This document shows positions 1 through 64,000 of a stretch of DNA of 64,000 nucleotides, piece by piece; within the stretch, counting starts at the first letter, position 1; the number at the start of each line of letters is the position of its first letter. The notes under the pieces are model-generated. The model was given only the letters and a program-made list of their open reading frames with translations, ran no database searches and was not told the DNA's origin. The position numbers were made by a program, and so were the translations under genes. Source of the stretch: Pelosinus fermentans DSM 17108 (GTDB lineage Bacteria; Bacillota; Negativicutes; DSM-13327); contig NZ_AKVN02000001.1 in the NCBI RefSeq assembly GCF_000271485.2, positions 996,001 through 1,060,000 of the forward strand, given 5' to 3'.

Positions 1-1
1 G

Positions 2-874
2 CGTATTAATCAGATTATCTATGTTTCAGCTACTCCAAGTGCTTATGAGCTGGGGGAAGCCAGCCAAGTCGCGCAGCAGGTGATTCGTCCTACGGGTCTC
101 ATCGATCCTGAAGTGGAAGTACGTCCTATTAAGGGGCAAATGGATGATTTGCTTGGTGAAATCAAATTACGGGCTGCTGCAAATGAGAGAGTACTGATTA
201 CGACTCTGACGAAAAAAATGGCAGAAAATCTTACAGAATTTCTAAAAGAAATGGGGATTCGCGTACGGTATCTGCATTCCGATATTGTGACCATTGAACG
301 GGGCGAGATTATTCGTGACTTAAGAGCGGGTGTGTTTGATGTACTCATCGGCATCAATCTTTTGCGAGAAGGGTTGGATTTGCCGGAGGTTACATTAGTT
401 GCCATTTTGGATGCGGATAAAGAGGGATTTTTGCGGTCTGATACTTCTTTGATTCAGACCATCGGCAGAGCAGCTCGTAATGTGAATGGCCGGGTTATTA
501 TGTATGCTGATGTGATTACCAAATCCATGGCACGAGCCATGGAAGAAACGGATCGCCGCCGAGATATCCAGATGGCGTATAACGAGGAATATGGCATTAC
601 TCCCACCACCATTCAAAAACGGGTTAAAGAGCTGATTGAAACGACAAAAGTGGCTGAAAGCCCTGAACTGTATCGAACAGACCGCTTAGGCAATATGAGC
701 CAGAGTGAAATGTTAGATCTGATCGGCAATCTGGAAAAGGAAATGCGCCTCGCCTCCAAGCAACTGGAATTCGAACGCGCCGCCGAACTCAGAGATATGA
801 TCGTAGAACTAAAAGGCAGGGTAGGGAAGGTAGTAAAAGAGAAATCTCCAAAGAGCAAGAAGAGTAAAAAATGA
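2..874 (+). CDS. uvrB: UvrB, excinuclease ABC subunit B (3' part)
   Basis: The gene enters from the left edge; the reading frame is open from base 2, so the N-terminal Walker A half is missing. UvrB is the damage-verifying helicase-like subunit of nucleotide excision repair. Visible parts are the YVSATPS stretch, the second helicase lobe with [14 protein letters not shown] and the QTIGRAARN motif VI, and a C-terminal UVR domain ([21 protein letters not shown] split over two blocks) that contacts UvrC. The tail is lysine-rich. uvrA follows after a 156-bp gap that carries a palindromic repeat, and uvrC lies 3' of that, so the whole uvr set is local. Confidence 0.97.
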
Positions 875-976
875 TTAAACGCGAAGACGCGAAACCGCTA
901 TCACGGTACACGAAGGGACACGAAAAGTTTTCATTAATATTATTTCTTCGTAAAATCTTCGTGCCTTCGTGTTTCA
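875..976. repeat. Intergenic palindromic repeat, family A, copy 1
   Basis: The left part reads TTAAACGCGAAGACGCGAA and the right part CTTCGTGCCTTCGTGTTTC, forming an imperfect long hairpin. An inner hairpin CCGC/ACGG lies at 895-906; read on the other strand it has a GATA loop. It fills most of the uvrB-uvrA gap. The same arms recur at about ten places in this window, always between genes. Confidence 0.8.
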
Positions 977-1030
977 GCTTTTTTTACATCATATGGGACT
1001 TATAGATTAGAGTCAGAAAGGAATATACCA

Positions 1031-3865
1031 ATGAAAGAAAAGATTGTTATTAAGGGTGCAAGGCAGCACAATTTGAAAAATATTGATATTGAGATTCCCC
1101 GTAATGAGCTGGTTGTCATTACAGGGTTAAGCGGGTCAGGTAAGTCTTCTTTGGCCTTTGATACCATTTATGCGGAAGGGCAGCGGCGTTATGTGGAATC
1201 CTTGTCTGCTTATGCCCGTCAGTTTTTGGGGCAGATGGACAAGCCGGATGTGGATTATATTGAGGGGCTGTCTCCTGCCATTTCCATTGATCAGAAAACA
1301 ACCAGCCGTAATCCTCGTTCCACAGTTGGGACAGTAACAGAAATCTATGACTATTTGCGTCTGCTGTTTGCCAGAGCAGGCCGTCCTCATTGTCCGAAAT
1401 GCGGTAAGCCCATTACCCAGCAAACCATCGAACAGATGGTTGATCAGTTGGTGGCTTTGCCTGAGGGGACTCGTCTGATGCTTATTGCCGGAGTCATACG
1501 AGGAAAAAAAGGCGAACATCAAAAAGTGCTGGAAGATATTCGTAAGAATGGATATGTCCGGGTACGAGTTGATGGGGAAATTCGTGATGTGGCAGATGAA
1601 ATCAAGTTAGAAAAAAATAAAAAGCACACCATCGAAGTGGTAGTAGATCGGATTGTCCTGCGAGAAGGAATCAATCAGCGGCTGGCGGATTCTCTGGAGA
1701 CAGCTCTCACCTTGGGAGAAGGCGTGGTAAATGTGGATGTCGTAGGAGATCAGGAACGAATCTTCAGCCAGAATTTTGCTTGTATCGAATGCGGTATTAG
1801 TCTGCCTGAAATTGCTCCCCGGATGTTTTCCTTCAATAGCCCTTTTGGTGCGTGCCCGGATTGTACCGGCTTAGGAAACAATATGGAAGTGGACCGCTCT
1901 TTAATTGTCCCTGATACTAGCAAGGCTCTTATTGATGGCGCCATCACTCCTTTGAGTAAAAACATAAATTCCTATTTTATGTGCCAGTTAGAAGCAGTAC
2001 TGGATAAATATAATTACTCTTTACATGACACCTGGGAAAACTTATCTTCACAAGTGCAAGAAATTATTATGACAGGTTCAGGTGTAGAACAGTTTGATTT
2101 TGAATATGATAACATGTATGGGGAAACAAAAACCTATCACGCTGTTTTTGAAGGTGTGATCCCGTTATTAAATCGTCGGTACCGGGAAACGGTATCTGAT
2201 TGGTCCCGGGAAGATATTGAAGAATATATGAGTTCTAAACCCTGCCCCACGTGTAAGGGAGCCAGATTAAAGCCCGAAACCTTGTCGGTTAAGGTTGGCG
2301 GTAAAAATATCTATGAGGTAACGGCGGGAACCATTGCAGAAACCCAGGATTTCTTTTCTAATTTAGATTTAACAAATAGGGAGAAAGCCATTGCTCACCA
2401 AATTCTAAAAGAGATTCACGCTCGTTTGGGATTTTTGCTGAATGTGGGATTAGATTATTTGACTCTCAGCCGGGCCGCAGGAACCTTATCAGGGGGAGAA
2501 GCCCAGCGCATACGGCTGGCTACTCAGATTGGCTCCGGGCTGGTAGGGGTACTGTATATACTGGATGAACCAAGCATTGGCTTGCATCAGCGGGATAACA
2601 ACCGTCTGTTAACGACCTTAAAGCATTTACGGGATGTAGGCAATAGCCTGCTGGTAGTTGAGCATGATGAAGATACCATGTATGAAGCCGATCACATTAT
2701 TGATATTGGTCCGGCTGCTGGCGCTCATGGCGGACAAGTGGTAGTTCAAGGAACCGTAGAAGAGATCAAGGCTTGCCCAGAGTCCATCACAGGTCAGTAT
2801 TTGAAGGGGAGCAAGTATATCCCGGTACCTGCTGTGCGGCGTAAACCCAATGGAAAATGGCTGGAAGTAGTGGGAGCGAAAGAAAACAATCTGAAAAAAT
2901 TAACAGTAAAATTTCCTTTAGGTGTGTTTACTGCTGTGACAGGTGTATCTGGCTCAGGCAAGAGTACTCTGGTAAATGAGATTTTATACAAAGGGCTGGC
3001 AGGACGGGTATATCGAGGTACAAAGACTCGGCCTGGTGCTCATGATGATATTCGTGGTGTAGAATATATTGATAAAATTATTGAGATCGATCAGTCGCCC
3101 ATCGGTCGTACCCCTCGCTCCAATCCAGCTACGTACACAGGCTTGTTTGATGTTATTCGCGAAGTATTCAGCCAAACCCAGGAAGCAAAAATGCGGGGAT
3201 ATAAGCCTGGACGTTTCAGCTTTAATGTAAAAGGCGGACGATGCGAGGCCTGCCGCGGTGATGGGATTATTAAGATCGAAATGCATTTTTTACCTGACGT
3301 ATATGTTCCTTGTGAAGTGTGTAAAGGGGCTCGCTATAATCGGGAAACCCTAGAGGTTCGTTATAAAGGGAAGAGTATTTCTCAGGTTCTGGATATGGTA
3401 GTGGACGAAGGAGTAGAATTCTTCCAAAACCTGCCTAAACTTCAGCGTAAACTGCAAATTCTGCAGGACGTTGGTTTAGGATATATTAAATTAGGACAAC
3501 CTGCTACGACTCTTTCTGGAGGAGAAGCCCAGCGGATTAAATTGGCAACGGAATTGGCAAGACGCAGTACAGGTAAGACGCTCTATATTCTTGATGAGCC
3601 TACTACCGGTCTGCATACGGCTGATATTCACCGTCTGCTTATCGTGCTGCAGCGTTTGGTCGATGGAGGAGACACCGTTGTAGTGATTGAGCATAATCTG
3701 GATGTCATTAAGACTGCGGATTATGTAATTGACCTAGGACCAGAAGGCGGCAGCCGCGGTGGTACCATTGTTGCCAAAGGAACTCCGGAAGACATCGTAA
3801 AGGTCAAGGCTTCCTACACAGGACAATTTCTAGCGCCAATTCTGGAAAGAGGAATACGGGAGTAA
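1031..3865 (+). CDS. uvrA: UvrA, excinuclease ABC subunit A
   Basis: 944 residues, the usual size for UvrA, the ABC-type ATPase that finds bulky DNA lesions and loads UvrB. The first Walker A is GLSGSGKSS at residues 32-40 and the second is GVSGSGKST in the C-terminal half. Both ABC signatures are LSGGEAQRI. Zinc-binding CxxC pairs are present in the first half (CPKC, then CIEC and CPDC, then CPTC) and in the second half (CEAC with CEVC). AAAGGAAT precedes the ATG. It is complete and unremarkable, and lies between uvrB and uvrC with an opposite-strand gene interposed before uvrC. Confidence 0.98.
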
Positions 3866-3913
3866 GGTGTAAGAAAAAAACGCTCGTTTTTACGAGGAAA
3901 AGCAAAAACTTTT

Positions 3914-4060
3914 TGAAACGCGAAGATGCGAAGGTAATGAATATTACGAAATTTGTCATTGCGAGCATAGCGAAGCAATCCTTTACTTGTTAAGAGATTG
4001 CTTCACTCCGTTCGCAATGACAAAAGAAAAGTTAGTTATTCTTCGTGTCTTCGCGTTTCA
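3914..4060. repeat. Nested repeat: family B palindrome inside family A arms
   Basis: The outer arms are GAAACGCGAAGATGCGAAG and CTTCGTGTCTTCGCGTTTC (family A). Between them at 3953-4023 sits a second palindrome, TTGTCATTGCGAGC...GCGAAGCAATC paired with GATTGCTTCAC...GTTCGCAATGACAA (family B). Family B also occurs at 15496-15566. It lies between the convergent uvrA and biotin carboxylase genes. Confidence 0.8.
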
Positions 4061-4080
4061 ATTGTTTTATTTTAATTTTT

Positions 4081-4111
4081 CAAATAAAAAAAGAGTAGGC
4101 ATATTGCCTAC
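4081..4111 (-). terminator. Rho-independent terminator of the biotin carboxylase gene
   Basis: The stem GTAGGC/GCCTAC at 4095-4111 is followed on the minus strand by CTCTTTTTTT. The stop codon of the gene lies inside the stem. Confidence 0.75.
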
Positions 4112-5490
4112 CCTTGGGAATAGTATTTTTTATTTTCATTGTCAATTTCACATTCTGCTTCTTGAATGGGAGTCATACGTTTGTAAACAAATTGAGTATC
4201 AATATTGCCGCTGCAGAAATGAGGGTTATTTAAGATTTCCTGTTGAAAACTAATATTGGTTTTAATACCAGAAATGCGGTATTCCGCCAAGGCTCTGCGC
4301 ATAATTTTAATGGCATCCCCTCTGGTGCGTCCATGGGCAATGACTTTTGCAACCATGGAATCATAATGGGGCTGCACTGTCATACCAGCGCATACACCGC
4401 TGTCTACTCGAACCCTTGGGCCGCCTGCTTCATGGTAAAAGTCAATGTGACCAGGGGAAGGAATAAAACACTGTTCTGGATCTTCGGCGTTAATACGGCA
4501 TTCAATGGCATGACCGATAAACAAAATGTCTTCTTGCTTTTTGTTTAAAGGTTCACCTGCAGCAATCCGGATTTGTCGGCGGACTAAATCAATACCTGTA
4601 ACCATTTCTGTTACAGCATGTTCTACTTGAATACGAGGATTAATTTCCATGAAATAGAACTTGCCTGTTTTCACGTCCAATAAGAATTCTACTGTTCCTA
4701 CATTGGTATAATAAATGCTTTTGGCGGCACGGATAGCCATTGCTCCAACGGTGGTACGCATTTCAGGGGTTAAGGCACTGGATGGGGATTCTTCGAGTAC
4801 CTTTTGATTGCGGCGCTGTATGGAACATTCCCGTTCACCTACGTGAAGGACATTGCCATAGGTATCCGCCATGATTTGTACTTCTATGTGTCGTGCTTCA
4901 GAAATATAAGTTTCCAGGTAAAACGGGCTGCGTGTTACATCAACCTTGTTTAAGGCACTGATCAGTTCTAATTGGTTGTTGGCAACATACATCGATTTGC
5001 CGCCGCCGCCAGATACTGGTTTTAAAATGACTGGATAGCCAATTTCACCGGCTAAATTACAGGCATGTTCATTATTGACAATCGGTTCACTACCTATTGT
5101 CATAGGCAGACCAGCTGCCTTCATAGCCGCACGAGCTGCATCTTTATTTCCCACCTGGCGGATGATTTCGGCACTAGGTCCGATAAAGATCAAGCCTGCT
5201 TTCGTAACTTTCTCAGCAAAATCAGCATTCTCTGACAAAAAGCCGTATCCTGGATGAATGGCTTCTGATTTTGAAGCTTTAGCGGCCATAATGATCGCAT
5301 CCATATTTAGGTAACTTTTCATTGCATCTGCAGGTCCGATATTATACGCATAGTCGGCCAGTTGGACATGTAGGGCTTCGGCATCAACATCTGAATATAC
5401 AGCGACTGTTTCAATATCTAGTTCCTGACAGGCTCGAATGATTCTAACGGCAATTTCACCACGATTGGCGATGAGTATTCTTTTGAACAT
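4108..5490 (-). CDS. accC: Biotin carboxylase (AccC type), stand-alone
   Basis: 460 residues from the ATG at 5490, chosen because GGGAGG lies 8 nt upstream and MFKRILIANRGEIA is the family's usual N-terminus. It carboxylates biotin on a carrier protein using ATP and bicarbonate, the first half-reaction of acetyl-CoA carboxylase and related enzymes. Visible are the ATP-grasp glycine loop GGGGKS, the KVLEE...P segment and MEINPRIQVEHAVTEM with the catalytic Arg/Glu residues. No carrier (accB) or carboxyltransferase is adjacent, so the partner enzyme cannot be named from context. The C-terminal 30 residues are polar and atypical. A pyruvate carboxylase is excluded because the chain ends after the BC domain. 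Confidence 0.9.
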   Translation of the reverse strand: MFKRILIANRGEIAVRIIRACQELDIETVAVYSDVDAEALHVQLADYAYNIGPADAMKSYLNMDAIIMAAKASKSEAIHPGYGFLSENADFAEKVTKAGLIFIGPSAEIIRQVGNKDAARAAMKAAGLPMTIGSEPIVNNEHACNLAGEIGYPVILKPVSGGGGKSMYVANNQLELISALNKVDVTRSPFYLETYISEARHIEVQIMADTYGNVLHVGERECSIQRRNQKVLEESPSSALTPEMRTTVGAMAIRAAKSIYYTNVGTVEFLLDVKTGKFYFMEINPRIQVEHAVTEMVTGIDLVRRQIRIAAGEPLNKKQEDILFIGHAIECRINAEDPEQCFIPSPGHIDFYHEAGGPRVRVDSGVCAGMTVQPHYDSMVAKVIAHGRTRGDAIKIMRRALAEYRISGIKTNISFQQEILNNPHFCSGNIDTQFVYKRMTPIQEAECEIDNENKKYYSQG

Positions 5491-5711
5491 TAATAGCGAC
5501 CTCCCATTTGCAAATATCAAGAGAAATAGTTTGAACGTTAATGGACTTAATTATAGTATATAACATTTAAGTCGACAATGAGTTTATTGCATGTATACAT
5601 TGAACCTTTAAAAAAGATTATTAGCTGGTACTAAAAGTATGTTACAATTATCTCATACTTATAGTCTTTTGGCAATGAGATATTATTTTCCAAAGGAGTA
5701 TTTTTAGCAAT

Positions 5712-7514
5712 ATGAATGATGAATTAATCGAGAAGTTAAGCCATTTGCCGGATCAGCCAGGTGTTTACTTAATGAAGGATGCCCAGGAGCGTATTATTTA
5801 TGTAGGCAAAGCCGTAGTACTGAAGAACCGTGTACGCTCTTATTTTCAATCCAGCCGCAATCATTCCCCGAAAGTGCAGTCCATGGTATCGCGGATTGTC
5901 AATCTGGAATATATCGTTACAGCATCGGAAATTGAGGCTTTAATCTTAGAATGCAATTTAATTAAAAAACATCGTCCAAAGTATAATATTAGTTTGCGTG
6001 ATGACAAAACCTATCCTTATATAAAGGTAACGATGAATGAAGAATTTCCTCGTTTATATGCTACCCGAAGAGTACAAAAAGATGGTGCCCGCTATTTTGG
6101 TCCCTACACCAGTGCAGGAGCGGTTCATGAAACCATCAAGTTAATGCGTAAATTATTTCCTTTGCGCAGCTGCAGAATATTAGATGCCAGACGTCCCTGT
6201 TTAGAATATCATATTAAGCGATGCTTAGCGCCTTGTGCTGGCTTTGTAGATGCGGCAACGTATCAAGGTATGATAAAAGAAGTTTGTCTGCTGCTGGAAG
6301 GCCGCAGTGATACTGTAGTGCAAAGCCTGAAAAAGAAAATGGAGGCTGCAGCCGAAGAACTGGCCTTTGAACAAGCAGCAAAGCTCAGGGATCAATTGGC
6401 TGCCGTGGAAAAAGTCAGGGAAAAACAAAATATTGTTACAGGGGCAGGGGATCAGGATGCCATTGGTTTAGCTCGCTCTGCCCTGGGAACTTGCGCTCAG
6501 GTATTTTTTATCAGAAGCGGAAAGATGGTAGGGCGGGATCATTTCTTGTTAGCAGGCAGTGACCAGGAAGAGGATGAGGCAGTTCTAGCCGCTTTTCTCA
6601 AGCAGTATTATAGCCAAAGTACATTTATTCCGAAAGAAATCTTATTGCCGATGAACATTGAAGAGCAGTCCTTATTAGGGGAATGGTTAAGCCAGTTAAA
6701 GGGCAGTCGGGTGGCTGTGGAAACACCCAAACGAGGTACGAAAAAAGATATTGTCACCATGGCAGATGGCAATGCAGCCCTGGTGCTTCAAGAGCAAGAA
6801 GGAAAGATAAAGGCGCATTCTGAGCAAACAGAAGGAGCGTTAGCTGACCTGGGAAGATACTTAGGATTAGATGGTCCGCCAGAACGCATGGAGTGTTTTG
6901 ATATTTCCCATATTCAAGGATCAGAGACGGTAGCATCGATGGTGGTCTTTGAAAGTGGTATGCCGAAGAAAGAAGAGTATCGTCGTTATAAATTGTTGAC
7001 AGTGGAAGGAAAACCAGATGATTTTAAATCCATGCAGGAGGTAGTAAGCAGACGGTATGCCCAAGGAGGGCAGCCGCCTCCTGATTTAATCATCATTGAT
7101 GGTGGTAAAGGACAATTAAGTTCTGCTTTAGAAATCATCCGCGGTGCTGGCTGGCTGCAGGTTCCTGTTATTGGCCTGGCAAAAGAATTTGAGCATATTT
7201 TCCGTGAAGGTGATAGTGAGCCTTTGATTTTGCCCCGGCATTCACAAGCTTTATATCTGATTCAACGGATTCGGGATGAAGCTCATCGCTTTGCTGTAAC
7301 CTATCACCGAAAGCTCCGATCCAAGCGAAATATGGTGTCAGTTCTTGATCATGTTGCAGGGATTGGCGGGAAACGGCGTAAAGCATTATGGGATCATTTT
7401 GGCAGTTTAGCTAAAATGAAAGCAGCTACGGTTGAGGAAATGGCAGCAGTAAGCACTATGACTTTTCCAGCGGCACAAGCCGTATATAATTTTTTCCGCC
7501 AGCAAGGGCATTAG
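5712..7514 (+). CDS. uvrC: UvrC, excinuclease ABC subunit C
   Basis: 600 residues, normal length. UvrC makes both incisions around a lesion bound by UvrB. The GIY-YIG nuclease domain is N-terminal (PGVYLMKD...YVGKA, residues about 16-35). The cysteine set CRILDARRPCLEYHIKRC lies near residue 150. A UVR domain follows at about 200-235. The RNase H-like second nuclease has FDISHIQG and IIDGGKGQL, and the helix-hairpin-helix end contains HVAGIGGKRR. CAAAGGAG lies 13 nt before the ATG. The gene is divergent from biotin carboxylase across a 190-bp AT-rich gap. Confidence 0.97.
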   Translation: MNDELIEKLSHLPDQPGVYLMKDAQERIIYVGKAVVLKNRVRSYFQSSRNHSPKVQSMVSRIVNLEYIVTASEIEALILECNLIKKHRPKYNISLRDDKTYPYIKVTMNEEFPRLYATRRVQKDGARYFGPYTSAGAVHETIKLMRKLFPLRSCRILDARRPCLEYHIKRCLAPCAGFVDAATYQGMIKEVCLLLEGRSDTVVQSLKKKMEAAAEELAFEQAAKLRDQLAAVEKVREKQNIVTGAGDQDAIGLARSALGTCAQVFFIRSGKMVGRDHFLLAGSDQEEDEAVLAAFLKQYYSQSTFIPKEILLPMNIEEQSLLGEWLSQLKGSRVAVETPKRGTKKDIVTMADGNAALVLQEQEGKIKAHSEQTEGALADLGRYLGLDGPPERMECFDISHIQGSETVASMVVFESGMPKKEEYRRYKLLTVEGKPDDFKSMQEVVSRRYAQGGQPPPDLIIIDGGKGQLSSALEIIRGAGWLQVPVIGLAKEFEHIFREGDSEPLILPRHSQALYLIQRIRDEAHRFAVTYHRKLRSKRNMVSVLDHVAGIGGKRRKALWDHFGSLAKMKAATVEEMAAVSTMTFPAAQAVYNFFRQQGH

Positions 7515-7596
7515 TAGTTGGAAAAAATTGTGCTGTTCATTTCCTGTAAAGTTGGATAGAATGTAAGTAACATAATGTTAAGGAGGACTCAATGAT

Positions 7597-8151
7597 ATGA
7601 ACAAAACAGTATGGATTGTGCTTGCTCTGGTTGCTGTGCTGGTGATAGGCGCATTCTCTGGCTATAATGGTTTAGTTAATATGGACGAAGCAATAAATGG
7701 CAAGTGGAGCCAGGTAGAAAATCAGCTGCAGCGTCGGGCCGATTTAATTCCGAATTTAAATGCGACTGTATCAGGATATGCTCAGCATGAACAAGCAGCC
7801 ATTAAGGCAGTGGCAGATGCAAGAGCAAAACTTGCCGGAAGTCAAGGGGTTGCTGCTAAAGCAGAAGCAAATAATGAATTAGGCGGTGCACTTTCCAGAT
7901 TATTAGTCATCGCAGAAAACTATCCGAACCTTAAAGCGGATCAGAACTTTAGACAGCTGGCTGATGAATTGGCTGGTACTGAAAATCGCATTGCAGTAGC
8001 ACGTAAAGATTACAATGATGCAGTGCAGATATACAACTCAAAAATCCGTACGTTCCCATCCAATATCTATGCAGGAATGTTAGGCTTTGGAGCAAAAGAA
8101 TACTTCAAAGCAGCAGAAGGCGCACAGCAAGTACCGCAAGTGAAGTTTTAA
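7597..8151 (+). CDS. lemA: LemA family membrane protein
   Basis: 184 residues. One N-terminal membrane anchor (residues about 5-25) is followed by the LemA helical domain with the hallmark LQRRADLIPNL at about residues 45-56. AAGGAGG precedes the start. The family's biochemical role is not settled; it often sits beside TPM-domain proteins, as it does here. A family A repeat separates it from that partner. Confidence 0.9.
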   Translation: MNKTVWIVLALVAVLVIGAFSGYNGLVNMDEAINGKWSQVENQLQRRADLIPNLNATVSGYAQHEQAAIKAVADARAKLAGSQGVAAKAEANNELGGALSRLLVIAENYPNLKADQNFRQLADELAGTENRIAVARKDYNDAVQIYNSKIRTFPSNIYAGMLGFGAKEYFKAAEGAQQVPQVKF

Positions 8152-8166
8152 ATAAAGAGAGACGAT

Positions 8167-8289
8167 TTAACACAGAGCACACAGAGAACCACAGAGTAAT
8201 CCCCTCAGCGTTCTCTGCGCCTCTGCGGTTAAAATAGTCCTCTTTGTATCCTTCGTTCCGCGATAGCGGCTTTGCGTCTTCGCGTTTAA
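8167..8289. repeat. Family A repeat, copy with CACAGAG arms and inner GATA hairpin
   Basis: TTAACACAGAG...AGAGAACC pairs with GTTCTCTGCGCCTCTGCGG. Next come the inner hairpin CCGC-GATA-GCGG at 8258-8269 and the arm TTTGCGTCTTCGCGTTT. It fills the lemA-TPM gap and contains no reading frame of note. Confidence 0.75.
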
Positions 8290-8360
8290 ACGTTCTCTAA
8301 TTTTAGAAGGAAGAGTCTAGTTTTCTTCCTATGTATTATCCGTATAAGCGAGGGAAGAAT

Positions 8361-9122
8361 ATGAAAAAGAGGCTAGCCTGGATTGTGTTTGTGGCATATC
8401 TGTTGATCGCTGCAGTAGCCTGGGCACAGCCGCAAGTACCGCCAGCTCCTACGAATAGCATTTACATTCAGGATTATGCTGGTGTAGTAAGTCCAGAAAC
8501 AAAGTCCCGGATCAATAGCTTAGGAAGCCAGCTTGCTGCTAAAACAAAGGCCCAGATTGTGGTTATGACCACCAAAACACTAGAAGGAGCACCTTTGGAA
8601 GAGTATTCCTTAGAAGTTCTCAGGCAGTGGGGTGTGGGTGATAAAACCCTTAATAATGGAGTTCTTATTTTAGTAGCAGTAGACGATAAACAGTCCCGTA
8701 TTGAAGTTGGCTATGGCCTGGAAGGTGCATTGCCAGATGCTAAGACTGGGCGCATTCAAGATAATTATATGATTCCTTATTTTCAACAGGGAGATTATGA
8801 TAAAGGCATTTTAAATGGCTATCTGACGGTTGCCACGGAAGTTGCAAAAGAATATAATCTCGAACTTAAAACCGATGCAAAACCTGTACAGCGGGCACAA
8901 GCTGCCACGCAAGAAGGAGGGTGGGATACACTTCCTTGGTGGGCAAAAATTGCGATTGCTGTTGGGGTTATTCTACTGCTGATGATGGATTGGCTATTCT
9001 TTGGCGGAGCCATAACCTATATGCTGTTGTCCGTTTTATCCCGACGCGGTGGCGGCGGAGGAGGCGGTGGCGGTTTTGGCGGCGGCTCTGGCGGAGGCGG
9101 CGGTTCCAGCCGCAGGTGGTAA
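8361..9122 (+). CDS. TPM-domain membrane protein, glycine-rich C-terminus
   Basis: 253 residues from the ATG at 8361 (MKKRLAWIV...), which follows GAGGGA. A signal peptide ending near AWAQ is followed by a TPM domain, with the family signature YIQDYAGVVS at about 40 and VEVGYGLEGALPD-like IEVGYGLEGALPD at about 125-140. A single membrane helix lies at about 200-225, and the tail is almost pure glycine with a few Ser/Phe residues and ends SSRRW. Such Gly-rich tails are normal in this family. TPM proteins are linked to photosystem repair or to phosphatase activity in other taxa; here no specific role can be given beyond the pairing with LemA. Confidence 0.88.
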   Translation: MKKRLAWIVFVAYLLIAAVAWAQPQVPPAPTNSIYIQDYAGVVSPETKSRINSLGSQLAAKTKAQIVVMTTKTLEGAPLEEYSLEVLRQWGVGDKTLNNGVLILVAVDDKQSRIEVGYGLEGALPDAKTGRIQDNYMIPYFQQGDYDKGILNGYLTVATEVAKEYNLELKTDAKPVQRAQAATQEGGWDTLPWWAKIAIAVGVILLLMMDWLFFGGAITYMLLSVLSRRGGGGGGGGGFGGGSGGGGGSSRRW

Positions 9123-9147
9123 ATGACACATGGATAATGGATAGTAG

Positions 9148-9175
9148 TTGCTAATTTTTATAAATATGGTAAAAT
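9148..9175 (+). promoter_or_regulatory. Likely sigma-A promoter of the rubredoxin gene
   Basis: TTGCTA, a 16-bp spacer and TAAAAT preceded by TGG (extended -10) lie 45 bp before the rubredoxin ATG. Confidence 0.5.
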
Positions 9176-9219
9176 GATAACAGATTAACTAAATTTACAA
9201 GAAAAAGGAGCGATTAAAT

Positions 9220-9381
9220 ATGGAAAAATGGGTTTGTGTAGTTTGTGGCTATGAATATGATGAAGAAGCTGGTGATCCAGATAGCGGTATCGCCCCTGGC
9301 ACTAAATTTGAAGATATCCCCGAGGACTGGGTCTGTCCATTGTGTGGAGTTGGCAAAGACCAATTCGAAAAACAAGCATAA
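9220..9381 (+). CDS. Rubredoxin
   Basis: 53 residues, standard rubredoxin length. It is a small one-iron electron carrier of anaerobes, often serving oxygen- and peroxide-detoxifying enzymes. The iron site is CVVCGY near residue 6 and CPLCGV near residue 39, with the conserved [14 protein letters not shown] and [11 protein letters not shown] segments. AAGGAG precedes the ATG and a terminator follows directly, so it is monocistronic. Confidence 0.97.
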
Positions 9382-9399
9382 TAAGAAAACGAATATAAT

Positions 9400-9432
9400 A
9401 AAAAACCTTCCAGCATTTCTGGGAGGTTTTTT
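9400..9432 (+). terminator. Terminator after rubredoxin
   Basis: AAAAAACC.TCC and GGAGGTTTTTT pair with a short loop and end in a T run. Confidence 0.8.
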
Positions 9433-9476
9433 GTTCTAGAATGTATAAGTTTTAAGTGAAAAAATATAAAATATAT

Positions 9477-9562
9477 GAACCACAAAGGCGCAATGCCGCT
9501 GGTGCGGCACACAAAGTAAGTTATAAGTAGAATCCTTTGTGTCCTTTGCGTCTTTGTGGTTC
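9477..9562. repeat. Family A repeat, copy with GCCGC-TGGT-GCGGC inner hairpin
   Basis: GAACCACAAAGGCGCAA at the left pairs with TTTGCGTCTTTGTGGTTC at the right. The inner hairpin at 9495-9508 has a different stem and loop from the other copies. It lies between rubredoxin and the convergent DUF3231 gene. Confidence 0.75.
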
Positions 9563-9568
9563 GATTGT

Positions 9569-10108
9569 TTAATGTTCGATTTTAGCCAGTCTGGGAAGCC
9601 AGCCGCGTTGTAACATAAGCTGCAATAGACGATAATCCCACTCGAGACCAGCATCCAGCATTCTGCGATACATTAATGCGACTTCTACTTGGTAAGATTG
9701 GTGCAGGGCGGCTAATAAGGCCATTTGCGCGGCTTTACCCATGGTGCCGACAGCGATGGCAACTTCGCCATCCGTTAGATGAGCATCTGTGGGAATGTTT
9801 AAAGAGTCTTTGTGCAAAGTGCGTTGACTGAAGGACAAAGTTGGGATTCGACCACCGCTTTCTTGGAGCAGATCTTCGGAATGCTCGATAATCACTTTGC
9901 TTTGTCTGTCAATTGCTTCCTTAATTAATGCTTTTAAATCACGATCTTGGGCATGATTATAAAGAACCTCAAGGGCAGCGACATTATAGCGGCCTTGGGC
10001 AATGATTCCATATAATCCAGCTGCTTCTAAATAGTTAAGAGGTTCTTTGTCAAAAAACATGTTGAAGATACCACGAGTCTCTGAACTTACTTTGTCTAGG
10101 ATCGTCAT
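9569..10108 (-). CDS. DUF3231-like helical protein
   Basis: 179 residues, mostly helical, without a signal peptide or membrane segment. The layout (MFFDKEPLNYLEAAGLYGIIAQG, then helices with YNHAQDRDLKALIKEAI) resembles the DUF3231 group found in spore-forming Firmicutes, a ferritin-like helical-bundle fold of unknown function. The assignment rests on recall of the family pattern. The upstream region (10147-10195) has an inverted ATAGTATG...CATACTAT pair. Confidence 0.55.
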   Translation of the reverse strand: MTILDKVSSETRGIFNMFFDKEPLNYLEAAGLYGIIAQGRYNVAALEVLYNHAQDRDLKALIKEAIDRQSKVIIEHSEDLLQESGGRIPTLSFSQRTLHKDSLNIPTDAHLTDGEVAIAVGTMGKAAQMALLAALHQSYQVEVALMYRRMLDAGLEWDYRLLQLMLQRGWLPRLAKIEH

Positions 10109-10292
10109 GTAAATTAGCCTCCTATAGAAATTTTAGGTTATTGTAATCAAAAATAGTATGTACAGCTTTTTTCTGCTTCATGCATACTATTAAAATATAA
10201 CTCCCAATATTTATCAAAAAAAGGAAATAATATAAAAAAATAGAGAAAATTTTATAGAAAAAACTTTACTTTTAAAAAAATAATAGTATACT

Positions 10293-10420
10293 TATAATAG
10301 AGCCCAAGTACATAGGTCTAGTGAGATTCCATTATATATCCTTCTCAAGTAGGTTTTTGGTAAGGACAGTAGTGAACCCTATACCATTTTGGGCCAGAAA
10401 ATTTGAGGGGGACTATTACA
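10293..10420 (+). promoter_or_regulatory. Promoter and possibly structured 5' leader of the zinc-ribbon gene
   Basis: A TATAAT lies at 10293-10298 without a good -35. The 120-nt leader has nested complementary pairs: GCCCAA 10302-10307 with TTGGGC 10389-10394, and ATAGG 10312-10316 with CCTAT 10378-10382. This suggests a multi-helix leader RNA. Its function is unknown. Confidence 0.35.
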
Positions 10421-10729
10421 ATGGTTCAAGACAAAACTTTAGCATGCCGCGAATGTGGCGCAGAATTCGTGTTCTCAGCTTCAGAACAAGAATTCTATAA
10501 CGAAAAAGGCTTCACTAACGAGCCTGGTCGTTGCCCACAATGTCGTGCAGCTCGTAAACAAAGAAATAATGGCGGTAGCAGCTTTAACCGTGGTGGCGCT
10601 CGTCCACAACGCGAAATGCATGATGTAACCTGTGCAGCTTGCGGTGTAGAAACACAAGTGCCTTTCCGTCCAAGCAGCGATCGTCCTGTATATTGCCGCG
10701 ATTGCTTCAGCAAAAACAGCGGTCGTTAA
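10421..10729 (+). CDS. Small zinc-ribbon protein with four CxxC pairs
   Basis: 102 residues from the ATG at 10421, which has GAGGGGG upstream. The N-terminal ribbon is CREC...CPQC (the zf-trcl type with FVFSASEQEFYNEKGF between them) and the second is CAAC...CRDC. A Gly/Asn/Arg-rich linker joins them. It probably binds two zinc ions and may bind nucleic acid; no exact role is known. A strong terminator follows, so it is a single-gene unit with an unusually long leader. Confidence 0.75.
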   Translation: MVQDKTLACRECGAEFVFSASEQEFYNEKGFTNEPGRCPQCRAARKQRNNGGSSFNRGGARPQREMHDVTCAACGVETQVPFRPSSDRPVYCRDCFSKNSGR

Positions 10730-10748
10730 TATCCAAACAACAAATCAG

Positions 10749-10777
10749 CCCTTCTACAATTGTAGAAGGGTTTTTTT
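10749..10777 (+). terminator. Terminator after zinc-ribbon gene
   Basis: A perfect 11-bp-arm palindrome CCCTTCTACAA/TTGTAGAAGGG is followed by seven T. Confidence 0.9.
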
Positions 10778-10794
10778 ATAGTATATAAATCAAA

Positions 10795-10826
10795 CCCTTT
10801 GTGTCCTTCGTGTCCTTTGTGGTTCG
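10795..10826. repeat. Solo arm of family A repeat
   Basis: CCCTTTGTGTCCTTCGTGTC then CTTTGTGGTTC, matching the right arm at 9540-9562 without a partner arm. The rest of the 10778-11059 gap is AT-rich and holds the mdh promoter. Confidence 0.55.
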
Positions 10827-10964
10827 ATTCTTTTATCGGTTTTAAAGAATGCATTGGTATTCTATTATCTGACAAATCGTTTTTCTTACTATTTTATTTC
10901 TTTATCTAGTTTCACAATATTGTATTATTTTTGTAATAGTATGTAATTTAATTCACTTGAGCTC

Positions 10965-10994
10965 TATACAAACCTATGAGAAGAGAGTTATAAT
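10965..10994 (+). promoter_or_regulatory. Likely mdh promoter
   Basis: TATACA, an 18-bp spacer and TATAAT lie 65 bp before the mdh start. Confidence 0.45.
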
Positions 10995-11059
10995 TGTTAG
11001 TAGGGTTAACACATACTAAAAGCAAAAGAATGTACAAACTTTAGGAGGATGATGTCAGG

Positions 11060-11998
11060 ATGAAAATTACAGTTGTTGGTGCTGGTAATGTAGGCGCAAC
11101 CTGCGCAAACGTAATTGCACAAAGAGAATTAGCAAGCGAATTGGTATTATTGGATATCAAGGAAGGGGTTTCTGAAGGTAAAGCATTGGATATGATGCAA
11201 ACTGCAACCTTGCTTGGTTTTGATACTAGGGTTACTGGTAGTACCAGTGACTATAGTAAAACTGCAGATTCCGATGTAGTTGTAATCACCTCTGGTATTC
11301 CTCGCAAACCTGGTATGACGCGTGAAGACTTGATCGGCACCAATGCAGGTATTGTTAAAGGTGTAGTTGATAATATTTTAAAATATTCCCCTAAGGCTAT
11401 CTTTGTAATCATTAGTAATCCAATGGATACAATGACATATCTTGCATTAAAAGCAAGCGGTCTGCCTAAAAATCGCATCATTGGTATGGGCGGTATTTTG
11501 GATAGCTCTCGCTTCAAATGTTATTTGAGCCAAGCTATGAATGTTCCTGCTACTGACATTCACGGTGTAGTAGTTGGTGGTCATGGCGATACTACAATGA
11601 TTCCTTTAACTCGCTTTGCTACATATATGGGTATTCCTGCTGCTGAATTATTAGATGCAGCAACGTTGGAAAAAGTAGCTGCTGATACAATGGTTGGCGG
11701 TGCTACGTTAACTGGTTTATTAGGTACTTCCGCTTGGTATGCTCCTGGCGCTGCAGGTGCTTTACTAGTTGAAGCAATCGTTCGTGATGAGAAGAAAGTA
11801 TATCCATGTTGCGTGGCTTTAGACGGCGAATATGGACAAAAAGACATCTGCTTAGGCGTTCCAGTTGTAATCGGCAAAAATGGTTGGGAAAAAATTGTTG
11901 ATTATAAATTAAATGCAGAAGAACAAGAAAAATTCAATAAGAGCGCTGAAGCTGTTCGTAAAATGAATGCAGTATTAGTGGATCTGAAAGTAGTATAA
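11060..11998 (+). CDS. mdh: Malate dehydrogenase (LDH-like type)
   Basis: 312 residues. NAD-dependent interconversion of malate and oxaloacetate. The Rossmann loop is VGAGNVGATCA at residues 5-15 and the NAD-selecting Asp is in LLDIKEG. The substrate loop GIPRKPGMTREDL carries the two arginines typical of malate over lactate enzymes. The catalytic His is in GGHGDT. AGGAGG lies 9-10 nt before the ATG. Flanked by its own promoter and a strong terminator, so it is monocistronic. Confidence 0.94.
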   Translation: MKITVVGAGNVGATCANVIAQRELASELVLLDIKEGVSEGKALDMMQTATLLGFDTRVTGSTSDYSKTADSDVVVITSGIPRKPGMTREDLIGTNAGIVKGVVDNILKYSPKAIFVIISNPMDTMTYLALKASGLPKNRIIGMGGILDSSRFKCYLSQAMNVPATDIHGVVVGGHGDTTMIPLTRFATYMGIPAAELLDAATLEKVAADTMVGGATLTGLLGTSAWYAPGAAGALLVEAIVRDEKKVYPCCVALDGEYGQKDICLGVPVVIGKNGWEKIVDYKLNAEEQEKFNKSAEAVRKMNAVLVDLKVV

Positions 11999-12024
11999 TA
12001 ATAAAATAGAAGACAAGCATACAA

Positions 12025-12076
12025 AAAATACCCCCTCTGCAAATTTCAGCAATGAAATAAGCAGAGGGGGTATTTT
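12025..12076 (+). terminator. Terminator after mdh
   Basis: AAAATACCCCCTCTGC pairs with GCAGAGGGGGTATTTT (16-bp perfect arms) around a 20-nt loop. Confidence 0.85.
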
Positions 12077-12211
12077 CCGTTTTAGCAACTGAAATGAAGC
12101 AGATTTAAAATAGAAGGATTCTATGTGCTGTCAGCCGAAAAGATAAAAAGCTGCTTTATTTTTTGTGTGTCTGTTAGTTACAATAGAATTTATTTACAAG
12201 AAGGATGTGTA

Positions 12212-12706
12212 ATGATGCAACAAATGCATACAATACTAGATACGGATTGGGGTTACATGAACGCTGTCTGGACAGATATAGGACTGTGGCAGCTTGATTT
12301 TCCTTTTAAAATTAAACCTCAAGAAATAAAGAGTACTACTTCAGCAGATGTAGAGTTGTGGTCAGAGCAATTGAGAAAAGAGTTAAATATGTATTGGCGG
12401 GGCTTTGTTGTTGATTTTGGTGTACCCATTGATTGGCATGGTTATACTTCTTTTCAAAAAGCTGTACTTACTTATACTGCAACGATTCCCTATGGGCAAA
12501 CCATTTCCTATGGAACACTAGCCAAAGAAATAGACAATCCTAAAGCTGTGCGGGCAGTAGGGGGAGCGTTACATATCAATCGTGTACCAATTGTAGTACC
12601 CTGTCACCGAGTGATCGGAGCTAACGGCAGCCTGACAGGATTTGGCGGGGGAGTGGAATTAAAACAAGCGTTGTTGATGCTGGAAAGTGGTATTGCTGAA
12701 TCGTAA
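12212..12706 (+). CDS. ogt: Methylated-DNA-[protein]-cysteine S-methyltransferase (Ogt/MGMT)
   Basis: 164 residues from the ATG at 12212, just after AAGGATG; the longer upstream frame lacks a ribosome site. It is a suicide repair protein that takes alkyl groups from O6-alkylguanine. The acceptor Cys is in PCHRVIG; YTATIPYGQTISYG and the helix-turn-helix with KAVRAVGGALHINRVPIV are typical. The N-terminal domain is short and diverged. A second, domain-only relative lies at 58298. Confidence 0.92.
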   Translation: MMQQMHTILDTDWGYMNAVWTDIGLWQLDFPFKIKPQEIKSTTSADVELWSEQLRKELNMYWRGFVVDFGVPIDWHGYTSFQKAVLTYTATIPYGQTISYGTLAKEIDNPKAVRAVGGALHINRVPIVVPCHRVIGANGSLTGFGGGVELKQALLMLESGIAES

Positions 12707-12859
12707 GGTTGCATTGTAGAATCAGGGGGGGTTAAGAAGTCTTGATACACAATGAACGATTTGATTATATGAAAAAAATATTGTCAATAATTTGTCCTAC
12801 GGTATATAATAAAAGACAGTGTTATTTAATGATTCATAGATGATGAGGAGGGTCAAGGC

Positions 12860-13204
12860 GTGTGCGGTTTTCTGCTGCGTATGATTTTAAATGCTGTATT
12901 ATTGTTTTTGCTTATCATAAAATTACCTGGGATCTTCGTTGATACCTTAGGCGGTGCATTACTGGGTGCTGTAGTTATTGGATTAGCCAATAGTGCTGTG
13001 AGACCCTTGCTTGCGTTAAAAACGAAACCCTTCAATTGGCTCACTTTAGGTGGATTGACTTTTTTTATGAATATATTGACTCCTATGTTAGTAATGAAAA
13101 CCTTACCGGGTTATCAAATTTACAGCATGGCCGCACCTGTGACAGGTGTTTGCTTAATGACCCTTTGCAGTTGTACTTTATCGAAAGTAATCAAGGACCG
13201 ATAA
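12860..13204 (+). CDS. Phage-holin-4-like small membrane protein
   Basis: 114 residues with a GTG start after GAGGAGGG. Three or four membrane helices cover almost all of the chain, with the family pattern GGALLGAVVIGLANSAVRPLL and LTLGGLTFFMNILTPML. This resembles the chromosomal Phage_holin_4 family (YvlD-like), which is not evidence of a prophage. Its function is unknown. It is 21 bp upstream of the HAD gene and may be cotranscribed with it. Confidence 0.7.
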   Translation: MCGFLLRMILNAVLLFLLIIKLPGIFVDTLGGALLGAVVIGLANSAVRPLLALKTKPFNWLTLGGLTFFMNILTPMLVMKTLPGYQIYSMAAPVTGVCLMTLCSCTLSKVIKDR

Positions 13205-13225
13205 CGAGATAGCGGAGGTTATTGC

Positions 13226-14023
13226 ATGATAATTAAATTAGTGGCAGTAGATATGGATGACACATTGCTGGATGGAACTCTAAAAGTTTCCCCGCGAACT
13301 TGTGAAGCGATTCAGAAGGCTTATGAGCAAGGAGTTCTTGTAACAATCGCTACAGGCAGAATGTTCAGCTCAGCAGTGCCTTTTGCCCAAGAGCTTGCTA
13401 TACGAACACCGATTATCACTTATAATGGTGGTATGATTCGGTCTGCTTTTACCAAGGAAATGTTATTCCATAAGACCATTTCTCCAGAAGTAGCCGGAAA
13501 AATTGTAGAATTTTTTCATGAAAAGGGCTGGTATCTGCAATCACATATAAATGATGAATTATATGTAGTAGAACGCAATGAAAAGGCGAAGCTTTATGAG
13601 TCGATAGCGGGTATTTCGGCAGTTCCTATTGGTGATACGTTTTATTCCATGCGGCATGAGCCTACTAAAATGCTGGCCATAGCTGAACCCCATGAAATAA
13701 TTGAGATACAAAAGAAAATTAATAATGAGTTTGCTGGAGATATCTATGCCGCTTCTTCTAAATCGAATTATTTAGAAATGATGCATCCCAGCGTCAATAA
13801 AGGACATGGGTTAGAATTGCTGGCACAGAGCCTGAATATCACCCGTGGAGAAGTAATGGCGATTGGTGATTCGAATAATGACATTCCAATGCTTGAATAT
13901 GCTGGTTTCGGTGTAGCTATGGGAAATGCAACTGATAAAATAAAAGCAGTTGCCCAAGCTGTTACTGGTCATCACAATGCCCACGGCGTAGCCGAGGCCA
14001 TTGAAAAATATGTATTAAAGTAA
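13226..14023 (+). CDS. Cof-type HAD-IIB sugar-phosphate phosphatase
   Basis: 265 residues. The nucleophile motif DMDDTLLD is at residues 9-16, motif II Thr is in ATGRMF, and the Mg-binding motif is GDSNNDIPML near 213. A Cof-type cap domain lies between. It hydrolyses phosphorylated sugars or related metabolites; substrate cannot be told. A terminator follows. Confidence 0.9.
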   Translation: MIIKLVAVDMDDTLLDGTLKVSPRTCEAIQKAYEQGVLVTIATGRMFSSAVPFAQELAIRTPIITYNGGMIRSAFTKEMLFHKTISPEVAGKIVEFFHEKGWYLQSHINDELYVVERNEKAKLYESIAGISAVPIGDTFYSMRHEPTKMLAIAEPHEIIEIQKKINNEFAGDIYAASSKSNYLEMMHPSVNKGHGLELLAQSLNITRGEVMAIGDSNNDIPMLEYAGFGVAMGNATDKIKAVAQAVTGHHNAHGVAEAIEKYVLK

Positions 14024-14067
14024 TAAAAAACTTCGTTCTTAGGGAAAATAAGAGCGAAGTTTTTTAT
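14024..14067 (+). terminator. Terminator after HAD gene
   Basis: AAAAAACTTCG.TCTTA pairs with TAAGA.CGAAGTTTTTT. The symmetric A and T runs could work in both directions. Confidence 0.85.
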
Positions 14068-14179
14068 TACTTAACAATCAGAGATACATGCATTATTAAA
14101 GTATGATTTTGGTAACTATAATACTAAAAAGTATGTACTTGTAAAATAGTAATCTATAGTATAGAATCAAGGCATGATT

Positions 14180-14206
14180 TGGTATAATTTTCAATACTTA
14201 GTATTG
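14180..14206 (+). promoter_or_regulatory. Extended -10 promoter and overlapping palindromic operator of the ene-reductase gene
   Basis: TGG-TATAAT (14180-14188) is followed by the perfect palindrome CAATACT-T-AGTATTG at 14192-14206, where transcription would start. A looser relative, ATACT-N4-AGTAT, lies at 14121-14134. A repressor site is a reasonable reading; no repressor gene is adjacent. Confidence 0.45.
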
Positions 14207-14246
14207 ATGTATAACCTTATAAATAATAGATGAAAGGATGATATAT

Positions 14247-15260
14247 ATGTTATTTACTCCTATTTCTATTAAGAACCTGACCTTAAAGAATCGGATTGTC
14301 ATGCCGCCCATGTGTATGTACAGTGCGGCAGATGATGGCATGGTGACGGACTGGCATGTTATTCATTATGCCACACGGGCCGCAGGGCAAGTGGGGCTGA
14401 TTATTGTAGAAGCTACTGGTATTGAACCCCGTGGACGTATTTCCAATCAGGATTTAGGTATTTGGGATGATGCTCATATCCCAGGTCTTAAAAAGGTGGT
14501 TGATCAGGTTCATGCCCAAGGGGGAAAAATCGGTATTCAACTGGCTCATGCAGGCAGAAAGAGCGGCGTTGTTAACAGCACACCCGTAGCACCTTCCGCG
14601 ATTGCTTTTAGCGAAGAATACGCCCTGCCTAAAGCGTTGACCTTGCAGGAAATCAAAGAAGTCGTTCAAAAGTTTGCCCAGGGAGCAAGGCGGGCAGTTG
14701 CTGCTGGTTTTGATATTCTTGAAATTCATGCTGCTCATGGATATTTGATCAATGAATTTTTATCACCGCTAACCAATACTCGTACTGATGAGTATGGAGG
14801 AAGCCTGGAAAAGAGAGTGCGTTTCTTAGATGAGGTTCTGCTTGCTGTCAAACAGGTCATCCCAGGGGAAATGCCAATCATTGTTCGGGTATCGGCAGAT
14901 GACTACCATCCAGAAGGAAACACACCGGAACTTATTGCTGCTATGCTAAACCTGGTGAAACATCATGGTATTGATGTAGTCAATGTAAGCTCTGGTGCTG
15001 TTATATCGGCAATGCCACGTGCCTATGCTGGATATCAGGTTGCCATGGCACTTACGATTAAAGAGAAAACCCAGCTGCCTGTATTGGCAGGAGGACTCAT
15101 TACAGAGCCTGCTCAAGTTCTGCAAATGCTTAAGGCTGGTATTGACTTAGTGTACACAGGCAGAGAATTGCTGCGAAATCCTTATTGGCCTTTGCAGGCT
15201 GCTCATGTTCTGCAGGAAGAAGTACAATGGCCCGAAGCCTATGTGCGAGCCAAATGGTAA
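14247..15260 (+). CDS. namA: NADPH/NADH:flavin oxidoreductase, YqjM/NamA-type old yellow enzyme
   Basis: 337 residues from the ATG at 14247 (AAAGG 9 nt upstream). FMN-dependent ene-reductase acting on alpha,beta-unsaturated carbonyl compounds and nitro compounds. The YqjM subclass is recognised by MPPMCMYS near residue 20, whose Cys and Tyr tune the flavin, by the HAAHGYL active-site His pair region near 165, and by VLAGGLI and YTGRELLRNPYW at the C-terminus. It has its own promoter/operator and terminator. Confidence 0.92.
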   Translation: MLFTPISIKNLTLKNRIVMPPMCMYSAADDGMVTDWHVIHYATRAAGQVGLIIVEATGIEPRGRISNQDLGIWDDAHIPGLKKVVDQVHAQGGKIGIQLAHAGRKSGVVNSTPVAPSAIAFSEEYALPKALTLQEIKEVVQKFAQGARRAVAAGFDILEIHAAHGYLINEFLSPLTNTRTDEYGGSLEKRVRFLDEVLLAVKQVIPGEMPIIVRVSADDYHPEGNTPELIAAMLNLVKHHGIDVVNVSSGAVISAMPRAYAGYQVAMALTIKEKTQLPVLAGGLITEPAQVLQMLKAGIDLVYTGRELLRNPYWPLQAAHVLQEEVQWPEAYVRAKW

Positions 15261-15273
15261 AATAGAAAAAATG

Positions 15274-15303
15274 GAGGCTATCGTAAAGATAGTCTCTATT
15301 TTT
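15274..15303 (+). terminator. Terminator after namA-like gene
   Basis: GAGGCTATC-gtaaa-GATAGTCTC is followed by TATTTTTT. Confidence 0.75.
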
Positions 15304-15370
15304 TCTCAGTGTTCTCTGCGCCTCTGCGGTTCGCTTTACTTTCTATGTTTTAAAGGACGCGTAGCATTTT
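15304..15370. repeat. Inverted-repeat partner of 20409-20482 (family A half element)
   Basis: CTCAGTGTTCTCTGCGCCTC, GGTTCGCTTTACTTT and TTTTAAAGGACGCG match the reverse complement of the element after bioA, with several mismatches. The two copies face each other across the bio cluster. Confidence 0.65.
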
Positions 15371-15400
15371 TCTTATCCGCAAATTTTTGCTGCAAAAGAA

Positions 15401-15429
15401 TTTACATTTTGCAGCAAGAAGTGTATGAT
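15401..15429 (+). promoter_or_regulatory. Promoter of the bioY-WFDA cluster
   Basis: TTTACA, an exact 17-bp spacer and TATGAT. The BirA-type operator starts 5 bp downstream, over the expected start of transcription. Confidence 0.65.
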
Positions 15430-15433
15430 TATA

Positions 15434-15466
15434 TTGTTAACCTTTATTGAATATTTGGTTTACCAA
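15434..15466 (+). promoter_or_regulatory. BirA operator 1 (biotin repressor site)
   Basis: TTGTTAACC-N14-GGTTTACCAA is nearly the published BirA consensus TTGTAAACC-N14/15-GGTTTACAA. It lies at the start of the leader, 228 bp upstream of bioY. Confidence 0.75.
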
Positions 15467-15495
15467 TGTGGGTAACAGAATAAAGCAACATCGAG

Positions 15496-15566
15496 TTGTC
15501 ATTGCGAGCAGCGCGAAGCAATCCCCTCTGGGTTAAGAGATTGCTTCACTTTGTTCGCAATGACAA
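15496..15566. repeat. Family B palindrome in the bioY leader
   Basis: TTGTCATTGCGAGC..GCGAAGCAATC pairs with GATTGCTTCAC..GTTCGCAATGACAA, the same unit as at 3953-4023. A solo family A arm (CTTCGTGCCTTCGCGGTTC) follows at 15607-15625. The 15261-15693 gap is otherwise filled by the terminator, promoter and operators listed separately. Confidence 0.8.
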
Positions 15567-15648
15567 AAAGCGAGAAATATTGCCTGCTAACAGAACTTCA
15601 CTGGCTTCGTGCCTTCGCGGTTCAAAAAGCTTTTTTATTTAACCAATA

Positions 15649-15676
15649 CGTTAACCTAAAAATATTATTAGTTAAC
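15649..15676 (+). promoter_or_regulatory. BirA-like operator 2 next to the bioY ribosome site
   Basis: An inverted pair of GTTAACCT and AGTTAAC is separated by 12 bp, ending 5 bp before AGGAGG of bioY. It is weaker than operator 1 but has the same GTTAACC core. Confidence 0.5.
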
Positions 15677-15693
15677 AAAAGGAGGATTCCAGC

Positions 15694-16188
15694 ATGTACA
15701 ACACTCGAAGATTGACGGAGACTGCGCTGCTGACTACTTTGATTACCGTTTCTGGTGCGATTAAGCTGCCTGGCTTCATTCCAGGTACAGAGTTTCAATT
15801 ATCAGCTCCTTTGGCGGTAGCGATCTGTGGGGTCTTTGGTTTCACTAAGTACATAACCGCAGGTATATTATCGAGTCTCATTGGACTTATATTGGGTACC
15901 CAGAATTTGCTGAATGTGGGGATTGCCATGATTTTTCGTTTAGTCGTAGGCATTTGTGTGACTGGTTTAGGGACATCATGGCCTGTGTTAGTGCTGGCAG
16001 GACCATTAGGATCCAGCGTGGCTCGCCTGGCTCTTGGAGGAATATTGGGTAAGGGAGCAATACCTCTTTTGCTGGCGGCAGTGCCAGGTATGATTTATAC
16101 AGCACTGACTGCCTGGCCTCTTACCTTATTATTAAAGAAAGTGAAGCTGCAGACCGAAAGGGTGGTACAAAGTGGTGTACAGCGTTAG
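15694..16188 (+). CDS. bioY: BioY, biotin transporter substrate-binding subunit
   Basis: 164 residues, about six membrane helices, with the BioY pattern TALITVSGAIKLPGF-like near the start (TTLITVSGAIKLPGFIPG). Binds biotin in the membrane as the S component of an ECF transporter or alone. No ECF ATPase genes are adjacent. First gene of the biotin cluster; its 3' end overlaps bioW by 17 bp, so translation is probably coupled. It is likely repressed by BirA with biotin through the upstream operators. Confidence 0.85.
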   Translation: MYNTRRLTETALLTTLITVSGAIKLPGFIPGTEFQLSAPLAVAICGVFGFTKYITAGILSSLIGLILGTQNLLNVGIAMIFRLVVGICVTGLGTSWPVLVLAGPLGSSVARLALGGILGKGAIPLLLAAVPGMIYTALTAWPLTLLLKKVKLQTERVVQSGVQR

Positions 16189-16921
16189 AATGCGGGCGGC
16201 CCAGGGAGGACGGCATGAAGAGGGCGGGCGTCATATTTCTGGTGCAGAGCGGATTGTTCCTTATGATAAAGTAGAGCAGACGGCTGCTGGAATGCTGGAA
16301 AGAGCCTTTACTCACAGTCGGGGACAGGCTGATTTTATTAATATTACGATAGAAACAGTACAGCCTAGCAGGATACAACAGGTACCTTTGCTGCCTGTTT
16401 ATCCTTCTTCCTCCCTTACGAGAGAGGAAGGGCATAAGGCAGCAGAACATGCATTAGTTGCAGCCGGGGTAACGCCCAGTGGGGCAAAGCAGGGGATCTT
16501 AAGTTTGTCGTCTTTAGCTGACAGTATGCGTGGAGCCATGCTGTTATGTGCTGTTACGGGTCGGCGTCTTGATGATACAGAAGACAGAGGCATTCGGGTA
16601 TCTCGTATGGATATTGAAAACGAAGAAGCATTGATTGAAAGACTGGTAAAGCAGGGGATTCACAATCTGCATGTGCAAGAAGCGCTGGTGCTGGCAAGTA
16701 AAGTAGCTGCTGGTCCTGGTGTAGTAGCTGAACTTTGCTGGTCTGATGATCCTGAATATACAATGGGATATGTTGCTTCTGCTAAAGGATACATTCGCAT
16801 TCCTCATTGCAAACCCTTAGGAAATTCTGTGGGCGGGCGAATCTTTTTTGTAAATCCTGCTGCGGATAGATCCCTTTTGGAGAATTATTTACAACACCAG
16901 CCAGTGCTTGTAATACTATAA
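16172..16921 (+). CDS. bioW: BioW, 6-carboxyhexanoate-CoA ligase (pimeloyl-CoA synthetase)
   Basis: 249 residues, usual length. Activates free pimelate with CoA and ATP, feeding BioF. YSVRMRA, GRHISGAERIVP and THSRGQADF in the first 50 residues are hallmark family segments; GNSVGGRIFFV lies near the end. Tandem GTG codons at 16172 and 16175 are the possible starts, with GGGTGG upstream. Use of BioW means pimelate rather than the BioC/BioH malonyl route supplies the chain. Confidence 0.93.
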   Translation: MVYSVRMRAAQGGRHEEGGRHISGAERIVPYDKVEQTAAGMLERAFTHSRGQADFINITIETVQPSRIQQVPLLPVYPSSSLTREEGHKAAEHALVAAGVTPSGAKQGILSLSSLADSMRGAMLLCAVTGRRLDDTEDRGIRVSRMDIENEEALIERLVKQGIHNLHVQEALVLASKVAAGPGVVAELCWSDDPEYTMGYVASAKGYIRIPHCKPLGNSVGGRIFFVNPAADRSLLENYLQHQPVLVIL

Positions 16922-16936
16922 AGGACAAGGTATAAT

Positions 16937-18106
16937 ATGGAATTTTGTAAAACATATCTTTTAAAGGTTCAGGAGCAAAATTTATACCGAAAGCCAGTGA
17001 GCTACCGATTTTCAGATGCGGTTCACGTAGAGCTGGAAGGCAAAACCTATTTATCATTATCGACGAATAATTATTTAGGATTAACTCATTCTACTGCTGT
17101 ACAGCAGGCTGCTGTAGATGCTATTTGTCAGTATGGCACAGGATCAGGAGGGGCCAGGCTGACAACGGGGAGTCATCCCCTATATCAAAAGCTGGAACAA
17201 GGACTGGCAGCCTTTAAGAAGACGGAAGCTGCTGTAGTTTTTAATACAGGTTATATGGCCAATGTAGGAGTGATTAGTGCTTTATCTGGTAAGGGTGATG
17301 TAATCTTCAGCGATGCACTCAATCATGCCAGCATCATTGATGGCTGCTGTTTGTCTAAAGCTCATAGGGTGGTATATCGTCATGGGGATATGGATGATTT
17401 GGCAGAGAAACTAAAAAATACGCCTTGCTCAGACCGGCGTCTCATTGTCACTGACGGGGTATTCAGTATGGATGGTGATATTGCACCTCTGGATGATATT
17501 GCTGCCTTAGGAGAAATCTATGGGGCTATGGTTATGGTGGATGATGCCCATGCAGTAGGGGTCCTAGGGAATGGGGGCTGCGGTACGGTGGATCATTTTG
17601 GTTTGCAGGGAAAGGTCGATATTCAAATGGGAACACTGAGCAAGTCGCTGGCATCCGAAGGTGGTTATGTGGCTGGCAGCCAAGCGCTGATTGCATACCT
17701 GATGAATAAAGCCCGCAGTTTTATTTTCTCTACTGCTTTATCGCCAGCGACAGTAGGGGCGGCTCATGGGGCATTGCTGGAGCTGCAGAATCACCCGGAG
17801 CTGGTTGAGACTGTATTACAGAATGCTCAATATGTACGAGAGGCACTAACCGCTGCCGACGTACCTGTAGAAGGAAATATGACTCCTATACTGCCGATTA
17901 TGGTAGGAGAAGCAGCTCTTGCGATAAAAATGGTTGAGTTATTAAAAGAAGAAGGCTTACTCGTATCAGCCATCCGCCCGCCGACAGTACCCCCTGGCAG
18001 CAGCCGATTGCGCCTGACAATATCCGCTGCCCATGACAGGAAAGAATTAGCCCAAGCGGTGGAAAGCATCATTGCAGTGAGTAGGAAAGTGAAGTTAATA
18101 ACCTAG
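16937..18106 (+). CDS. bioF: BioF, 8-amino-7-oxononanoate synthase
   Basis: 389 residues, a PLP enzyme condensing pimeloyl-CoA with alanine. The PLP lysine is in GTLSKSLASEGGY; the aspartate that holds the pyridine nitrogen is in MVDDAHAVGVLG; GSGGARLTTG lies near residue 75. The related 2-amino-3-ketobutyrate CoA ligase is possible by sequence, but the bio context decides. It follows bioW by 15 bp. Confidence 0.95.
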   Translation: MEFCKTYLLKVQEQNLYRKPVSYRFSDAVHVELEGKTYLSLSTNNYLGLTHSTAVQQAAVDAICQYGTGSGGARLTTGSHPLYQKLEQGLAAFKKTEAAVVFNTGYMANVGVISALSGKGDVIFSDALNHASIIDGCCLSKAHRVVYRHGDMDDLAEKLKNTPCSDRRLIVTDGVFSMDGDIAPLDDIAALGEIYGAMVMVDDAHAVGVLGNGGCGTVDHFGLQGKVDIQMGTLSKSLASEGGYVAGSQALIAYLMNKARSFIFSTALSPATVGAAHGALLELQNHPELVETVLQNAQYVREALTAADVPVEGNMTPILPIMVGEAALAIKMVELLKEEGLLVSAIRPPTVPPGSSRLRLTISAAHDRKELAQAVESIIAVSRKVKLIT

Positions 18107-18127
18107 GAAAGTTTTTTAAGGAGAGTG

Positions 18128-18232
18128 TTAAACGCAGAGGGCACAGAGATCCGCAGAGAACACAGAGAAGTGCTATTTCTCCCCTTTGTGTTCTTCGTGT
18201 CCGCGTAAGCGGCTTTGCGTCTTCGCGTTTCA
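18128..18232. repeat. Family A repeat inside the bio operon (bioF-bioD gap)
   Basis: TTAAACGCAGAGGGCACAGAG at the left; the inner hairpin CCGC-GTAA-GCGG lies at 18201-18212; the right arm is TTTGCGTCTTCGCGTTTC. It fills the only large gap inside the cluster, so it would be part of a bio transcript. Confidence 0.75.
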
Positions 18233-18271
18233 AAATATTTTTTTTATGGTGAAGTCGCAAAAAAGATGTAA

Positions 18272-20406
<2,135 letters not shown>

Positions 20407-20408
20407 AT

Positions 20409-20545
20409 ATAAGAAAACGCTTCGCGTCCTTTAAAATAATAAAGTAAACCGAACCACAGAGGCACAGAGAACACTGAGAAAAGATAAATAGGGTAAAAAA
20501 CCTCTGTGCTCTCTGCGAACTCTGTGTCCTCTGAGTTCAACGTTC
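20409..20545. repeat. Family A repeat after bioA
   Basis: AAACGCTTCGCGTCC at the left, CCACAGAGGCACAGAG and CTCTGTGCTCTCTGCG in the middle, CTCTGAGTTC at the right. The first 70 bp is the inverted counterpart of 15304-15370. No clear U-rich terminator was found for the bio cluster, so this hairpin may protect or end the transcript. Confidence 0.7.
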
Positions 20546-20658
20546 CCCCTAAGCTTATAATTCTTAAAGAGTGCATAAATGTGATGCACTCTTTTTGCTT
20601 TTTTAGAGGATTTGCCATATAATTGAAAGATAATATAGGTAATAAGGAGGGCGAGAGT

Positions 20659-21390
20659 ATGAAAATTGTCGCTGATTTACATATTCATACGGTAGCAAGC
20701 GGTCATGCCTATAGTACGATATTGGAAAATGTGACCGTAGCAGCAGAAAAAGGTCTTGAAATGATTGCAATTACGGACCACGGTCCAGATATGCCAGGAG
20801 GCCCCCATGCCTATCACTTTGGAAATTTAAAGGCAGTACCGTCTGAATTATTTGGTGTTCGCATTCTAAAAGGGGTAGAGGCGAATGTGATTGATCACGA
20901 AGGTAATTTAGATTTGGCAGAGGATCGGCTCACCAGCCTCGAGATTGTATTAGCTGGTTTGCATACTGTTTGCTCCCCCAATGGTTCTGTCGCTGAAAAT
21001 ACCCAAATGATGGTCAATGCTATGAAAAATCCTTGGGTGGATGCGATTGTTCATCCAGGTAATCCGGAATATTTGGTGGATGCTGAGACAATTGTAAAAG
21101 CGGCTGTAGAATATGATGTTGCCTTAGAGATTAATAATAGCTCTCTTAAGGTATCTCGGATAGGAAGCAAACCCTATTGTGAAAAGATTGCTGCCCTGTC
21201 AAAACAGTATGGGGCGAAAATTATCCTGGGGACAGACAGCCATTTTGCCCTGGCCATAGGAGATTTTAGTCAGGCTATTGAAATATTGGAGAAATATGAT
21301 ATTTCCTCTGATTTAGTGATCAATACATCGGTTGAAAGTGTGCTGCGCCATTTAAACCGTCGTTCTAACAGAAAAAGCAGCGTGAATTAG
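20659..21390 (+). CDS. PHP-domain phosphatase, YcdX-like
   Basis: 243 residues from the ATG at 20659, after AAGGAGGGCGAG. The metal-binding PHP motifs are DLHIHTVASGH near residue 5, ITDHGPDMPG near 38, HPGNPEY near 128 and GTDSHF near 193. It probably hydrolyses a phosphoester with three divalent metals. It is the first gene of a run with rapZ, yvcK and whiA. Confidence 0.88.
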   Translation: MKIVADLHIHTVASGHAYSTILENVTVAAEKGLEMIAITDHGPDMPGGPHAYHFGNLKAVPSELFGVRILKGVEANVIDHEGNLDLAEDRLTSLEIVLAGLHTVCSPNGSVAENTQMMVNAMKNPWVDAIVHPGNPEYLVDAETIVKAAVEYDVALEINNSSLKVSRIGSKPYCEKIAALSKQYGAKIILGTDSHFALAIGDFSQAIEILEKYDISSDLVINTSVESVLRHLNRRSNRKSSVN

Positions 21391-21409
21391 TGACTTGGAG
21401 GTGTAGATT

Positions 21410-22300
21410 ATGGACGATGTTCGTTTGGTGATTATCACGGGCATGTCAGGTGCAGGTAAGACTCAGGTGGTGAGAACCATGGAAGATCTGGGATATTTTT
21501 GTGTGGATAATTTGCCTCCTATGCTGATTCCTAAATTTGCCGAACTTTGTACCCAATCGGCAGGGCGGGTAAATAAAGTCGGTTTAGTAGTGGATATTCG
21601 CGGGCGAGAGTTTTTTGATACCCTAATACAAGCCTTAGAAGATTTAGAAAAGCAGGGATATCGTTATGAAATGCTTTTCTTAGAAGCTTCGGATGAAACC
21701 CTAATCCGGCGTTATAAGGAAACCCGGCGTCGGCACCCTATGGCACCCCATGGCCGTATTATAGAAGGGATTAGCCGTGAACGAGAAAAGATTGACCATG
21801 TAAGAGGACGGGCTACGCAGATTATCGATACCTCGGAATTAAGCACTGCCAAGCTCAGGGAAAAAATTACGAGCCTCTTTACCAGTGAACATGAACAGCA
21901 GCGTATGAATATTACCATTGTCTCTTTTGGATTTAAATATGGCATTCCTTTAGATGCAGATATGGTTTTTGACGTACGCTTTTTGCCCAATCCTTTTTAT
22001 GTCGAGTCTTTGCGCCGCAAAAGCGGAGCGGTAGCGGAAGTGGGCGACTATATTTGGAAATGGCCGATTACCCAGCAGTTTATGGAACATGTTTCCGGTT
22101 TTGTAGACTTTTTAGTGCCTAATTACATCAAAGAAGGAAAAAGTCAGCTTATCATTGCTATTGGTTGCACTGGCGGCATGCATCGCTCTGTATTTGTCGC
22201 TGGCAAAATCTACGAAGGTTTAAAGAACAAAGGCTATAAAGTAAATGTAGATCATCGGGATATTAAGCACAATGTGTTAGAAACGCCTGTTGAGGGGTAA
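21410..22300 (+). CDS. rapZ: RapZ/YvcJ, RNase adapter-type P-loop protein
   Basis: 296 residues. The Walker A GMSGAGKTQ is at residues 10-18 and YFCVDNLPP follows. The C-terminal domain has IAIGCTGGMHRSVFVA and ends VNVDHRDI. In E. coli it presents the small RNA GlmZ for cleavage; in Firmicutes the homologue YvcJ binds nucleotides and its role is less clear. The conserved order rapZ-yvcK-whiA supports the assignment. Confidence 0.95.
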   Translation: MDDVRLVIITGMSGAGKTQVVRTMEDLGYFCVDNLPPMLIPKFAELCTQSAGRVNKVGLVVDIRGREFFDTLIQALEDLEKQGYRYEMLFLEASDETLIRRYKETRRRHPMAPHGRIIEGISREREKIDHVRGRATQIIDTSELSTAKLREKITSLFTSEHEQQRMNITIVSFGFKYGIPLDADMVFDVRFLPNPFYVESLRRKSGAVAEVGDYIWKWPITQQFMEHVSGFVDFLVPNYIKEGKSQLIIAIGCTGGMHRSVFVAGKIYEGLKNKGYKVNVDHRDIKHNVLETPVEG

Positions 22301-22376
22301 CCTAGTGTAGATGAAGATACATTGCTGAAAAAGCGGCGAGTAATAGTGGTGAGATAGAAATTGAGGTGTAATATAT

Positions 22377-23741
22377 ATGCACTTTTTAAAGTGGATGTAC
22401 CCGGGCATCAAGGTGAAACGGTGGCTGTTATTATTTTCTATGGGCGTTATCATAGCCAGTATGGGGCTTGCTATCGTATTTAATTATAAATATGTAGGCA
22501 ATTTTGAAGAGACAATTTTCAGAATGGTGTACCTGACGACAGGCAGGTATTATTATACGGTTACAACCATTGTAGGGATCTTTATTATTACAGGCGGCTT
22601 AATTCTGATGACACTGGCTACGAAGCAGATTATTGCTTCGGTGATCAGCGTACTCATTCCCGATGGGTCTGAGCGCTTGATCGAGCTTATTTTTCAGAAG
22701 CGTAAGCTCAATCGGGGACCAGCAGTGACGGTTATTGGCGGCGGTACGGGCTTATCCGTGCTTCTGCGGGGTATAAAGAGTGTAACCAGTAATATTACAG
22801 CAATCGTTACCGTTGCCGATGATGGCGGCTCTTCAGGACGATTGCGGGAAGATTTGGGTATGATTCCTCCAGGGGATTTGCGCAACTGCTTGGTGGCATT
22901 AGCAGATACTGAGCCACTGATGGAAAAACTTTTTCAACACCGGTTTGGCGGTACAGGGGGCCTGGCAGGACACAATTTCGGCAACTTATTCATCGCTGCG
23001 ATGACAGAAGTTCTGGGAGATGTAGAGCAGGCTTTAAAGGAATCCAGTAAGGTTTTAGCGGTGCGGGGCCGAGTATTGCCGGCATCGACCCAAACTGTAC
23101 GATTATGGGCTAAAATGACGGATGGCAGTATCGTGGAAGGCGAGTCTCAGATTCCTCTTGTCAACAAACGGATTGCAAGAGTGTATTTGCAGCCGGAAGA
23201 AACCATGCCTGTGGAAAGCTCGCTGGAAGCCATACGAGATGCAGATGCCATTATTTTAGGACCTGGCAGCTTATATACCAGCATTCTTCCGAATCTGTTG
23301 GTGCGGGGAGTGGCGGATACGCTGCGGAAAAGCCAGGCTGTCAAAATCTATATCTGCAATGTAATGACCCAGCCGGGAGAAACAGACGGCTATAGCGCGT
23401 CAGAGCATGTGCAGGCGATCTTAGACCATGTAGGCCCTGGAGTCATTGATTATGTTGTGATCAATAATCAGAATGTAGCAGAAGAATTGCAGCAAAAGTA
23501 TGCGGATCAAGGGGCCTATCCTGTAAAAAACGATGCAGAGAAAGTGGAAGCAATGGGGATCAAAGTGACCCAGGCAGATGTAATTAATGAGACGAATTTA
23601 GTGCGGCATGACCCTCTTAAATTGTCTCGAACCATTGTTTCCATGATCTATAAGCTTAAGACTAACTCGGAGCGTATGCGATTATTGGATTATTATTTAA
23701 TTGCGGAAAGTATCAAGGATCTTAAGAAAACGGAGCGCTGA
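22377..23741 (+). CDS. yvcK: YvcK (gluconeogenesis factor/CofD-like) with N-terminal membrane segments
   Basis: 454 residues. The C-terminal about 330 residues form the CofD/YvcK Rossmann domain with VIGGGTGLSVLLRG, VADDGGSSGRLR, PPGDLRNCL and GPGSLYTSI. YvcK is needed for normal cell wall and growth on gluconeogenic carbon sources in Bacillus and binds UDP-sugars. The first about 110 residues are extra compared with the 317-residue B. subtilis form and contain two membrane helices (about 17-38 and 62-86), so this one should be tethered to the inner membrane. Confidence 0.92.
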   Translation: MHFLKWMYPGIKVKRWLLLFSMGVIIASMGLAIVFNYKYVGNFEETIFRMVYLTTGRYYYTVTTIVGIFIITGGLILMTLATKQIIASVISVLIPDGSERLIELIFQKRKLNRGPAVTVIGGGTGLSVLLRGIKSVTSNITAIVTVADDGGSSGRLREDLGMIPPGDLRNCLVALADTEPLMEKLFQHRFGGTGGLAGHNFGNLFIAAMTEVLGDVEQALKESSKVLAVRGRVLPASTQTVRLWAKMTDGSIVEGESQIPLVNKRIARVYLQPEETMPVESSLEAIRDADAIILGPGSLYTSILPNLLVRGVADTLRKSQAVKIYICNVMTQPGETDGYSASEHVQAILDHVGPGVIDYVVINNQNVAEELQQKYADQGAYPVKNDAEKVEAMGIKVTQADVINETNLVRHDPLKLSRTIVSMIYKLKTNSERMRLLDYYLIAESIKDLKKTER

Positions 23742-23786
23742 GTTTTGCGGCGTTAAGGCAAAGCAGCTTGACGGGGGTGAAGGAGA

Positions 23787-24725
23787 TTGGCTTCTTATTC
23801 TGCTGAAGTAAGAAATGAATTGGCTCGGATCGTAGAGGAACAAGAGTGCTGCAATATGGCAGAGCTGGCCTCTCTGATTCGTATGGGCGGTACCATGTTA
23901 ATTGGCGGCAATAGTAATCTTGGTATTAATTTTACTACGGAAAATGCTGCCGTAGCGCGTAAAGCTCTTACCTTGATTAAAAGTGGCTTTCATTTAAAAA
24001 CAGAAGTGGTTGTTACCCGTGGCCGTCGTTTAAAGAAAAACAATTCCTATTTGATCAAAGTCGTGCCATCACCCGTGGTGACGGAGTTGTTAGCAGCTTT
24101 AGGGATTATGCGGGGCGAAAATTTGAATGTTAGCAGTGATAGTGGTATTTTGCGAAAATCCTGCTGTCGCCGATCCTATTTGCGAGGTGCTTTTTTAGGC
24201 GGTGGCTCTGTAAACAAGCCAGAAGGGGATTATCATCTGGAATTGGTTACAGGTAATTTAGACTTTGCTAAAGCCCTCGTGCGTTTGATGAAGTTTTTTT
24301 CCTTACCTGTGGGAATGACAGAGCGTAAAAATGATTATATTGTTTATTTAAAAGATGGTGATGCCATTATTGATTTCCTGCGGCTGATTGGTGCTCATAA
24401 TGCTCTTTTGACCTTTGAAAATGTTCGGGTAGTAAAAGGCATGCGCAATCAAGTCAACCGGCTGGTAAATTGTGAAACGGCTAACTTACAGAAAACGGTG
24501 AATGCAGCGGTGCGCCAAGTAAGATGTATTGAACTCATTGCCCGGCAAAAAGGTCTTGATAAACTGCCCCCGTCTCTGCTTGTCGTTGCTAAGCTGCGGC
24601 TTGCCCACCCGGAAGCTACCTTGCAGGAACTGGTAGATGCTATGGATGGCAGGGTAGGAAAATCGGGCATGAACCACCGGCTGCGAAAAATAGAACAGAT
24701 TGCTATGGAGTTGGAACATGAATAA
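23787..24725 (+). CDS. whiA: WhiA, DNA-binding cell-division/sporulation regulator
   Basis: 312 residues. The TTG start is preceded by GGGGTG 8 nt away and gives the typical MASYSAEVRNELAR N-terminus. It has the LAGLIDADG-like domain (YLRGAFLGGGSV near 130) and a C-terminal helix-turn-helix with HPEATLQELVDAM and GKSGMNHRLRKIEQIA. Its last codons overlap the next gene by 8 bp. Confidence 0.95.
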   Translation: MASYSAEVRNELARIVEEQECCNMAELASLIRMGGTMLIGGNSNLGINFTTENAAVARKALTLIKSGFHLKTEVVVTRGRRLKKNNSYLIKVVPSPVVTELLAALGIMRGENLNVSSDSGILRKSCCRRSYLRGAFLGGGSVNKPEGDYHLELVTGNLDFAKALVRLMKFFSLPVGMTERKNDYIVYLKDGDAIIDFLRLIGAHNALLTFENVRVVKGMRNQVNRLVNCETANLQKTVNAAVRQVRCIELIARQKGLDKLPPSLLVVAKLRLAHPEATLQELVDAMDGRVGKSGMNHRLRKIEQIAMELEHE

Positions 24726-25470
24726 ATTTTTGGCATGTGGTGTCCTTTTTATGTTAGCAACTTTAGGCTGGCTGTTTTGGCCCACGAATGCTGTACCGAT
24801 CTTAGCTTACCACCAGGTAGGCGAAGTGGATGAGGAAATTTACAGCGTGACAGCCAGTCAGTTTGAAGAACAAATGAAATACTTAAAGGAAAATGGATAC
24901 CATGCTATTTCTCTAGAAGACTTATTTAATTCTTATAGTGGAAAGACCGTCTTACCGGAAAAGCCCATTGTGATTACCTTTGATGATGGATATGCAGACA
25001 ATTATCTGACTGCCCTGCCGATTATGGAACAGTACGGCATGTCAGCCACCGTCTTTGTTGTACCAAGCTTAATTGGTACAACAGACTATTTGTCCTGGCA
25101 GCAGGTAGCCTACATGCATGAAAGGCACACTGAAATAGGCTCCCACACCATGTCCCATGTGGGGATGAATGAAATTAATGCTGCAGAACAGCGGCGGGAA
25201 GCGGCGGAATCAAAAGTAGCTTTGGAAAGGCACATTGGTACACCTATTCAATTTTTTGCCTATCCCTATGGGCAGTTTTCCCCAGGTGCTCAGCAAATAT
25301 TAAAAGAAACGGGATACCGAGGCGCTTGCTCCGGCCTTGCTGGATTAAATGATGCAAAGACCGATTCCTATGCATTAAAGCGGATTAATATGCCTCAGCC
25401 CAAATATGGCTTGTGGGAGTTTCGCCTGCGCCTCTTTAGAGCCCATTTATACAGCAAATTAGGATTATAA
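24718..25470 (+). CDS. Membrane-anchored polysaccharide deacetylase (NodB family)
   Basis: 250 residues from the ATG at 24718, which overlaps the whiA stop. An N-terminal membrane segment (about 5-22) places the enzyme outside the inner membrane. NodB motifs: TFDDGYADN (catalytic Asp and metal Asp), SHTMSH (metal His pair) and FAYPYGQ. It removes acetyl groups from N-acetylated glycans; in an anaerobe like this peptidoglycan or a surface polysaccharide is likely. A terminator follows. Confidence 0.9.
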   Translation: MNKFLACGVLFMLATLGWLFWPTNAVPILAYHQVGEVDEEIYSVTASQFEEQMKYLKENGYHAISLEDLFNSYSGKTVLPEKPIVITFDDGYADNYLTALPIMEQYGMSATVFVVPSLIGTTDYLSWQQVAYMHERHTEIGSHTMSHVGMNEINAAEQRREAAESKVALERHIGTPIQFFAYPYGQFSPGAQQILKETGYRGACSGLAGLNDAKTDSYALKRINMPQPKYGLWEFRLRLFRAHLYSKLGL

Positions 25471-25474
25471 ATAA

Positions 25475-25514
25475 GTCAGAACCATAATTGTTATGGTTCT
25501 GACTCATTTTTTTT
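25475..25514 (+). terminator. Terminator after polysaccharide deacetylase
   Basis: GTCAGAACCATAA-ttg-TTATGGTTCTGAC, then ACTCATTTTTTTT. Confidence 0.9.
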
Positions 25515-25565
25515 ACCAAATATGGAATACTAGCATGGTAACTCAAAGATAAGCGGGAGGGTAAG

Positions 25566-26552
25566 ATGAACGAACAGGATGTAATCGTCCAGCAGACAAT
25601 ATATAGAAAAAAGGTTTTTCAGGTACTGCATTTCATTACGTCTATGAAGGTTGCAATGGCATTGCTCATGCTGCTGGCTGGGGCAGCGATGATAGGGACT
25701 GTCATTTCACCTCAGAGATATGATATCTATCATAGTATGGGCTTCCGCTTATTGCTAACCTTAATTTGCGGCAGCACTTTTATCTGCAGCATGAAGCAGC
25801 TTGCTGCTTTATGCCTTTCAAATAAATGGCGACATTTGGATCCTTGGGGGACATTTGCAGTGCACATGGCGATTGTCTTAATTGTCTTGGGAGCGTTATA
25901 TGGGAATGTCTATGGATTTAGCGAGGAAATCAATCTTTCTGTTGGGAAGGATTATGAAATTACTCAGGAAAAATACAGGGGAATTGGTGAACCTTTTACA
26001 TTACACCTGGAGAATTTTGAAACCCAATATTATGCTGATGGAACAGTTTCGGATTGGATCAGTCACATTCGTATTGAACATAATGGACAGAATGGATTTA
26101 CTCAAGAGGTGAAAGTCAATCATCCTTTGATCTACCAGGGGGTAAGCATTTATCAATCTTCTTTTGGCATGGCAATACAAACCCAGTATTTAGATACTGC
26201 TGGCAAGGTGCTACGGGAAGCCAGCCTGGGTGAGGGACGAGGGATGATGCTTGAGGGAGATATGATGATTCTGCCAGTGCGGTATGTCGGGGGATTGAAT
26301 CCTCAAATTATGTATATTGTCTATAAAGGCGGGCGAGAATATGATTGGGGAGCTGCACCTTTAGGCAGCAGCAGATTCATCGGCCCCCAAATGGGAATGG
26401 TGAAATTTATAGAGGCACAGCCTTTTTCGGGGCTGCTCATTAAACGAGACCCTGGAATACCCCTGGTATGGTTTGGGTTTCTTTTGCTTGCCTTTGGCTT
26501 TTTTGCCAGTCTTTATAAAAAAACAATTTTGGCGAGTAATCAAAAAGGATAG
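25566..26552 (+). CDS. resB: ResB-type cytochrome c biogenesis protein
   Basis: 328 residues with three N-terminal membrane helices, a large outside domain with IYQSSFGM, and one C-terminal helix (VWFGFLLLAFGFFASL). ResB (CcsB) pairs with CcsA in system II cytochrome c maturation, delivering haem to apocytochromes outside the membrane. It is 10 bp upstream of ccsA, and the two are followed by nrfH-nrfA, whose nine haems need this machinery. Confidence 0.92.
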   Translation: MNEQDVIVQQTIYRKKVFQVLHFITSMKVAMALLMLLAGAAMIGTVISPQRYDIYHSMGFRLLLTLICGSTFICSMKQLAALCLSNKWRHLDPWGTFAVHMAIVLIVLGALYGNVYGFSEEINLSVGKDYEITQEKYRGIGEPFTLHLENFETQYYADGTVSDWISHIRIEHNGQNGFTQEVKVNHPLIYQGVSIYQSSFGMAIQTQYLDTAGKVLREASLGEGRGMMLEGDMMILPVRYVGGLNPQIMYIVYKGGREYDWGAAPLGSSRFIGPQMGMVKFIEAQPFSGLLIKRDPGIPLVWFGFLLLAFGFFASLYKKTILASNQKG

Positions 26553-26562
26553 GTGAAATCGT

Positions 26563-27390
26563 GTGGGTGCTTTGGAAAAAGAGTTTTTTAATTCTGCTTT
26601 TGTCAGTTACTTTTTAGCAAGTTGTTTTAATATTGGACATCTTATTTGGCTGAAGGAAAGGCTTGGGCGCTGGGCAATTGCTTTGACGGTGATTGGTTTT
26701 GTAGTGAATACATTAGCCCTAACTTCCCGTACTCTGCAGGCTGGGCGCATCCCCTTTGCTAATATGTATGAATTTGGTATGGCTTTTGTCTGGGGACTGA
26801 TTTTTTTCTATTTGTACATTGCTTATCGTTACAAGAATTACTCTCTGGGTGCCTTTGTATTGCCAGTAGCTTTTGTTTTAACAGGTATATTTTCCAGCTT
26901 TTATCAAGAGGTTCGTCCTCTCATGCCTGCTCTTAAAAGCAATTGGCTACTTATTCATGTCATCACAGCGGTTATTGCCTATGGGGCACTGGCGATTTCT
27001 TTCGCGTTGGCAATCATGTATTTGTGGCGGCAGCGTTTGGAAGAAGCGGGTGAACAAGGAACAATGATAAGCCTGCTGCCGTCATTAGCTATATTAGACA
27101 CCTTAGTGAATCGGTGTATTCACTTTGCTGTTCCGTTTCTAACCCTGCTCATTGTAACAGGAGCCGTTTGGGCAGAGTATGCCTGGGGATCCTACTGGCG
27201 GTGGGACCCTAAAGAAACATGGTCACTGATTACATGGTTAATTTATGCAATGTATCTGCATGGTCGCGTAGCTTTAGGCTGGCGGGGCAAAAAGGCAATG
27301 AATTGGGCAGTAATTGGTTTCATTACCGTACTCTTTACTTTTATCGGCGTGAATGTATTATTGCCTGGTTTGCATAGCTATGCCTTGTAA
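26563..27390 (+). CDS. ccsA: CcsA-type cytochrome c haem lyase subunit
   Basis: 275 residues, eight membrane helices, GTG start after AGGTG. The tryptophan-rich haem-handling motif is WGSYWRWDPKETWSL near residue 205. Conserved histidines flank it (HVITAV, and the LHGR and PGLHSY segments). Works with ResB; it lies just upstream of the nrf pair. Confidence 0.93.
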   Translation: MGALEKEFFNSAFVSYFLASCFNIGHLIWLKERLGRWAIALTVIGFVVNTLALTSRTLQAGRIPFANMYEFGMAFVWGLIFFYLYIAYRYKNYSLGAFVLPVAFVLTGIFSSFYQEVRPLMPALKSNWLLIHVITAVIAYGALAISFALAIMYLWRQRLEEAGEQGTMISLLPSLAILDTLVNRCIHFAVPFLTLLIVTGAVWAEYAWGSYWRWDPKETWSLITWLIYAMYLHGRVALGWRGKKAMNWAVIGFITVLFTFIGVNVLLPGLHSYAL

Positions 27391-27439
27391 ATTTAGATTA
27401 TATTCAGCAAGGATTAAAAAATAGAAAGGAGTGGGGTGG

Positions 27440-27913
27440 TTGGATTTAGGGAAATTCCTGGAGCGTAGTTCACTTAAATTAATTTTGCTGGGTATTGTGG
27501 TTGCGGTGGTGGGAATGGCATTGTCCGGTGCAGGGTTTGTATATTCCAGCGGTCCGAATTTTTGTGGCAGCTGCCATTCTATGAATCATGTATATTATAC
27601 GTGGCAGGCATCAAATCATAAAACCGTAACCTGCAGTGACTGCCATGTTCCTCATGACAATATTCTTTCTATGATGTACGTAAAGGGTGAAAACGGCATG
27701 CGGGATGTATATCATGAATTTCTGCGTGACTATCCTGATACCTTATATTTTACGCCGAAAGGCAAGAGGATTACAGAGGGAAATTGTCTGCGCTGCCATT
27801 TTTCTACTGTGGAAAATACAGCCATGGCAGCAGGTGGACAAAGCTGCATAAAATGTCATCGTGGTATCGTTCATGGTCAAAATAGGAGTCCAGGAGGGGT
27901 TAACGTTGAATAG
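27440..27913 (+). CDS. nrfH: NrfH, tetrahaem quinol dehydrogenase
   Basis: 157 residues from a TTG at 27440; AGGAG ends 8 nt before it, whereas an earlier GTG at 27431 would overlap the ribosome site. One N-terminal membrane helix (about 14-34) anchors the protein. Four haem motifs are seen: CGSCH, CSDCH, CLRCH and CIKCH. NapC/NirT family: passes electrons from menaquinol to NrfA. Confidence 0.93.
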   Translation: MDLGKFLERSSLKLILLGIVVAVVGMALSGAGFVYSSGPNFCGSCHSMNHVYYTWQASNHKTVTCSDCHVPHDNILSMMYVKGENGMRDVYHEFLRDYPDTLYFTPKGKRITEGNCLRCHFSTVENTAMAAGGQSCIKCHRGIVHGQNRSPGGVNVE

Positions 27914-29189
27914 GGCGCAGAAATTTTTAGCCGTATTTTTAGGGATGATGATCGTTTTCTTTGGTGTTATTGTGGTTCGTGTATGGGCCGTTAAACCGCC
28001 GTCAACTATGAAATTATCATCGTTAGCTGCCGGGGAATATGATCCGGCTGTTTGGGGAAAAGCATATCCTTTGGAGTATGCCAGCTACCAAAAGAACTTA
28101 GAGATGGCAGCCTCACCAACGGGGTATGGAGGAAGCGTCAAAGTACCAAAAGCAGATATGCAGCCTGAAATTTACACTAATTTTAAAGGCAATCCCTTTA
28201 GCAAGGATTATACAGAAGATAGAGGACATTTGTATTCCATAGAAGATCTTAAGGAATCCAAACGTATTGGCCCTACTAGCAAAGGTGCATGCATTACCTG
28301 TAAAACACCCTATGTGGAACAATTTTATAAGGAATCGGGCTGGGGATTTGCCAATCAGCCTTTAACCGAGCTTCTTGATAAATCCAAGCACCCTGTCAGC
28401 TGCGCCAACTGTCATGATCCAGAGACTATGAATCTTAGGGTCATTAATCCTGCATTTATTGAAGCAATGGGGCGTCAGGGCATTGATGTAAATAAGGCGA
28501 GCCGGGAAGAAATGCGCAGCTATGTATGCGGACAATGCCATTCGGAATATTATTTTGAACCAGGTACATCACGGGTCATATTTCCTTGGGATCAAGGGAC
28601 TACACCTCAGCAAATGTATCAATATTATGCTGCAAAACCCAATGGATTTCAGCAGGATTTTATACACCCGGATTCGAAAACACCCATATTAAAAGCCCAG
28701 CACGCTGATTTCGAAGAATGGCAAAATGGTGTCCATGCAAAATTCGGCGTATCTTGTGCAGATTGTCATATGCCCTATATTCGCGAAAATGGACAGAAAT
28801 ATAGTTCTCATTGGATGACAAGCCCTTTAAAAAATTTGGATGCGTCTTGTATGCCTTGCCATAAAGATGGCACAGACCAACTGTATAATCAAGTAAAAGC
28901 TACCCAGGATAATGTTTGGCAATTGCAGCATACTGCCGGACTAAACGTGGCTAAGGCCCATGAGATCATAGCCAAAGCCGGAAACATCCCCAATGCCAAT
29001 CAGACGCAGCTGACCAATGCACGGGAATTATTGCGTCAGGCTCAATGGTACTGGGATTATGTAGCGGCATCGAACAGTATGGGTTTTCATAACTCTGTAC
29101 AAGAACTGCATACTCTTGGACAATCCATTGATTTATCTCATCGGGCAATCGATGCTGCAAAGCAAGCTGCAGGTACTAATCAACTGTAA
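27906..29189 (+). CDS. nrfA: NrfA, ammonia-forming cytochrome c nitrite reductase
   Basis: 427 residues from a TTG at 27906, with AGGAGG 8 nt upstream; it overlaps nrfH by 8 bp. A membrane or signal segment lies at residues 5-25. Reduces nitrite to ammonium with six electrons. Five haem sites are visible: the catalytic CITCK with lysine as proximal ligand, then CANCH, CGQCH, CADCH and CMPCH. The substrate-site residues sit in RSYVCGQCHSEY and NGVHAKFGVSC. Role may be respiratory or detoxifying. Confidence 0.95.
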   Translation: MNRAQKFLAVFLGMMIVFFGVIVVRVWAVKPPSTMKLSSLAAGEYDPAVWGKAYPLEYASYQKNLEMAASPTGYGGSVKVPKADMQPEIYTNFKGNPFSKDYTEDRGHLYSIEDLKESKRIGPTSKGACITCKTPYVEQFYKESGWGFANQPLTELLDKSKHPVSCANCHDPETMNLRVINPAFIEAMGRQGIDVNKASREEMRSYVCGQCHSEYYFEPGTSRVIFPWDQGTTPQQMYQYYAAKPNGFQQDFIHPDSKTPILKAQHADFEEWQNGVHAKFGVSCADCHMPYIRENGQKYSSHWMTSPLKNLDASCMPCHKDGTDQLYNQVKATQDNVWQLQHTAGLNVAKAHEIIAKAGNIPNANQTQLTNARELLRQAQWYWDYVAASNSMGFHNSVQELHTLGQSIDLSHRAIDAAKQAAGTNQL

Positions 29190-29257
29190 AATGCATAATA
29201 AGGCCCGTCAGATGATAAAATGTTACAAAAACTGACATAATGGTATTATTTTGTCAT

Positions 29258-29286
29258 TTTACATAAGATTAAGGTATTGGTATAAT
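29258..29286 (+). promoter_or_regulatory. Strong sigma-A promoter of the 29317 gene
   Basis: TTTACA, exactly 17 bp, TATAAT, plus an extended TGG. It separates this gene from the nrf operon. Confidence 0.75.
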
Positions 29287-29316
29287 GATGCTATGTCTTA
29301 ACAAGGGGGTAGCATA

Positions 29317-30396
29317 TTGTATTGGATTAAGTTTGGCATAGTGCCGCTGATTATGTTTGTGATGTTACATAGTACAGCATTGGCAGTCGATACCTATTCG
29401 ACTGTTAAATTAAATGGTTTGACCTTATCAGAATGGCCCGTTACCGTATCATCTTCCAGCGGGAAATTATTACTTTCTGATAGCCCTGAAATGGTGCCCG
29501 ATGATGGAATTATGTATCAAGATACAGTAAGTGGTGACATTCGTCTCTTCTTTCATCATGTAAATGCAACAGCGGAAGGCAAAAAAATTGTGGTATTGCT
29601 GGAAAATAACGGGGAAAAGACGGCTCATATCACAGTCACTAAAAATGGATTAGGCGGTCCAAGCCTTGATTATTTGCAAGTCGGCAAAGAGGTACAGCAG
29701 GAATACTTAGAAGGCGGTAACCTGTATCTGATAGAAGTTCCCTGCAAAGAATCAAAAAGCTTGATCTCTTCCCTGGATCACAGCGTCGTAGAAACGAATA
29801 TGCTGGTAAATGGCATGTATGACTTAATAATTGATCATCCAGTTACCATAAAGGTAATGATGATGCCTTTAGATGCTGATGCTAAAGAATTTGCAGCACA
29901 AGCAAAAGTATTGCCTGCTGATCCGGGTGAACATCGTTTGCGAGGAACATTTGAAGGCAAAGATCGATTGCTTGTTGGCAAACAAACCTACGATAGCAAG
30001 AAAAGTGGTACCGTTGCTCTTACTCTGGCGGATAATTACCTTGACCAATATGTCAGAGGCATTGATGCTACGGACGGTACGCCAACGCTGAACTATGGAA
30101 ATTATGGTATTGTATATAAAATATACCTGCCTTCCACTTCCGGTGATGAAATATCTTACTATTTGAATCCTCGCGGAGGGGACTATGCAGGATGGCTAGG
30201 CTTAGAATATCGTCATCAGGATGTACATACGATCCCGACCCCCGCCGATGCAATGTCTTTTGGCGCTAACAAAATCAGTGAAAGTGCTTATCTTGGCACC
30301 TATGAAAGCGGCAAGTCCCTATGGATGACATTCAGCCCCCCAGGAGCTTCCAATCTGCCCATTAAATTAATACTGGCACCTGAAAAAATAAAATAA
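29317..30396 (+). CDS. Secreted protein of unknown function
   Basis: 359 residues, TTG start after AAGGGGG. A signal peptide ends near ALAVD (residue about 24). The rest is beta-rich, with SGDIRLFFHHVNAT, repeated Gly-x-Asn-Tyr segments (GNYGIVYKIYLPS), and a YYLNPRGGDYAGWLGLEY stretch. There is only one cysteine in the mature chain and no catalytic motif I recognise. It has its own strong promoter and a strong terminator, so it is a separately controlled extracytoplasmic protein, perhaps well expressed. A copper-amine-oxidase-like or S-layer-associated role cannot be supported. Confidence 0.8.
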   Translation: MYWIKFGIVPLIMFVMLHSTALAVDTYSTVKLNGLTLSEWPVTVSSSSGKLLLSDSPEMVPDDGIMYQDTVSGDIRLFFHHVNATAEGKKIVVLLENNGEKTAHITVTKNGLGGPSLDYLQVGKEVQQEYLEGGNLYLIEVPCKESKSLISSLDHSVVETNMLVNGMYDLIIDHPVTIKVMMMPLDADAKEFAAQAKVLPADPGEHRLRGTFEGKDRLLVGKQTYDSKKSGTVALTLADNYLDQYVRGIDATDGTPTLNYGNYGIVYKIYLPSTSGDEISYYLNPRGGDYAGWLGLEYRHQDVHTIPTPADAMSFGANKISESAYLGTYESGKSLWMTFSPPGASNLPIKLILAPEKIK

Positions 30397-30402
30397 TGAT
30401 GA

Positions 30403-30453
30403 AATCCCTCCAAGAACGGCTGAATGCTTAGCCGTTCTTGGAGGGATTCTTTT
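30403..30453. terminator. Strong bidirectional-looking terminator
   Basis: Perfect 18-bp arms AATCCCTCCAAGAACGGC and its complement around a 10-nt loop, followed by CTTTT. It lies between convergent genes. Confidence 0.9.
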
Positions 30454-30549
30454 AGGACGATGCAATTGCATAAATTCTAAAATGGATATACGAAAGTAAA
30501 GCAAAAATATTCCTGTGTTTTCATGAGAAATGCAACCTATTCTTTAATT

Positions 30550-31680
30550 CTAGGGTTTTAATATAACTTTAATACAATTATCAAGCCGATTATCAAATAA
30601 GTCATAGGCTTTCTTACCATCAGTAAGCGGCATGCGGTGGGTGATGATATCGGTAGCATCAAACTTTTCTTCTTTTATTAATTTTAAAATGGGATCTACG
30701 TAAGCATGAGCAGGGCACTGACCCATTTTCAAAGTTATGTTTCGTGAAAAAAAGTCTCCAAAAGGAAAATTGTTGTAACGCATTCCATAAACGCCTACTA
30801 CAGATACTGTTCCACATTTTCTTACAGCTTGGGATGCAATCTCAAGAGCAGACTTTGAGCCACCTTGTAGCATTAACATAGTTTCAATTTCTTCAATTTT
30901 GGACATCACACCATCCATGCCTACGCAATCAATTACTACATCTGCTCCGCCATGAGTTATTTCCTTAATCGTTTCCCCTGTATTATCATATTCATTGAAA
31001 TTTATTGTTTCTACATGATTAAATTTCTTAGCATGAGCAAGTCGATAACCAATATTATCTACAGCTATAATTCGGTTTGCTCCCATATAAGCAGCCCATT
31101 TCTGTGCGAGTAGACCAACTGGTCCGCAGCCTAAAATTACTACTGTGTCACCATTTTTTACACCACCATTTTCGACCCCCCAATAGGATGTCGGGAGGAT
31201 ATCTGTCAGGAAAAGTACCTGCTCGTCCGTAAGTTCTTCGGGAATGACTCTAGGACCTACATTGGCATAAGGAACTCTAAGGTATTCAGCCTGGCCTCCG
31301 TCATAGCCTCCCATAAGATCGCTATAACCAAAGAGTGCACCGACCTCACCATGTTCGTTGGAATTATCACATTGACTCCATAAACCATGATTACAATAGG
31401 AGCAATGACCACAGGCTATAGGAAAAGGAACAATGACTCGATCACCCTTTTTAACCTTTTTGACATCTTTGCCAACTTCTTCAACAATACCCATAGCCTC
31501 ATGGCCAATAACAAAACCCTTGGGTAATTTGGGAATTCTTCCACGAATGAGATGTAAATCAGAACCACAAATGGTGGTAGAGGTAACTTTTACGATAATA
31601 TCATCATTTTTTTCAATCTTTGGATCGTCTACATTGTCGACTTGTATATCTCTAATTCCTTGGTAGGTAATGGCTTTCAT
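30550..31680 (-). CDS. Zinc-dependent alcohol/formaldehyde dehydrogenase family
   Basis: 376 residues. MDR family: catalytic zinc Cys in TICGSDLH, GHEAMGIVEEVG with the second ligand, structural zinc Cys in CGHCSYCNHGLWSQC and the NAD loop GCGPVGLLAQ. The long insert after the structural zinc and the overall length resemble the glutathione-independent formaldehyde-dehydrogenase-like group. Substrate not predictable. AAGGAGCG precedes the start. Confidence 0.88.
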   Translation of the reverse strand: MKAITYQGIRDIQVDNVDDPKIEKNDDIIVKVTSTTICGSDLHLIRGRIPKLPKGFVIGHEAMGIVEEVGKDVKKVKKGDRVIVPFPIACGHCSYCNHGLWSQCDNSNEHGEVGALFGYSDLMGGYDGGQAEYLRVPYANVGPRVIPEELTDEQVLFLTDILPTSYWGVENGGVKNGDTVVILGCGPVGLLAQKWAAYMGANRIIAVDNIGYRLAHAKKFNHVETINFNEYDNTGETIKEITHGGADVVIDCVGMDGVMSKIEEIETMLMLQGGSKSALEIASQAVRKCGTVSVVGVYGMRYNNFPFGDFFSRNITLKMGQCPAHAYVDPILKLIKEEKFDATDIITHRMPLTDGKKAYDLFDNRLDNCIKVILKP

Positions 31681-31779
31681 TTTAGCGCTCCTTTAAGGTA
31701 AATTATATGATTAGTTTCTCAAGCCTATCGTAATCTATGTATTAAAAGACTCACTACATTCTATAAAGTGAATTTAAAA

Positions 31780-31812
31780 GTAACCAAGAGGGCAGTTGCC
31801 GTCTTGGTTACA
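31780..31812 (-). terminator. Terminator of the Mn-catalase gene
   Basis: GTAACCAAGA.GGC and GCC.TCTTGGTTAC pair; on the minus strand TTTTAAATTC follows. Confidence 0.8.
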
Positions 31813-31822
31813 ATTTTGCTTA

Positions 31823-32533
31823 TTACTGAATAAGAGGATTGGGAGATTTTGGAGGATTGGCATTAGGATCTGGATTTTGAAAAGCTGGTGGCTGAGGATT
31901 CTTAATATCAAAGTACTTTCCAGGGGTGGACAGATCAAAATAGAGTCGTGCATTTTCATCTACACCCCAGTCTTTAGTGGAACCGGTTCCCTGTATTTGA
32001 TTAAATGCTTGTCGGAATAAGGTGTTATGAGCTTCTTCTCGATTAAGTAGAAAGTCAATGGTATTTCTGACATGTTGATCTTCAATTTGGCGATAAAGAT
32101 ATTCATAAACAACTTTAGCTCGCTGCTCTGCTGCAATATTTGATAACAGATCTGCTGCCAAATCTCCTGTGACATTTACATAGGCGGCAGTCCAAAGGTA
32201 ACCTGAGGCATTTGCCATTAAGGGATTTAGTCCAGTTAGAACGTGACTTTGAATGTGCCCTGCTTGTACGCCTTCTGTATCCAAATCATGACCGTTCAAT
32301 AAATTTATAGTTGTTGCTACCATTTCCATATGACTTAATTCCTCAGAAGCGATATCCATAAATAAGTCTTTTATGGCTACGTCTTTAATTCGAAAACTTT
32401 GAGCCATATATTGCATTGCTGCTTTCATTTCTCCTTGGGGACCACCTAATTGCTCCGTTAGCATGGCTGCATAAGTGGGGTTTGCTTTTTCTACTCGAAC
32501 ATTTTGTAGAAGCTGTTTATCATGTTTAAACAT
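31823..32533 (-). CDS. Manganese catalase
   Basis: 236 residues. Non-haem di-manganese ferritin-like catalase that splits hydrogen peroxide. Metal ligands are in GGPQGEMKAAMQYM (Glu), ASEELSHMEMV (Glu and His), AEQRAKVVYEYL (Glu) and REEAHNTLF (Glu and His). The C-terminal tail is rich in Pro and Asn. Length is between spore-coat CotJC and classical Mn-catalases; a coat-associated form is possible. It is divergent from cooS across a 318-bp gap. Confidence 0.9.
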   Translation of the reverse strand: MFKHDKQLLQNVRVEKANPTYAAMLTEQLGGPQGEMKAAMQYMAQSFRIKDVAIKDLFMDIASEELSHMEMVATTINLLNGHDLDTEGVQAGHIQSHVLTGLNPLMANASGYLWTAAYVNVTGDLAADLLSNIAAEQRAKVVYEYLYRQIEDQHVRNTIDFLLNREEAHNTLFRQAFNQIQGTGSTKDWGVDENARLYFDLSTPGKYFDIKNPQPPAFQNPDPNANPPKSPNPLIQ

Positions 32534-32851
32534 TGATGCATCTCCTTAGTTGTTATTATTTATTTAATAGTAGTATGACTAATAATTTCTTTAATAATAC
32601 AATACGTTAATCGTAATTTGGAACCTAAATTAGAAGAGTAAATATAAATAGTGTGTGCAAAATTCCTTGAATATAAAATTACAATTTAGATGAATACTAG
32701 TAATAAAGTTATTTTCTACGTAAAGCTAGTGTTGTAAGCATATGGAAGGTAAAACACATTTCTACGGAGAGATCACAATTTAATCATTTAATATTCTTTC
32801 ATCGAAGGTTAAATCCTTAATATTCATAAACATAAATAAGGGGGAATCGTA
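32534..32851. other. Divergent control region between Mn-catalase and cooS
   Basis: 318 bp, about 70 percent A+T, with no reading frame of interest. It must hold the promoters of both genes. I could not identify a convincing -35/-10 pair or a classical PerR or Fur box by eye. Confidence 0.5.
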
Positions 32852-34972
32852 ATGTCAAATGAAACGTTGATAAAAAGCACCGATCAGACGAGCCGTGGTG
32901 ATGTAGAATCAATTGACGGAAAAGGTGATGCCAGCGGTACAAATGATCCCAATCGTCATTTTGATGTTCACCAGAATTCAAAAAAATACTATGATATTGA
33001 AAAATCACCTAAATCGATGGAGCAAGTACATGAGTGGCAGCGTCAGCATATTCAGACACATGATCAAGGTAAAGAGGGGTATCCGCTAAATGTTATTGTG
33101 GATCCTGCAATGCGCGAAATGTATCAGCACGTTCATGCGCAAGGACTGACGAATGTTTTTGATCGATTCGAACAGCAAGAACGGATTCGCTGTAATTTTT
33201 GTACATCGGGTTTATCCTGCCAATTATGTGCCAACGGCCCCTGCCGCATCAATGCAAAAACGCCGCGTGGTAATTGCGGTGTTGATGCAGATGTAATGGT
33301 TGCAAGAAACTTTGTTTATCGCCACGTAACAATTGGGACATCTGCCAATATTTTTCATGCACAACAAGCTGCTCGTACCTTGAAGGCAGCTGCTGAAAAG
33401 CCAGAGAGTGGCTTAAGAATTCGTGATAAAGAAAAGCTGCTTAAATATGCTGAGATGGCTGGCTTAGATAGTCACGAAGATGTTAGCAGAGTAGCAATTA
33501 ATTTTGCCAACTGGGTACTTGAAGATATGGGCAGACCTTATTGGGAAGAGTCGTCAATGACAAAAGCTTTCGCTCCTCCAAAACGACAGGAATTATGGCG
33601 CAAATTAAAATTATTCCCTGGTGGTGGGTTTAGCGAAATTGCATTTGCCCAGACAAAATGTATGACAAATCTTAACGCTGACCCAGTTGATTTCTTACTT
33701 ACTTCAGTACGTCTAGGTATTGCAAATGAATACCAAGGATTGTTCGCTCTTGATATACTGCAAGAAATATTAATGGGCACTCAAAAAATAAGAACTGCAA
33801 AGCAAAATATGGGACTACTCGATAAAAATATGGTAAATATTATTTCCAATGGGCACATGCCTCTTACAGCTCATATTGTTATTGAACTCGCTTCCACTCC
33901 GGAATGGCAAGAAAAGGCACGCAAGGCAGGGGCAACTGGTCTTCAAATACTCGGGCATGTTTGTGAAGGCCAACAGTTACTTAATTATGAGGATACAGGA
34001 AAAATGAGTGCATATGGTGGACAGGAAGGCGAATGGCTATCAGAAGAGTACTTGTTTGCAACTGGAGCCGTTGATTTATTCATGTTTGATTATAACTGTA
34101 CGATTCCAACCCTCCCGCTGTATGCTAAACGATTTGGTACTACAATGGTTAGTACTCATGAAGTCATTCGTATGCCAGATACACAAGTGGTAGAGTTTAA
34201 GCCGGAAGAGATGCGTACACAGGCTGCAAAAATTCTGGATATGGCAATAGAAGCTTATTCGAAACGTAAAGCAGAAAATAGAGAAGTGTATATTCCGCCA
34301 CATGTGTCTAATTGTATGATAGGATTTAGTACAGAGTCAGTGAAGGCAGCTCTGGGTGGTTCATGGAAGCCCCTTATTGATGCCATTGTCGAAGGGAAAA
34401 TTCGAGGTATTGCTACGATAGTAGGCTGTACAACGGCTCGTTATGGGCAAGGTGGCAGTAATATATTCCGGATAACCAAAGGTCTTATTGAAAAAGATAT
34501 TTTAGTATTATCTGGGGGCTGTACTTCATCTGTTATGCAGTATACTGGACTTGCTGATCCAAGCGCAGCAGAAGAAGCTGGATCTGGGTTAAAGGCAGTT
34601 TGTAAGGCATTAGGAATCCCGCCAGTGCTCTCCTATGGCGCATGTGTAGATATAGGGAAAATGACCCAGACCGCTAAGGAAATTGCTGATGCGTTAGATG
34701 TAGATACCAATATGTTGCCGATTGTCATTGGTGCACCAGAATACTTAGAGCAAAAAGCAGTTGCAGATGCTTGTACGGCTATTGCTCTTGGCTGGCTAGT
34801 CCACGTGGCACCTGTTCCCTCTGTAACAGGTAGTGACCTAGTAGTAAAAACATTAACAGAAACAACGGAAACATTAGGATTAGGAAAACTCACAGTGGAG
34901 ACTAATGCAGACAAAACGGTGCAAATTTATGTAGATCATATAGAAAAAAAGCGTAAAGAACTTGGAATATAA
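32852..34972 (+). CDS. cooS: CooS, anaerobic Ni-CO dehydrogenase catalytic subunit
   Basis: 706 residues; oxidises CO or reduces CO2. B-cluster cysteines lie in LSCQLCANGPCRI and NCGVDAD. C-cluster ligands appear conserved: His in SNGHMPL, Cys in HVCEGQQ, DYNCTIP, VGCTTARYG, SGGCTSS and GACVDIG, and the Lys in EQKAVADA. The D-cluster segment is RCNFCTSGLSC, that is CX2C in place of the usual CX7C. About 75 residues at the N-terminus are extra compared with CODH II. No ACS subunits, CooC or CooF lie nearby. Neighbours are Mn-catalase and a spore-type small protein. Confidence 0.93.
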   Translation: MSNETLIKSTDQTSRGDVESIDGKGDASGTNDPNRHFDVHQNSKKYYDIEKSPKSMEQVHEWQRQHIQTHDQGKEGYPLNVIVDPAMREMYQHVHAQGLTNVFDRFEQQERIRCNFCTSGLSCQLCANGPCRINAKTPRGNCGVDADVMVARNFVYRHVTIGTSANIFHAQQAARTLKAAAEKPESGLRIRDKEKLLKYAEMAGLDSHEDVSRVAINFANWVLEDMGRPYWEESSMTKAFAPPKRQELWRKLKLFPGGGFSEIAFAQTKCMTNLNADPVDFLLTSVRLGIANEYQGLFALDILQEILMGTQKIRTAKQNMGLLDKNMVNIISNGHMPLTAHIVIELASTPEWQEKARKAGATGLQILGHVCEGQQLLNYEDTGKMSAYGGQEGEWLSEEYLFATGAVDLFMFDYNCTIPTLPLYAKRFGTTMVSTHEVIRMPDTQVVEFKPEEMRTQAAKILDMAIEAYSKRKAENREVYIPPHVSNCMIGFSTESVKAALGGSWKPLIDAIVEGKIRGIATIVGCTTARYGQGGSNIFRITKGLIEKDILVLSGGCTSSVMQYTGLADPSAAEEAGSGLKAVCKALGIPPVLSYGACVDIGKMTQTAKEIADALDVDTNMLPIVIGAPEYLEQKAVADACTAIALGWLVHVAPVPSVTGSDLVVKTLTETTETLGLGKLTVETNADKTVQIYVDHIEKKRKELGI

Positions 34973-35040
34973 TTAGTATGAAAATTACCAAATTAAAAAT
35001 TATAAAATACTAAGATGAGGACTAAAAGGAGGTATTTATT

Positions 35041-35214
35041 ATGACTGAAAATCGTTCAAAAGAAAAGTTTCAAGCAAATCCCATTGAGCGGCATGAGACT
35101 GCGGCTTGGCGCGGACATATCGAAAAAACGAAGCCCGAGTCAAATGTTCCTGTTCCCAGCGAGGAGTCCGTGGCTGAGGCCAGGGAATGGGTAAATACGA
35201 ATTCCTTATCCTAA
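35041..35214 (+). CDS. DUF3787-like small spore-type protein
   Basis: 57 residues, AAAGGAGG 8 nt before the ATG. The pattern PIERHETAAWRGHIEKTKP followed by VPVPSEESVAEAREWVN matches the short DUF3787 family that includes clostridial spore proteins; this is recalled, not searched. It is very polar with no membrane segment. It sits 68 bp after cooS and shares its terminator, so it is probably cotranscribed. Confidence 0.7.
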   Translation: MTENRSKEKFQANPIERHETAAWRGHIEKTKPESNVPVPSEESVAEAREWVNTNSLS

Positions 35215-35229
35215 TTTCCTAAAGTGAAT

Positions 35230-35270
35230 GCAGGGGTATCTCAAATATTGAGACACCCCTGCTTTTTTTT
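35230..35270. terminator. Terminator between cooS unit and PFOR
   Basis: GCAGGGGT.TCTCAA and TTGAGA.ACCCCTGC with a 3-nt loop, followed by eight T. The convergent PFOR gene ends inside the far edge. Confidence 0.9.
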
Positions 35271-38200
35271 AATATTGCATTTCTGCGAGACGCTTTAAGG
35301 TAAGATATTTTTCCTGGGCATGTTTTTCTGCAGTTGCAAACATCCCATCCGCAATTTCCGGGAAAGTGGTCTTGAGTGAGGAGTAACGAATTTCTCCCTT
35401 TAAGAAATCTTGGAAGGAAGCGGTTGGTTCCTTGGAATCGAGTACGAAAGGATTTTTTCCTTGATCTTTAAGTCGGGGATCGTGACGCCAGAGATGCCAG
35501 TAGCCAGCTTCAACGGCTTTTTTCATCTCATGAATACTCGTGCCCATACCGGTTTTAATCCCATGGTTTACGCAAGAAGCATAAGCAATAATGAGGGACG
35601 GTCCTTTGTAACTTTCCGCTTCAGTAATTGCTTTAAGAGTTTGATTCATGTTGGCCCCTATGGCGATTTGGGCGACATAAACGTAGCCGTATGTTGTAGC
35701 CATAAGCCCGAGATCTTTTTTGCGAATTTTCTTCCCGGCGGCTGCGAACTTTGCAATGGCTGCTGTCGGTGTAGCCTTTGAGGCTTGGCCGCCTGTGTTA
35801 GAATAAACCTCTGTATCCATAATGAAAATGTTTACATCATCTCCACTGGCGATGACATGGTCCAATCCGTTATAACCAATATCGTAAGCAAAGCCATCCC
35901 CGCCAAGAATCCAGACGGAAGGTTTCACGAGATAATCTTTTCGGGCCATAATTTCGGATAGAATCGGATTGCCGGAGACGGTTTCCTTTTTCATCTCTTC
36001 AAGTACTTTGGCTGCAGCTTTTTTAGACCCCGCACCATCCTCCATATTGTCAAGCCATTCCTGGAAGGACTGCTTCAAGTTTTCGTTGATTGAACTCTTT
36101 AACCCCTGGTGCATGAGATCGGCAACTTTCTCGCGAATTTGGTTTGAACCAAGATACATGCCGTAGCCGAATTCGGCATTATCTTCAAATAGGGGATTCA
36201 TCCAGGCTGGTCCTCTTCCGTCAGCATTCGTTGTATAAGGAATGGATGGGGAACTGCCGCCCCAAATCGAAGAACAGCCTGTAGCATTGGCAATCAGCAT
36301 GCGATCGCCATATAATTGTGTGAGGAGTCTCACATATGGAGTCTCACCGCAGCCTGGGCAAGCTCCGTTAAATTCAAGAAGGGGCCTAGCAAGCTGGCTG
36401 CCAAAGAGAGTATTTTTTTCCATTAAATCTGATTTTTCCGTTACCCTCATAGCAAATTCCCAGTTTTCCGATTCCATCTCAATTTCATGGTCTGCTGGCT
36501 TCATAATAAGCGCTTTTCCCGGTGCCGGACATATATCGGCACAGTTGCCGCATCCGGTACAATCAAGAGGAGCAACTTGAATGCGGTAATGATATCCTTC
36601 GAGTTTTTTGTTTTTGGGTTCCTTCGTCTTAAAAGTCTCAGGAGCTTTTCCCTTTTCGTCATCATTTAAGAGGAAAGCTCGGATGGTCGCATGGGGACAT
36701 ACATAGGCACATTGATTACATTGAATACATTTATCAATTTGCCATTCAGGAAGATAAACGGCAATTCCTCTTTTCTCGTATTTTGTTGTACCAAGGGGAT
36801 GCGTTCCATCCTCCATGCCAACAAAGGCGCTGACCGGAAGGTCGTCCCCGTCGTGGCTAGCCATGGGACGCTGAATGTTTTTAACGAAATCAGGTTCATC
36901 TTTTACGGGCAAATCTTCATCTTTAGCATTAGCCCAAGAAGCAGGAACTTTAACATGGTGCAATCCATCAACGCCACGGTCGACAGCCTTTTGGTTCATC
37001 GCAACAATATTAGCACCTTTTTTGCCGTACATTTTTTCGATGGAATCCTTTAGGTACTTAATGGATTCTTCGACGGGTATGACGTTCGCTAATTTAAAGA
37101 AAGCTGCCTGCATGACCATATTAATGCGGCCGCCGAGTCCAATTTCTTCCGCAATGGATATTGCATCTATAGTATAGAAGTTGATATTGTTTTTCGCGAT
37201 ATAGCGTTTGAAGAGGGCTGGTAGATGGTCTTCCAGTTCTTCTGACCCCCAAGGGCAGTTAAGTACAAAGTTACCATTCTTTTTAAGCCCTTTAAGCAGG
37301 TTGTAATGATAAAGAAATGATCGGTTATGGCAGGCAATATAGTCGGCATCGGATACTAAATAGGAGGATTTGATTGGTTTTTTACCAAAACGTAAATGAG
37401 ATATTGTTGTACCGCCGGATTTCTTACTGTCGTATTCAAAGTATCCTTGTGCATAAAGGTCGGTATTGTCTCCGATAATTTTGATCGCTGTTTTATTGGC
37501 GCCAACAGTACCATCAGACCCAAGACCCCAGAATTTACAACTAATCGTGCCCTCAGGAGTAGTATCTACCGACTCTTTTATCGCCAGGGAGGTGTGGGTG
37601 ACATCGTCGACAATTCCAACTGTGAAGTGATCTTTAGGTTGGCTTTGTTTCAGATTCTCATAAACAGCAAGGATGTGACTGGGTGTGGTATCTTTTGATC
37701 CAAGGCCGTATCTCCCGCCAACTATCACTGGTTTTATGGGTTCATGATTAAACATCTGGAGCACATCAAGATAGAGCGGTTCACCAGTTGCTCCAGGTTC
37801 TTTGGTGCGGTCAAGGACAGCAATTTTCTTCACAGACTTAGGCAAAATCGCAAAAAAATATTTCTTAGAAAACGGACGGTATAAGTGAACTTTGAGCAGT
37901 CCAACTTTTTCGCCTTTTGCTCGCATGTAATCGATGGTTTCTTCCGTTGTATTGCAAACTGAACCCATGGCCACGATTACGTTCTCAGCTTCGGTATCTC
38001 CGTAGTACTCGAAGGGGTGGTATTCGCGACCGGTAATCTTCTTAAATTCTTGGAAGTAGTTTTCCACAATGTCAGGAATCGCTTCGATAAAAGGATTAGA
38101 GGCCTCGCGATTTTGGAAATAAATATCGGGGTTTTCCGCAGTGCCCCTTAATACGGGGTGTTCAGGATTCAAGGCCCGATTTCTGAATTCTTCAATTGCT

Positions 38201-38793
38201 TTATGATCGACAAGTTTCGTAATCGCGTCAGCAGGTGTGACTTCAATTTTCTGGATTTCATGAGATGTTCTAAATCCGTCAAAGAAATGTAAGAATGGTA
38301 CCCTGGACTTGATTGCAGAAAGATGCGCAATATAACCAAGATCCATAGCTTCTTGAACGTCGTTAGAGCAAAGCAAGGTAAAACCGGTTTGCCGGCAGGC
38401 GTTAATATCTTGGTGATCGCCGAAAATTGACAAAGCATGTGATGCTAGGGCACGGGCGGTTACGTGAAAAACTGCCGGTACCAGATTACCCGCCATTTTA
38501 TACATCTCAGGAACCATCAAGAGTAACCCTTGGGAAGACGTATACGTTGTTGTGAGGGCTCCTGCCTGAAGTGAGCCATGAACTGCTGCTGAGGCACCTG
38601 ACTCAGATTGCATCTCTACAACTTTTACAGGTTGGTCAAACAAGTTCTTCTTGCCGTGAGCTGATGCTTCATCAACCCCTTCGGCCATCGGTGATGAGGG
38701 TGTAATCGGAAAAATGATTGCAACCTCAGTAAGGGCGTAAGAGGCTTCAGCAGCCGCCTGATTGCCATCCATTGTTTTCATTGTTTTTGCCAT
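35269..38793 (-). CDS. nifJ: Pyruvate:ferredoxin (flavodoxin) oxidoreductase, single chain
   Basis: 1174 residues from the ATG at 38793, chosen because AAAGGTGG lies 8 nt upstream and MAKTMKTMDGNQAAA is the usual start. Converts pyruvate and CoA to acetyl-CoA, CO2 and reduced ferredoxin, the central anaerobic reaction; pta at 58737 uses the product. Domains in order: pyrimidine-binding (ITPSSPMAEGVDE), domain with FDGFRTSHE, gamma domain, 8Fe-ferredoxin with CIQCNQCAYVC and CTGCGNCADIC, then TPP domain with GACPGCGETPY, GGDGFAYDIGYNGLDH and ATGCSSIWGGS. All of the usual cluster cysteines are seen. Confidence 0.97.
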   Translation of the reverse strand: MAKTMKTMDGNQAAAEASYALTEVAIIFPITPSSPMAEGVDEASAHGKKNLFDQPVKVVEMQSESGASAAVHGSLQAGALTTTYTSSQGLLLMVPEMYKMAGNLVPAVFHVTARALASHALSIFGDHQDINACRQTGFTLLCSNDVQEAMDLGYIAHLSAIKSRVPFLHFFDGFRTSHEIQKIEVTPADAITKLVDHKAIEEFRNRALNPEHPVLRGTAENPDIYFQNREASNPFIEAIPDIVENYFQEFKKITGREYHPFEYYGDTEAENVIVAMGSVCNTTEETIDYMRAKGEKVGLLKVHLYRPFSKKYFFAILPKSVKKIAVLDRTKEPGATGEPLYLDVLQMFNHEPIKPVIVGGRYGLGSKDTTPSHILAVYENLKQSQPKDHFTVGIVDDVTHTSLAIKESVDTTPEGTISCKFWGLGSDGTVGANKTAIKIIGDNTDLYAQGYFEYDSKKSGGTTISHLRFGKKPIKSSYLVSDADYIACHNRSFLYHYNLLKGLKKNGNFVLNCPWGSEELEDHLPALFKRYIAKNNINFYTIDAISIAEEIGLGGRINMVMQAAFFKLANVIPVEESIKYLKDSIEKMYGKKGANIVAMNQKAVDRGVDGLHHVKVPASWANAKDEDLPVKDEPDFVKNIQRPMASHDGDDLPVSAFVGMEDGTHPLGTTKYEKRGIAVYLPEWQIDKCIQCNQCAYVCPHATIRAFLLNDDEKGKAPETFKTKEPKNKKLEGYHYRIQVAPLDCTGCGNCADICPAPGKALIMKPADHEIEMESENWEFAMRVTEKSDLMEKNTLFGSQLARPLLEFNGACPGCGETPYVRLLTQLYGDRMLIANATGCSSIWGGSSPSIPYTTNADGRGPAWMNPLFEDNAEFGYGMYLGSNQIREKVADLMHQGLKSSINENLKQSFQEWLDNMEDGAGSKKAAAKVLEEMKKETVSGNPILSEIMARKDYLVKPSVWILGGDGFAYDIGYNGLDHVIASGDDVNIFIMDTEVYSNTGGQASKATPTAAIAKFAAAGKKIRKKDLGLMATTYGYVYVAQIAIGANMNQTLKAITEAESYKGPSLIIAYASCVNHGIKTGMGTSIHEMKKAVEAGYWHLWRHDPRLKDQGKNPFVLDSKEPTASFQDFLKGEIRYSSLKTTFPEIADGMFATAEKHAQEKYLTLKRLAEMQY

Positions 38794-38901
38794 ACTAGAG
38801 CCACCTTTGCTACAAGAATATTTCCTGTTTAGTATTTGGAGTTTACTGATCTTCATACATTTGATTGCACTGGAGAAGAAGGATTCACAAAACTTAAAAA
38901 G

Positions 38902-38943
38902 TTATCCACAGCTATCCACATACTATTCACAGGTTTATCCACA
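38902..38943 (+). promoter_or_regulatory. Cluster of four DnaA-box-like 9-mers
   Basis: TTATCCACA (38902-38910), CTATCCACA (38912-38920), CTATTCACA (38923-38931) and TTATCCACA (38935-38943), all in one direction and spaced 10, 11 and 12 bp. Two are perfect matches to TTATNCACA, the others miss only the first base. It lies 110-150 bp upstream of the PFOR start codon. Confidence 0.7.
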
Positions 38944-38981
38944 GAAAAGCCATCTACCTCATTACGGTAGACGGCTTTTCT
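38943..38981. repeat. Strong inverted repeat beside the DnaA boxes
   Basis: AGAAAAGCC-A-TCTACC and GGTAGA-C-GGCTTTTCT around a 7-nt loop; 15 of 16 pairs fit. The last DnaA-box base is the first base of the left arm. There is no long T run on either side, so terminator function is uncertain. Confidence 0.75.
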
Positions 38982-39036
38982 GGATAAGTAACTATTTATT
39001 CTTTAAAATTTTTTAATATAAGGTGATGTTATTGCT

Positions 39037-39387
39037 GTGGTACTGAAGAATAGCCATATTGGACTGGTATCATCTGTTGCTGTGCCATTGAAAATCCATA
39101 TTGGCCGGTTCCCTTGCTGTGGCGGCATAGAAATTGTTGCTACTCCAGGACACATGCCAGGGCATATCTCCATTTATCTGGAAGAGAATAAAACACTAAT
39201 AACGGGAGATGCATTAGTACTAGAAAATGGTGAGCTAATTGGTGCAAATCCTCAACACACTTTAGATATGGCAACTGCAAAAAAATCAATCAAGAAGTTA
39301 TTAAATTATGAAATAGATAGGCTAATATGTTATCATGGTAGCGTATACGAAAAAGATGTTAAAGAATCCTTGAAAAAATTTATATAA
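39037..39387 (+). pseudogene. C-terminal remnant of a metallo-beta-lactamase-fold hydrolase
   Basis: About 116 residues with GGIEIVATPGHMPGHISIYL, TLITGDALV and a C-terminal CYHGSVY, which are the second half of the MBL fold. The N-terminal HxHxDH metal motif and the first 110 or so residues are absent and no good ribosome site precedes the frame. Probably a 5'-deleted gene at the left edge of the repeat-rich stretch. A short functional protein is unlikely. Confidence 0.65.
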
Positions 39388-39390
39388 ATC

Positions 39391-39478
39391 AATGGGCAAC
39401 TTCTCTTTTAGTTGACATATCGATAGAAAAACAAACAAACAAACAAACAAACAAGGAACCTGTCCCCTGTCCCATTTT
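39391..39478. repeat. Direct repeat 1, (ACAA)6 microsatellite and REP fragment
   Basis: TGGGCAACTTCTCTTTTAG then TTGACAT..CGATAGAA (39391-39428) recurs at 40853-40888. It is followed by six ACAA units (39431-39454) and GGAACCTGTCCCCTGTCCC. The microsatellite replaces the left arm of a normal REP unit. The rest of the 39388-39643 gap holds a weak hairpin AAAGCCA/TGGCTTT (39498-39540) and the tctC leader. Confidence 0.7.
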
Positions 39479-39643
39479 ATACTCTCAGCCTAGATTCGAA
39501 AGCCACTTTGCTTAATTAAATTGAGTGAGATGGCTTTTTTTGTTTGAATTAAAAGGAATTTTAAAACTTTTGGATAATAAAGACAATAAATGTAATATGT
39601 TATCTTTAAAGTAAAAAAATAACAATTTAATGAAGGGAGAGTT

Positions 39644-40666
39644 ATGAAAAAGAAAGTATTGATTTCGTTATTAGCTTTATATTTATTACTTATTTCAATT
39701 ATTATAGGAGGCTGCACCATGAGCGAGTCTAAAACGGTAGCAACAACTAAAAAATATCCAGATAGACCAATTACCATAATTGTTCCTACTAGCGCTGGGG
39801 GAGCTTATGATTTGATACCCCGAGCGTTAGAAAGAACTGCCAATCAACATTTGGGTCAACCCCTAATTGTTGTCAACAAGCCCGGAGGAGCAGGCAATAT
39901 AGGGTGGAATGAATTGGCTGGTGCTACTCCGGATGGCTATACTATAGGGGTTACTGGAATTGAGATGATATTACAGCCTCTTTACAGCCCGGGCAAATAT
40001 AATTATCCTACTGCCTTAGAACCACTTGTACAGGTTTCCTCTTTTCCAATGGTGCTTGCAGTACAGGCAAATCAACCATGGGAAAATCTTGATGATTTAG
40101 TTAAATACGCAGGGCAGCATCCCGGAGAAATAAAGATTGGTAACAGTGGTATGGGTTCATTCCCTCACGTACTTGGTGAAATGTTTACCCATACTGCAGG
40201 CATTTCCGTTAAGCACGTTCCCTTCCTAGGCGGATCAGATTCAATGGCAGCTTTGCTAGGAGGGCATATTCAAGGTGTTTTTACTACTCAAGCAATAACC
40301 AAAGAACATTTGAAAAAGGGTACTATAAAAGTGCTTGCAGTGACATCTGGACAACGCCTAGCTGATCCTGTATTTGCGTCAGTACCAACATTCAAAGAGC
40401 TAGGGATGGATATTGTATTAAATAATTGGGTAGGATTGGCTGCTCCTAAAGAAATGCCCATTGAGGTAAGAGCAAAGCTAGCTGAGGGCTTAAAAGCAAT
40501 CATTATTGACCCTGAATATAAAAATGCTTTAGAGAATATTGGACTACAAGTTGATTATCTAAATCCTGAAGAATCTCAAAAAAAATGGTTAGATGATAAT
40601 GAAAAATTATCTAAAGTAATCCAAGAAACTGGTATTTTAGACCGAATTAAAGAGCAAAGAAAATAA
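39644..40666 (+). CDS. TctC/Bug-type extracytoplasmic solute-binding lipoprotein, orphan
   Basis: 340 residues. Signal peptide with lipobox IGGC (Cys24), then the Bug fold: YPDRPITIIVPTSAGGAYD near 37, NKPGGAGNIGW near 80, GNSGMGSFPHVLGE and GGSDSMAALLGGHIQ. Such proteins bind small carboxylates for tripartite tricarboxylate transporters. No TctA/TctB membrane genes are present, so it may serve a distant transporter or act in sensing. GAAGGGAG lies before the ATG. Confidence 0.88.
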   Translation: MKKKVLISLLALYLLLISIIIGGCTMSESKTVATTKKYPDRPITIIVPTSAGGAYDLIPRALERTANQHLGQPLIVVNKPGGAGNIGWNELAGATPDGYTIGVTGIEMILQPLYSPGKYNYPTALEPLVQVSSFPMVLAVQANQPWENLDDLVKYAGQHPGEIKIGNSGMGSFPHVLGEMFTHTAGISVKHVPFLGGSDSMAALLGGHIQGVFTTQAITKEHLKKGTIKVLAVTSGQRLADPVFASVPTFKELGMDIVLNNWVGLAAPKEMPIEVRAKLAEGLKAIIIDPEYKNALENIGLQVDYLNPEESQKKWLDDNEKLSKVIQETGILDRIKEQRK

Positions 40667-40852
40667 CGATAAGGTAGCAGGTCGAAAGGTAAGCTGAAGA
40701 TGGACGGGCAAGGGACAAGTTGTTTGCTCCAAGAGATGGAAGAGGTAAGAGGCTTGAACTACATTTTAATTAGGATAAAAGGAACTTTAGATTGATAAAC
40801 AGGTTTTAGCATTATAAAGAGAGGCTATCCATAATAACTAGTTAGTAAATTT

Positions 40853-40984
40853 ATGGGCAGTTTCTCTTTTAGTTGACATGCGATAGAAGACAATTTAGAA
40901 CTTATCGGTTTTAATTTGGGACAAAGAACCTGTCCCCGTGTCCCATTCAATTTGGGACAAAGAACCTGTCCCCGTGTCCCATTC
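40853..40984. repeat. Direct repeat 2 and a 36-bp tandem REP pair
   Basis: TGGGCAGTTTCTCTTTTAG..TTGACATGCGATAGAA matches direct repeat 1. From 40913 two 36-bp units (40913-40948 and 40949-40984) are identical and each contains GGGACAAAGAACCTGTCCCC and GTGTCCC. The rest of the 40667-40852 gap shows nothing I can name. Confidence 0.85.
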
Positions 40985-41151
40985 CAATTGCAGACCTGCC
41001 TTCAGGGTATACACTAACTCCGTTGTCTGTCGTTGCCGTTGCCTGTCGGATATTAAATGGAGATTTCCTGGTTGGGTATCAAACATCAGGCTCCGCTTAT
41101 GGAGAAAATATCATAAGCGATATTCCTGATTCGCATATGATTGACTGTTGA
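40984..41151 (+). pseudogene. C-terminal remnant of a larger protein, truncated at the REP pair
   Basis: A frame of about 55 codons reads ADLPSGYTLTPLSVVAVACR and then NGDFLVGYQTSGSAYGENII and ends at a TGA. It looks like a genuine protein end (saccharopine-dehydrogenase-like C-termini have a GYQTP.SAFG pattern), but it has no start or ribosome site and begins exactly at the second REP unit. I infer a gene cut by REP-associated rearrangement; the family name is tentative. Confidence 0.4.
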
Positions 41152-41212
41152 TCTTAAGCCAAGTTTGCCACCAGCGGGGAAAGCGTTCGAAGGGTTTACC
41201 CCTCACCTGAAG

Positions 41213-41242
41213 TGGGACAAGGGGACAGGTCCCTTGTCCCAC
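41213..41242. repeat. REP palindrome copy
   Basis: TGGGACAAGGG and CCCTTGTCCCA flank GACAGGT; same core as the units beside the RAYT. Confidence 0.75.
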
Positions 41243-41274
41243 CAACTTAGTGAAGATCGTGAATCTAATCATTA

Positions 41275-41303
41275 AAAAATACCATCCATAGGATGGTATT
41301 TTT
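41275..41303 (-). terminator. Terminator of the SASP gene
   Basis: AAAAATACCATCC-ata-GGATGGTATTTTT, perfect 13-bp arms, T run on both strands. Confidence 0.85.
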
Positions 41304-41311
41304 GGGTTGAA

Positions 41312-41560
41312 TTATTGTTTATGGTTGCTTGCTTCGGCAGCTTCTGCTGCTGAATTTTCTGCCATTTGTTCTTCAGCCATTTCGATCATCATTTTTACTT
41401 TTTGACCACCGATTCGGCCACCAATTTTACCAACTTGGCTAGTGGTTAATTCGCTATTATGACCTTGATCTAGTGGTATGCCCAGTTCCTCTGCTACTTC
41501 ATGTTTATTAGGAAGGGCTGCATTCAGTTCCTGCATTGTATCAATTTTACCTTTGACCAT
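41312..41560 (-). CDS. Small acid-soluble spore protein, alpha/beta type
   Basis: 82 residues from the ATG at 41560, which has GGGAG 10 nt upstream; an earlier GTG is too close to that site. KHEVAEELGIPL near residue 20 and LTTSQVGKIGGRIGGQKVK further on follow the alpha/beta SASP plan (EVA.ELG ... GxxGG.mVK.mI.mAE), and MIEMAEEQM completes it. These proteins coat and protect DNA in dormant spores. The N- and C-terminal extensions are longer than in Bacillus SASPs. Presence implies endospore formation. Confidence 0.82.
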   Translation of the reverse strand: MVKGKIDTMQELNAALPNKHEVAEELGIPLDQGHNSELTTSQVGKIGGRIGGQKVKMMIEMAEEQMAENSAAEAAEASNHKQ

Positions 41561-41705
41561 AGTAATCACACTCCCGTTTTATAGATAGTTAATGGGATTA
41601 AAGCCTATTTAGTTCTGAATGATTGATCAATGATAGTATATCTATTCATTGCCTTAGTAATACATTGGTTTGATTCATCGGTCGTTATTTTTCATTGTGA
41701 TGCTG

Positions 41706-42383
41706 CTAATAATAATTATAGATGCCTTTTGCAATTGCTTCTGCCAGTTTTCGCTGATGTTCCGGTGACTGTAGGAGGGAGCGTTCTTCTATATTCGTGA
41801 TATAGCCAACTTCAATCAAGGCCGCAGGAATTTTGTTGCGGCGCAGCACAAAGTAGTTGCCGGGATTAGCGGTTGGAGCGGATTTTATGACTTTACTGAG
41901 TTCATTTTGTATCACATTTGCTAATGACTTGCTGGGTTCTGATTTCGCATAATAAAAAACCTCTGGACCTTGCCTTTTGGAATTTGAAGCAGCATTTGCG
42001 TGAAGACTAATAAATAAATCTGCATCCGATTCTTCGACCATTTCTACACGAGCAGCCAAGTCGCGATGGTAGCGTCCTTTGACTTTTTCGTTGTTGCACT
42101 CAGGGCTAAGTTCAATGTCCGCTTCACGGGAGAGAACTACTTTAGCATCATACTGATGAAGAACCTTTTTTAGCTCTAACGCTATAGCTAAGTTAATGTC
42201 TTTTTCAAGAACACCTGAGTGATTTGCACCAGTGTCAATGCCACCGTGGCCAGCATCCACGACAATGATTTTGCCGGAAAGTTTATGAGTCCTATCATCG
42301 TCTGCATATAGTGTACCAATTATCAGCAGCATAAATAACAAACATAAGATAATTTGTCTTTTGGCAATATATATAGTTTTCAC
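41706..42383 (-). CDS. cwlD: N-acetylmuramoyl-L-alanine amidase, CwlD-like (spore cortex)
   Basis: 225 residues with a GTG start behind GAGGTGG. A signal peptide or anchor (residues 10-27) precedes an Amidase_3 domain: zinc ligands in DAGHGGIDTGA, GVLEKDINL (Glu) and SLHANA (His), and the catalytic Glu in ALIEVGYITN. Length and single-domain layout match CwlD, which helps make muramic-delta-lactam in spore cortex. Its neighbour SASP supports a sporulation role. Confidence 0.85.
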   Translation of the reverse strand: MKTIYIAKRQIILCLLFMLLIIGTLYADDDRTHKLSGKIIVVDAGHGGIDTGANHSGVLEKDINLAIALELKKVLHQYDAKVVLSREADIELSPECNNEKVKGRYHRDLAARVEMVEESDADLFISLHANAASNSKRQGPEVFYYAKSEPSKSLANVIQNELSKVIKSAPTANPGNYFVLRRNKIPAALIEVGYITNIEERSLLQSPEHQRKLAEAIAKGIYNYY

Positions 42384-42518
42384 ACTGCAACCACCTCTTA
42401 CAGCTACATATATGCAGAAAAAAGTTTTATCAGTAGATTTATTAGCCTGGATGATTTTGGAACTTATTTGTAAAAAATAAAATGTTGGAAAGGATCATTA
42501 TGCGCTTATGTGAAGACA

Positions 42519-42561
42519 GGGACAGGTTCATTGTCCCAAAAATAAAAAGGTGTGATATACT
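42519..42561 (+). promoter_or_regulatory. REP unit followed by an extended -10 promoter upstream of dsdA
   Basis: GGGACAGGTTCATTGTCCC at 42519-42537, then TGA-TATACT at 42553-42561. The TTGTCC of the right arm could act as a -35 with a 19-bp spacer. The layout is the same as upstream of the RAYT. Confidence 0.5.
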
Positions 42562-42652
42562 GTAAATATGGTAAAAAATAGAAAGATATAAACAGTCATT
42601 TCTTTTTATTTTTTCAAAGTGCGGTAAAGGATATGTTTTGGGGGGATGTAGA

Positions 42653-44008
42653 GTGAAAAATCGTATTCAAGGAAAAAGCATGGATGAATGGAAGAGGGAA
42701 CATCCACTATTGGAGCAGATTATTAGGACTCATGAAGTGTTTTGGACAAACCCTCAGTATGTAGGTTCTAGTGACAGAATCATAACCCCGATTTTAAGCG
42801 AAGTTGATATCCAAGATGCGGAAAAAAGGCTTCTTAGATTTGCTCCATATATTGCAAAGGTATTCCCGAAAACTAGCGAAACAAAGGGGATCATTGAATC
42901 GCCTCTTGTGAAGATTGATAAAATGAAAGAAGAGCTTAAGGCGTTATATAATCAAGAGATCAGTGGTTCCTTATATCTTAAGTGCGATAGTCATCTGCCC
43001 ATTTCGGGGTCGGTTAAAGCACGAGGCGGTATTTATGAAGTATTGAAAATCGCCGAGGATATAGCAATTGAAAAAAGGATAGTAGTTGAAACTGATGACT
43101 ATACGATTCTTGCTAGTGAAAAATGCAGAGAGCTATTTTCCGGATATTCAATTGTTGTAGGATCGACAGGAAATTTAGGTCTTAGCATTGGTATTATGGG
43201 TGCTATATTAGGGTTTAAAGTGATTGTTCACATGTCATCAGATGCCAAACAGTGGAAGAAGGATTTGCTCAGAGAAAAAGGTGTTACTGTATTGGAATAT
43301 GATTCAGATTATGCTCAAGCCGTTGAGGCAGGTAGAATCCAAGCACAACAGGAAGAAAATAGTTACTTTATTGATGATGAAAACTCTCAGAATCTATTTT
43401 TAGGTTATGCTGTTGCAGGCAAAAGGCTTAAACAGCAGCTGGAGCATTTGCAGATTCTTGTTGACCAAGACCATCCATTGTTCGTTTATCTTCCTTGCGG
43501 CGTTGGTGGTGCACCTGGCGGTATTACCTTTGGTTTAAAGACCGTATTTGATGATCATGTTCATTGCTTTTTTGCAGAACCGACTCACTCTCCTGCCATG
43601 CTGCTGGGACTTATGACGAGGCTGCATGACAAAGTGTCGGTTCAAGAATTTGGAATTGACAATGTGACTGATGCCGATGGTCTTGCTGTTGGCAGACCAT
43701 CGGGATTTGTAGGGAAGACTCTTGAGAAGGATATTAGCGGCGTCTTTACCATACAAGATCAAGAATTATATCGACTGCTCAGAAGGCTGGCGGATTCCGA
43801 AGGAATCTATCTTGAGCCATCTGCATTAGCAGGTTTCGCTGGCCCCGTTAAATTATTTGCAGAATCAAAAGGCAGGCAATATTTAGAACAAAGCAATCTT
43901 AGATCGAAAATGAAAAATGCCACGCATATTGTCTGGGCTACTGGGGGGAGTATGGTTCCTGAAGAAATGATGAGTCATTTTTATAATAAGGACAAAGCCG
44001 GGGAATAA
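42653..44008 (+). CDS. dsdA: D-serine ammonia-lyase (D-serine dehydratase)
   Basis: 451 residues from a GTG at 42653, 9 nt after GGGGG; the TTG 15 nt upstream would lie in the ribosome site. PLP fold-type II enzyme converting D-serine to pyruvate and ammonia. NPQYVGSSD-like N-terminus, PLP lysine in SGSVKARGG, phosphate loop [11 protein letters not shown] and [12 protein letters not shown]. It is bracketed by REP units at 42519 and 44024. No transporter or DsdC-type regulator is adjacent. Confidence 0.92.
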
Positions 44009-44023
44009 CCTGCTTGGGACGGG

Positions 44024-44064
44024 GGGACAGGTTCATTGTCCCAGAAAAATAAAGATGCTATACT
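44024..44064 (+). promoter_or_regulatory. REP unit with embedded RAYT promoter
   Basis: GGGACAGGTTCATTGTCCC at 44024-44042. TTGTCC (44036-44041) in its right arm, an exact 17-bp spacer and TGC-TATACT (44059-44064) make a plausible promoter reading into the transposase. Confidence 0.55.
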
Positions 44065-44082
44065 ATAAGTTGAGGTGATACC

Positions 44083-44841
44083 ATGCCAAGGCAGGCTCGT
44101 GAGAGAAGCAGAAGTGGAATCTATCATTTAATTTTAAGAGGAATTAACAAGCAAACGATATTCGAAAATGATGAAGACCGACAGAAGTTTATTGAAACGT
44201 TAGGGTATTACAAAAGGGTTAGTAATTACATGCTGTATGGTTATTGTCTGATGGATAACCACATTCATTTACTGATACGAGAAAATGAGGAATCCATATC
44301 GCAAGTAATAAAACGAATCAGCAGCAGCTATGTATATTGGTATAATCAAAAATATGAACGATGCGGGCACTTGTTTCAGGAGCGTTTTAAAAGTGAAGTA
44401 ATAGAAACAGATGCCTATTTTCTTATGGCATTGCGATATATTCATCAAAATCCGATGAAAGCAGGAATTGCGAAGGATATCAGAAAATACTTGTGGAGCA
44501 GCTATCATGAGTATACTGGCACTCCTACTATCGTCAATATTGACTTTGCATTAGATATGTTTTCAGAGGATAGAAGGAAAGCTGCGGAATTATTTAAAGG
44601 CCACACTAAGGAGAAAAATTCAGATGCATGCTTAGACTATGAGGAACGGCTGCATGTATCGGATACAGAGGTCGTGGAATATATGAAAGGATTAGGAATT
44701 GCTGCAATTAGTGAATTGCAACGACTGACAAGAGAACAGCGGGATGCTGTGATAAGAAAAATGAAAGAGCACAAGGGTGTCACCCTAAGACAATTGGCAA
44801 GGGTAACTGGGATCTCAAAGAGTGTGATTGACAGGACGTAG
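44083..44841 (+). CDS. REP-associated tyrosine transposase (RAYT, Y1_Tnp family)
   Basis: 252 residues. Single-strand DNA nickase related to IS200/IS605 TnpA. The N-terminal SGIYHLILRG strand, the HUH motif in DNHIHLLI near residue 61, and the catalytic Tyr in ALRYIHQNPMKAG near 122-131 are all intact. A C-terminal helical domain with LRQLARVTGISKSVIDR probably binds DNA. It is flanked by oppositely oriented REP palindromes at 44024 and 44843. GAGGTG precedes the ATG. Confidence 0.92.
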   Translation: MPRQARERSRSGIYHLILRGINKQTIFENDEDRQKFIETLGYYKRVSNYMLYGYCLMDNHIHLLIRENEESISQVIKRISSSYVYWYNQKYERCGHLFQERFKSEVIETDAYFLMALRYIHQNPMKAGIAKDIRKYLWSSYHEYTGTPTIVNIDFALDMFSEDRRKAAELFKGHTKEKNSDACLDYEERLHVSDTEVVEYMKGLGIAAISELQRLTREQRDAVIRKMKEHKGVTLRQLARVTGISKSVIDRT

Positions 44842-44842
44842 T

Positions 44843-44872
44843 GGGACAAGGAACCTGTCGTCCCCTTGTCCC
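44843..44872. repeat. REP palindrome downstream of the RAYT (inverted orientation)
   Basis: GGGACAAGGAACCTGTC then GTCCCCTTGTCCC. This is the reverse complement of the upstream unit plus a second partial arm. It overlaps the last base of the transposase stop region and the leader of the PucR gene. Confidence 0.8.
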
Positions 44873-44903
44873 GGGAGAATTTGAATGGACGGAGATGATG
44901 TAT

Positions 44904-46595
44904 GTGGCTGTCCGGGTAGAGGATTTGTTAAAATTGCCAACCTTCAAGCTATCCCATACCTTGGCGGGTGTGCGGGGACTTATCCGGGAAGTGGAATATA
45001 TTGATGTACTGGAACATCCTGATATTGATGTGCTGATTAAACCACGAGTCTTATATCTTACCAGTGGGTTTGCATTTCATGAAAATGAGCAGCTGCAGGA
45101 AACTTTGATTGCTCATATGGAAGATATCGGAGCAGCCGGACTTGTTGTTGAGCCTGGCCGCTATCTGACTCTGCTATCTTCCCGAATGATTGAAGAGGCG
45201 AATCGTCTGCAATTTCCCATTGTAGAATTGCCTCAGGGGGCTGTGTTTGCCAATATTATTAGAGAAGGTTTGGAACAGATTTTTTTGCAGCAAAGCGCAA
45301 TCTTAAGACGTTCTCAGGAAATCCAAAGACAGCTTACGCAAGTAGCATTTTCCGGCGCGAATTTGCAGCAAATTTCACAAACCATTGCAAATTTGATGGG
45401 CAATACCATCATTGTAGCGGATCAGAATTTTTCATTGCTTTCGTTTGCCTTTTGGGAAAAGGAGCATAAAAATCACAAACGTAAGGCATATGTGGGAAGA
45501 ACGCTGGATCAATATTTGTATAATCTGGAACGAACAGGCTTTATTGATAAGATACGCAAGACTAAGAAAGCGGACCGTGTGGAAGTCTTATTCAGTAAAC
45601 AAGGTGAGCAGGCCTGGGTGGTGGTACCCGTTTTGGTCAATGATGAAATCCTTGGATACATCGCCGTATTGGAGGATTACCATCGAATGCGGGAAGAAGA
45701 CTGGGGGGCATTGGTACAGGCTGCTACTGTAACGGGAATGGCCATTTATAAGCAGGTAGTGGAGGAAGAGGTTGCCCGCCGTCAGCGCAATGATTTTTTA
45801 TTTCATGTATTGGAAGGGCAGCTGCCCCTGGATCAGGAAGTAGTGGAACAGGCAAAATCGCTGCAGATTTCTTTACATATGACGTGGAGTATAATTCAGA
45901 TTGAATTGGTGAATTTAGAGGAATATCGGCGGAGACATTTTGCAGGCAGTGTTCAGGAAGAGGCAGCTAGTAAACAGCGGGATCTGGCAATACTAATCGA
46001 TCAATTAATGGCAAAGCAAAAGGATTTACTGGTAGCTTGCAAACAGGAGTGGATCACGGTTCTTTGTCCAATGACGGTCAATAGCCACGCTAGGGAGCAG
46101 GCTATGCAGCGGGTAGAGATAATCAAGCAGGAATTACTGCGATTTGCTCCGGAGCTTGAAATTGCGGTAGGAGTGAGCCGGGTTTGCGAGGACTACAGGC
46201 AGCTGCCCTCAGCTTATCGTGAGGCCAGGGAGACTCTGGAGATCGGACGAATTTTAGACCCACTGGCAAGGGTATATTGCTTTTGGGATTTAGGAGTATA
46301 TCAAATTCTTACAAAGCTAAAGGATATGCCGGAGTTGAAGGAATACTATGAGGCGATTTTAGGCCGGTTTGATCATTTGGATACCTTAACCCGAAGTGAA
46401 TTTGTAAAAACCTTGGAGGCATATTTCAATGCCAATGGAAATATTTTCAAAGCCGCTCAACTTTTATATCTTCATCGCAACAGTATGACATATCGATTAA
46501 AGAGGATTCAGGATATATTGGGAGTGGATTTGGACGACTCGGAAGTCCGCTTTAATTTGCAATTGGCACTCAAGATACGAAAGGTTTTTCCTTGA
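44904..46595 (+). CDS. PucR family transcriptional regulator
   Basis: 563 residues from a GTG at 44904 (GGAG 9 nt upstream); ATG at 44898 is an alternative. The N-terminal PucR domain (VEDLLKLPTFKL...VLYLTSGFAF) is followed by a middle region with a GAF-like or CdaR-like part. The C-terminal helix-turn-helix has FFDANGN-like YFNANGNIFKAAQLLYLHRNSMTYRLKRI. In other bacteria such regulators control purine or amino acid catabolism and often respond to nitrogen or peptide signals. It faces the OPT operon and is the likely regulator of it. Confidence 0.88.
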   Translation: MAVRVEDLLKLPTFKLSHTLAGVRGLIREVEYIDVLEHPDIDVLIKPRVLYLTSGFAFHENEQLQETLIAHMEDIGAAGLVVEPGRYLTLLSSRMIEEANRLQFPIVELPQGAVFANIIREGLEQIFLQQSAILRRSQEIQRQLTQVAFSGANLQQISQTIANLMGNTIIVADQNFSLLSFAFWEKEHKNHKRKAYVGRTLDQYLYNLERTGFIDKIRKTKKADRVEVLFSKQGEQAWVVVPVLVNDEILGYIAVLEDYHRMREEDWGALVQAATVTGMAIYKQVVEEEVARRQRNDFLFHVLEGQLPLDQEVVEQAKSLQISLHMTWSIIQIELVNLEEYRRRHFAGSVQEEAASKQRDLAILIDQLMAKQKDLLVACKQEWITVLCPMTVNSHAREQAMQRVEIIKQELLRFAPELEIAVGVSRVCEDYRQLPSAYREARETLEIGRILDPLARVYCFWDLGVYQILTKLKDMPELKEYYEAILGRFDHLDTLTRSEFVKTLEAYFNANGNIFKAAQLLYLHRNSMTYRLKRIQDILGVDLDDSEVRFNLQLALKIRKVFP

Positions 46596-46798
46596 AATAA
46601 AATATTGATCCATTTTAATTAAAAATAATATAAAACCAAAGTATGTATAATGAGCACGCTAAAAATATAGTACGTTGTAACTTTGTAACAAAGATACTTT
46701 GTTTTTCTTTGTGCCATTGTGACAATGACACAGATTCCCTGTAAGAAGTATGATTATTCTGCCAATATTTTCATACTAATTTAAGGGGGGGATAGTCG

Positions 46799-48718
46799 AT
46801 GAGTAGTGAAGAACGAAGGTTAGATTATCTGAATGTGTCAGGGAAGGAGTATGTTCCTTACGTACCAGCAGACAAAGTCATTCCCGAGTTTACAGCAACA
46901 GCAATTATTATCGGTTTTATTTTAGCAATTGTGTTCGGTATGGCAAATGCGTATCTTGGTCTAAAGGCTGGGATGACCGTAAGCGCTACCATTCCGGCAG
47001 CAGTTATTTCTATGGGGATCTTGAAAGGAATATTAAAAAGAGGAACGATTTTGGAGAACACGGTAGCCCAGTCTATTGCTTCCTCGGGTGAGGCCGTGGC
47101 TGCAGGTATGATTTTTACTGTACCGGCCCTGTTCCTATGGGGATACGCACCTGATATGATGACAATGACATTGATGGCATTACTTGGTGGTTCTCTTGGC
47201 GTGTTGCTCATGATTCCGCTGCGTCGTTATTTGATTGTGGATGAGCATCATAATCTTCCATATCCGGAAGGTACTGCCTGTGCAGAAGTGCTGGTTGTAG
47301 GTGACCAAGGAGGCACTGGTGCGAAAACAGTATTTGCTGGAATTGGTATCGGTGCAGGATATAAATTTCTAATGGGGGCCATGGGTATTTGGAATGAAAA
47401 CCCTGAGTGGCCGATTCCAGGTCTCAAGGGCGCGGCTATCGGATTTGATGTCCTGCCAGCTTTGCTGGGCGTAGGCTTTATTATCGGACCCCGGGCGGCT
47501 TTTACTATGTTTGCTGGCAGCTTTCTTAGCTGGATGGTCCTTATGCCGCTGATTGCTTATTTCGGCAGCGGTTTAACAGCACCGGTATTTCCAGCAACTA
47601 CACCCATTTCCCAAATGGATCATTGGGATTTATGGAGTAAGTATATTCGTTATATTGGCGCAGGCGGCGTAGCTGTAGGCGGTATGTTTAGCCTGATTAA
47701 GTCTTTACCTACCATTTTTAGTTCTTTTAAGGCTTCTCTTGGGGGGCTGACAAAAGGCGGCGGTTCTGGTGACGAAAATCTTAGAACGCAAAAAGATATG
47801 CCGATGTCCATTATTTTAATTGGTGCAGTCGTTATCTTTCTTGCGTGTGCCTTCCTGCCTCAGCTTCATATGGGCGTAATCGGAGGGATTATGGTGGTGC
47901 TGTTCGGCTTTTTCTTCACCACGGTGTCTTCCCGTATCGTAGGTCTGATCGGTTCTTCCAGTAATCCGGTTTCCGGAATGACCATTGGCACTTTGATTAT
48001 AGTAAGTGTACTGCTAAAAGCAATGGGTTTCACGGGTATTGAAGGTATGCTGGCAGCTCTTAGCATTGGAGCTCTAGTTTGTATCTCCATTGCAATGGCG
48101 GGGGATACTTCTCAGGATTTAAAAACAGCCTTTTTAGTTGGTGCCACTCCTTATCGCCAGCAATATGCTCTTTTAATTGGTGTTGTTGCATCCGCTGCTG
48201 TTATTGGCTGGACGCTGACGATGTTAAATAGCGCTTATGGTTTTGGCACGAAAGAATTGGCCGCACCACAGGCTACATTGATGTCACTGGTTGTCAAGGG
48301 TGTTATCGATGGTTCTTTGCCTTGGGCGTTAGTTGGTATCGGTGCCTCTGTGGCAGTTGTTGCTGAATTGCTGGGAATTTCTGTGTTGGCTTTTGCAGTA
48401 GGTATGTATCTGCCAATTCACCTAAATGCAGCGATTGCTACCGGTGGTCTGCTCAGCTTAATTATGACGAAGGTAATAAAAAATGCAGATCAATTGAAAA
48501 GACGTACAGAAGAAGGAATCTTACTTGCTTCTGGCTTAATTGCCGGTGATTCGTTAATGGGCGTTGTCCTGGCACTTATGGTGTACCAAGGAGTTGATAT
48601 TTCTATGGATATGAAGTGGGGCGGTATGCTCAATGAAGTATCGATGGGGATTTTCGTGATATTGGCAATTGCCTTCCTGCGGCATTGCCTGACTTATAAG
48701 TTGGATAAAGAAAATTAG
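46799..48718 (+). CDS. OPT-family oligopeptide (or metal-chelate) transporter
   Basis: 639 residues, about 15 membrane helices. The family hallmarks are GMANAYLGLKAGMTVSATIP near 47-66, NLPYPEGTACAEVL near 151 and AGDTSQDLKTAFLVGATPYRQQ near 433. OPT carriers import peptides or metal complexes with protons. GGGGGG lies 5 nt before the ATG. Head of a run with PqqD-like, membrane-HTH and aminopeptidase genes. Confidence 0.93.
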   Translation: MSSEERRLDYLNVSGKEYVPYVPADKVIPEFTATAIIIGFILAIVFGMANAYLGLKAGMTVSATIPAAVISMGILKGILKRGTILENTVAQSIASSGEAVAAGMIFTVPALFLWGYAPDMMTMTLMALLGGSLGVLLMIPLRRYLIVDEHHNLPYPEGTACAEVLVVGDQGGTGAKTVFAGIGIGAGYKFLMGAMGIWNENPEWPIPGLKGAAIGFDVLPALLGVGFIIGPRAAFTMFAGSFLSWMVLMPLIAYFGSGLTAPVFPATTPISQMDHWDLWSKYIRYIGAGGVAVGGMFSLIKSLPTIFSSFKASLGGLTKGGGSGDENLRTQKDMPMSIILIGAVVIFLACAFLPQLHMGVIGGIMVVLFGFFFTTVSSRIVGLIGSSSNPVSGMTIGTLIIVSVLLKAMGFTGIEGMLAALSIGALVCISIAMAGDTSQDLKTAFLVGATPYRQQYALLIGVVASAAVIGWTLTMLNSAYGFGTKELAAPQATLMSLVVKGVIDGSLPWALVGIGASVAVVAELLGISVLAFAVGMYLPIHLNAAIATGGLLSLIMTKVIKNADQLKRRTEEGILLASGLIAGDSLMGVVLALMVYQGVDISMDMKWGGMLNEVSMGIFVILAIAFLRHCLTYKLDKEN

Positions 48719-48764
48719 AAACATTGTATTTGGGGAAAGAAAAAAATCTTGAAGGAAATTGTTT

Positions 48765-49097
48765 ATGAAACAGCGAAATAATTTATTGTTGAAACGCCCT
48801 ATCGGCCGCCCCCATGTGGCGGCTGAGGTGGGCAATGAATCACGTTTGGTTGTTCACCATAATCATTGGATTAGTAAACTTTGCACCCGCTTTTTTCGGA
48901 CACCGGCACAAACCTATTTTAATCTTGATTCCTATGGCTCCTTTGTCTGGTTTCACTGTAATGGTGAGTACACCGTAGGTGATATTGCCAGATTAATGAG
49001 TGAAGAGTTTGGTACGGAAGCGGAGCCTGTCATGGAGCGGCTGATTGTTTTTTTAAGAATTCTAATCGGCAGAAAACTAATTAACCTGCAGGATTAG
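48765..49097 (+). CDS. Stand-alone PqqD-like protein
   Basis: 110 residues from the ATG at 48765 with GAAGGA 8 nt upstream. The PqqD winged-helix pattern is FNLDSYGSFVWFHCNGEYTV and then DIARLMSEEFG. In RiPP pathways this fold is the recognition element that holds the leader peptide. Here there is no radical-SAM, lanthipeptide or cyclodehydratase gene beside it and I see no precursor peptide. The N-terminal 40 residues are basic (RPIGRPHVAAEV). Confidence 0.8.
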   Translation: MKQRNNLLLKRPIGRPHVAAEVGNESRLVVHHNHWISKLCTRFFRTPAQTYFNLDSYGSFVWFHCNGEYTVGDIARLMSEEFGTEAEPVMERLIVFLRILIGRKLINLQD

Positions 49098-49115
49098 AAA
49101 AGGAGGGGGATTGTA

Positions 49116-49481
49116 TTGCCGATTGAAGGTTTTATAATGGGAACGTTAGGATTTGCTGTTATGGGCGCTATCTTGTATGTCTGGGGATATCGAAAGTCCC
49201 GCAGCACTCCGCGCCGTTTGCATGCGCAGATGGGGCAGGCAATCGAAGCTAGAATTCAGACCCTCCTTGCCAGTCAGATTCATGGTGCGACGCTGAAAGA
49301 AATTGCTAAATCGATTGGTGATCTTAGTGTGGGGGGACAATTGCAAGGCTATAAGCTGCAAGTGGAAGATGCCCGGGCCGCTACTGATGCCGTGCTGCGT
49401 CAGATGATTAGCCGTGGACTGGTTGTTAAGAACGACCAGGGAAAAACACCCAAGTATCTTTTGACAACCATAGAACGATAA
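49116..49481 (+). CDS. Small membrane-anchored winged-helix-like protein
   Basis: 121 residues, TTG start 9 nt after AGGAGG. One membrane helix (about 5-25), then a basic stretch and a small helical domain with HGATLKEIAKSIGDLSVG and ATDAVLRQMISRGLVVKN, which looks like a helix-turn-helix. Not recognised as a named family. Tightly packed between the PqqD-like and aminopeptidase genes (18 and 23 bp gaps), so part of the same operon. Confidence 0.65.
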   Translation: MPIEGFIMGTLGFAVMGAILYVWGYRKSRSTPRRLHAQMGQAIEARIQTLLASQIHGATLKEIAKSIGDLSVGGQLQGYKLQVEDARAATDAVLRQMISRGLVVKNDQGKTPKYLLTTIER

Positions 49482-49504
49482 CTTGACATGAGGATGATGA
49501 GATT

Positions 49505-50467
49505 ATGACAAAGCATTTGGAAAAAAGCGCAGAAATTGCAATCCGCCAATGTATGGCGGTTAAAAAGGGAGAAACCGTTCTTGTGGTTACTGATGAGCCA
49601 ACCCGCAATGTTGGGAGAGCATTATGGGAAAAGGCTGTGGAAGCTGGAGCGGAGGCTCTATATATTGAAATGCTGCCACGTAAAAATGACGGTGTAGAGC
49701 CACCACCCGCTATTGCTGCGGCAATGTTACATGCTGATGTCATTTTAGGTGCCACCTCCTGCTCCTTCTCCCATACGAAAGCCCGGAAAGAGGCTAGTCA
49801 GAAGGGGGCGCGGATTGCTACTCTGCCTGGTATTACAGAAGATATCATGCAGCGTACGTTAAGTGCTGATTATCAGCATATTGCAGAGCTAAGCCAACGG
49901 TTTGCCAAGCTGCTTAGCGAGGGTAAAGCAGTACATATTTCTACATTGGCTGGTACTGATTTGACTTTATCCATCTCAGGCAGACAAGGTCATGCAGATA
50001 CAGGTATCAATCATACAGCAGGTGATTTTAGCAATCTGCCAGCAGGTGAAGCTTATGTCGCCCCTGTAGAGGGAACGGCAGAAGGCATCATCATTATTGA
50101 TGGCGCCATGGCAGGTATTGGTGTTCTGGAATCCCCCATTAAGCTTACGGTAGAAAAAGGTTATGTAACAAAAGTAGAAGGCGGCAAAGAGACTGAAAAG
50201 CTGGAAGCTATGCTGAACGAGTATGGCAAGTTGGCTTGTAATATTGCAGAGTTGGGCATTGGTACCAATGATCAGGCGATCCTGTCCGGGCGAGTTCTTG
50301 AAGATGAAAAGGTTATGGGAACGGTTCATATTGCTTTGGGTAATAATTTCGGATTTGGCGGTACCTGTCAGGTGCCGATGCATTTGGATGGCATCCTGCT
50401 GAGTCCTACCCTGACGATTGATGGTCAGGTAGTCATTAAGGATGGCAAGCATTTGATTACGGCATAA
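49505..50467 (+). CDS. M29-like aminopeptidase (COG2309 group)
   Basis: 320 residues. Resembles thermophilic aminopeptidase T relatives: VKKGETVLVVTDEPTRNVGRAL near 17-38, SFSHTKARKEA near 86, and the C-terminal metal region AELGIGTNDQAILSGRVLEDEK and GTVHIALGNNFGFGGTCQVPMHLDGIL, with conserved Glu, His and Asp. Probably removes N-terminal amino acids from imported peptides, consistent with the OPT transporter. Some relatives (2,5-dihydroxypyridine dioxygenase type) are not peptidases. Confidence 0.8.
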   Translation: MTKHLEKSAEIAIRQCMAVKKGETVLVVTDEPTRNVGRALWEKAVEAGAEALYIEMLPRKNDGVEPPPAIAAAMLHADVILGATSCSFSHTKARKEASQKGARIATLPGITEDIMQRTLSADYQHIAELSQRFAKLLSEGKAVHISTLAGTDLTLSISGRQGHADTGINHTAGDFSNLPAGEAYVAPVEGTAEGIIIIDGAMAGIGVLESPIKLTVEKGYVTKVEGGKETEKLEAMLNEYGKLACNIAELGIGTNDQAILSGRVLEDEKVMGTVHIALGNNFGFGGTCQVPMHLDGILLSPTLTIDGQVVIKDGKHLITA

Positions 50468-50500
50468 TTGCCGTTCGTTATGGTGAAAGTCGAAAATAGA

Positions 50501-50547
50501 AGAACCATCTTCAAGCTCATGTTGAGCCTGAAAATGGTTCTTTTTTT
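50501..50547. terminator. Terminator between aminopeptidase and LysR gene
   Basis: AGAACCAT.TTCA.GCTCA and TGAGC.TGAA.ATGGTTCT around TGT, then seven T. Shared by convergent genes. Confidence 0.85.
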
Positions 50548-51430
50548 ATTTCCATTGCTGAATGTATTGCCAAAACATAAGCAATGACATGGAAGCTTTT
50601 TCTTGTTTGGTTCGGGCGAGGACGATGTGTTTGTAGAAGGGATCTACTAGGCGGACAGTGGAGAGACTGGCACTGTTGTTGTAGTACTGCAGACCGCTTA
50701 GGGAGATGAATGCGATGCCTAGACCAGCTTGGACGAGGTCAATTCTTCTACCGGGGCCATTACATTCACTTACGATTTTGGGCGTGAAGCCGGCTTTGCG
50801 GCATTCGGTGAAGAAAATGTCATAAGATACATTTTTCTTTGTCGGGAAAATAAAATTCTCGTTGGCGGTTTCGCTTAATTTAATCGTTTCTTTTTGGGAG
50901 AATGGATGATTCGCCGGTGTGATGAGAACGAACTCTTCCTTTTCTAAGGGATGAACTTCAAAATTGTAACTATCAATATCATGAGGTGCAGCAAAAAGTG
51001 CCAGATCAATATTGCCTTCGCAGAGCAGCTTGCAAAGTTCTTTGCTGAGTTCATTGGTGACGGCGAATTTGATGTTGGGATGTACGCTGTTAAAAGCGGT
51101 AAAGATACTGGCGATGTTGATATTGCCAAGTCCCGTAATGACACCGAGATGAATTGTTCGTTTTTCAACTGATAGGTGCTTTTGCAGATTCTGATGCATT
51201 TGTTCAACTTCGTGGGTGATTTTTTTTGCATATAGCATAAAGTCCTGTCCGGCGGGAGTCAATTGAATAGGGTGTTTGACGCGGTTGATAAGTTTCATGC
51301 CTAAGTCATTTTCTAATTTAGTAATTTGTTGGGATAAGGCCGACTGAGAGACGAAAAGCTGATCAGCGGCGCGAGTGAAATGTTTGCACTCGGCAACTGC
51401 GAGAAAATATTGTATTTGTTTTAACAGCAA
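50546..51430 (-). CDS. LysR-type transcriptional regulator
   Basis: 294 residues from a TTG at 51430, six nt after GGGGTG. The N-terminal winged helix is KQIQYFLAVAECKHFTRAADQL and SQSALSQQITKLENDLGMKL; the rest is the periplasmic-binding-like effector domain. Divergent from dcuC across 284 bp, the classic layout for a LysR regulator controlling the neighbouring genes. The gap is AT-rich; an ATATCATATCATTATTG region lies near the LysR side, but no operator is certain. Confidence 0.93.
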   Translation of the reverse strand: MLLKQIQYFLAVAECKHFTRAADQLFVSQSALSQQITKLENDLGMKLINRVKHPIQLTPAGQDFMLYAKKITHEVEQMHQNLQKHLSVEKRTIHLGVITGLGNINIASIFTAFNSVHPNIKFAVTNELSKELCKLLCEGNIDLALFAAPHDIDSYNFEVHPLEKEEFVLITPANHPFSQKETIKLSETANENFIFPTKKNVSYDIFFTECRKAGFTPKIVSECNGPGRRIDLVQAGLGIAFISLSGLQYYNNSASLSTVRLVDPFYKHIVLARTKQEKASMSLLMFWQYIQQWK

Positions 51431-51714
51431 GTAAATCACCCCAAAGGTTTAGCGTTAATTGATACCCTATTTTCAACTCATATTATAATTATGTCAATAT
51501 ATCATATCATTATTGTGGACTATGTTACAATTTTTTTTTCTAATGATGATAGTAGAAATACGAATTGTACTTTCGTGAAAGCACGCAGTATTATGAAGAT
51601 AAGTTAACTGTTAAGGCCAGACAATAAATGGCTTAATGAAGAGTGTGCGCACACAAATTAATCTGAATATTTTAATAAATGATAAAATGTTCATGGAAAG
51701 AAAGGAGTAGTATT

Positions 51715-53064
51715 ATGGTTGGAGTAATCGTTGCAACTTTAGTTATTCTACTGATTGCTTATCTGGTTTATAAAAAATATAAGCCTCAGACGGTAATTTT
51801 ATTGGGTGGCATGATTCTTATTGCCAGTGCAATTATGATTGGTAATCCGATTATAGCAGCAAAGCAAAGTATGGGAAATCCATGGCTTGATATTTTTAAA
51901 GTTATTGAAGATTTAGCAAGTAATCGTGTCGCCGGTTTGGGATTGATGATCATGTCGGTTACCGGTTTTGTTAAATATATGGATTATATAGGTGCAAGCA
52001 GGGTATTTGTTCATATTGGTGTAAAACCGCTGCAGTTGATTCGTTCACCCTATGTAGTATTAGCTTTTGCTTATCTTATCGGGCAGATGATGAAAATGGC
52101 AATTACCAGCGCAGCAGGACTTGGTGTATTACTTATGGCGACGATGTTTCCAATCTTACTTAGCTTGGGTGTATCCCGGGGGGCGGCAGCAGCGGTTATT
52201 GTCAGTGCCTCCTGTATCGACTTGGGACCGGCAGCGGCAACGTCAAATTTAATGGCAAAGACAGCTGGCATTGACGTCGTTGATTATTTCATTACTTATC
52301 AATTGGTGGTTGCTATTCCGGTTATTCTTACGATCGCAGTATTGCATTCGATCGTACAGCGCTATTTTGACAAAAAGGAAAATACAGCCAGTGCTGAAAA
52401 AATGGAAGTGAACGAAGGCGAATTGCCGCCGAAAATTTACGCAATATTACCAATCTTGCCACTGCTAATGATCTTTATTTTCAGTCCAGTGGTTGGTTCA
52501 AAACTTAAAATGAGCTTAGTCAGCGCGATGTTCTTTGGCCTTTTTGTCTCAATGGTCTTTGAATTTTTTCGTACTCAGGATTTAAAAGAAGTATTTAAAG
52601 GCATACAAAAATTCTTTGACGGTATGGGCAGTGCCTTTGCCACGGTGGTTACCCTGGTTATAGCCGGGGAATTGTTCGCCAATGGCTTAAATGCCGTTGG
52701 TGCCGTAGACACGGTAATCAATGCTTCTAAAACTGCTGGTTTTGGCGAAGAGGCGATGACGATTCTATTACAGACAGTTATTGCCGGTGCGACGATCTTA
52801 ACTGGTTCGGGGGATGCGGCGGTTTTCTCCTTTGCAGGGCTAGCACCTGTCATAGCAGCCCATCATGGGGTAAATCCAGTGGAAATGCTCATTCCGATGC
52901 AGTTTTCAGCAACGCTTGCCAGATCGATCTCCCCTATTTCAGCAGTTATGATTGCGGTTGCGGGTATTGCGATGGTTTCACCCTTTGATATTGCGAAAAG
53001 AACGATGATTCCCTTAGGTGCAGGGTTAATCGTGACAACGATAGCATCCTTGATGCTGATTTAA
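51715..53064 (+). CDS. dcuC: DcuC-family C4-dicarboxylate transporter
   Basis: 449 residues from the ATG at 51715 (AAAGGAG 7 nt before it). About 12 membrane helices. DcuC-type segments are GLGLMIMSVTGFVKYMDYIGA, SASCIDLGPAAATSNLMAKTAG, and TGSGDAAVFSFAGLAPVIA. The family exchanges or exports fumarate, succinate, malate or aspartate in anaerobes. In this setting the substrate may be a different carboxylate made by the next two enzymes. Confidence 0.85.
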   Translation: MVGVIVATLVILLIAYLVYKKYKPQTVILLGGMILIASAIMIGNPIIAAKQSMGNPWLDIFKVIEDLASNRVAGLGLMIMSVTGFVKYMDYIGASRVFVHIGVKPLQLIRSPYVVLAFAYLIGQMMKMAITSAAGLGVLLMATMFPILLSLGVSRGAAAAVIVSASCIDLGPAAATSNLMAKTAGIDVVDYFITYQLVVAIPVILTIAVLHSIVQRYFDKKENTASAEKMEVNEGELPPKIYAILPILPLLMIFIFSPVVGSKLKMSLVSAMFFGLFVSMVFEFFRTQDLKEVFKGIQKFFDGMGSAFATVVTLVIAGELFANGLNAVGAVDTVINASKTAGFGEEAMTILLQTVIAGATILTGSGDAAVFSFAGLAPVIAAHHGVNPVEMLIPMQFSATLARSISPISAVMIAVAGIAMVSPFDIAKRTMIPLGAGLIVTTIASLMLI

Positions 53065-53091
53065 TAAAAAAAGAAAAAGGGGGATTGTGTT

Positions 53092-54237
53092 ATGGAAGTA
53101 AGAAAATTAGAAATATCCAGCTATTTAGAAGAACTTGAATACTTAGTGAATATTGATAGTGTATCTTCTGATGCAGCAGGTACAGCAAAAATCGCAGAAT
53201 TTATGACAGCAAAATATCGCTCTTTAGGCTGGCAGGTTAAAGAACATCAGTTTAATAACACAATTGGCCCTTGTCTTGAAATTACCAATAAAGCGGCAGA
53301 ACAGTATGAGGTGCTGATTTTGGCTCACATGGATACGGTATTTCCAATTGGTACTGCAAAAGAGAGACCATTTTTCATTAACGATGGACGCGCTTACGGG
53401 CCTGGTGTCGTTGACTGTAAAGCTGGTTTGCTCAGTGGCTTCTACGCTTTGGCCGCACTGGAAACGATGGGAAAACTGGAGGATCAGGCAGTTTGTGTTT
53501 TTTTAAACAGCGACCATGAGGGCATCAGCTCGAAGTATTCAAAATTCCATTCGGAAGAATTGGCAAAACAAAGTAAATGCACGTTGGTGATTGAAGCGGC
53601 ACGTGCCAATGGAAATCTAGTGCATAAGCGAAAGGGGATTGGCCGTTATTATATTGAAGTCGACGGAGTTGCAGCTCATGCCGGCATAGATCATCAAAAG
53701 GGCCGCAATGCCATAGAAGAGATTGCGCATTGGGTTTTGGCTCTGCAAGGCAGAACGGATTATGCCAAGGAAACTACGCTGAATATCGGAAAAATTTCCG
53801 GTGGTACTTCGATTAGTACTGTACCGGATAAGGCAAAAGCAGAACTGGATATTCGATTCTATGATGAAAAAGCAGTGACAGTGATTGAGCAGTTGATGAA
53901 GGATTTGGCTGCGCAGCCACATGTGGCAGGAACGACAGCTAATGTTGTGGGCGGAATTACACGTCCATCAATGGTGCCAAGTGAAAAAACGGAAGAACTT
54001 GTTCATGCAATTGATGAAATCGGCAAGTCACTCCAGATAGATTTTGGCTGGACAGCAAGCGGCGGCGGCTCTGATGGAAGCTTTTCAGCAGCAGCGGGTA
54101 CACCGACCATTGATGGCTTAGGTCCAGTTGGAGGAGGTGCGCACAGCTCGCAAGAGTACTTGGAAATTGATACGGTAGTGCCGCGTTATGAACTGCTATG
54201 TAAGATAATTGCCTATGTGGTCAATTGGAAAAAGTAA
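53092..54237 (+). CDS. M20-family metallo-carboxypeptidase/deacylase with altered catalytic site
   Basis: 381 residues, glutamate-carboxypeptidase-like. Metal ligands: LAHMDTVFP (His, Asp), AYGPGVVDCKAG (bridging Asp), VIEAARANG (Glu) and GGGAHSSQEYLEID (His). The dimerisation domain has VAAHAGIDHQKGRNAIEE. The motif normally DEE reads SDHEGIS, so the usual catalytic-base Glu is replaced by His. It splits amide bonds of N-acylated amino acids or short peptides in relatives. 27 bp after dcuC and likely in one operon. Confidence 0.82.
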   Translation: MEVRKLEISSYLEELEYLVNIDSVSSDAAGTAKIAEFMTAKYRSLGWQVKEHQFNNTIGPCLEITNKAAEQYEVLILAHMDTVFPIGTAKERPFFINDGRAYGPGVVDCKAGLLSGFYALAALETMGKLEDQAVCVFLNSDHEGISSKYSKFHSEELAKQSKCTLVIEAARANGNLVHKRKGIGRYYIEVDGVAAHAGIDHQKGRNAIEEIAHWVLALQGRTDYAKETTLNIGKISGGTSISTVPDKAKAELDIRFYDEKAVTVIEQLMKDLAAQPHVAGTTANVVGGITRPSMVPSEKTEELVHAIDEIGKSLQIDFGWTASGGGSDGSFSAAAGTPTIDGLGPVGGGAHSSQEYLEIDTVVPRYELLCKIIAYVVNWKK

Positions 54238-54245
54238 GTTGATCG

Positions 54246-54292
54246 TTGAACTGCTGCTCGGTTTTGTTCTTGAAAATCGGACAGCAGTTCAA
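54246..54292 (+). other. Intercistronic hairpin
   Basis: TTGAACTGCTG and CAGCAGTTCAA, perfect 11-bp arms with a 25-nt loop, followed by AAAAAAC rather than a T run. Probably an mRNA processing or stability element and not a terminator. Confidence 0.5.
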
Positions 54293-54320
54293 AAAACAGG
54301 AAATTAGAGGGGGGTAAATA

Positions 54321-55757
54321 ATGAGAAAATTTGCAAAAAACAATCTAATTAAAGAAATAATACTCATCTGTGCAGTGATTATGAGCGGATTTCTGATTAC
54401 GCCGAATGTGCAGGCAATGTCGAATTTCATTGATGGTGCACATGATGTAAAAGTAGAGCATTTGGACGATATGACGACGAATAATCCAGCGCAGAATAAA
54501 GCTTTTGCCGAGTCATTAAAAAATGATGGCCGTAACTATAGTAACTGGGATGCTGCAGGTAAGCCGTCACGTCCGGACTGGACGGTAGCGAAAGGCATAG
54601 TGCCGGGAATTCAAATCAAAGGAATTATTGGTGATGCTCATTTTGTGATGCGTATTCCGGATAAATGGAATGGCAGACTCGTTGTTGGCGCTCCGGGTGG
54701 AACGGGCAGTGAATTGTCGGCAGATCAAAGATTAAGCGATTATATTCTAACCAAATTCGATGAAAATGGAAATTCATATGCCTATGCCTATACGGATAAA
54801 AGCGCCCGTGGTGAAATTATTCCTACTACTCAAGGTCAAATTAAAGAAGCTTGGCGTGGCAGAACTGCTTTTCTGCATCCAGAAGACGGCATTGCTACGT
54901 GGAATAAAAGAATGCATGAGCTTACAGTGGCAGCAAAAGATGCACTGAAAAAACTAAAAGGCGTTGGTCCTAAATATACCTACATCAACGGACAATCCAA
55001 TGGCGGCTATGTTACCCGCTATGCACTGGAGAATGACGGAGGTCTCTATGATGGCGGCATTGACTGGATGGGCGTTCTTTGGACACCGGAAGTTAACAAT
55101 ATCAGCATCAAGATAGACCAATACAGAGATATAAATATCATTCGTGATCCTAAAGCAACGGCAGAAGAAAAAGCAGCGGCGAGAGCTCATTATGGACTGC
55201 CGGAACAATCGGATTTTTTAATCGATAAAACGATCAGAGGCGGCAAAGGTTTATTGGATGATTCTCTTCGGATGAAGTATGATCCGGAATGGAAATATCG
55301 TGACTGGTCGGAATATGGACAGCACCCGGAAGATTATGCGAATTATAATTGGCACAATCGTCCTCAAAAAGTTAAAAATAATATTAAACCTTTTGCGTTA
55401 ACAGGTAATATTAAAAAGCCAATGATTACTTTACATGGTACTTGGGATGTCCAGATCAATCCAAACTATAATTCTGTTTACTATAGCAAAATGATTGCGG
55501 AAAAAGGGAAAGCTGCTATTCATCGTTTATACCTTATTGACCATGCTCATCATACAGATGCGATTGTCGGCGACCCCAAAGTCGATAAAAATCATTTAAT
55601 GCAGCCAATTTTACCATACTCTCACCAAGCATTTGATATGTTGGTGGATTGGGTAGAAAAAGGCATTGAGCCGCCAATGAATCAAACCATTCCTGTACCA
55701 CAGGATAAGCAAAAAGCAATTGATATCAAAACAGGTAATGAAATTGATATGTATTGA
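54321..55757 (+). CDS. Secreted alpha/beta hydrolase of unknown substrate
   Basis: 478 residues with a signal peptide (to about residue 32, PNVQAM). The nucleophile elbow is GQSNGGY near 232, the acid is probably the Asp in HGTWDVQINP near 373, and the His is in IDHAHHTD near 403. The middle has an inserted helical lid. The layout recalls tannase/feruloyl-esterase-like or 3-hydroxybutyrate-oligomer hydrolases, but it is too diverged to name. It would act in the periplasm or outside, ahead of the M20 enzyme and DcuC carrier. Confidence 0.78.
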   Translation: MRKFAKNNLIKEIILICAVIMSGFLITPNVQAMSNFIDGAHDVKVEHLDDMTTNNPAQNKAFAESLKNDGRNYSNWDAAGKPSRPDWTVAKGIVPGIQIKGIIGDAHFVMRIPDKWNGRLVVGAPGGTGSELSADQRLSDYILTKFDENGNSYAYAYTDKSARGEIIPTTQGQIKEAWRGRTAFLHPEDGIATWNKRMHELTVAAKDALKKLKGVGPKYTYINGQSNGGYVTRYALENDGGLYDGGIDWMGVLWTPEVNNISIKIDQYRDINIIRDPKATAEEKAAARAHYGLPEQSDFLIDKTIRGGKGLLDDSLRMKYDPEWKYRDWSEYGQHPEDYANYNWHNRPQKVKNNIKPFALTGNIKKPMITLHGTWDVQINPNYNSVYYSKMIAEKGKAAIHRLYLIDHAHHTDAIVGDPKVDKNHLMQPILPYSHQAFDMLVDWVEKGIEPPMNQTIPVPQDKQKAIDIKTGNEIDMY

Positions 55758-55779
55758 GAATTTTAAGGGGGATTTATTG

Positions 55780-56907
55780 ATGAAAAAACATGTTCTTACT
55801 TGCGTCACCGCAGCGCTTATCATGGGACTTAGCGGCAGTGTATATGCTGCAGAACCGACACTTGAGGAACAACAAGCTGAACTAAGTGCGTTAAAAACGC
55901 GTTTAGCAGTAGTCGAAAAACAGTTAAAAACACAGGAGGTAAAACAGAAAAAAACGGAGGAAACCATTAAGAAAAGCAAGGACAATGAATTGAAATTCTA
56001 TGGTGATGCAAGGGTACGGTCAGTAGATTCCGGGGATGGTTATAGTTTTGAACAGAGAGTTCGGCTAAACCTGGAAAAGCAAATCAATAAGAATGCTTTT
56101 TTCAGAGTTCGCGGGATTGTTATGAATGAAAATGAAATGGGTACGACTGGCAGTAAAGATATTTATAACAAAATTGACAATGCATATATGCAATTTAATA
56201 ATCTTTATGGCGATAAGAATTCTTCCATAAAGCTGGGTCGCTTTGGACATAGCTTTGGTACAACGGGCTATTGGTCTTCGGCAGGCAGTCTTGGTATGTA
56301 TGATGGTATCGAAGTCACGACAGGTAAAGTCGTAAAAATATCGACTGGCTTTGGTGATTGGGGCGGTGCAAAAGACAATAATAGTTCCACCGATGGGAAA
56401 CGGACTACAGCCAATAAAATAGAAAAGAATGTATTTCTTAAATTGGGATACAAGCCCAGTAGAGCTACAGCGTTACAGGCATGGCATATCAGAGAAACAA
56501 ATGCGGATGCCAGCCCGGTGGATTATGAAGTTACCGGTTTAGGCTTTAAGAGCGATATCGGCAAGAACTGGAGTTTAGCTGGTGATTACAGTAAAAACGT
56601 AGCGATTGATGATAAGCCAGTAGGGAAATTTTTCACCTTAAGTTATGGCAATGCAAATTATAGCAAAGAACATTCTTATGAAGCACGTTTGTATTATGCA
56701 GATGTTGATAAGGGAAATGTACCGGGTACATTAAATAAAAGTATTAATATCCCCTGTAATGACGTTAAGGGGCCGGGGCTGAGCTTGCATTATGTCGTAA
56801 CGGAAAATGTTTTAGCAGAATTTTTAACCGGTTTTAATATGGAAAAGAAAAGCACCGGTAAAGATGCTGACAATTATTATCGTTTCCAAGTTAGTACGAA
56901 ATTTTAA
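55780..56907 (+). CDS. Outer-membrane porin with coiled-coil N-terminus
   Basis: 375 residues from the ATG at 55780, nine nt after AAGGGG. Signal peptide to VYAAEP, then a heptad-rich coiled coil (about 26-70, EEQQAELSALKTRLAVVEKQ), then a beta-barrel of alternating strands such as SIKLGRFGHSFGTTGYW and NYSKEHSYEARLYYADV. It ends in aromatic Phe (RFQVSTKF), the usual barrel end signal. The gene proves a two-membrane envelope and probably gives the substrate of this cluster its way in. Confidence 0.88.
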   Translation: MKKHVLTCVTAALIMGLSGSVYAAEPTLEEQQAELSALKTRLAVVEKQLKTQEVKQKKTEETIKKSKDNELKFYGDARVRSVDSGDGYSFEQRVRLNLEKQINKNAFFRVRGIVMNENEMGTTGSKDIYNKIDNAYMQFNNLYGDKNSSIKLGRFGHSFGTTGYWSSAGSLGMYDGIEVTTGKVVKISTGFGDWGGAKDNNSSTDGKRTTANKIEKNVFLKLGYKPSRATALQAWHIRETNADASPVDYEVTGLGFKSDIGKNWSLAGDYSKNVAIDDKPVGKFFTLSYGNANYSKEHSYEARLYYADVDKGNVPGTLNKSINIPCNDVKGPGLSLHYVVTENVLAEFLTGFNMEKKSTGKDADNYYRFQVSTKF

Positions 56908-56915
56908 TTTTTAAG

Positions 56916-56957
56916 AAGATGACAAACCTGTTCCACATAGTTCAGGTTTGTCATCTT
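56916..56957 (+). terminator. Terminator after the porin gene
   Basis: AAGATGACAAACCTG and CAGGTTTGTCATCTT, perfect 15-bp arms. The following T stretch is short, so leaky read-through into the chemoreceptor gene is possible. Confidence 0.65.
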
Positions 56958-56987
56958 TGAATTTTACGATGAAATGAGGAGAAAAAA

Positions 56988-58175
56988 ATGCAGGAAAAGA
57001 TTTTTTTTATTGGGACGGCGCGGGGGAAATTTAGTGCCCAAGAAGTACATGATGCGGTGGTTCGGGTGCTAGGTGAGAACGCGGTGGGGCATGTTTGCCT
57101 GACGACAGAATTACCGAGCAATTTGGATCATGTGGATTTAGTCGTTTGTGTGGCCACGATGAAGGAAAAAGTTGCTGAAAGAGTGCCACGGGAAAAAATT
57201 GTCGGCATTGATTTAGTGCCTACCACGGCTTTCTTTTCGCGGGTTGCACGGATACCGGCAGGGGAAACGGCGTATTTGTTCAGCGATTCGATTAACTATG
57301 CGAATTGGTTGATTATGCGCTGTAAGGAGAATTATATTGAGCACGTCAATATGGAAATTATCCAAACTGCGGCTTTGAGTGAGCAGGAAGTTGAAGAAAA
57401 ATTAAAGGGTGCCAAATACATCATTGGAGTAGAAAATACCGTTGGTCAAAATGGTGTGATGCGGCGCAAATACGGGGCATATATTCGCAAAGATGCTGTG
57501 ATTATTGGTGCACTTCGCACAGCTAGTCTTGAATCAGCCTGTGAGTTGATGCAATGGGCTGTATCGAAGGATCATCGCCAAATGCTGGAGAATTTCACTG
57601 ATAAAATGCAGCAGTTATACGGAAATTTAAGTGAGATTACCAATATTTCCAATCATTTAAAAAAAGTATTCCGTCAAGAGTCGGAGCATTTTAGTCAGAT
57701 TAATGAGGACATGAGCAATGAAAAAGAAAGATTGACGACGTTGAAAGACCTTGCACAAAATTTATTGGAAGCAACCCAAAATATCGGTGATGTGACGGGG
57801 GCAATTAAACATATTTCGGCACAGACTAATCTACTGGCGCTCAATGCGACAATCGAGGCGGCGAGGGTTGGTGAGCAAGGGCGTGGTTTTGCTGTAGTAG
57901 CGCGCGAAATCGGAAAATTAGCAGGTGAGAGCAAAACGTCAACAGAGAAAATCCATTCTTCCATTCAGGAAGTCATAGGATTTGTAAATAAAATTGCACC
58001 AACGTTAGAAGAATTGGCACAAGTCATTGATTATAATCAAAATGTATTTATGCAGGCGTCGAATAAATCAAAAGAAGAAGAAATGTCGATTGGAAAAATC
58101 CATTCCGCACTGGAAGCAATTAAAGATATGGGTGGTGAGCTCAATCAAGACATGAAGGCAATGGCGTATAAATAA
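56988..58175 (+). CDS. Soluble methyl-accepting chemotaxis-type receptor with unrecognised N-terminal domain
   Basis: 395 residues, no membrane helices. The C-terminal half is an MCP signalling hairpin: [19 protein letters not shown] and [18 protein letters not shown]. The N-terminal about 190 residues ([40 protein letters not shown]) form an alpha/beta domain I cannot assign. It would sense a cytoplasmic ligand. Gene order suggests that the ligand is the compound taken in by the porin/DcuC system. Confidence 0.85.
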
Positions 58176-58297
58176 GGCTTAATGTGTAGAAAAATCAACC
58201 TATTATGATCGATTGGAAATGTTTATTCTATAAGATGATGGCAAACAGGTTATTTGAAGATATAATGGAGTTATTATAGAATATGAAGGTGATTTTT

Positions 58298-58639
58298 ATG
58301 GGGTTTAACAGCAAAGTTTATGAGATTGTCAGCCGTATCCCGGAAGGAAAGGTGGTTTCCTATGGCCAAGTTGCTTCAATGGCCGGAAGTTATCGGGCAT
58401 CTCGCGCGGTAGGCTATGCCATGCACCGCAATCCTTATCATGGGGTATTACCTTGTCATAGAGTCGTTTTTCAAAATGGCAGTCTTACAGATGGGTTTGC
58501 CTTTGGCGGCAAAGATGTGCAGCGTCAGCTGCTTGAAGCAGAGGGCATTGCATTTACTAAAGATGGATGTGTAGATATGAAAAAACACCGATGGGATGGA
58601 AAATGTAGTATAAAGCATTCTAGTGTCGAAAAAGTATGA
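58298..58639 (+). CDS. Single-domain alkyltransferase-like (MGMT C-terminal-type) protein
   Basis: 113 residues from the ATG at 58298 (AAGGTG 6 nt upstream). It contains only the DNA-binding domain of MGMT: NSKVYEIVSRIPEGKVVSYG, RASRAVGYAMHRN and PCHRVV. The acceptor Cys is retained, unlike the Trp of classic ATL proteins, so alkyl transfer is possible. Relatives with short length recognise O6-alkylguanine for excision repair. Confidence 0.85.
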   Translation: MGFNSKVYEIVSRIPEGKVVSYGQVASMAGSYRASRAVGYAMHRNPYHGVLPCHRVVFQNGSLTDGFAFGGKDVQRQLLEAEGIAFTKDGCVDMKKHRWDGKCSIKHSSVEKV

Positions 58640-58645
58640 TATAAT
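58637..58645 (+). promoter_or_regulatory. Extended -10 promoter for pta
   Basis: TGA-TATAAT overlapping the end of the preceding gene, about 90 bp before pta; no good -35. Confidence 0.4.
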
Positions 58646-58736
58646 AAAAAAAGGTTGTAACTCTATTTGCGTCAAGTTGTTTTTTTTGATGCTTTCGAAT
58701 CAAAGTGATAATTGAGAAACGAGGAGAGGGTTAGTG

Positions 58737-59726
58737 ATGAGTTTTATTGATAAGATGAAGCAAAAAGCAAAGCTCAGTAAAAAGAAAATCGTTTTACCGG
58801 AAGGGACTGACCTGCGGGTTTTGACTGCCGCCAGCGTTGCAGCAGCAGAGGGACTTGCCGAAATTATTTTGGTAGGAAGTAAAGAAGAGATCTTGAAAGC
58901 CGCTGGGAATATTGATTTATCTCAGGTTACCATTATTGATGTGGAAGCGGCAGAAAAACGCGAAGAATATGCCCAAGGTTTTTATGAATTAAGAAAGTCC
59001 AAAGGACTTACAATAGAAGAGGCAAGGGAGACAATGAAAGATCCTGTTTATTTTGGCAACATGATGATTAAACATAATGATGCAGACGGATTGGTTTCTG
59101 GAGCCATTCATTCTACGGCAGACACGCTAAGACCTGCCCTGCAAATTATTAAGACTGCACCGGGTACCAGCTTGGTTTCATCCTTTTTTATTATGGTAAT
59201 ACCTGATTGTGAATATGGAGAGGATGGAGTATTCTTATTCTCGGATTGCGGTTTAAATGAAAATCCGAATGCAGAGCAGCTTTCTGAGATTGCAATTTCA
59301 TCTGCTAATACTATGCAGAATCTGCTTGGCATTACCCCCAGTGTCGCTATGCTTTCCTATTCAACCTATGGCAGTGCCAATAGTGTCCTCACCCAAAAGG
59401 TGGTACAAGCGACTGCCTTGGCAAAACAAAAGGCACCTGCTCTGCTTATTGATGGAGAAATGCAGGTAGATGCAGCATTGGTTGCTAGTACGGCTAAGTT
59501 AAAAGCACCAAATAGTACGGTAGCAGGCAAGGCCAATGTGCTGATATTCCCGGATCTCAATGCAGGAAATATTGGTTATAAACTTGTGGAGCGGCTTGCA
59601 AAAGCCCAAGCTTATGGACCTGTTACCCAGGGACTTGCCAAACCGATTAATGACTTATCAAGAGGCTGCAAGGCAGAAGACATTGTTGGAGTCATTGCCA
59701 TGACAGCCGTCCAAGCACAGGCATAA
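58737..59726 (+). CDS. pta: Phosphate acetyltransferase
   Basis: 329 residues from the ATG at 58737, seven nt after AGGAGAGG (a GTG lies one codon earlier). Short single-domain Pta converting acetyl-CoA and phosphate to acetyl phosphate, the ATP-yielding branch downstream of PFOR. IVLPEGTDLRVLTAA near 20, DGLVSGAIHSTADTLRPALQ near 116 and GSANSVLTQKV and LIFPDLNAGNIGYKLVERL are the family blocks. No ackA is adjacent. Confidence 0.94.
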   Translation: MSFIDKMKQKAKLSKKKIVLPEGTDLRVLTAASVAAAEGLAEIILVGSKEEILKAAGNIDLSQVTIIDVEAAEKREEYAQGFYELRKSKGLTIEEARETMKDPVYFGNMMIKHNDADGLVSGAIHSTADTLRPALQIIKTAPGTSLVSSFFIMVIPDCEYGEDGVFLFSDCGLNENPNAEQLSEIAISSANTMQNLLGITPSVAMLSYSTYGSANSVLTQKVVQATALAKQKAPALLIDGEMQVDAALVASTAKLKAPNSTVAGKANVLIFPDLNAGNIGYKLVERLAKAQAYGPVTQGLAKPINDLSRGCKAEDIVGVIAMTAVQAQA

Positions 59727-59808
59727 TAGTAAGTCGAGATTGCTTCGTGCCTCGCAAAGGTCTTGAAATAAATAACCTTTTTAAGGGGTGGACTCGTAGG
59801 GAAAAACA

Positions 59809-59906
59809 TTTTGAAACACGAAGACGCGAAGAGCAGGAAGGTCGCGAAGTAAAAAAATATCCTCCTTTCGTGACCTTAGCCCCCTTCGCATCTTCGCGTT
59901 TCAAAA
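59809..59906. repeat. Family A repeat after pta
   Basis: TTTTGAAACACGAAGACGCG, AGGTCGCGAAG and their complements CTTTCGTGACCT and TTCGCATCTTCGCGTTTC. At 59741-59755 GATTGCTTCGTGCCTCGCAA looks like a decayed family B arm. The rest of the 59727-60050 gap is AT-rich leader of the SCIFF gene. Confidence 0.75.
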
Positions 59907-60050
59907 GGCTTTATTTTAAAAGAAAGTGTCAGCGTTTTTAAGGAATTCTGATATCGATAAGGCAATTTTTAATAGCTATTGCTTAGTATTGCAAAAACGT
60001 ATAAAATAGGTAAAGCAAGAAATAAAATTATGGGCAAGGAGGGATTTATC

Positions 60051-60191
60051 ATGGCAAAGCATATTATTACTGTTAATAAAGCTTCTTTACAGGAAACTGT
60101 ACATACTGGTGGCTGTGGAGAGTGCCAGACTTCCTGCCAATCGGCCTGCAAGACATCATGCACCGTTGGCAATCAGGTCTGCCAAAAGTAG
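60051..60191 (+). CDS. scfA: SCIFF peptide (six cysteines in forty-five) RiPP precursor
   Basis: 46 residues from the ATG at 60051, after AAGGAGGG. The six cysteines lie in GGCGECQTSCQSACKTSCT plus two flanking positions, and the leader is MAKHIITVNKASLQETVHT, matching the nearly universal SCIFF peptide of anaerobic Firmicutes. The maturase makes sulphur-to-alpha-carbon thioether bridges. Biological role unknown. Confidence 0.95.
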   Translation: MAKHIITVNKASLQETVHTGGCGECQTSCQSACKTSCTVGNQVCQK

Positions 60192-60202
60192 ACCGTCAAG
60201 AC

Positions 60203-60292
60203 AGCCCTCTGTCCTAATGGCAGAGGGCTTGATTTCAAGTAAGAGCGGCGAAGGCTTTTGCCTGCGTCTTAGGACTTGGCGTAAGCCAAGTC
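60203..60292 (+). other. Two leader hairpins between SCIFF and its maturase
   Basis: AGCCCTCTG/CAGAGGGCT at 60203-60229 and GACTTGGC-GTAA-GCCAAGTC at 60273-60292 (GNRA-type loop). They lack long T runs and may lower read-through so that more peptide than enzyme is made. Confidence 0.45.
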
Positions 60293-60348
60293 TCTTCTTA
60301 AGTAATGAATCAACCACAAATAATTTGGCTTAAAGGTGAATAACAAAA

Positions 60349-61704
60349 ATGAGTATACATAAGTTTTATTTAAATGGTCTATATATTATATTAGATATTA
60401 ACAGTGGAGCTGTCCACGTTGTAGATAAATTGGTTTATGATATGATGGATGTTTTTGATGGCAGTAATGATGAAGCGGTATTGGCAGAATTCTCTACTCA
60501 TTACGCGGTTGAAGAAATAAAGGAAGTATTAGCAGAACTGCATCAATTAATGGATGAGGATAAATTGTTTTCCAAGATGGTAGAAGTACCGCTGCATTTT
60601 AGTCAGAAGGCCTTAGTAAAGTCTGTGTGTTTACATGTAGCTCATGACTGTAATTTACGCTGTAACTATTGCTTTGCTGGGACAGGAGACTTTGGGCATA
60701 CCCGTGGTTTGATGAGTAAGGAAGTAGCCGAAAGAGCGGTAGAGTTCATTATTGAAAACAGTGGACCACGCATTAACAGCGAGATTGACTTTTTCGGCGG
60801 TGAACCTCTTATGAATATGAGTACAGTGCGTCATGCGGTATCCTATATTCGTCGTCGTGAAAATGAGACTGGTAAAAAGTTTAAACTGACCTTGACGACC
60901 AATGGTGTACTTTTAAATGAAGAGATCAACCAGTATTTAAATGATAATAATATTAGCCTGGTACTTAGTTTAGATGGACGGCGCGAAGTGCACGACAACA
61001 TGCGTCCCTTTGTAAATGGTGCCGGCAGTTATGATATGATTTTGAAGAATGTAACTAAAACCATTGAGTCTCGCAACGGTCAGAATTATTATCTGCGAGG
61101 TACTTTTACGGCTCATAATTTAGATTTTGCTGCGGATGTACTAGATATCGCTGATAAAGGATTCACCCAATTATCCGTGGAGCCTGTTGTAGCCCAGGAC
61201 TGTGATTATGCTCTTACGAAAGAGCATCTTCCTCAATTGTTCGCTCAATATGATCTATTGGCACAAGCGTATCTGGAGCGTAAACGTAAGGGACAGGGTT
61301 TTGAGTTTTTTCATTTTAATTTAGACCTTGATAATGGTCCTTGTGTCGCAAAGCGTTTAAGCGGCTGTGGCGCTGGGCATGAGTATTTTGCTGTAACGCC
61401 TGAAGGTGATTTATACCCTTGTCATCAGTTTGTCGGACGGGAAGAATTTCTGCTGGGTAATGTGTTTGAGGGTGTAAAAAATACTACATTGCCAGACCAG
61501 TTTCGTCAGAGTCATGTTTTAAATAAAAGCGAATGTCGTGACTGTTGGGCGCGTTTTTATTGCAGCGGCGGCTGTCATGCAAATGCAGACTTATTTAACA
61601 AGGATATTAATATTCCCTATGAAATTGGCTGTGAACTGCAAAAAAAACGATTGGAATGTGCCTTAATGATTCAGGCAATATTAAGATTGGAAAGCGGAAA
61701 ATAG
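60349..61704 (+). CDS. scfB: SCIFF thioether-forming radical SAM maturase
   Basis: 451 residues. N-terminal PqqD-like leader-binding part (FYLNGLYIILDINSGAVHVV...AELHQLMDEDKL), radical SAM cluster CNLRCNYCF near residue 100, FFGGEPLMN near 147, and a C-terminal SPASM domain with CGAGHEYFAVTPEGDLYPC, CRDCWARFYCSGGC and a final CELQKKRLEC. It is 157 bp downstream of its peptide. Confidence 0.95.
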   Translation: MSIHKFYLNGLYIILDINSGAVHVVDKLVYDMMDVFDGSNDEAVLAEFSTHYAVEEIKEVLAELHQLMDEDKLFSKMVEVPLHFSQKALVKSVCLHVAHDCNLRCNYCFAGTGDFGHTRGLMSKEVAERAVEFIIENSGPRINSEIDFFGGEPLMNMSTVRHAVSYIRRRENETGKKFKLTLTTNGVLLNEEINQYLNDNNISLVLSLDGRREVHDNMRPFVNGAGSYDMILKNVTKTIESRNGQNYYLRGTFTAHNLDFAADVLDIADKGFTQLSVEPVVAQDCDYALTKEHLPQLFAQYDLLAQAYLERKRKGQGFEFFHFNLDLDNGPCVAKRLSGCGAGHEYFAVTPEGDLYPCHQFVGREEFLLGNVFEGVKNTTLPDQFRQSHVLNKSECRDCWARFYCSGGCHANADLFNKDINIPYEIGCELQKKRLECALMIQAILRLESGK

Positions 61705-61720
61705 TAGAGGGGACAATACT

Positions 61721-63979
61721 ATGCAGCGTCTTGCCATACACATACGAGGTATTGTACAAGGGGTGGGATTCCGCCCCTTTGTTTATAATCTAGCACAGCG
61801 TTATCACATAACGGGTTGGGTGCTGAATAATTCCCAGGGGGTTGAAATTGAGGCAGAAGGGGATTCTCCGGCAGTTTCCTGCTTTCTAGAGGAACTGAAC
61901 ATTTCTGCGCCTCCTCTTGCAGTAGTGGAGGAAGTGATTGTCAATCCAGTCAGTCTGCTTGGAGATACGGAATTTATAATCCGGTACAGCAGGGAAGAGA
62001 CGCAAAAGACAGCATGGGTTTCTCCCGATGTCGCTACTTGTTCTGATTGCTTAAGGGAAATGACAGACCCTGAGAACAGGCGGTATCGTTATGGGTTTAC
62101 CAATTGTACAAACTGTGGTCCACGTTATAGCATTATTAAAGATGTTCCTTATGATCGTGCTGCTACCACGATGAATACGTTTCCGATGTGCCCTAGCTGC
62201 CAGGCTGAATATGATAATCCCCGTGACAGGCGGTTTCATGCCCAGCCTAATGCTTGCCCGGAATGCGGCCCTGCTTTTCGTCTTCTTACGAGGGAGGGAA
62301 CACCGATTGCTTGTGATGTCTATAGGGAAACCAGACGGCTGATTGCAGCAGGACATATTGTGGCAATAAAAGGGATTGGCGGCTATCACTTAGCTTGTGA
62401 TGCCCGTCAGGAACAAGCCGTCAGTCAATTGCGCACTCGTAAGATCAGAGCAGATAAGCCCTTTGCCCTTATGTGTGGCAGTTTAGAAAGAATCAGACAG
62501 TTATGTGACGTGTCAAAGGAAGAAGAAAATTTATTGACAAGTGCCGCGCGCCCTATTGTATTATTAGCAAAAAAGGCGGGGGCTGATTTAGCGCAGAGTA
62601 TTGCGCCAGGCACAGATTTTCTGGGAGTGATGCTGCCTTATGCTCCGATCCATTGGCTGCTGCTGGCAGACCAGGACACATGGGTAATGACCAGCGGTAA
62701 TATAAGTGATGAGCCGATTGTATATAAAGATCAAGAAGCCCTTCGATTATTAGGAAGGATCGCAGATTATTTTTTGGTGCATAATCGGGAAATTTTTCAG
62801 CAAAGTGATGATTCTGTGGTGCGAATAGTGGGGAGCAAGCGACAAATACTGCGGCGCAGTCGAGGATTGGCTCCTAAACCAATAAAAATTTCCCAGGAAA
62901 TACCGTCTATTTTGGCGGTTGGTGGCGAAGCTAAAAATACTTTTTGCCTGGCTCGCGGATCCTTTGCTTTTCTGAGCAGTCACATGGGGGATTTAGAGAA
63001 TATGGCAACTTATGAGGCATATCTTACTGCTATTGAACATTATAAACAACTATTTTCTATCGAACCTGCTTTAGTTGCTTATGATTGGCATCCTGAATAT
63101 TTAGCCTCAAAATATGCCTTGTCTCTGCCTATTTCCCATCTAGGGGTTCAGCATCATCATGCTCATATTGCGTCAGTACTGGCAGAGCATGATATTCGCG
63201 AAAAGGTGATTGGTGTCGCTTTTGACGGTACTGGCTATGGATGCGATGGAACCTTGTGGGGAGGAGAATTCTTAGTAGCTGACAGCACAGATTTCCTTCG
63301 CCTTGGTCATTGCAAATATTTACCTTTGCCTGGCGGTGCAAAAGCCATTAAAGAACCATGGCGCATAGCGGCCTGGGTGTTATATAATCTATATGGAAAA
63401 GAGTTTGCTGCTTTTGATATCAAACTGTGTCATGATTTGTCTCCAGGCTGGGAGTTGATGGTACAGGCCGCTGCAAAAGGAATTAATGCTCCGCTGACTT
63501 CGAGTGCAGGCCGCTTATTTGATATTGCTGCAGGAATATTAGGCATTTGTCATACCATTCATTACGAAGGGCAAGGAGCCATTGCGTTAGAAAGAGCTGG
63601 GCATAAGCAATATGGAGATGTACTGCCCTATGAAATTTCTCAGGGAAGTCCCTATATTTTAGATTTTATGCTTACCTTTGCTGCCCTGACAGAAGCGCTT
63701 CGCAAAGGAAGTTCAGTTGATTTTTTAGCAGCTTGTTTTCATGCAACCATAGCAGACGCGGTTGTCACTATGGTTAAGAAGATAAAAGATGATACAGGTA
63801 TACGAAAGGTCGCACTCAGTGGCGGTGTGTGGCAAAATACGACTATTTTAAAAAAAGTATTCGGAATCTTGCAACAAGAGGGCATGAGTGTGTATACGAA
63901 TGAGCTTGTTCCGCCTAATGACGGGGGTCTTGCTTTCGGGCAGGCAGCTGTGGCTGGAGCATGTATGAAAAAGAGGTGA
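61721..63979 (+). CDS. hypF: HypF, carbamoyltransferase for hydrogenase maturation
   Basis: 752 residues, complete. Makes the cyanide ligands of [NiFe]-hydrogenases from carbamoyl phosphate. Domains: acylphosphatase (IRGIVQGVGFRPFVYNL, 1-90), two zinc fingers (CSDC...CTNC and CPSC...CPEC, about 107-182), YrdC-like (about 200-370) and Kae1-like carbamoyltransferase (HHHAHIASVLAEH near 480, SGGVWQNT near 700). hypC follows after 4 bp. Confidence 0.96.
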   Translation: MQRLAIHIRGIVQGVGFRPFVYNLAQRYHITGWVLNNSQGVEIEAEGDSPAVSCFLEELNISAPPLAVVEEVIVNPVSLLGDTEFIIRYSREETQKTAWVSPDVATCSDCLREMTDPENRRYRYGFTNCTNCGPRYSIIKDVPYDRAATTMNTFPMCPSCQAEYDNPRDRRFHAQPNACPECGPAFRLLTREGTPIACDVYRETRRLIAAGHIVAIKGIGGYHLACDARQEQAVSQLRTRKIRADKPFALMCGSLERIRQLCDVSKEEENLLTSAARPIVLLAKKAGADLAQSIAPGTDFLGVMLPYAPIHWLLLADQDTWVMTSGNISDEPIVYKDQEALRLLGRIADYFLVHNREIFQQSDDSVVRIVGSKRQILRRSRGLAPKPIKISQEIPSILAVGGEAKNTFCLARGSFAFLSSHMGDLENMATYEAYLTAIEHYKQLFSIEPALVAYDWHPEYLASKYALSLPISHLGVQHHHAHIASVLAEHDIREKVIGVAFDGTGYGCDGTLWGGEFLVADSTDFLRLGHCKYLPLPGGAKAIKEPWRIAAWVLYNLYGKEFAAFDIKLCHDLSPGWELMVQAAAKGINAPLTSSAGRLFDIAAGILGICHTIHYEGQGAIALERAGHKQYGDVLPYEISQGSPYILDFMLTFAALTEALRKGSSVDFLAACFHATIADAVVTMVKKIKDDTGIRKVALSGGVWQNTTILKKVFGILQQEGMSVYTNELVPPNDGGLAFGQAAVAGACMKKR

Positions 63980-63983
63980 TCCT

Positions 63984-64000
63984 ATGTGTTTAGCTGTACC
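63984..64000 (+). CDS. hypC: HypC, hydrogenase assembly chaperone (first codons only)
   Basis: ATG at 63984, after GAGGTGATCC, reads MCLAV then runs off the window. This is the invariant N-terminus of HypC, whose Cys2 carries the iron ligand complex. The rest lies outside. Confidence 0.8.

Follow-up and report, generated by a model that had tools for sequence, protein, structure and literature searches.

The window, a stretch of 64,000 nucleotides from the genome of Pelosinus fermentans DSM 17108, carries a CODH-family gene flanked on one side by two genes of the opposite strand and on the other by a small gene of the same strand (Table 1). The encoded protein matched the profile TIGR01702 (anaerobic CODH) at 666.8 bits (cut-off 478) and PF03063 at 487.1 bits (cut-off 27), and its closest named match is in a Pelosinus fermentans MAG (98%). 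The divergent manganese-catalase family gene is presumably CotJC-like. Two multihaem cytochrome genes like nrfH-nrfA (nitrite to ammonium), recognised by sequence reading, lie at 27431-29189 (+), with cytochrome c maturation-like genes ahead of them. An SASP-family gene (PF00269, 48.1 bits) is found some 6 kb beyond the CODH gene in the downstream direction, at 41363-41548 (-), or G000:C1:1037363-1037548 in the coordinates of the whole genome (G000). Reading the ORFs of window positions 1-44000 by eye gave no recognisable product of acs, cooC or cooF, in line with a preliminary description of the gene in which none of the three was adjacent. Of the five prismane-family loci in the genome, L003 encodes a canonical CODH that is most similar to CODH-IV. 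In a hybrid-cluster-protein (HCP)-like gene of the same genome (G000:C1:4813146-4814423), two separate profile matches (L005 and L006) fall in one 433-aa frame and are spaced as though the middle part were absent.

Table 1. Features of the CODH-family locus in the window, and the element that splits the homologous gene in two other genomes.
Feature	Position	Strand	Basis
Zinc-dependent alcohol dehydrogenase family gene	30550..31680	-	COG1063 type by sequence reading
Divergent manganese-catalase family gene	31823..32533	-	PF05067, 184.5 bits
Upstream region used in the promoter scan	32712..32851	+	Best sigma-G-like site 8/11
CODH-family gene, clade D structural group D-2, 706 aa	32852..34972	+	ATG start, ORF list and TIGR01702
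N-terminal extension, residues 1-84	32852..33103	+	Conservation in D-2, pLDDT
D-cluster CX2C (C114, C117) and B-cluster cysteines C123, C126, C131, C142	33191..33277	+	Invariant in 71/71
Asn166 at the acid-base His place (CODH-II H93)	33347..33349	+	Alignment, conservation
C-cluster-type ligands H335 (33854), C371 (33962), C416 (34097), C526 (34427), C557 (34520), C598 (34643)	33854..34645	+	
E633-Q634-K635: Glu at the place of CooS-V ligand Glu556, and catalytic-type Lys	34748..34756	+	
Small downstream gene, spore surface protein CDIF630_02480-like	35041..35214	+	PF12655, 59.6 bits (cut-off 25)
Prophage with serine integrase and ars/DMSO-reductase-type cargo, at the same codon of D-2	L130 8792-16777, L181-L185, L121, L122, L131, L186, L187		

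By its sequence the window protein belongs to structural group D-2 of clade D, which is published but uncharacterised (Inoue et al., 2019; PMC6344411), because its signature of a CX2C D-cluster, a His plus five Cys, an Asn and a Lys matches D-2 exactly. Table 2 of that paper gives D-2 (representative WP_015926279) a type III D-cluster, an Asn for the acid-base His and a retained Lys. All of the signatures in the table are found in the window protein; unlike the sequences here, the table reports no N-terminal extension. We collected 80 D-2 sequences (79 named loci and the window), of which the 71 full-length ones were used for conservation, and the signature (C-X2-C-X5-C; C-cluster H and C1-C5, Asn, Lys) is complete in 71/71. 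The segment of the window protein reads C114-N-F-C117-T-S-G-L-S122-C123, i.e., C-X2-C-X5-C, and Ser122 takes the position of the second D-cluster Cys in CX7C enzymes, just as the preliminary description had it. The same description had raised sequencing errors in this segment. These, like chance, are ruled out because C114, C117 and C123 are invariant in 71/71 orthologues, and across these sequences the CX2C segment is an ordinary feature for D-2.

The preliminary description had also proposed placing the protein in a CODH tree. Our tree has 37 rows, among them 16 of the 71 full-length D-2 proteins, and was built without the representative WP_015926279. All 16 D-2 rows form one clade (support 100/100), the sister of which is a clade of CooS-V from Carboxydothermus hydrogenoformans and three D-1-type proteins (100/99), in a tree for which the program flagged long branches. 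Clade D rows with CX7C and Tyr branch outside D-2 and the CooS-V/D-1 clade, and CODH-IV and the CODHs of R. rubrum and Thermococcus fall on the opposite side from clade D. The whole-genome searches set D-2 apart: a match either has the N-terminal region and an identity of 66% or more, or lacks the region and reaches 48% at most, a few degenerate fragments or fragments at contig ends being disregarded.

Among solved proteins, CooS-V is nearest to the window protein both in sequence (D-1, PDB 7b7q, 5.7e-141) and in fold (7b9a, TMt 0.92; 7b7q, TMt 0.91), at 38% identity. The two are alike in the CX2C segment and in the equivalents of Glu556 and Asn337. CooS-V has Glu for Cys295 and a Tyr at the acid-base place, whereas D-2 has Cys371 and Asn166, and D-2 differs further by its N-terminal extension of at least 70 residues. 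In the published account, an extra Cys41 of CooS-V binds the subunit-bridging [2Fe-2S] cluster, and an Fe/S/O hybrid cluster without Ni is bound by Glu556 as well; the enzyme is reported to carry out neither CO oxidation nor CO2 reduction, and to reduce hydroxylamine slowly (PMC9311411). A [2Fe-2S] D-cluster in the window protein is likely by analogy, since CooS-V has one. The preliminary description had arrived at the same cluster through the Desulfovibrio vulgaris CODH (E-2), and the CX2C segment ([2Fe-2S]) is indeed common to both proteins. CooS-V is nevertheless the better analogue: the D. vulgaris enzyme is canonical and active, is 33% identical to the window protein, and acquired its CX2C separately, by a parallel origin in the view of the CooS-V authors (PMC9311411).

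All six C-cluster ligands are kept, as had been described. H335, C371, C416, C526, C557 and C598 are equivalent to H261, C295, C333, C446, C476 and C526 of CODH-II, the numbering of which was transferred from alignments of the window protein. The acid-base His of catalytic Ni,Fe-CODHs (clades E/F type) is absent, with Asn166 in its place in 71/71 D-2 proteins. Glu633, two residues ahead of the catalytic Lys635, is invariant in 71/71 and provides D-2 with the Glu556-type ligand of the CooS-V hybrid cluster. D-2 also retains Asn415, which by our alignment equals Asn337 of CooS-V. Cys371 (CODH-II Cys295) is invariant in D-2, with no Glu at this place, unlike D-1 and CooS-V. As read from the alignments, the D-2 active site is a mosaic that combines a CODH-like Cys371 with the hybrid-cluster-site residues Glu633 and Asn415. 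Because these two residues occur together with an Asn for the acid-base His, CO turnover by D-2 appears doubtful, and the protein is probably no longer a CO dehydrogenase. The active CODH of the preliminary description is left unsupported by the loss of the catalytic His and the invariant Glu at the hybrid-cluster ligand place, and the sister protein CooS-V is itself without CO activity.

The extra N-terminal region, noted earlier with the suggestion that it be sought in homologues, is conserved across D-2. Residues N31, P33, W62-Q63-R64, H66 and Q72 are 99-100% conserved, W62-Q63-R64-x-H66 is invariant throughout the group, and among the matches of the whole-genome searches the extension occurs only in D-2. 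No family in Pfam or NCBIfam matched it. In an AlphaFold2 model of the window protein (mean pLDDT 79, pTM 0.83) the first 29 residues have a pLDDT below 50, so that about 30 residues are predicted to be disordered, and a confident helix at 56-67 bears WQR-H. At a guess, the region could serve for packing or for a regulatory contact. A likeness of the extension to the adjoining PF12655 protein had been suspected by eye and was rejected (hhalign probability 0.2%; no match by phmmer).

There is no conserved operon partner, in that no neighbour family occurs in more than 16/77 D-2 loci within 8 kb. When 110 flanking proteins (24 of the 134 being left out) were sorted by Pfam family, no recurrent partner emerged either, the top family being MFS_1 (7/110). 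Over the 79 named loci and the window, PF12655 adjoins D-2 only in the window and in its nearest relative (L057), with a third match (L101) 6 kb off. Manganese-catalase genes are near D-2 in five loci and alcohol dehydrogenase genes in two, the window included in both counts. The PF12655 and manganese-catalase neighbours are local to nearest relatives and were therefore given little weight. A conserved spore-gene neighbourhood of D-2 was rejected, since spore-type neighbours are confined to few loci. D-2 genes are otherwise solitary, as is clade D generally: 64% of clade D genes are without neighbours, and a 2026 survey saw no neighbourhood pattern in these CODHs and set the group aside (PMC13056359).

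D-2 genes track sporulation, and this association, a strong computational link, is new. We used an even draw of 300 Negativicutes genomes, counting D-2 at 75% identity or more and taking SpoIVA (PF09547) above its cut-off as the sporulation marker. D-2 was found in 32 genomes (30 intact, 2 split), which span ten families by our own count, and SpoIVA in 51. SpoIVA is present in 30/32 D-2 genomes vs. 21/268 others (Fisher p = 3e-25, uncorrected for relatedness, related genomes not being independent), and the two D-2 genomes without it are drafts, 83% (G004) and 92% (G037) complete. Among Negativicutes with other CODHs and without D-2, only 9/50 have SpoIVA. As 21 SpoIVA-positive Negativicutes lack D-2, the gene is dispensable for sporulation. 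In a phylum sample of 398 genomes D-2 occurs in 17, all with SpoIVA (17/17), and SpoIVA in 336/398 overall, which by itself is weak evidence for the link.

The 79 named D-2 loci are all from Bacillota by label save one contig, and most of their genera are spore formers. The exception, a 3.7-kb contig labelled Paludibaculum (L134), hardly differs from Selenomonadales sequences in bins of similar name, and misbinning is probable. Two D-2 genes each were found in Geosporobacter ferrireducens (L089 and L091) and in a Pelosinus MAG (L058 and L063), in which contamination is possible. A decayed copy in Clostridium folliculivorans (L133, 8001-9187) has lost residues 217-526 and carries a frameshift at the scar. 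The words spore and sporul- are absent from the main texts of Inoue et al. (2019) and Bohm and Land (2026), and the word spore from Jeoung (2022). In our literature search no title or abstract opening ties D-2 to spores.

For the promoter scan, 140 bp upstream of 75 D-2 genes were scored against sigma factor consensus sequences of B. subtilis, the sigma-G type being GYATR-N17/18-CATNHTA. Five of the 80 D-2 sequences were left out, their N-terminal part being missing, and D-2 starts were placed at the codon that aligns with residue 1 of the window protein, which could misplace some of them by a few codons. The controls, drawn from the same genomes, were SASP genes (sigma-G; 22/30 loci) and SpoIVA genes (sigma-E; 29/30 loci), the rest having been dropped because the ORF start was unresolved. 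Sigma-G sites are enriched upstream of D-2, both against 597 same-locus genes (p = 1e-15) and against shuffles (p = 2e-12). The mean sigma-G score is 8.85 for D-2 (n = 75) and 8.04 for the other genes (n = 597), compared with 9.82 for SASP (n = 22), 7.93 for SpoIVA (n = 29) and 7.94 for 16 other CODH genes (p = 2e-5 vs. D-2); for sigma-G the two control sets thus scored as expected. A score of at least 9 is reached by 49/75 D-2 genes vs. 140/597 other genes, and the sigma-G-type -10 box of D-2 clusters 36-47 bp before residue 1. With one gene per genus-level group, 32/48 score at least 9 vs. 22% of dinucleotide shuffles (p = 1e-12), and Negativicutes (23) and the remainder (52) each show the effect. 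The best sigma-G-like site of the window copy itself is weak.

Sigma-A sites were not enriched upstream of D-2 in either scan. Sigma-K sites, the mother cell control, showed no enrichment in the full scan (p = 0.53 vs. shuffles); a narrower scan gave p = 1e-3, yet with fewer near-maximum sites than in the controls. Consensus scores for SigF and SigE are raised too, less than for sigma-G, and the sigma-E test is weak because the SpoIVA control scored poorly for sigma-E. SigF and SigG sequences are described as overlapping in clostridia (PMC7438776), which makes "forespore" a safer label than "sigma-G". As a group, D-2 genes carry predicted forespore promoters of sigma-G type. Two related D-1-type genes (L023 and L024) have a sigma-G site of 9/11 at 35 bp, and D-1 may share the forespore link.

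In two Selenomonadales MAGs (G474 and G518; L121/L130 and L122/L131) the two halves of the D-2 gene lie on separate contigs. In congeners where the gene is whole (G462, G470, G058), one of its flanks is collinear with the sequence upstream of the N-half and the other with that downstream of the C-half. The ends of the split gene have the common core GTCGC, and once the insert is taken out, the rejoined sequence of either genome continues in frame as ...GGGNSEVAFAQTKCMTN.... The left end of the insert in G474 encodes a 547-aa serine recombinase (Resolvase, Recombinase, zinc ribbon; phrog_95 integrase) that begins 88 bp from the junction, and after it come terminase, portal, major head and replication genes; arsenic and molybdopterin-oxidoreductase genes are on the right side. 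The inserted sequence on the two contigs amounts to about 66 kb, with a GC content of 52-60% vs. 63-65% in the flanks, and the two sides would belong to one element. The insertion site is the same in G474 and G518, which are about 83-85% identical there; the complete recombinase is visible in G474 alone, the contig of G518 breaking off within the element. Sporulation genes split by phage-type elements are known as sporulation gene-intervening elements (PMC5595907). The skin, SP-beta, gin and yin elements are likewise prophages with a large serine recombinase at an intragenic junction, with the frame coming back on rejoining (PMC5595907, PMC4191935, PMC10747680); unlike them, the putative element of this kind here targets a CODH-family gene with a forespore-type promoter. 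In the genus with the split gene, the D-2 promoter is sigma-G-like (GCATA-N17-CAGACTA).

To our knowledge, the known sporulation-specific gene splits are all in mother-cell genes, so that a forespore gene would be an unusual host for a prophage. Given these targets and the forespore-type promoter of D-2, plain lysogeny is as likely as programmed excision. An ordinary prophage would then have inactivated a dispensable gene that is not rebuilt in sporulation; excision in the forespore would cost the element its germ-line place, and split copies were seen in just two related MAGs. The insertion within the reading frame with precise ends, the intact-looking serine integrase so near the junction, the frame restored on joining and the site shared by two genomes at this level of identity speak against plain lysogeny, since together they resemble known sporulation splits (PMC5595907).

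We favour, with moderate confidence, the explanation that D-2 is a redox protein dedicated to the spore, produced in the forespore and bearing an HCP/CooS-V-like cluster instead of performing CO chemistry. It would be a homodimeric electron-transfer protein of the CODH/hybrid-cluster-protein fold, with a [2Fe-2S] D-cluster that bridges the subunits, two [4Fe-4S] B-clusters and an altered cluster at the active site. The forespore would make it under sigma-G at a late stage of sporulation, and a location in or around the spore core would follow from this. Rather than turning over CO, the protein may reduce or sense a small oxidant (hydroxylamine, NO or O2-derived) and so shield the anaerobe's spore in dormancy or outgrowth.

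An active orphan Ni,Fe-CODH that oxidises CO in vegetative metabolism, its D-cluster being [2Fe-2S] as in D. vulgaris, would account for the six C-cluster ligands, the catalytic Lys and the CX2C segment. We regard it as very doubtful, given the invariant Asn and hybrid-cluster-type Glu, the grouping with CooS-V and not with canonical enzymes, the lack of maturation or redox partner genes recognised by eye in window positions 1-44000, and an association with sporulation and not with CO metabolism. It is also unlikely that D-2 is an HCP-like protein for nitrosative or oxidative stress in vegetative cells, tied to spore formers only through the shared ancestry of large-genome anaerobes. The HCP-like features of D-2 would agree with such a role, as would the nrfHA-like pair 4-5 kb upstream in the window and the frequent co-occurrence of clade D and HCP (PMC13056359), but it leaves unexplained the sigma-G-type promoters, which the 16 other CODH genes lack, and the asporogenous Negativicutes that hold other CODHs but not D-2.

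A wider form of the favoured explanation, a spore-dedicated redox protein, is speculative and has only a small chance of being correct: D-2 proteins would be the first spore-dedicated CODH-fold enzymes, made in the forespore alongside SASPs and present in the dormant spore, and in some species they would be switched on only by prophage exit in sporulation. If this were true, prophage exit would mean rebuilding in the forespore lineage and not in the doomed mother cell. D-2-type genes in metagenomes call for caution and should not be counted as CO utilisation. Clade D CODHs are solitary genes of obscure role, and the spore and sigma-G assignment would give D-2 a testable one. It suggests that anaerobes may pack an iron-sulfur/hybrid-cluster redox enzyme into their spores.

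Follow-up and report, generated by a model that had tools for sequence, protein, structure and literature searches.

What is the relation between a tyrosine transposase gene and the short palindromes that lie around it? The question is raised by a 64-kb stretch of the Pelosinus fermentans DSM 17108 chromosome (the window; C1:996001-1060000 of the 5.03-Mb genome, designated G000), which carries a RAYT gene between a PALP-family gene and a gene for a PucR-type regulator. Positions prefixed C1 are those of the contig, and all others are those of the window. The closely related genome G003 is that of Pelosinus fermentans JBW45.

The product of the RAYT gene matches the Y1_Tnp profile (PF01797) at 53 bits, above the cut-off of 23, and so belongs to that family. 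Its HUH motif reads DNHIH and its tyrosine motif YIHQNP; both are invariant in alignment set A1, and both align with their counterparts in a profile match to TnpA_REP (4ER8). A sequence-only reading of this DNA had called an intact RAYT with HUH and Tyr motifs, and the uninterrupted 252-aa frame agrees with it. The protein also has FQ (in HLFQER) and SS (in LWSSY) motifs, with F98/Q99 nearly invariant and S139/S140 invariant in the RAYT alignment, and a C-terminal helix-turn-helix, seen as an HTH_3 match at residues 224-249 (21.5 bits, slightly below the cut-off of 23). Against NCBIfam REP_Tyr_transpos, for which the equivalog cut-off is 80 bits, it scores 71.6 and one of its paralogues in this genome 85.6. 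The paralogues are low in copy and diverged (best identities 56, 43, 39 and 34%), and this is therefore not a multiplying insertion sequence.

Because of its length, its FQ and SS motifs and its C-terminal helix-turn-helix, the protein probably fits best in TnpA_Y1 subclass 2.1 (Bertels group 1, 'TIRYT') rather than with the E. coli/Pseudomonas type. Quentin et al. (2018, PMC6006769) identify this subclass both with Bertels group 1 and with the majority of the TIRYTs described by Di Nocera et al. (2013); it was the largest RAYT subclass in their survey, found in about 15% of species, and their searches, automatic and manual alike, turned up no REP-like sequences in its vicinity. Our protein shares with the surveyed members the Y---NP motif, FQ replacing WQ, SS after the core, a long C-terminal HTH extension, an overall length of about 240-250 aa (252 here, about 238 as the subclass criterion) and several divergent copies per genome. 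Its NHIH and YIHQNP motifs differ from the tabulated 2.1 consensus (NHVH/NH[YF]H; YIELNP/Y[IV]HLNP) and match that of 2.6, so the placement is probable, short of proven. According to the 2013 paper (PMC3733652), the TIRs of TIRYTs share a motif GGGGWSAS, form moderately abundant families in some species, and are unrelated to REPs; some of them are self-complementary and others are not.

Within the window, exact matches to GGGACA-N(3-10)-TGTCCC begin at positions 40918, 40954, 41222, 42519 and 44024, where 100 shuffles of the 64 kb lead one to expect 0.00 sites. The full REP unit is about 28 nt long (TGGGACACGGGGACAGGTTCCTTGTCCCA). Degenerate copies lie at 44843 (GGGACAAGGAACCTGTCGTCCCCTTGTCCC, two mismatches) and at 39448-39473 (three mismatches, one arm decayed), and GGGGACAG, which matches GGGGWSAS, lies at 44023-44030. 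Table 1 collects these features. The sequence-only reading had placed a palindrome at 44024 and its inverse at 44843 on either side of the gene, with relatives at 39455, 40918, 40954, 41213 and 42519, and each of these was recovered, the first relative as a degenerate copy and that at 41213 as the long palindrome of 41212-41242. It was also right that the unit differs in shape from the Gram-negative models: the canonical 5' GT(A/G)G foot is lacking, most copies beginning TGGGAC after A or T and a minority having GTGG. Its picture of a field of copies around the gene holds in part. The seven copies are real and two of them flank the RAYT; they are a minority, however, compared to about 20 at C1:435-527 kb, and the others are of different kinds, that at 42519 being a REP with a leader copy and those at 39.4 and 40.9 kb composite elements of the array type.

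Table 1. The RAYT gene, its flanking REPs and related elements in the window (window coordinates).
Feature	Position	Strand	Remarks
Decayed composite element, interrupted by CAAA repeats	39385..39473	+	Ends in a degenerate REP
Composite of array type, with terminator-like hairpin, then linker and REP	40800..40944	+	REP at 40918-40944
Second REP copy in tandem	40952..40980	+	36-bp step
Isolated long palindromic REP, GTGGGACAAGGGGACAGGTCCCTTGTCCCAC	41212..41242	+	Folds at -13.5 kcal/mol, z -4.9
Isolated REP, then degenerate copy of the RAYT leader	42519..42566	+	Upstream of PALP-family gene (42638-44008); place conserved in relatives
Upstream flanking REP, TGGGACGGGGGGACAGGTTCATTGTCCCA	44015..44043	+	Core GGGGAC reads toward RAYT; orthologous in G003, G004, G009 and G005
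Promoter-like TTGTCC-17-TATACT, TG before second hexamer	44036..44064	+	Matches the consensus only, as shuffled sequence often does
RAYT, Y1/HUH tyrosine transposase	44083..44841	+	252 aa, ATG start, ORF intact
Downstream flanking REP, inverse, TGGGACAAGGAACCTGTCGTCCCCTTGTCCC on the + strand	44842..44872	-	Orthologous in G003, G004 and G009

The REPs that flank the gene are also dispersed through the genome. The exact palindrome, with a slightly looser gap, has 32 sites (one for the reversed-pattern control), and the asymmetrical unit at up to three mismatches has 36 (control 0). Twenty of the 36 fall within 92 kb at C1:435-527 kb (p = 1e-25), an array that sits 0.5 Mb from the RAYT, so the clustering is not around the enzyme. 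Many of the array copies form the end of a longer repeat composed of a terminator-like hairpin, a linker and the REP, and so do those at 39.4 and 40.9 kb in the window; the remaining, solitary copies are bare REPs without the terminator-linker extension. Local hopping from the RAYT finds no support as an origin of the 5.5-kb field, since most copies are elsewhere and the RAYT-flanking ones are ancestral. Tandem duplication of paralogous genes was discarded for the 435-527 kb cluster, where the genes are unrelated.

Copy number follows the enzyme among relatives. Exact REP counts in the genus are 23, 6, 22 and 15 with an intact ortholog and 5, 3, 1 and 1 with a degraded ortholog or none (one-sided Mann-Whitney p = 0.015, over only eight related species with phylogeny as a confounder). 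For the wider comparison we used the class-level sample of 250 genomes; the order- and family-level sets are the same 10 genomes. Such a RAYT (E<=1e-20) is present in 47 of the 250, the palindrome in 27 and both in 26 (Fisher 2e-21, relatedness not removed), and among genomes of at least 3.5 Mb alone the figures are 24/35 against 1/8 (p = 0.006, relatedness again not removed). The one palindrome-bearing genome that has no subclass 2.1 RAYT is G074. The proposal of a REP-like family tied to a RAYT in a Negativicute, including its two proposed checks (the palindrome elsewhere in the genome, and copy number against RAYT presence), is thus upheld. That the family is active or recently active is not. 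In 4-5 species the RAYT ortholog and its flanking REPs are found at one and the same position in the chromosome, which points to inheritance and not recent hopping. Comparison of species about 90% identical yielded no single REP with a clean empty counterpart, intergenic sequence having diverged too far at that distance to be read.

The main new result, at the level of sequence, is that the hairpins covary. We collected 74 RAYT loci from named Firmicutes and related genomes, and in 44 of these the upstream and downstream inverted repeats score at least 12, compared to 72 of 436 mispaired controls. TIRs were then selected on this up/downstream match and on nothing else, each of 32 RAYT clusters (<65% identity) contributing one, and the pairing of the two arms within one TIR was compared with their pairing with the arms of other loci. 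Own-arm complementarity averages 6.17, against 4.40 (sd 0.19) for the mixed pairs (z = 9.2), a value reached by none of 2000 permutations; an earlier permutation test on unselected cores pointed the same way (5.55 vs 4.41, sd 0.11). The arm pairs include GGGACA/TGTCCC, AAACTCAA/TTGAGTTT, TGAAAC/GTTTCA, GTGTCAA/TTGACAC and GGAGACAAG/CTTGTCTCC. While the stems vary between loci, the loop core GGGGAC(A/G)G is constant and is found in most of the 32 clusters. RAYTs of subclass 2.1 thus tend to have at their flanks a hairpin with a constant core and a lineage-private stem.

The stem is also private to each RAYT within one genome. The paralogue RAYT-2, at C1:3855157, is flanked by REPs with an ACTC...GAGT stem, and such REPs (REP2) flank its relatives on both sides in G003 and G004 and on at least one side in G006 and G008. 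An intact RAYT is not sufficient for a large family: RAYT-2 is intact in G000, G003 and G004, yet these hold only 4-8 REP2 copies.

REP2 is abundant in two sister species, with 49 copies in G006 (orientation 47:2, about 40 of them at 3.51-3.70 Mb) and 42 in G008 (2:40). In the array of G000, similarly, 19 of the 20 REPs of the first family share one orientation, and a count of its array copies gives 19:0. REP2 likewise heads a composite element that ends in a terminator-like hairpin, with a sequence unrelated to that of the first family, and a third REP (TGTCAAGGGGACAGGTCCTTTGACA) is followed, in our reading of k-mers, by the apparent 3' end of a RAYT gene. Repeat matches within the arrays are overwhelmingly on the same strand (2036 vs 18 opposite in G006; 1906 vs 46 in G008), compared to 10 same-strand and 8 opposite-strand matches in the window. 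A search of Rfam matched the composite element to no known RNA family, the only matches being to group II introns.

Of 115 first-family composite elements, all except one are oriented to match the sign of GC skew, in every region and whatever the strands of the neighbouring genes. Relative to dnaA (at 163 kb in G000, 1 kb in G003 and 4754 kb in G006), the GGGGAC strand lies on the same fork side in the G000 and G006 arrays, though their REP families differ, and the solitary REPs of G000 show no replication polarity. We considered taking regional orientation as proof of replication polarity. This argument is weakened by the homology of the arrays between species, which leaves few independent observations of polarity, although outliers on the other replichore mostly agree.

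The arrays contain assorted accessory genes (the 86 array proteins of G006 include dehydrogenases, transporters and PTS parts), and their order is scrambled between species. Forty-one blocks are orthologous between the G006 and G008 arrays (median identity 95.4%, 1.0 kb); all have one relative orientation and only 6 of 40 adjacencies are kept, while control stretches are collinear (4/4 and 2/2). At 412-530 kb in G000, pooled over G003, G004, G005, G008 and G009, junctions that bear an element are broken in 5 of 7 cases and others in 4 of 71; these numbers are small and non-independent. Of the 69 array REPs whose left flank has a homologue in the other species, 51 show homology that reaches no further than the REP, compared to 221 of 1298 random anchors, and the stop falls within 5 bp of the REP 5' edge in 24 of the 51 against 26 of the 221 (p = 9e-8). 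The 5' edges of REPs are base-precise synteny breakpoints. In several cases, in addition, the 5' flank of a REP duplicates in truncated form (75-590 bp, identity up to 99%) a sequence that is intact elsewhere in its array, for example 121 bp at 97.5% at C1:508925 of G000. Simple insertion of a cassette with a readable right end was tried and rejected, as the right-hand sequences are intact duplicates of the truncated flank and not the far side of an insertion.

How might such arrays arise? Homologous recombination alone, which we rate at a little under an even chance, is the most serious alternative: the REPs would have spread long ago, and RecA, acting on direct repeats, would excise and re-insert circles, the RAYT having no role in the shuffling. 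The excess of direct matches fits this well, orientation then being kept automatically, as do the 41 blocks in one relative orientation with scrambled order and the breakage of junctions that bear elements. A crossover within a shared repeat would, however, leave a REP on both partners, whereas the 24 homology ends close to a REP edge have a partner without a REP there, and the truncated duplicates beside intact array sequence also speak against it. The precise edges, together with these duplicates, point toward some form of joining that is specific to REPs. Were RAYT-type HUH enzymes to use the GGGGAC-loop REPs as single-strand recombination sites, moving REP-bounded accessory blocks along the lagging-strand template, the arrays would be a gene-cassette platform that scrambles order without inverting, integron-like, with enzyme and sites unrelated to the integron's. 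We consider this speculative and rather unlikely.

A chromosomal integron in the strict sense, with the array elements as attC sites and the blocks as cassettes, is a highly improbable explanation. Chromosomal integron cassette arrays do have one-orientation repeats, accessory genes and scrambled order, and the one orientation of the arrays, the 1-5 kb accessory blocks and the reshuffling between sister species recall them. However, attC sites carry a GTTRRRY/RYYYAAC pair at their ends and our consensus elements lack it; a motif scan of the arrays found no ORF with tyrosine- or serine-recombinase motifs, and no recombinase or integrase is among the families listed for the 86 G006 proteins. Only slightly less improbable is that ordinary intrinsic terminators or regulatory hairpins were multiplied by intergenic duplication, with the RAYT a bystander. 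Both composite families do contain a terminator-like hairpin, and most composite elements lie between co-directional genes; 21 of 110 nevertheless follow a gene that points the opposite way, the REP itself has no T-run, and REPs flank the RAYT as inverse repeats in distant genera, with a stem that changes with the RAYT.

We therefore return to the RAYT and its hairpins. The enzyme is probably a single-stranded DNA endonuclease/transposase of subclass 2.1 with a cognate REP hairpin family, which would be mobilised with flanking DNA in single-stranded form and with a bias for one replication strand. The cognate stem here is GGGACA/TGTCCC, the enzyme presumably reading loop core plus stem on single-stranded DNA. 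Cleavage would fall at the hairpin edge, as by TnpA_REP and TnpA_IS200, if the biochemistry of TnpA_REP (PMC8266576) and that of IS608 apply. The REP and variable neighbouring DNA could then be joined to new sites at the same fork, on the template of the lagging strand; were these sites nearby and single-stranded, single orientation and regional clustering would both follow. In Pelosinus the hairpins are spread as bare REPs and as REP-linker-terminator elements, concentrated in regions of 90-200 kb, the composite elements and array REPs having one orientation relative to replication.

Compared to known systems, the enzyme class is ordinary; the DNA partner and the arrays are new. TnpA_REP of E. 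coli and Stenotrophomonas (PMC8266576) is likewise an HUH Y1 enzyme flanked by inverse REPs, with a dispersed REP family for each RAYT. In our case the GT(A/G)G foot is generally absent, the constant motif sits in the loop, the enzyme has an extra C-terminal HTH, and the arrays are direct and one-directional where REPINs and BIMEs alternate or pair inverse REPs. With TIRYTs/TIRtrons (PMC3733652) the system shares a tyrosine transposase and long terminal inverted repeats that fit GGGGWSAS; the covarying hairpin with GGGGAC in its loop is the general rule here, and the available part of that account mentions neither composite terminator elements nor replication polarity nor the shuffling of gene blocks. 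IS200/IS605 and IS608 also work by Y1 HUH chemistry and are likewise expected to be tied to the template of the lagging strand (PMC6006769), but the paralogues here are too divergent for a multiplying insertion sequence.

The largest RAYT subclass, previously without a known DNA partner, would gain one in REPs that, unlike in the 2018 survey (PMC6006769), are present, covarying and genome-wide. Covarying stems make the specificity between enzyme and repeat directly testable, and the constant core lets REP families be found in Firmicutes that searches for a GTAG foot miss. One-direction arrays with base-precise breakpoints tie RAYTs to a highly plastic chromosomal region, and it is tempting to ask whether RAYTs rearrange host genes. 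At the RAYT gene itself, the promoter-like sequence takes its first hexamer, TTGTCC, from the upstream REP, of which this hexamer forms the 3' arm. As the REP thus overlaps the putative promoter, binding of the enzyme there could repress its own gene.

At the RAYT gene, the REP on the upstream side contributes its 3' arm as the −35-like hexamer of the putative promoter, which suggests that the transposase is autoregulated through REP binding. Immediately 5' of the PALP-family gene lies another REP, joined to a degenerate version of the RAYT gene's leader, and this combined unit could supply a promoter for that gene.

Two further genes in the window adjoin composite elements (terminator-like hairpin, linker and REP). 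The metallo-beta-lactamase-fold ORF is truncated, retaining only its C-terminal part, and its end adjoins a decayed element. The lone TctC gene (tripartite tricarboxylate transporter receptor) has an element on either side, and we find diverged homologues (65–75% identity) within array stretches of relatives.

Coordinates of the features discussed
Feature	Genome or stretch	Position
Metallo-beta-lactamase-fold ORF	window	39037-39387
TctC gene	window	39644-40666
REP with RAYT-leader copy, up to the PALP-family gene	window	42519-42638
PALP-family gene	window	42638-44008
Putative RAYT promoter, incl. −35-like hexamer in REP arm	window	44036-44064
RAYT paralogue, ~287 aa	P. fermentans DSM 17108	C1:4465343
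RAYT paralogue, ~287 aa (L045)	sister species G008	C3:245321
Group II intron domain 5	DSM 17108 array	L013:18990-19063
DnaA-domain matches	DSM 17108	C1:518966; C1:1897783
Recurrent motif (incl. loci L127, L129)	sister species G006 array	3.505-3.705 Mb

The longer RAYT paralogues carry a different inverted repeat in their flanks, GGGTCAGGCTTGAGTTA, and give weak C-terminal DnaA/MarR-like matches. Elsewhere in DSM 17108, two weak DnaA-domain matches have identical scores; the one at C1:518966 falls in an IstB-like ORF adjoined by an IstA-like ORF, and the pair probably mark an IS21-type element present in two copies, of which one lies at the edge of the array. The array also contains domain 5 of a group II intron (Rfam RF00029, 50 bits). 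In the G006 array, the motif GACAGG(A/G)GTTCGRCAC(G)GYGAGSCGTGACC occurs in several places and resembles a hairpin or T-arm-like remnant.
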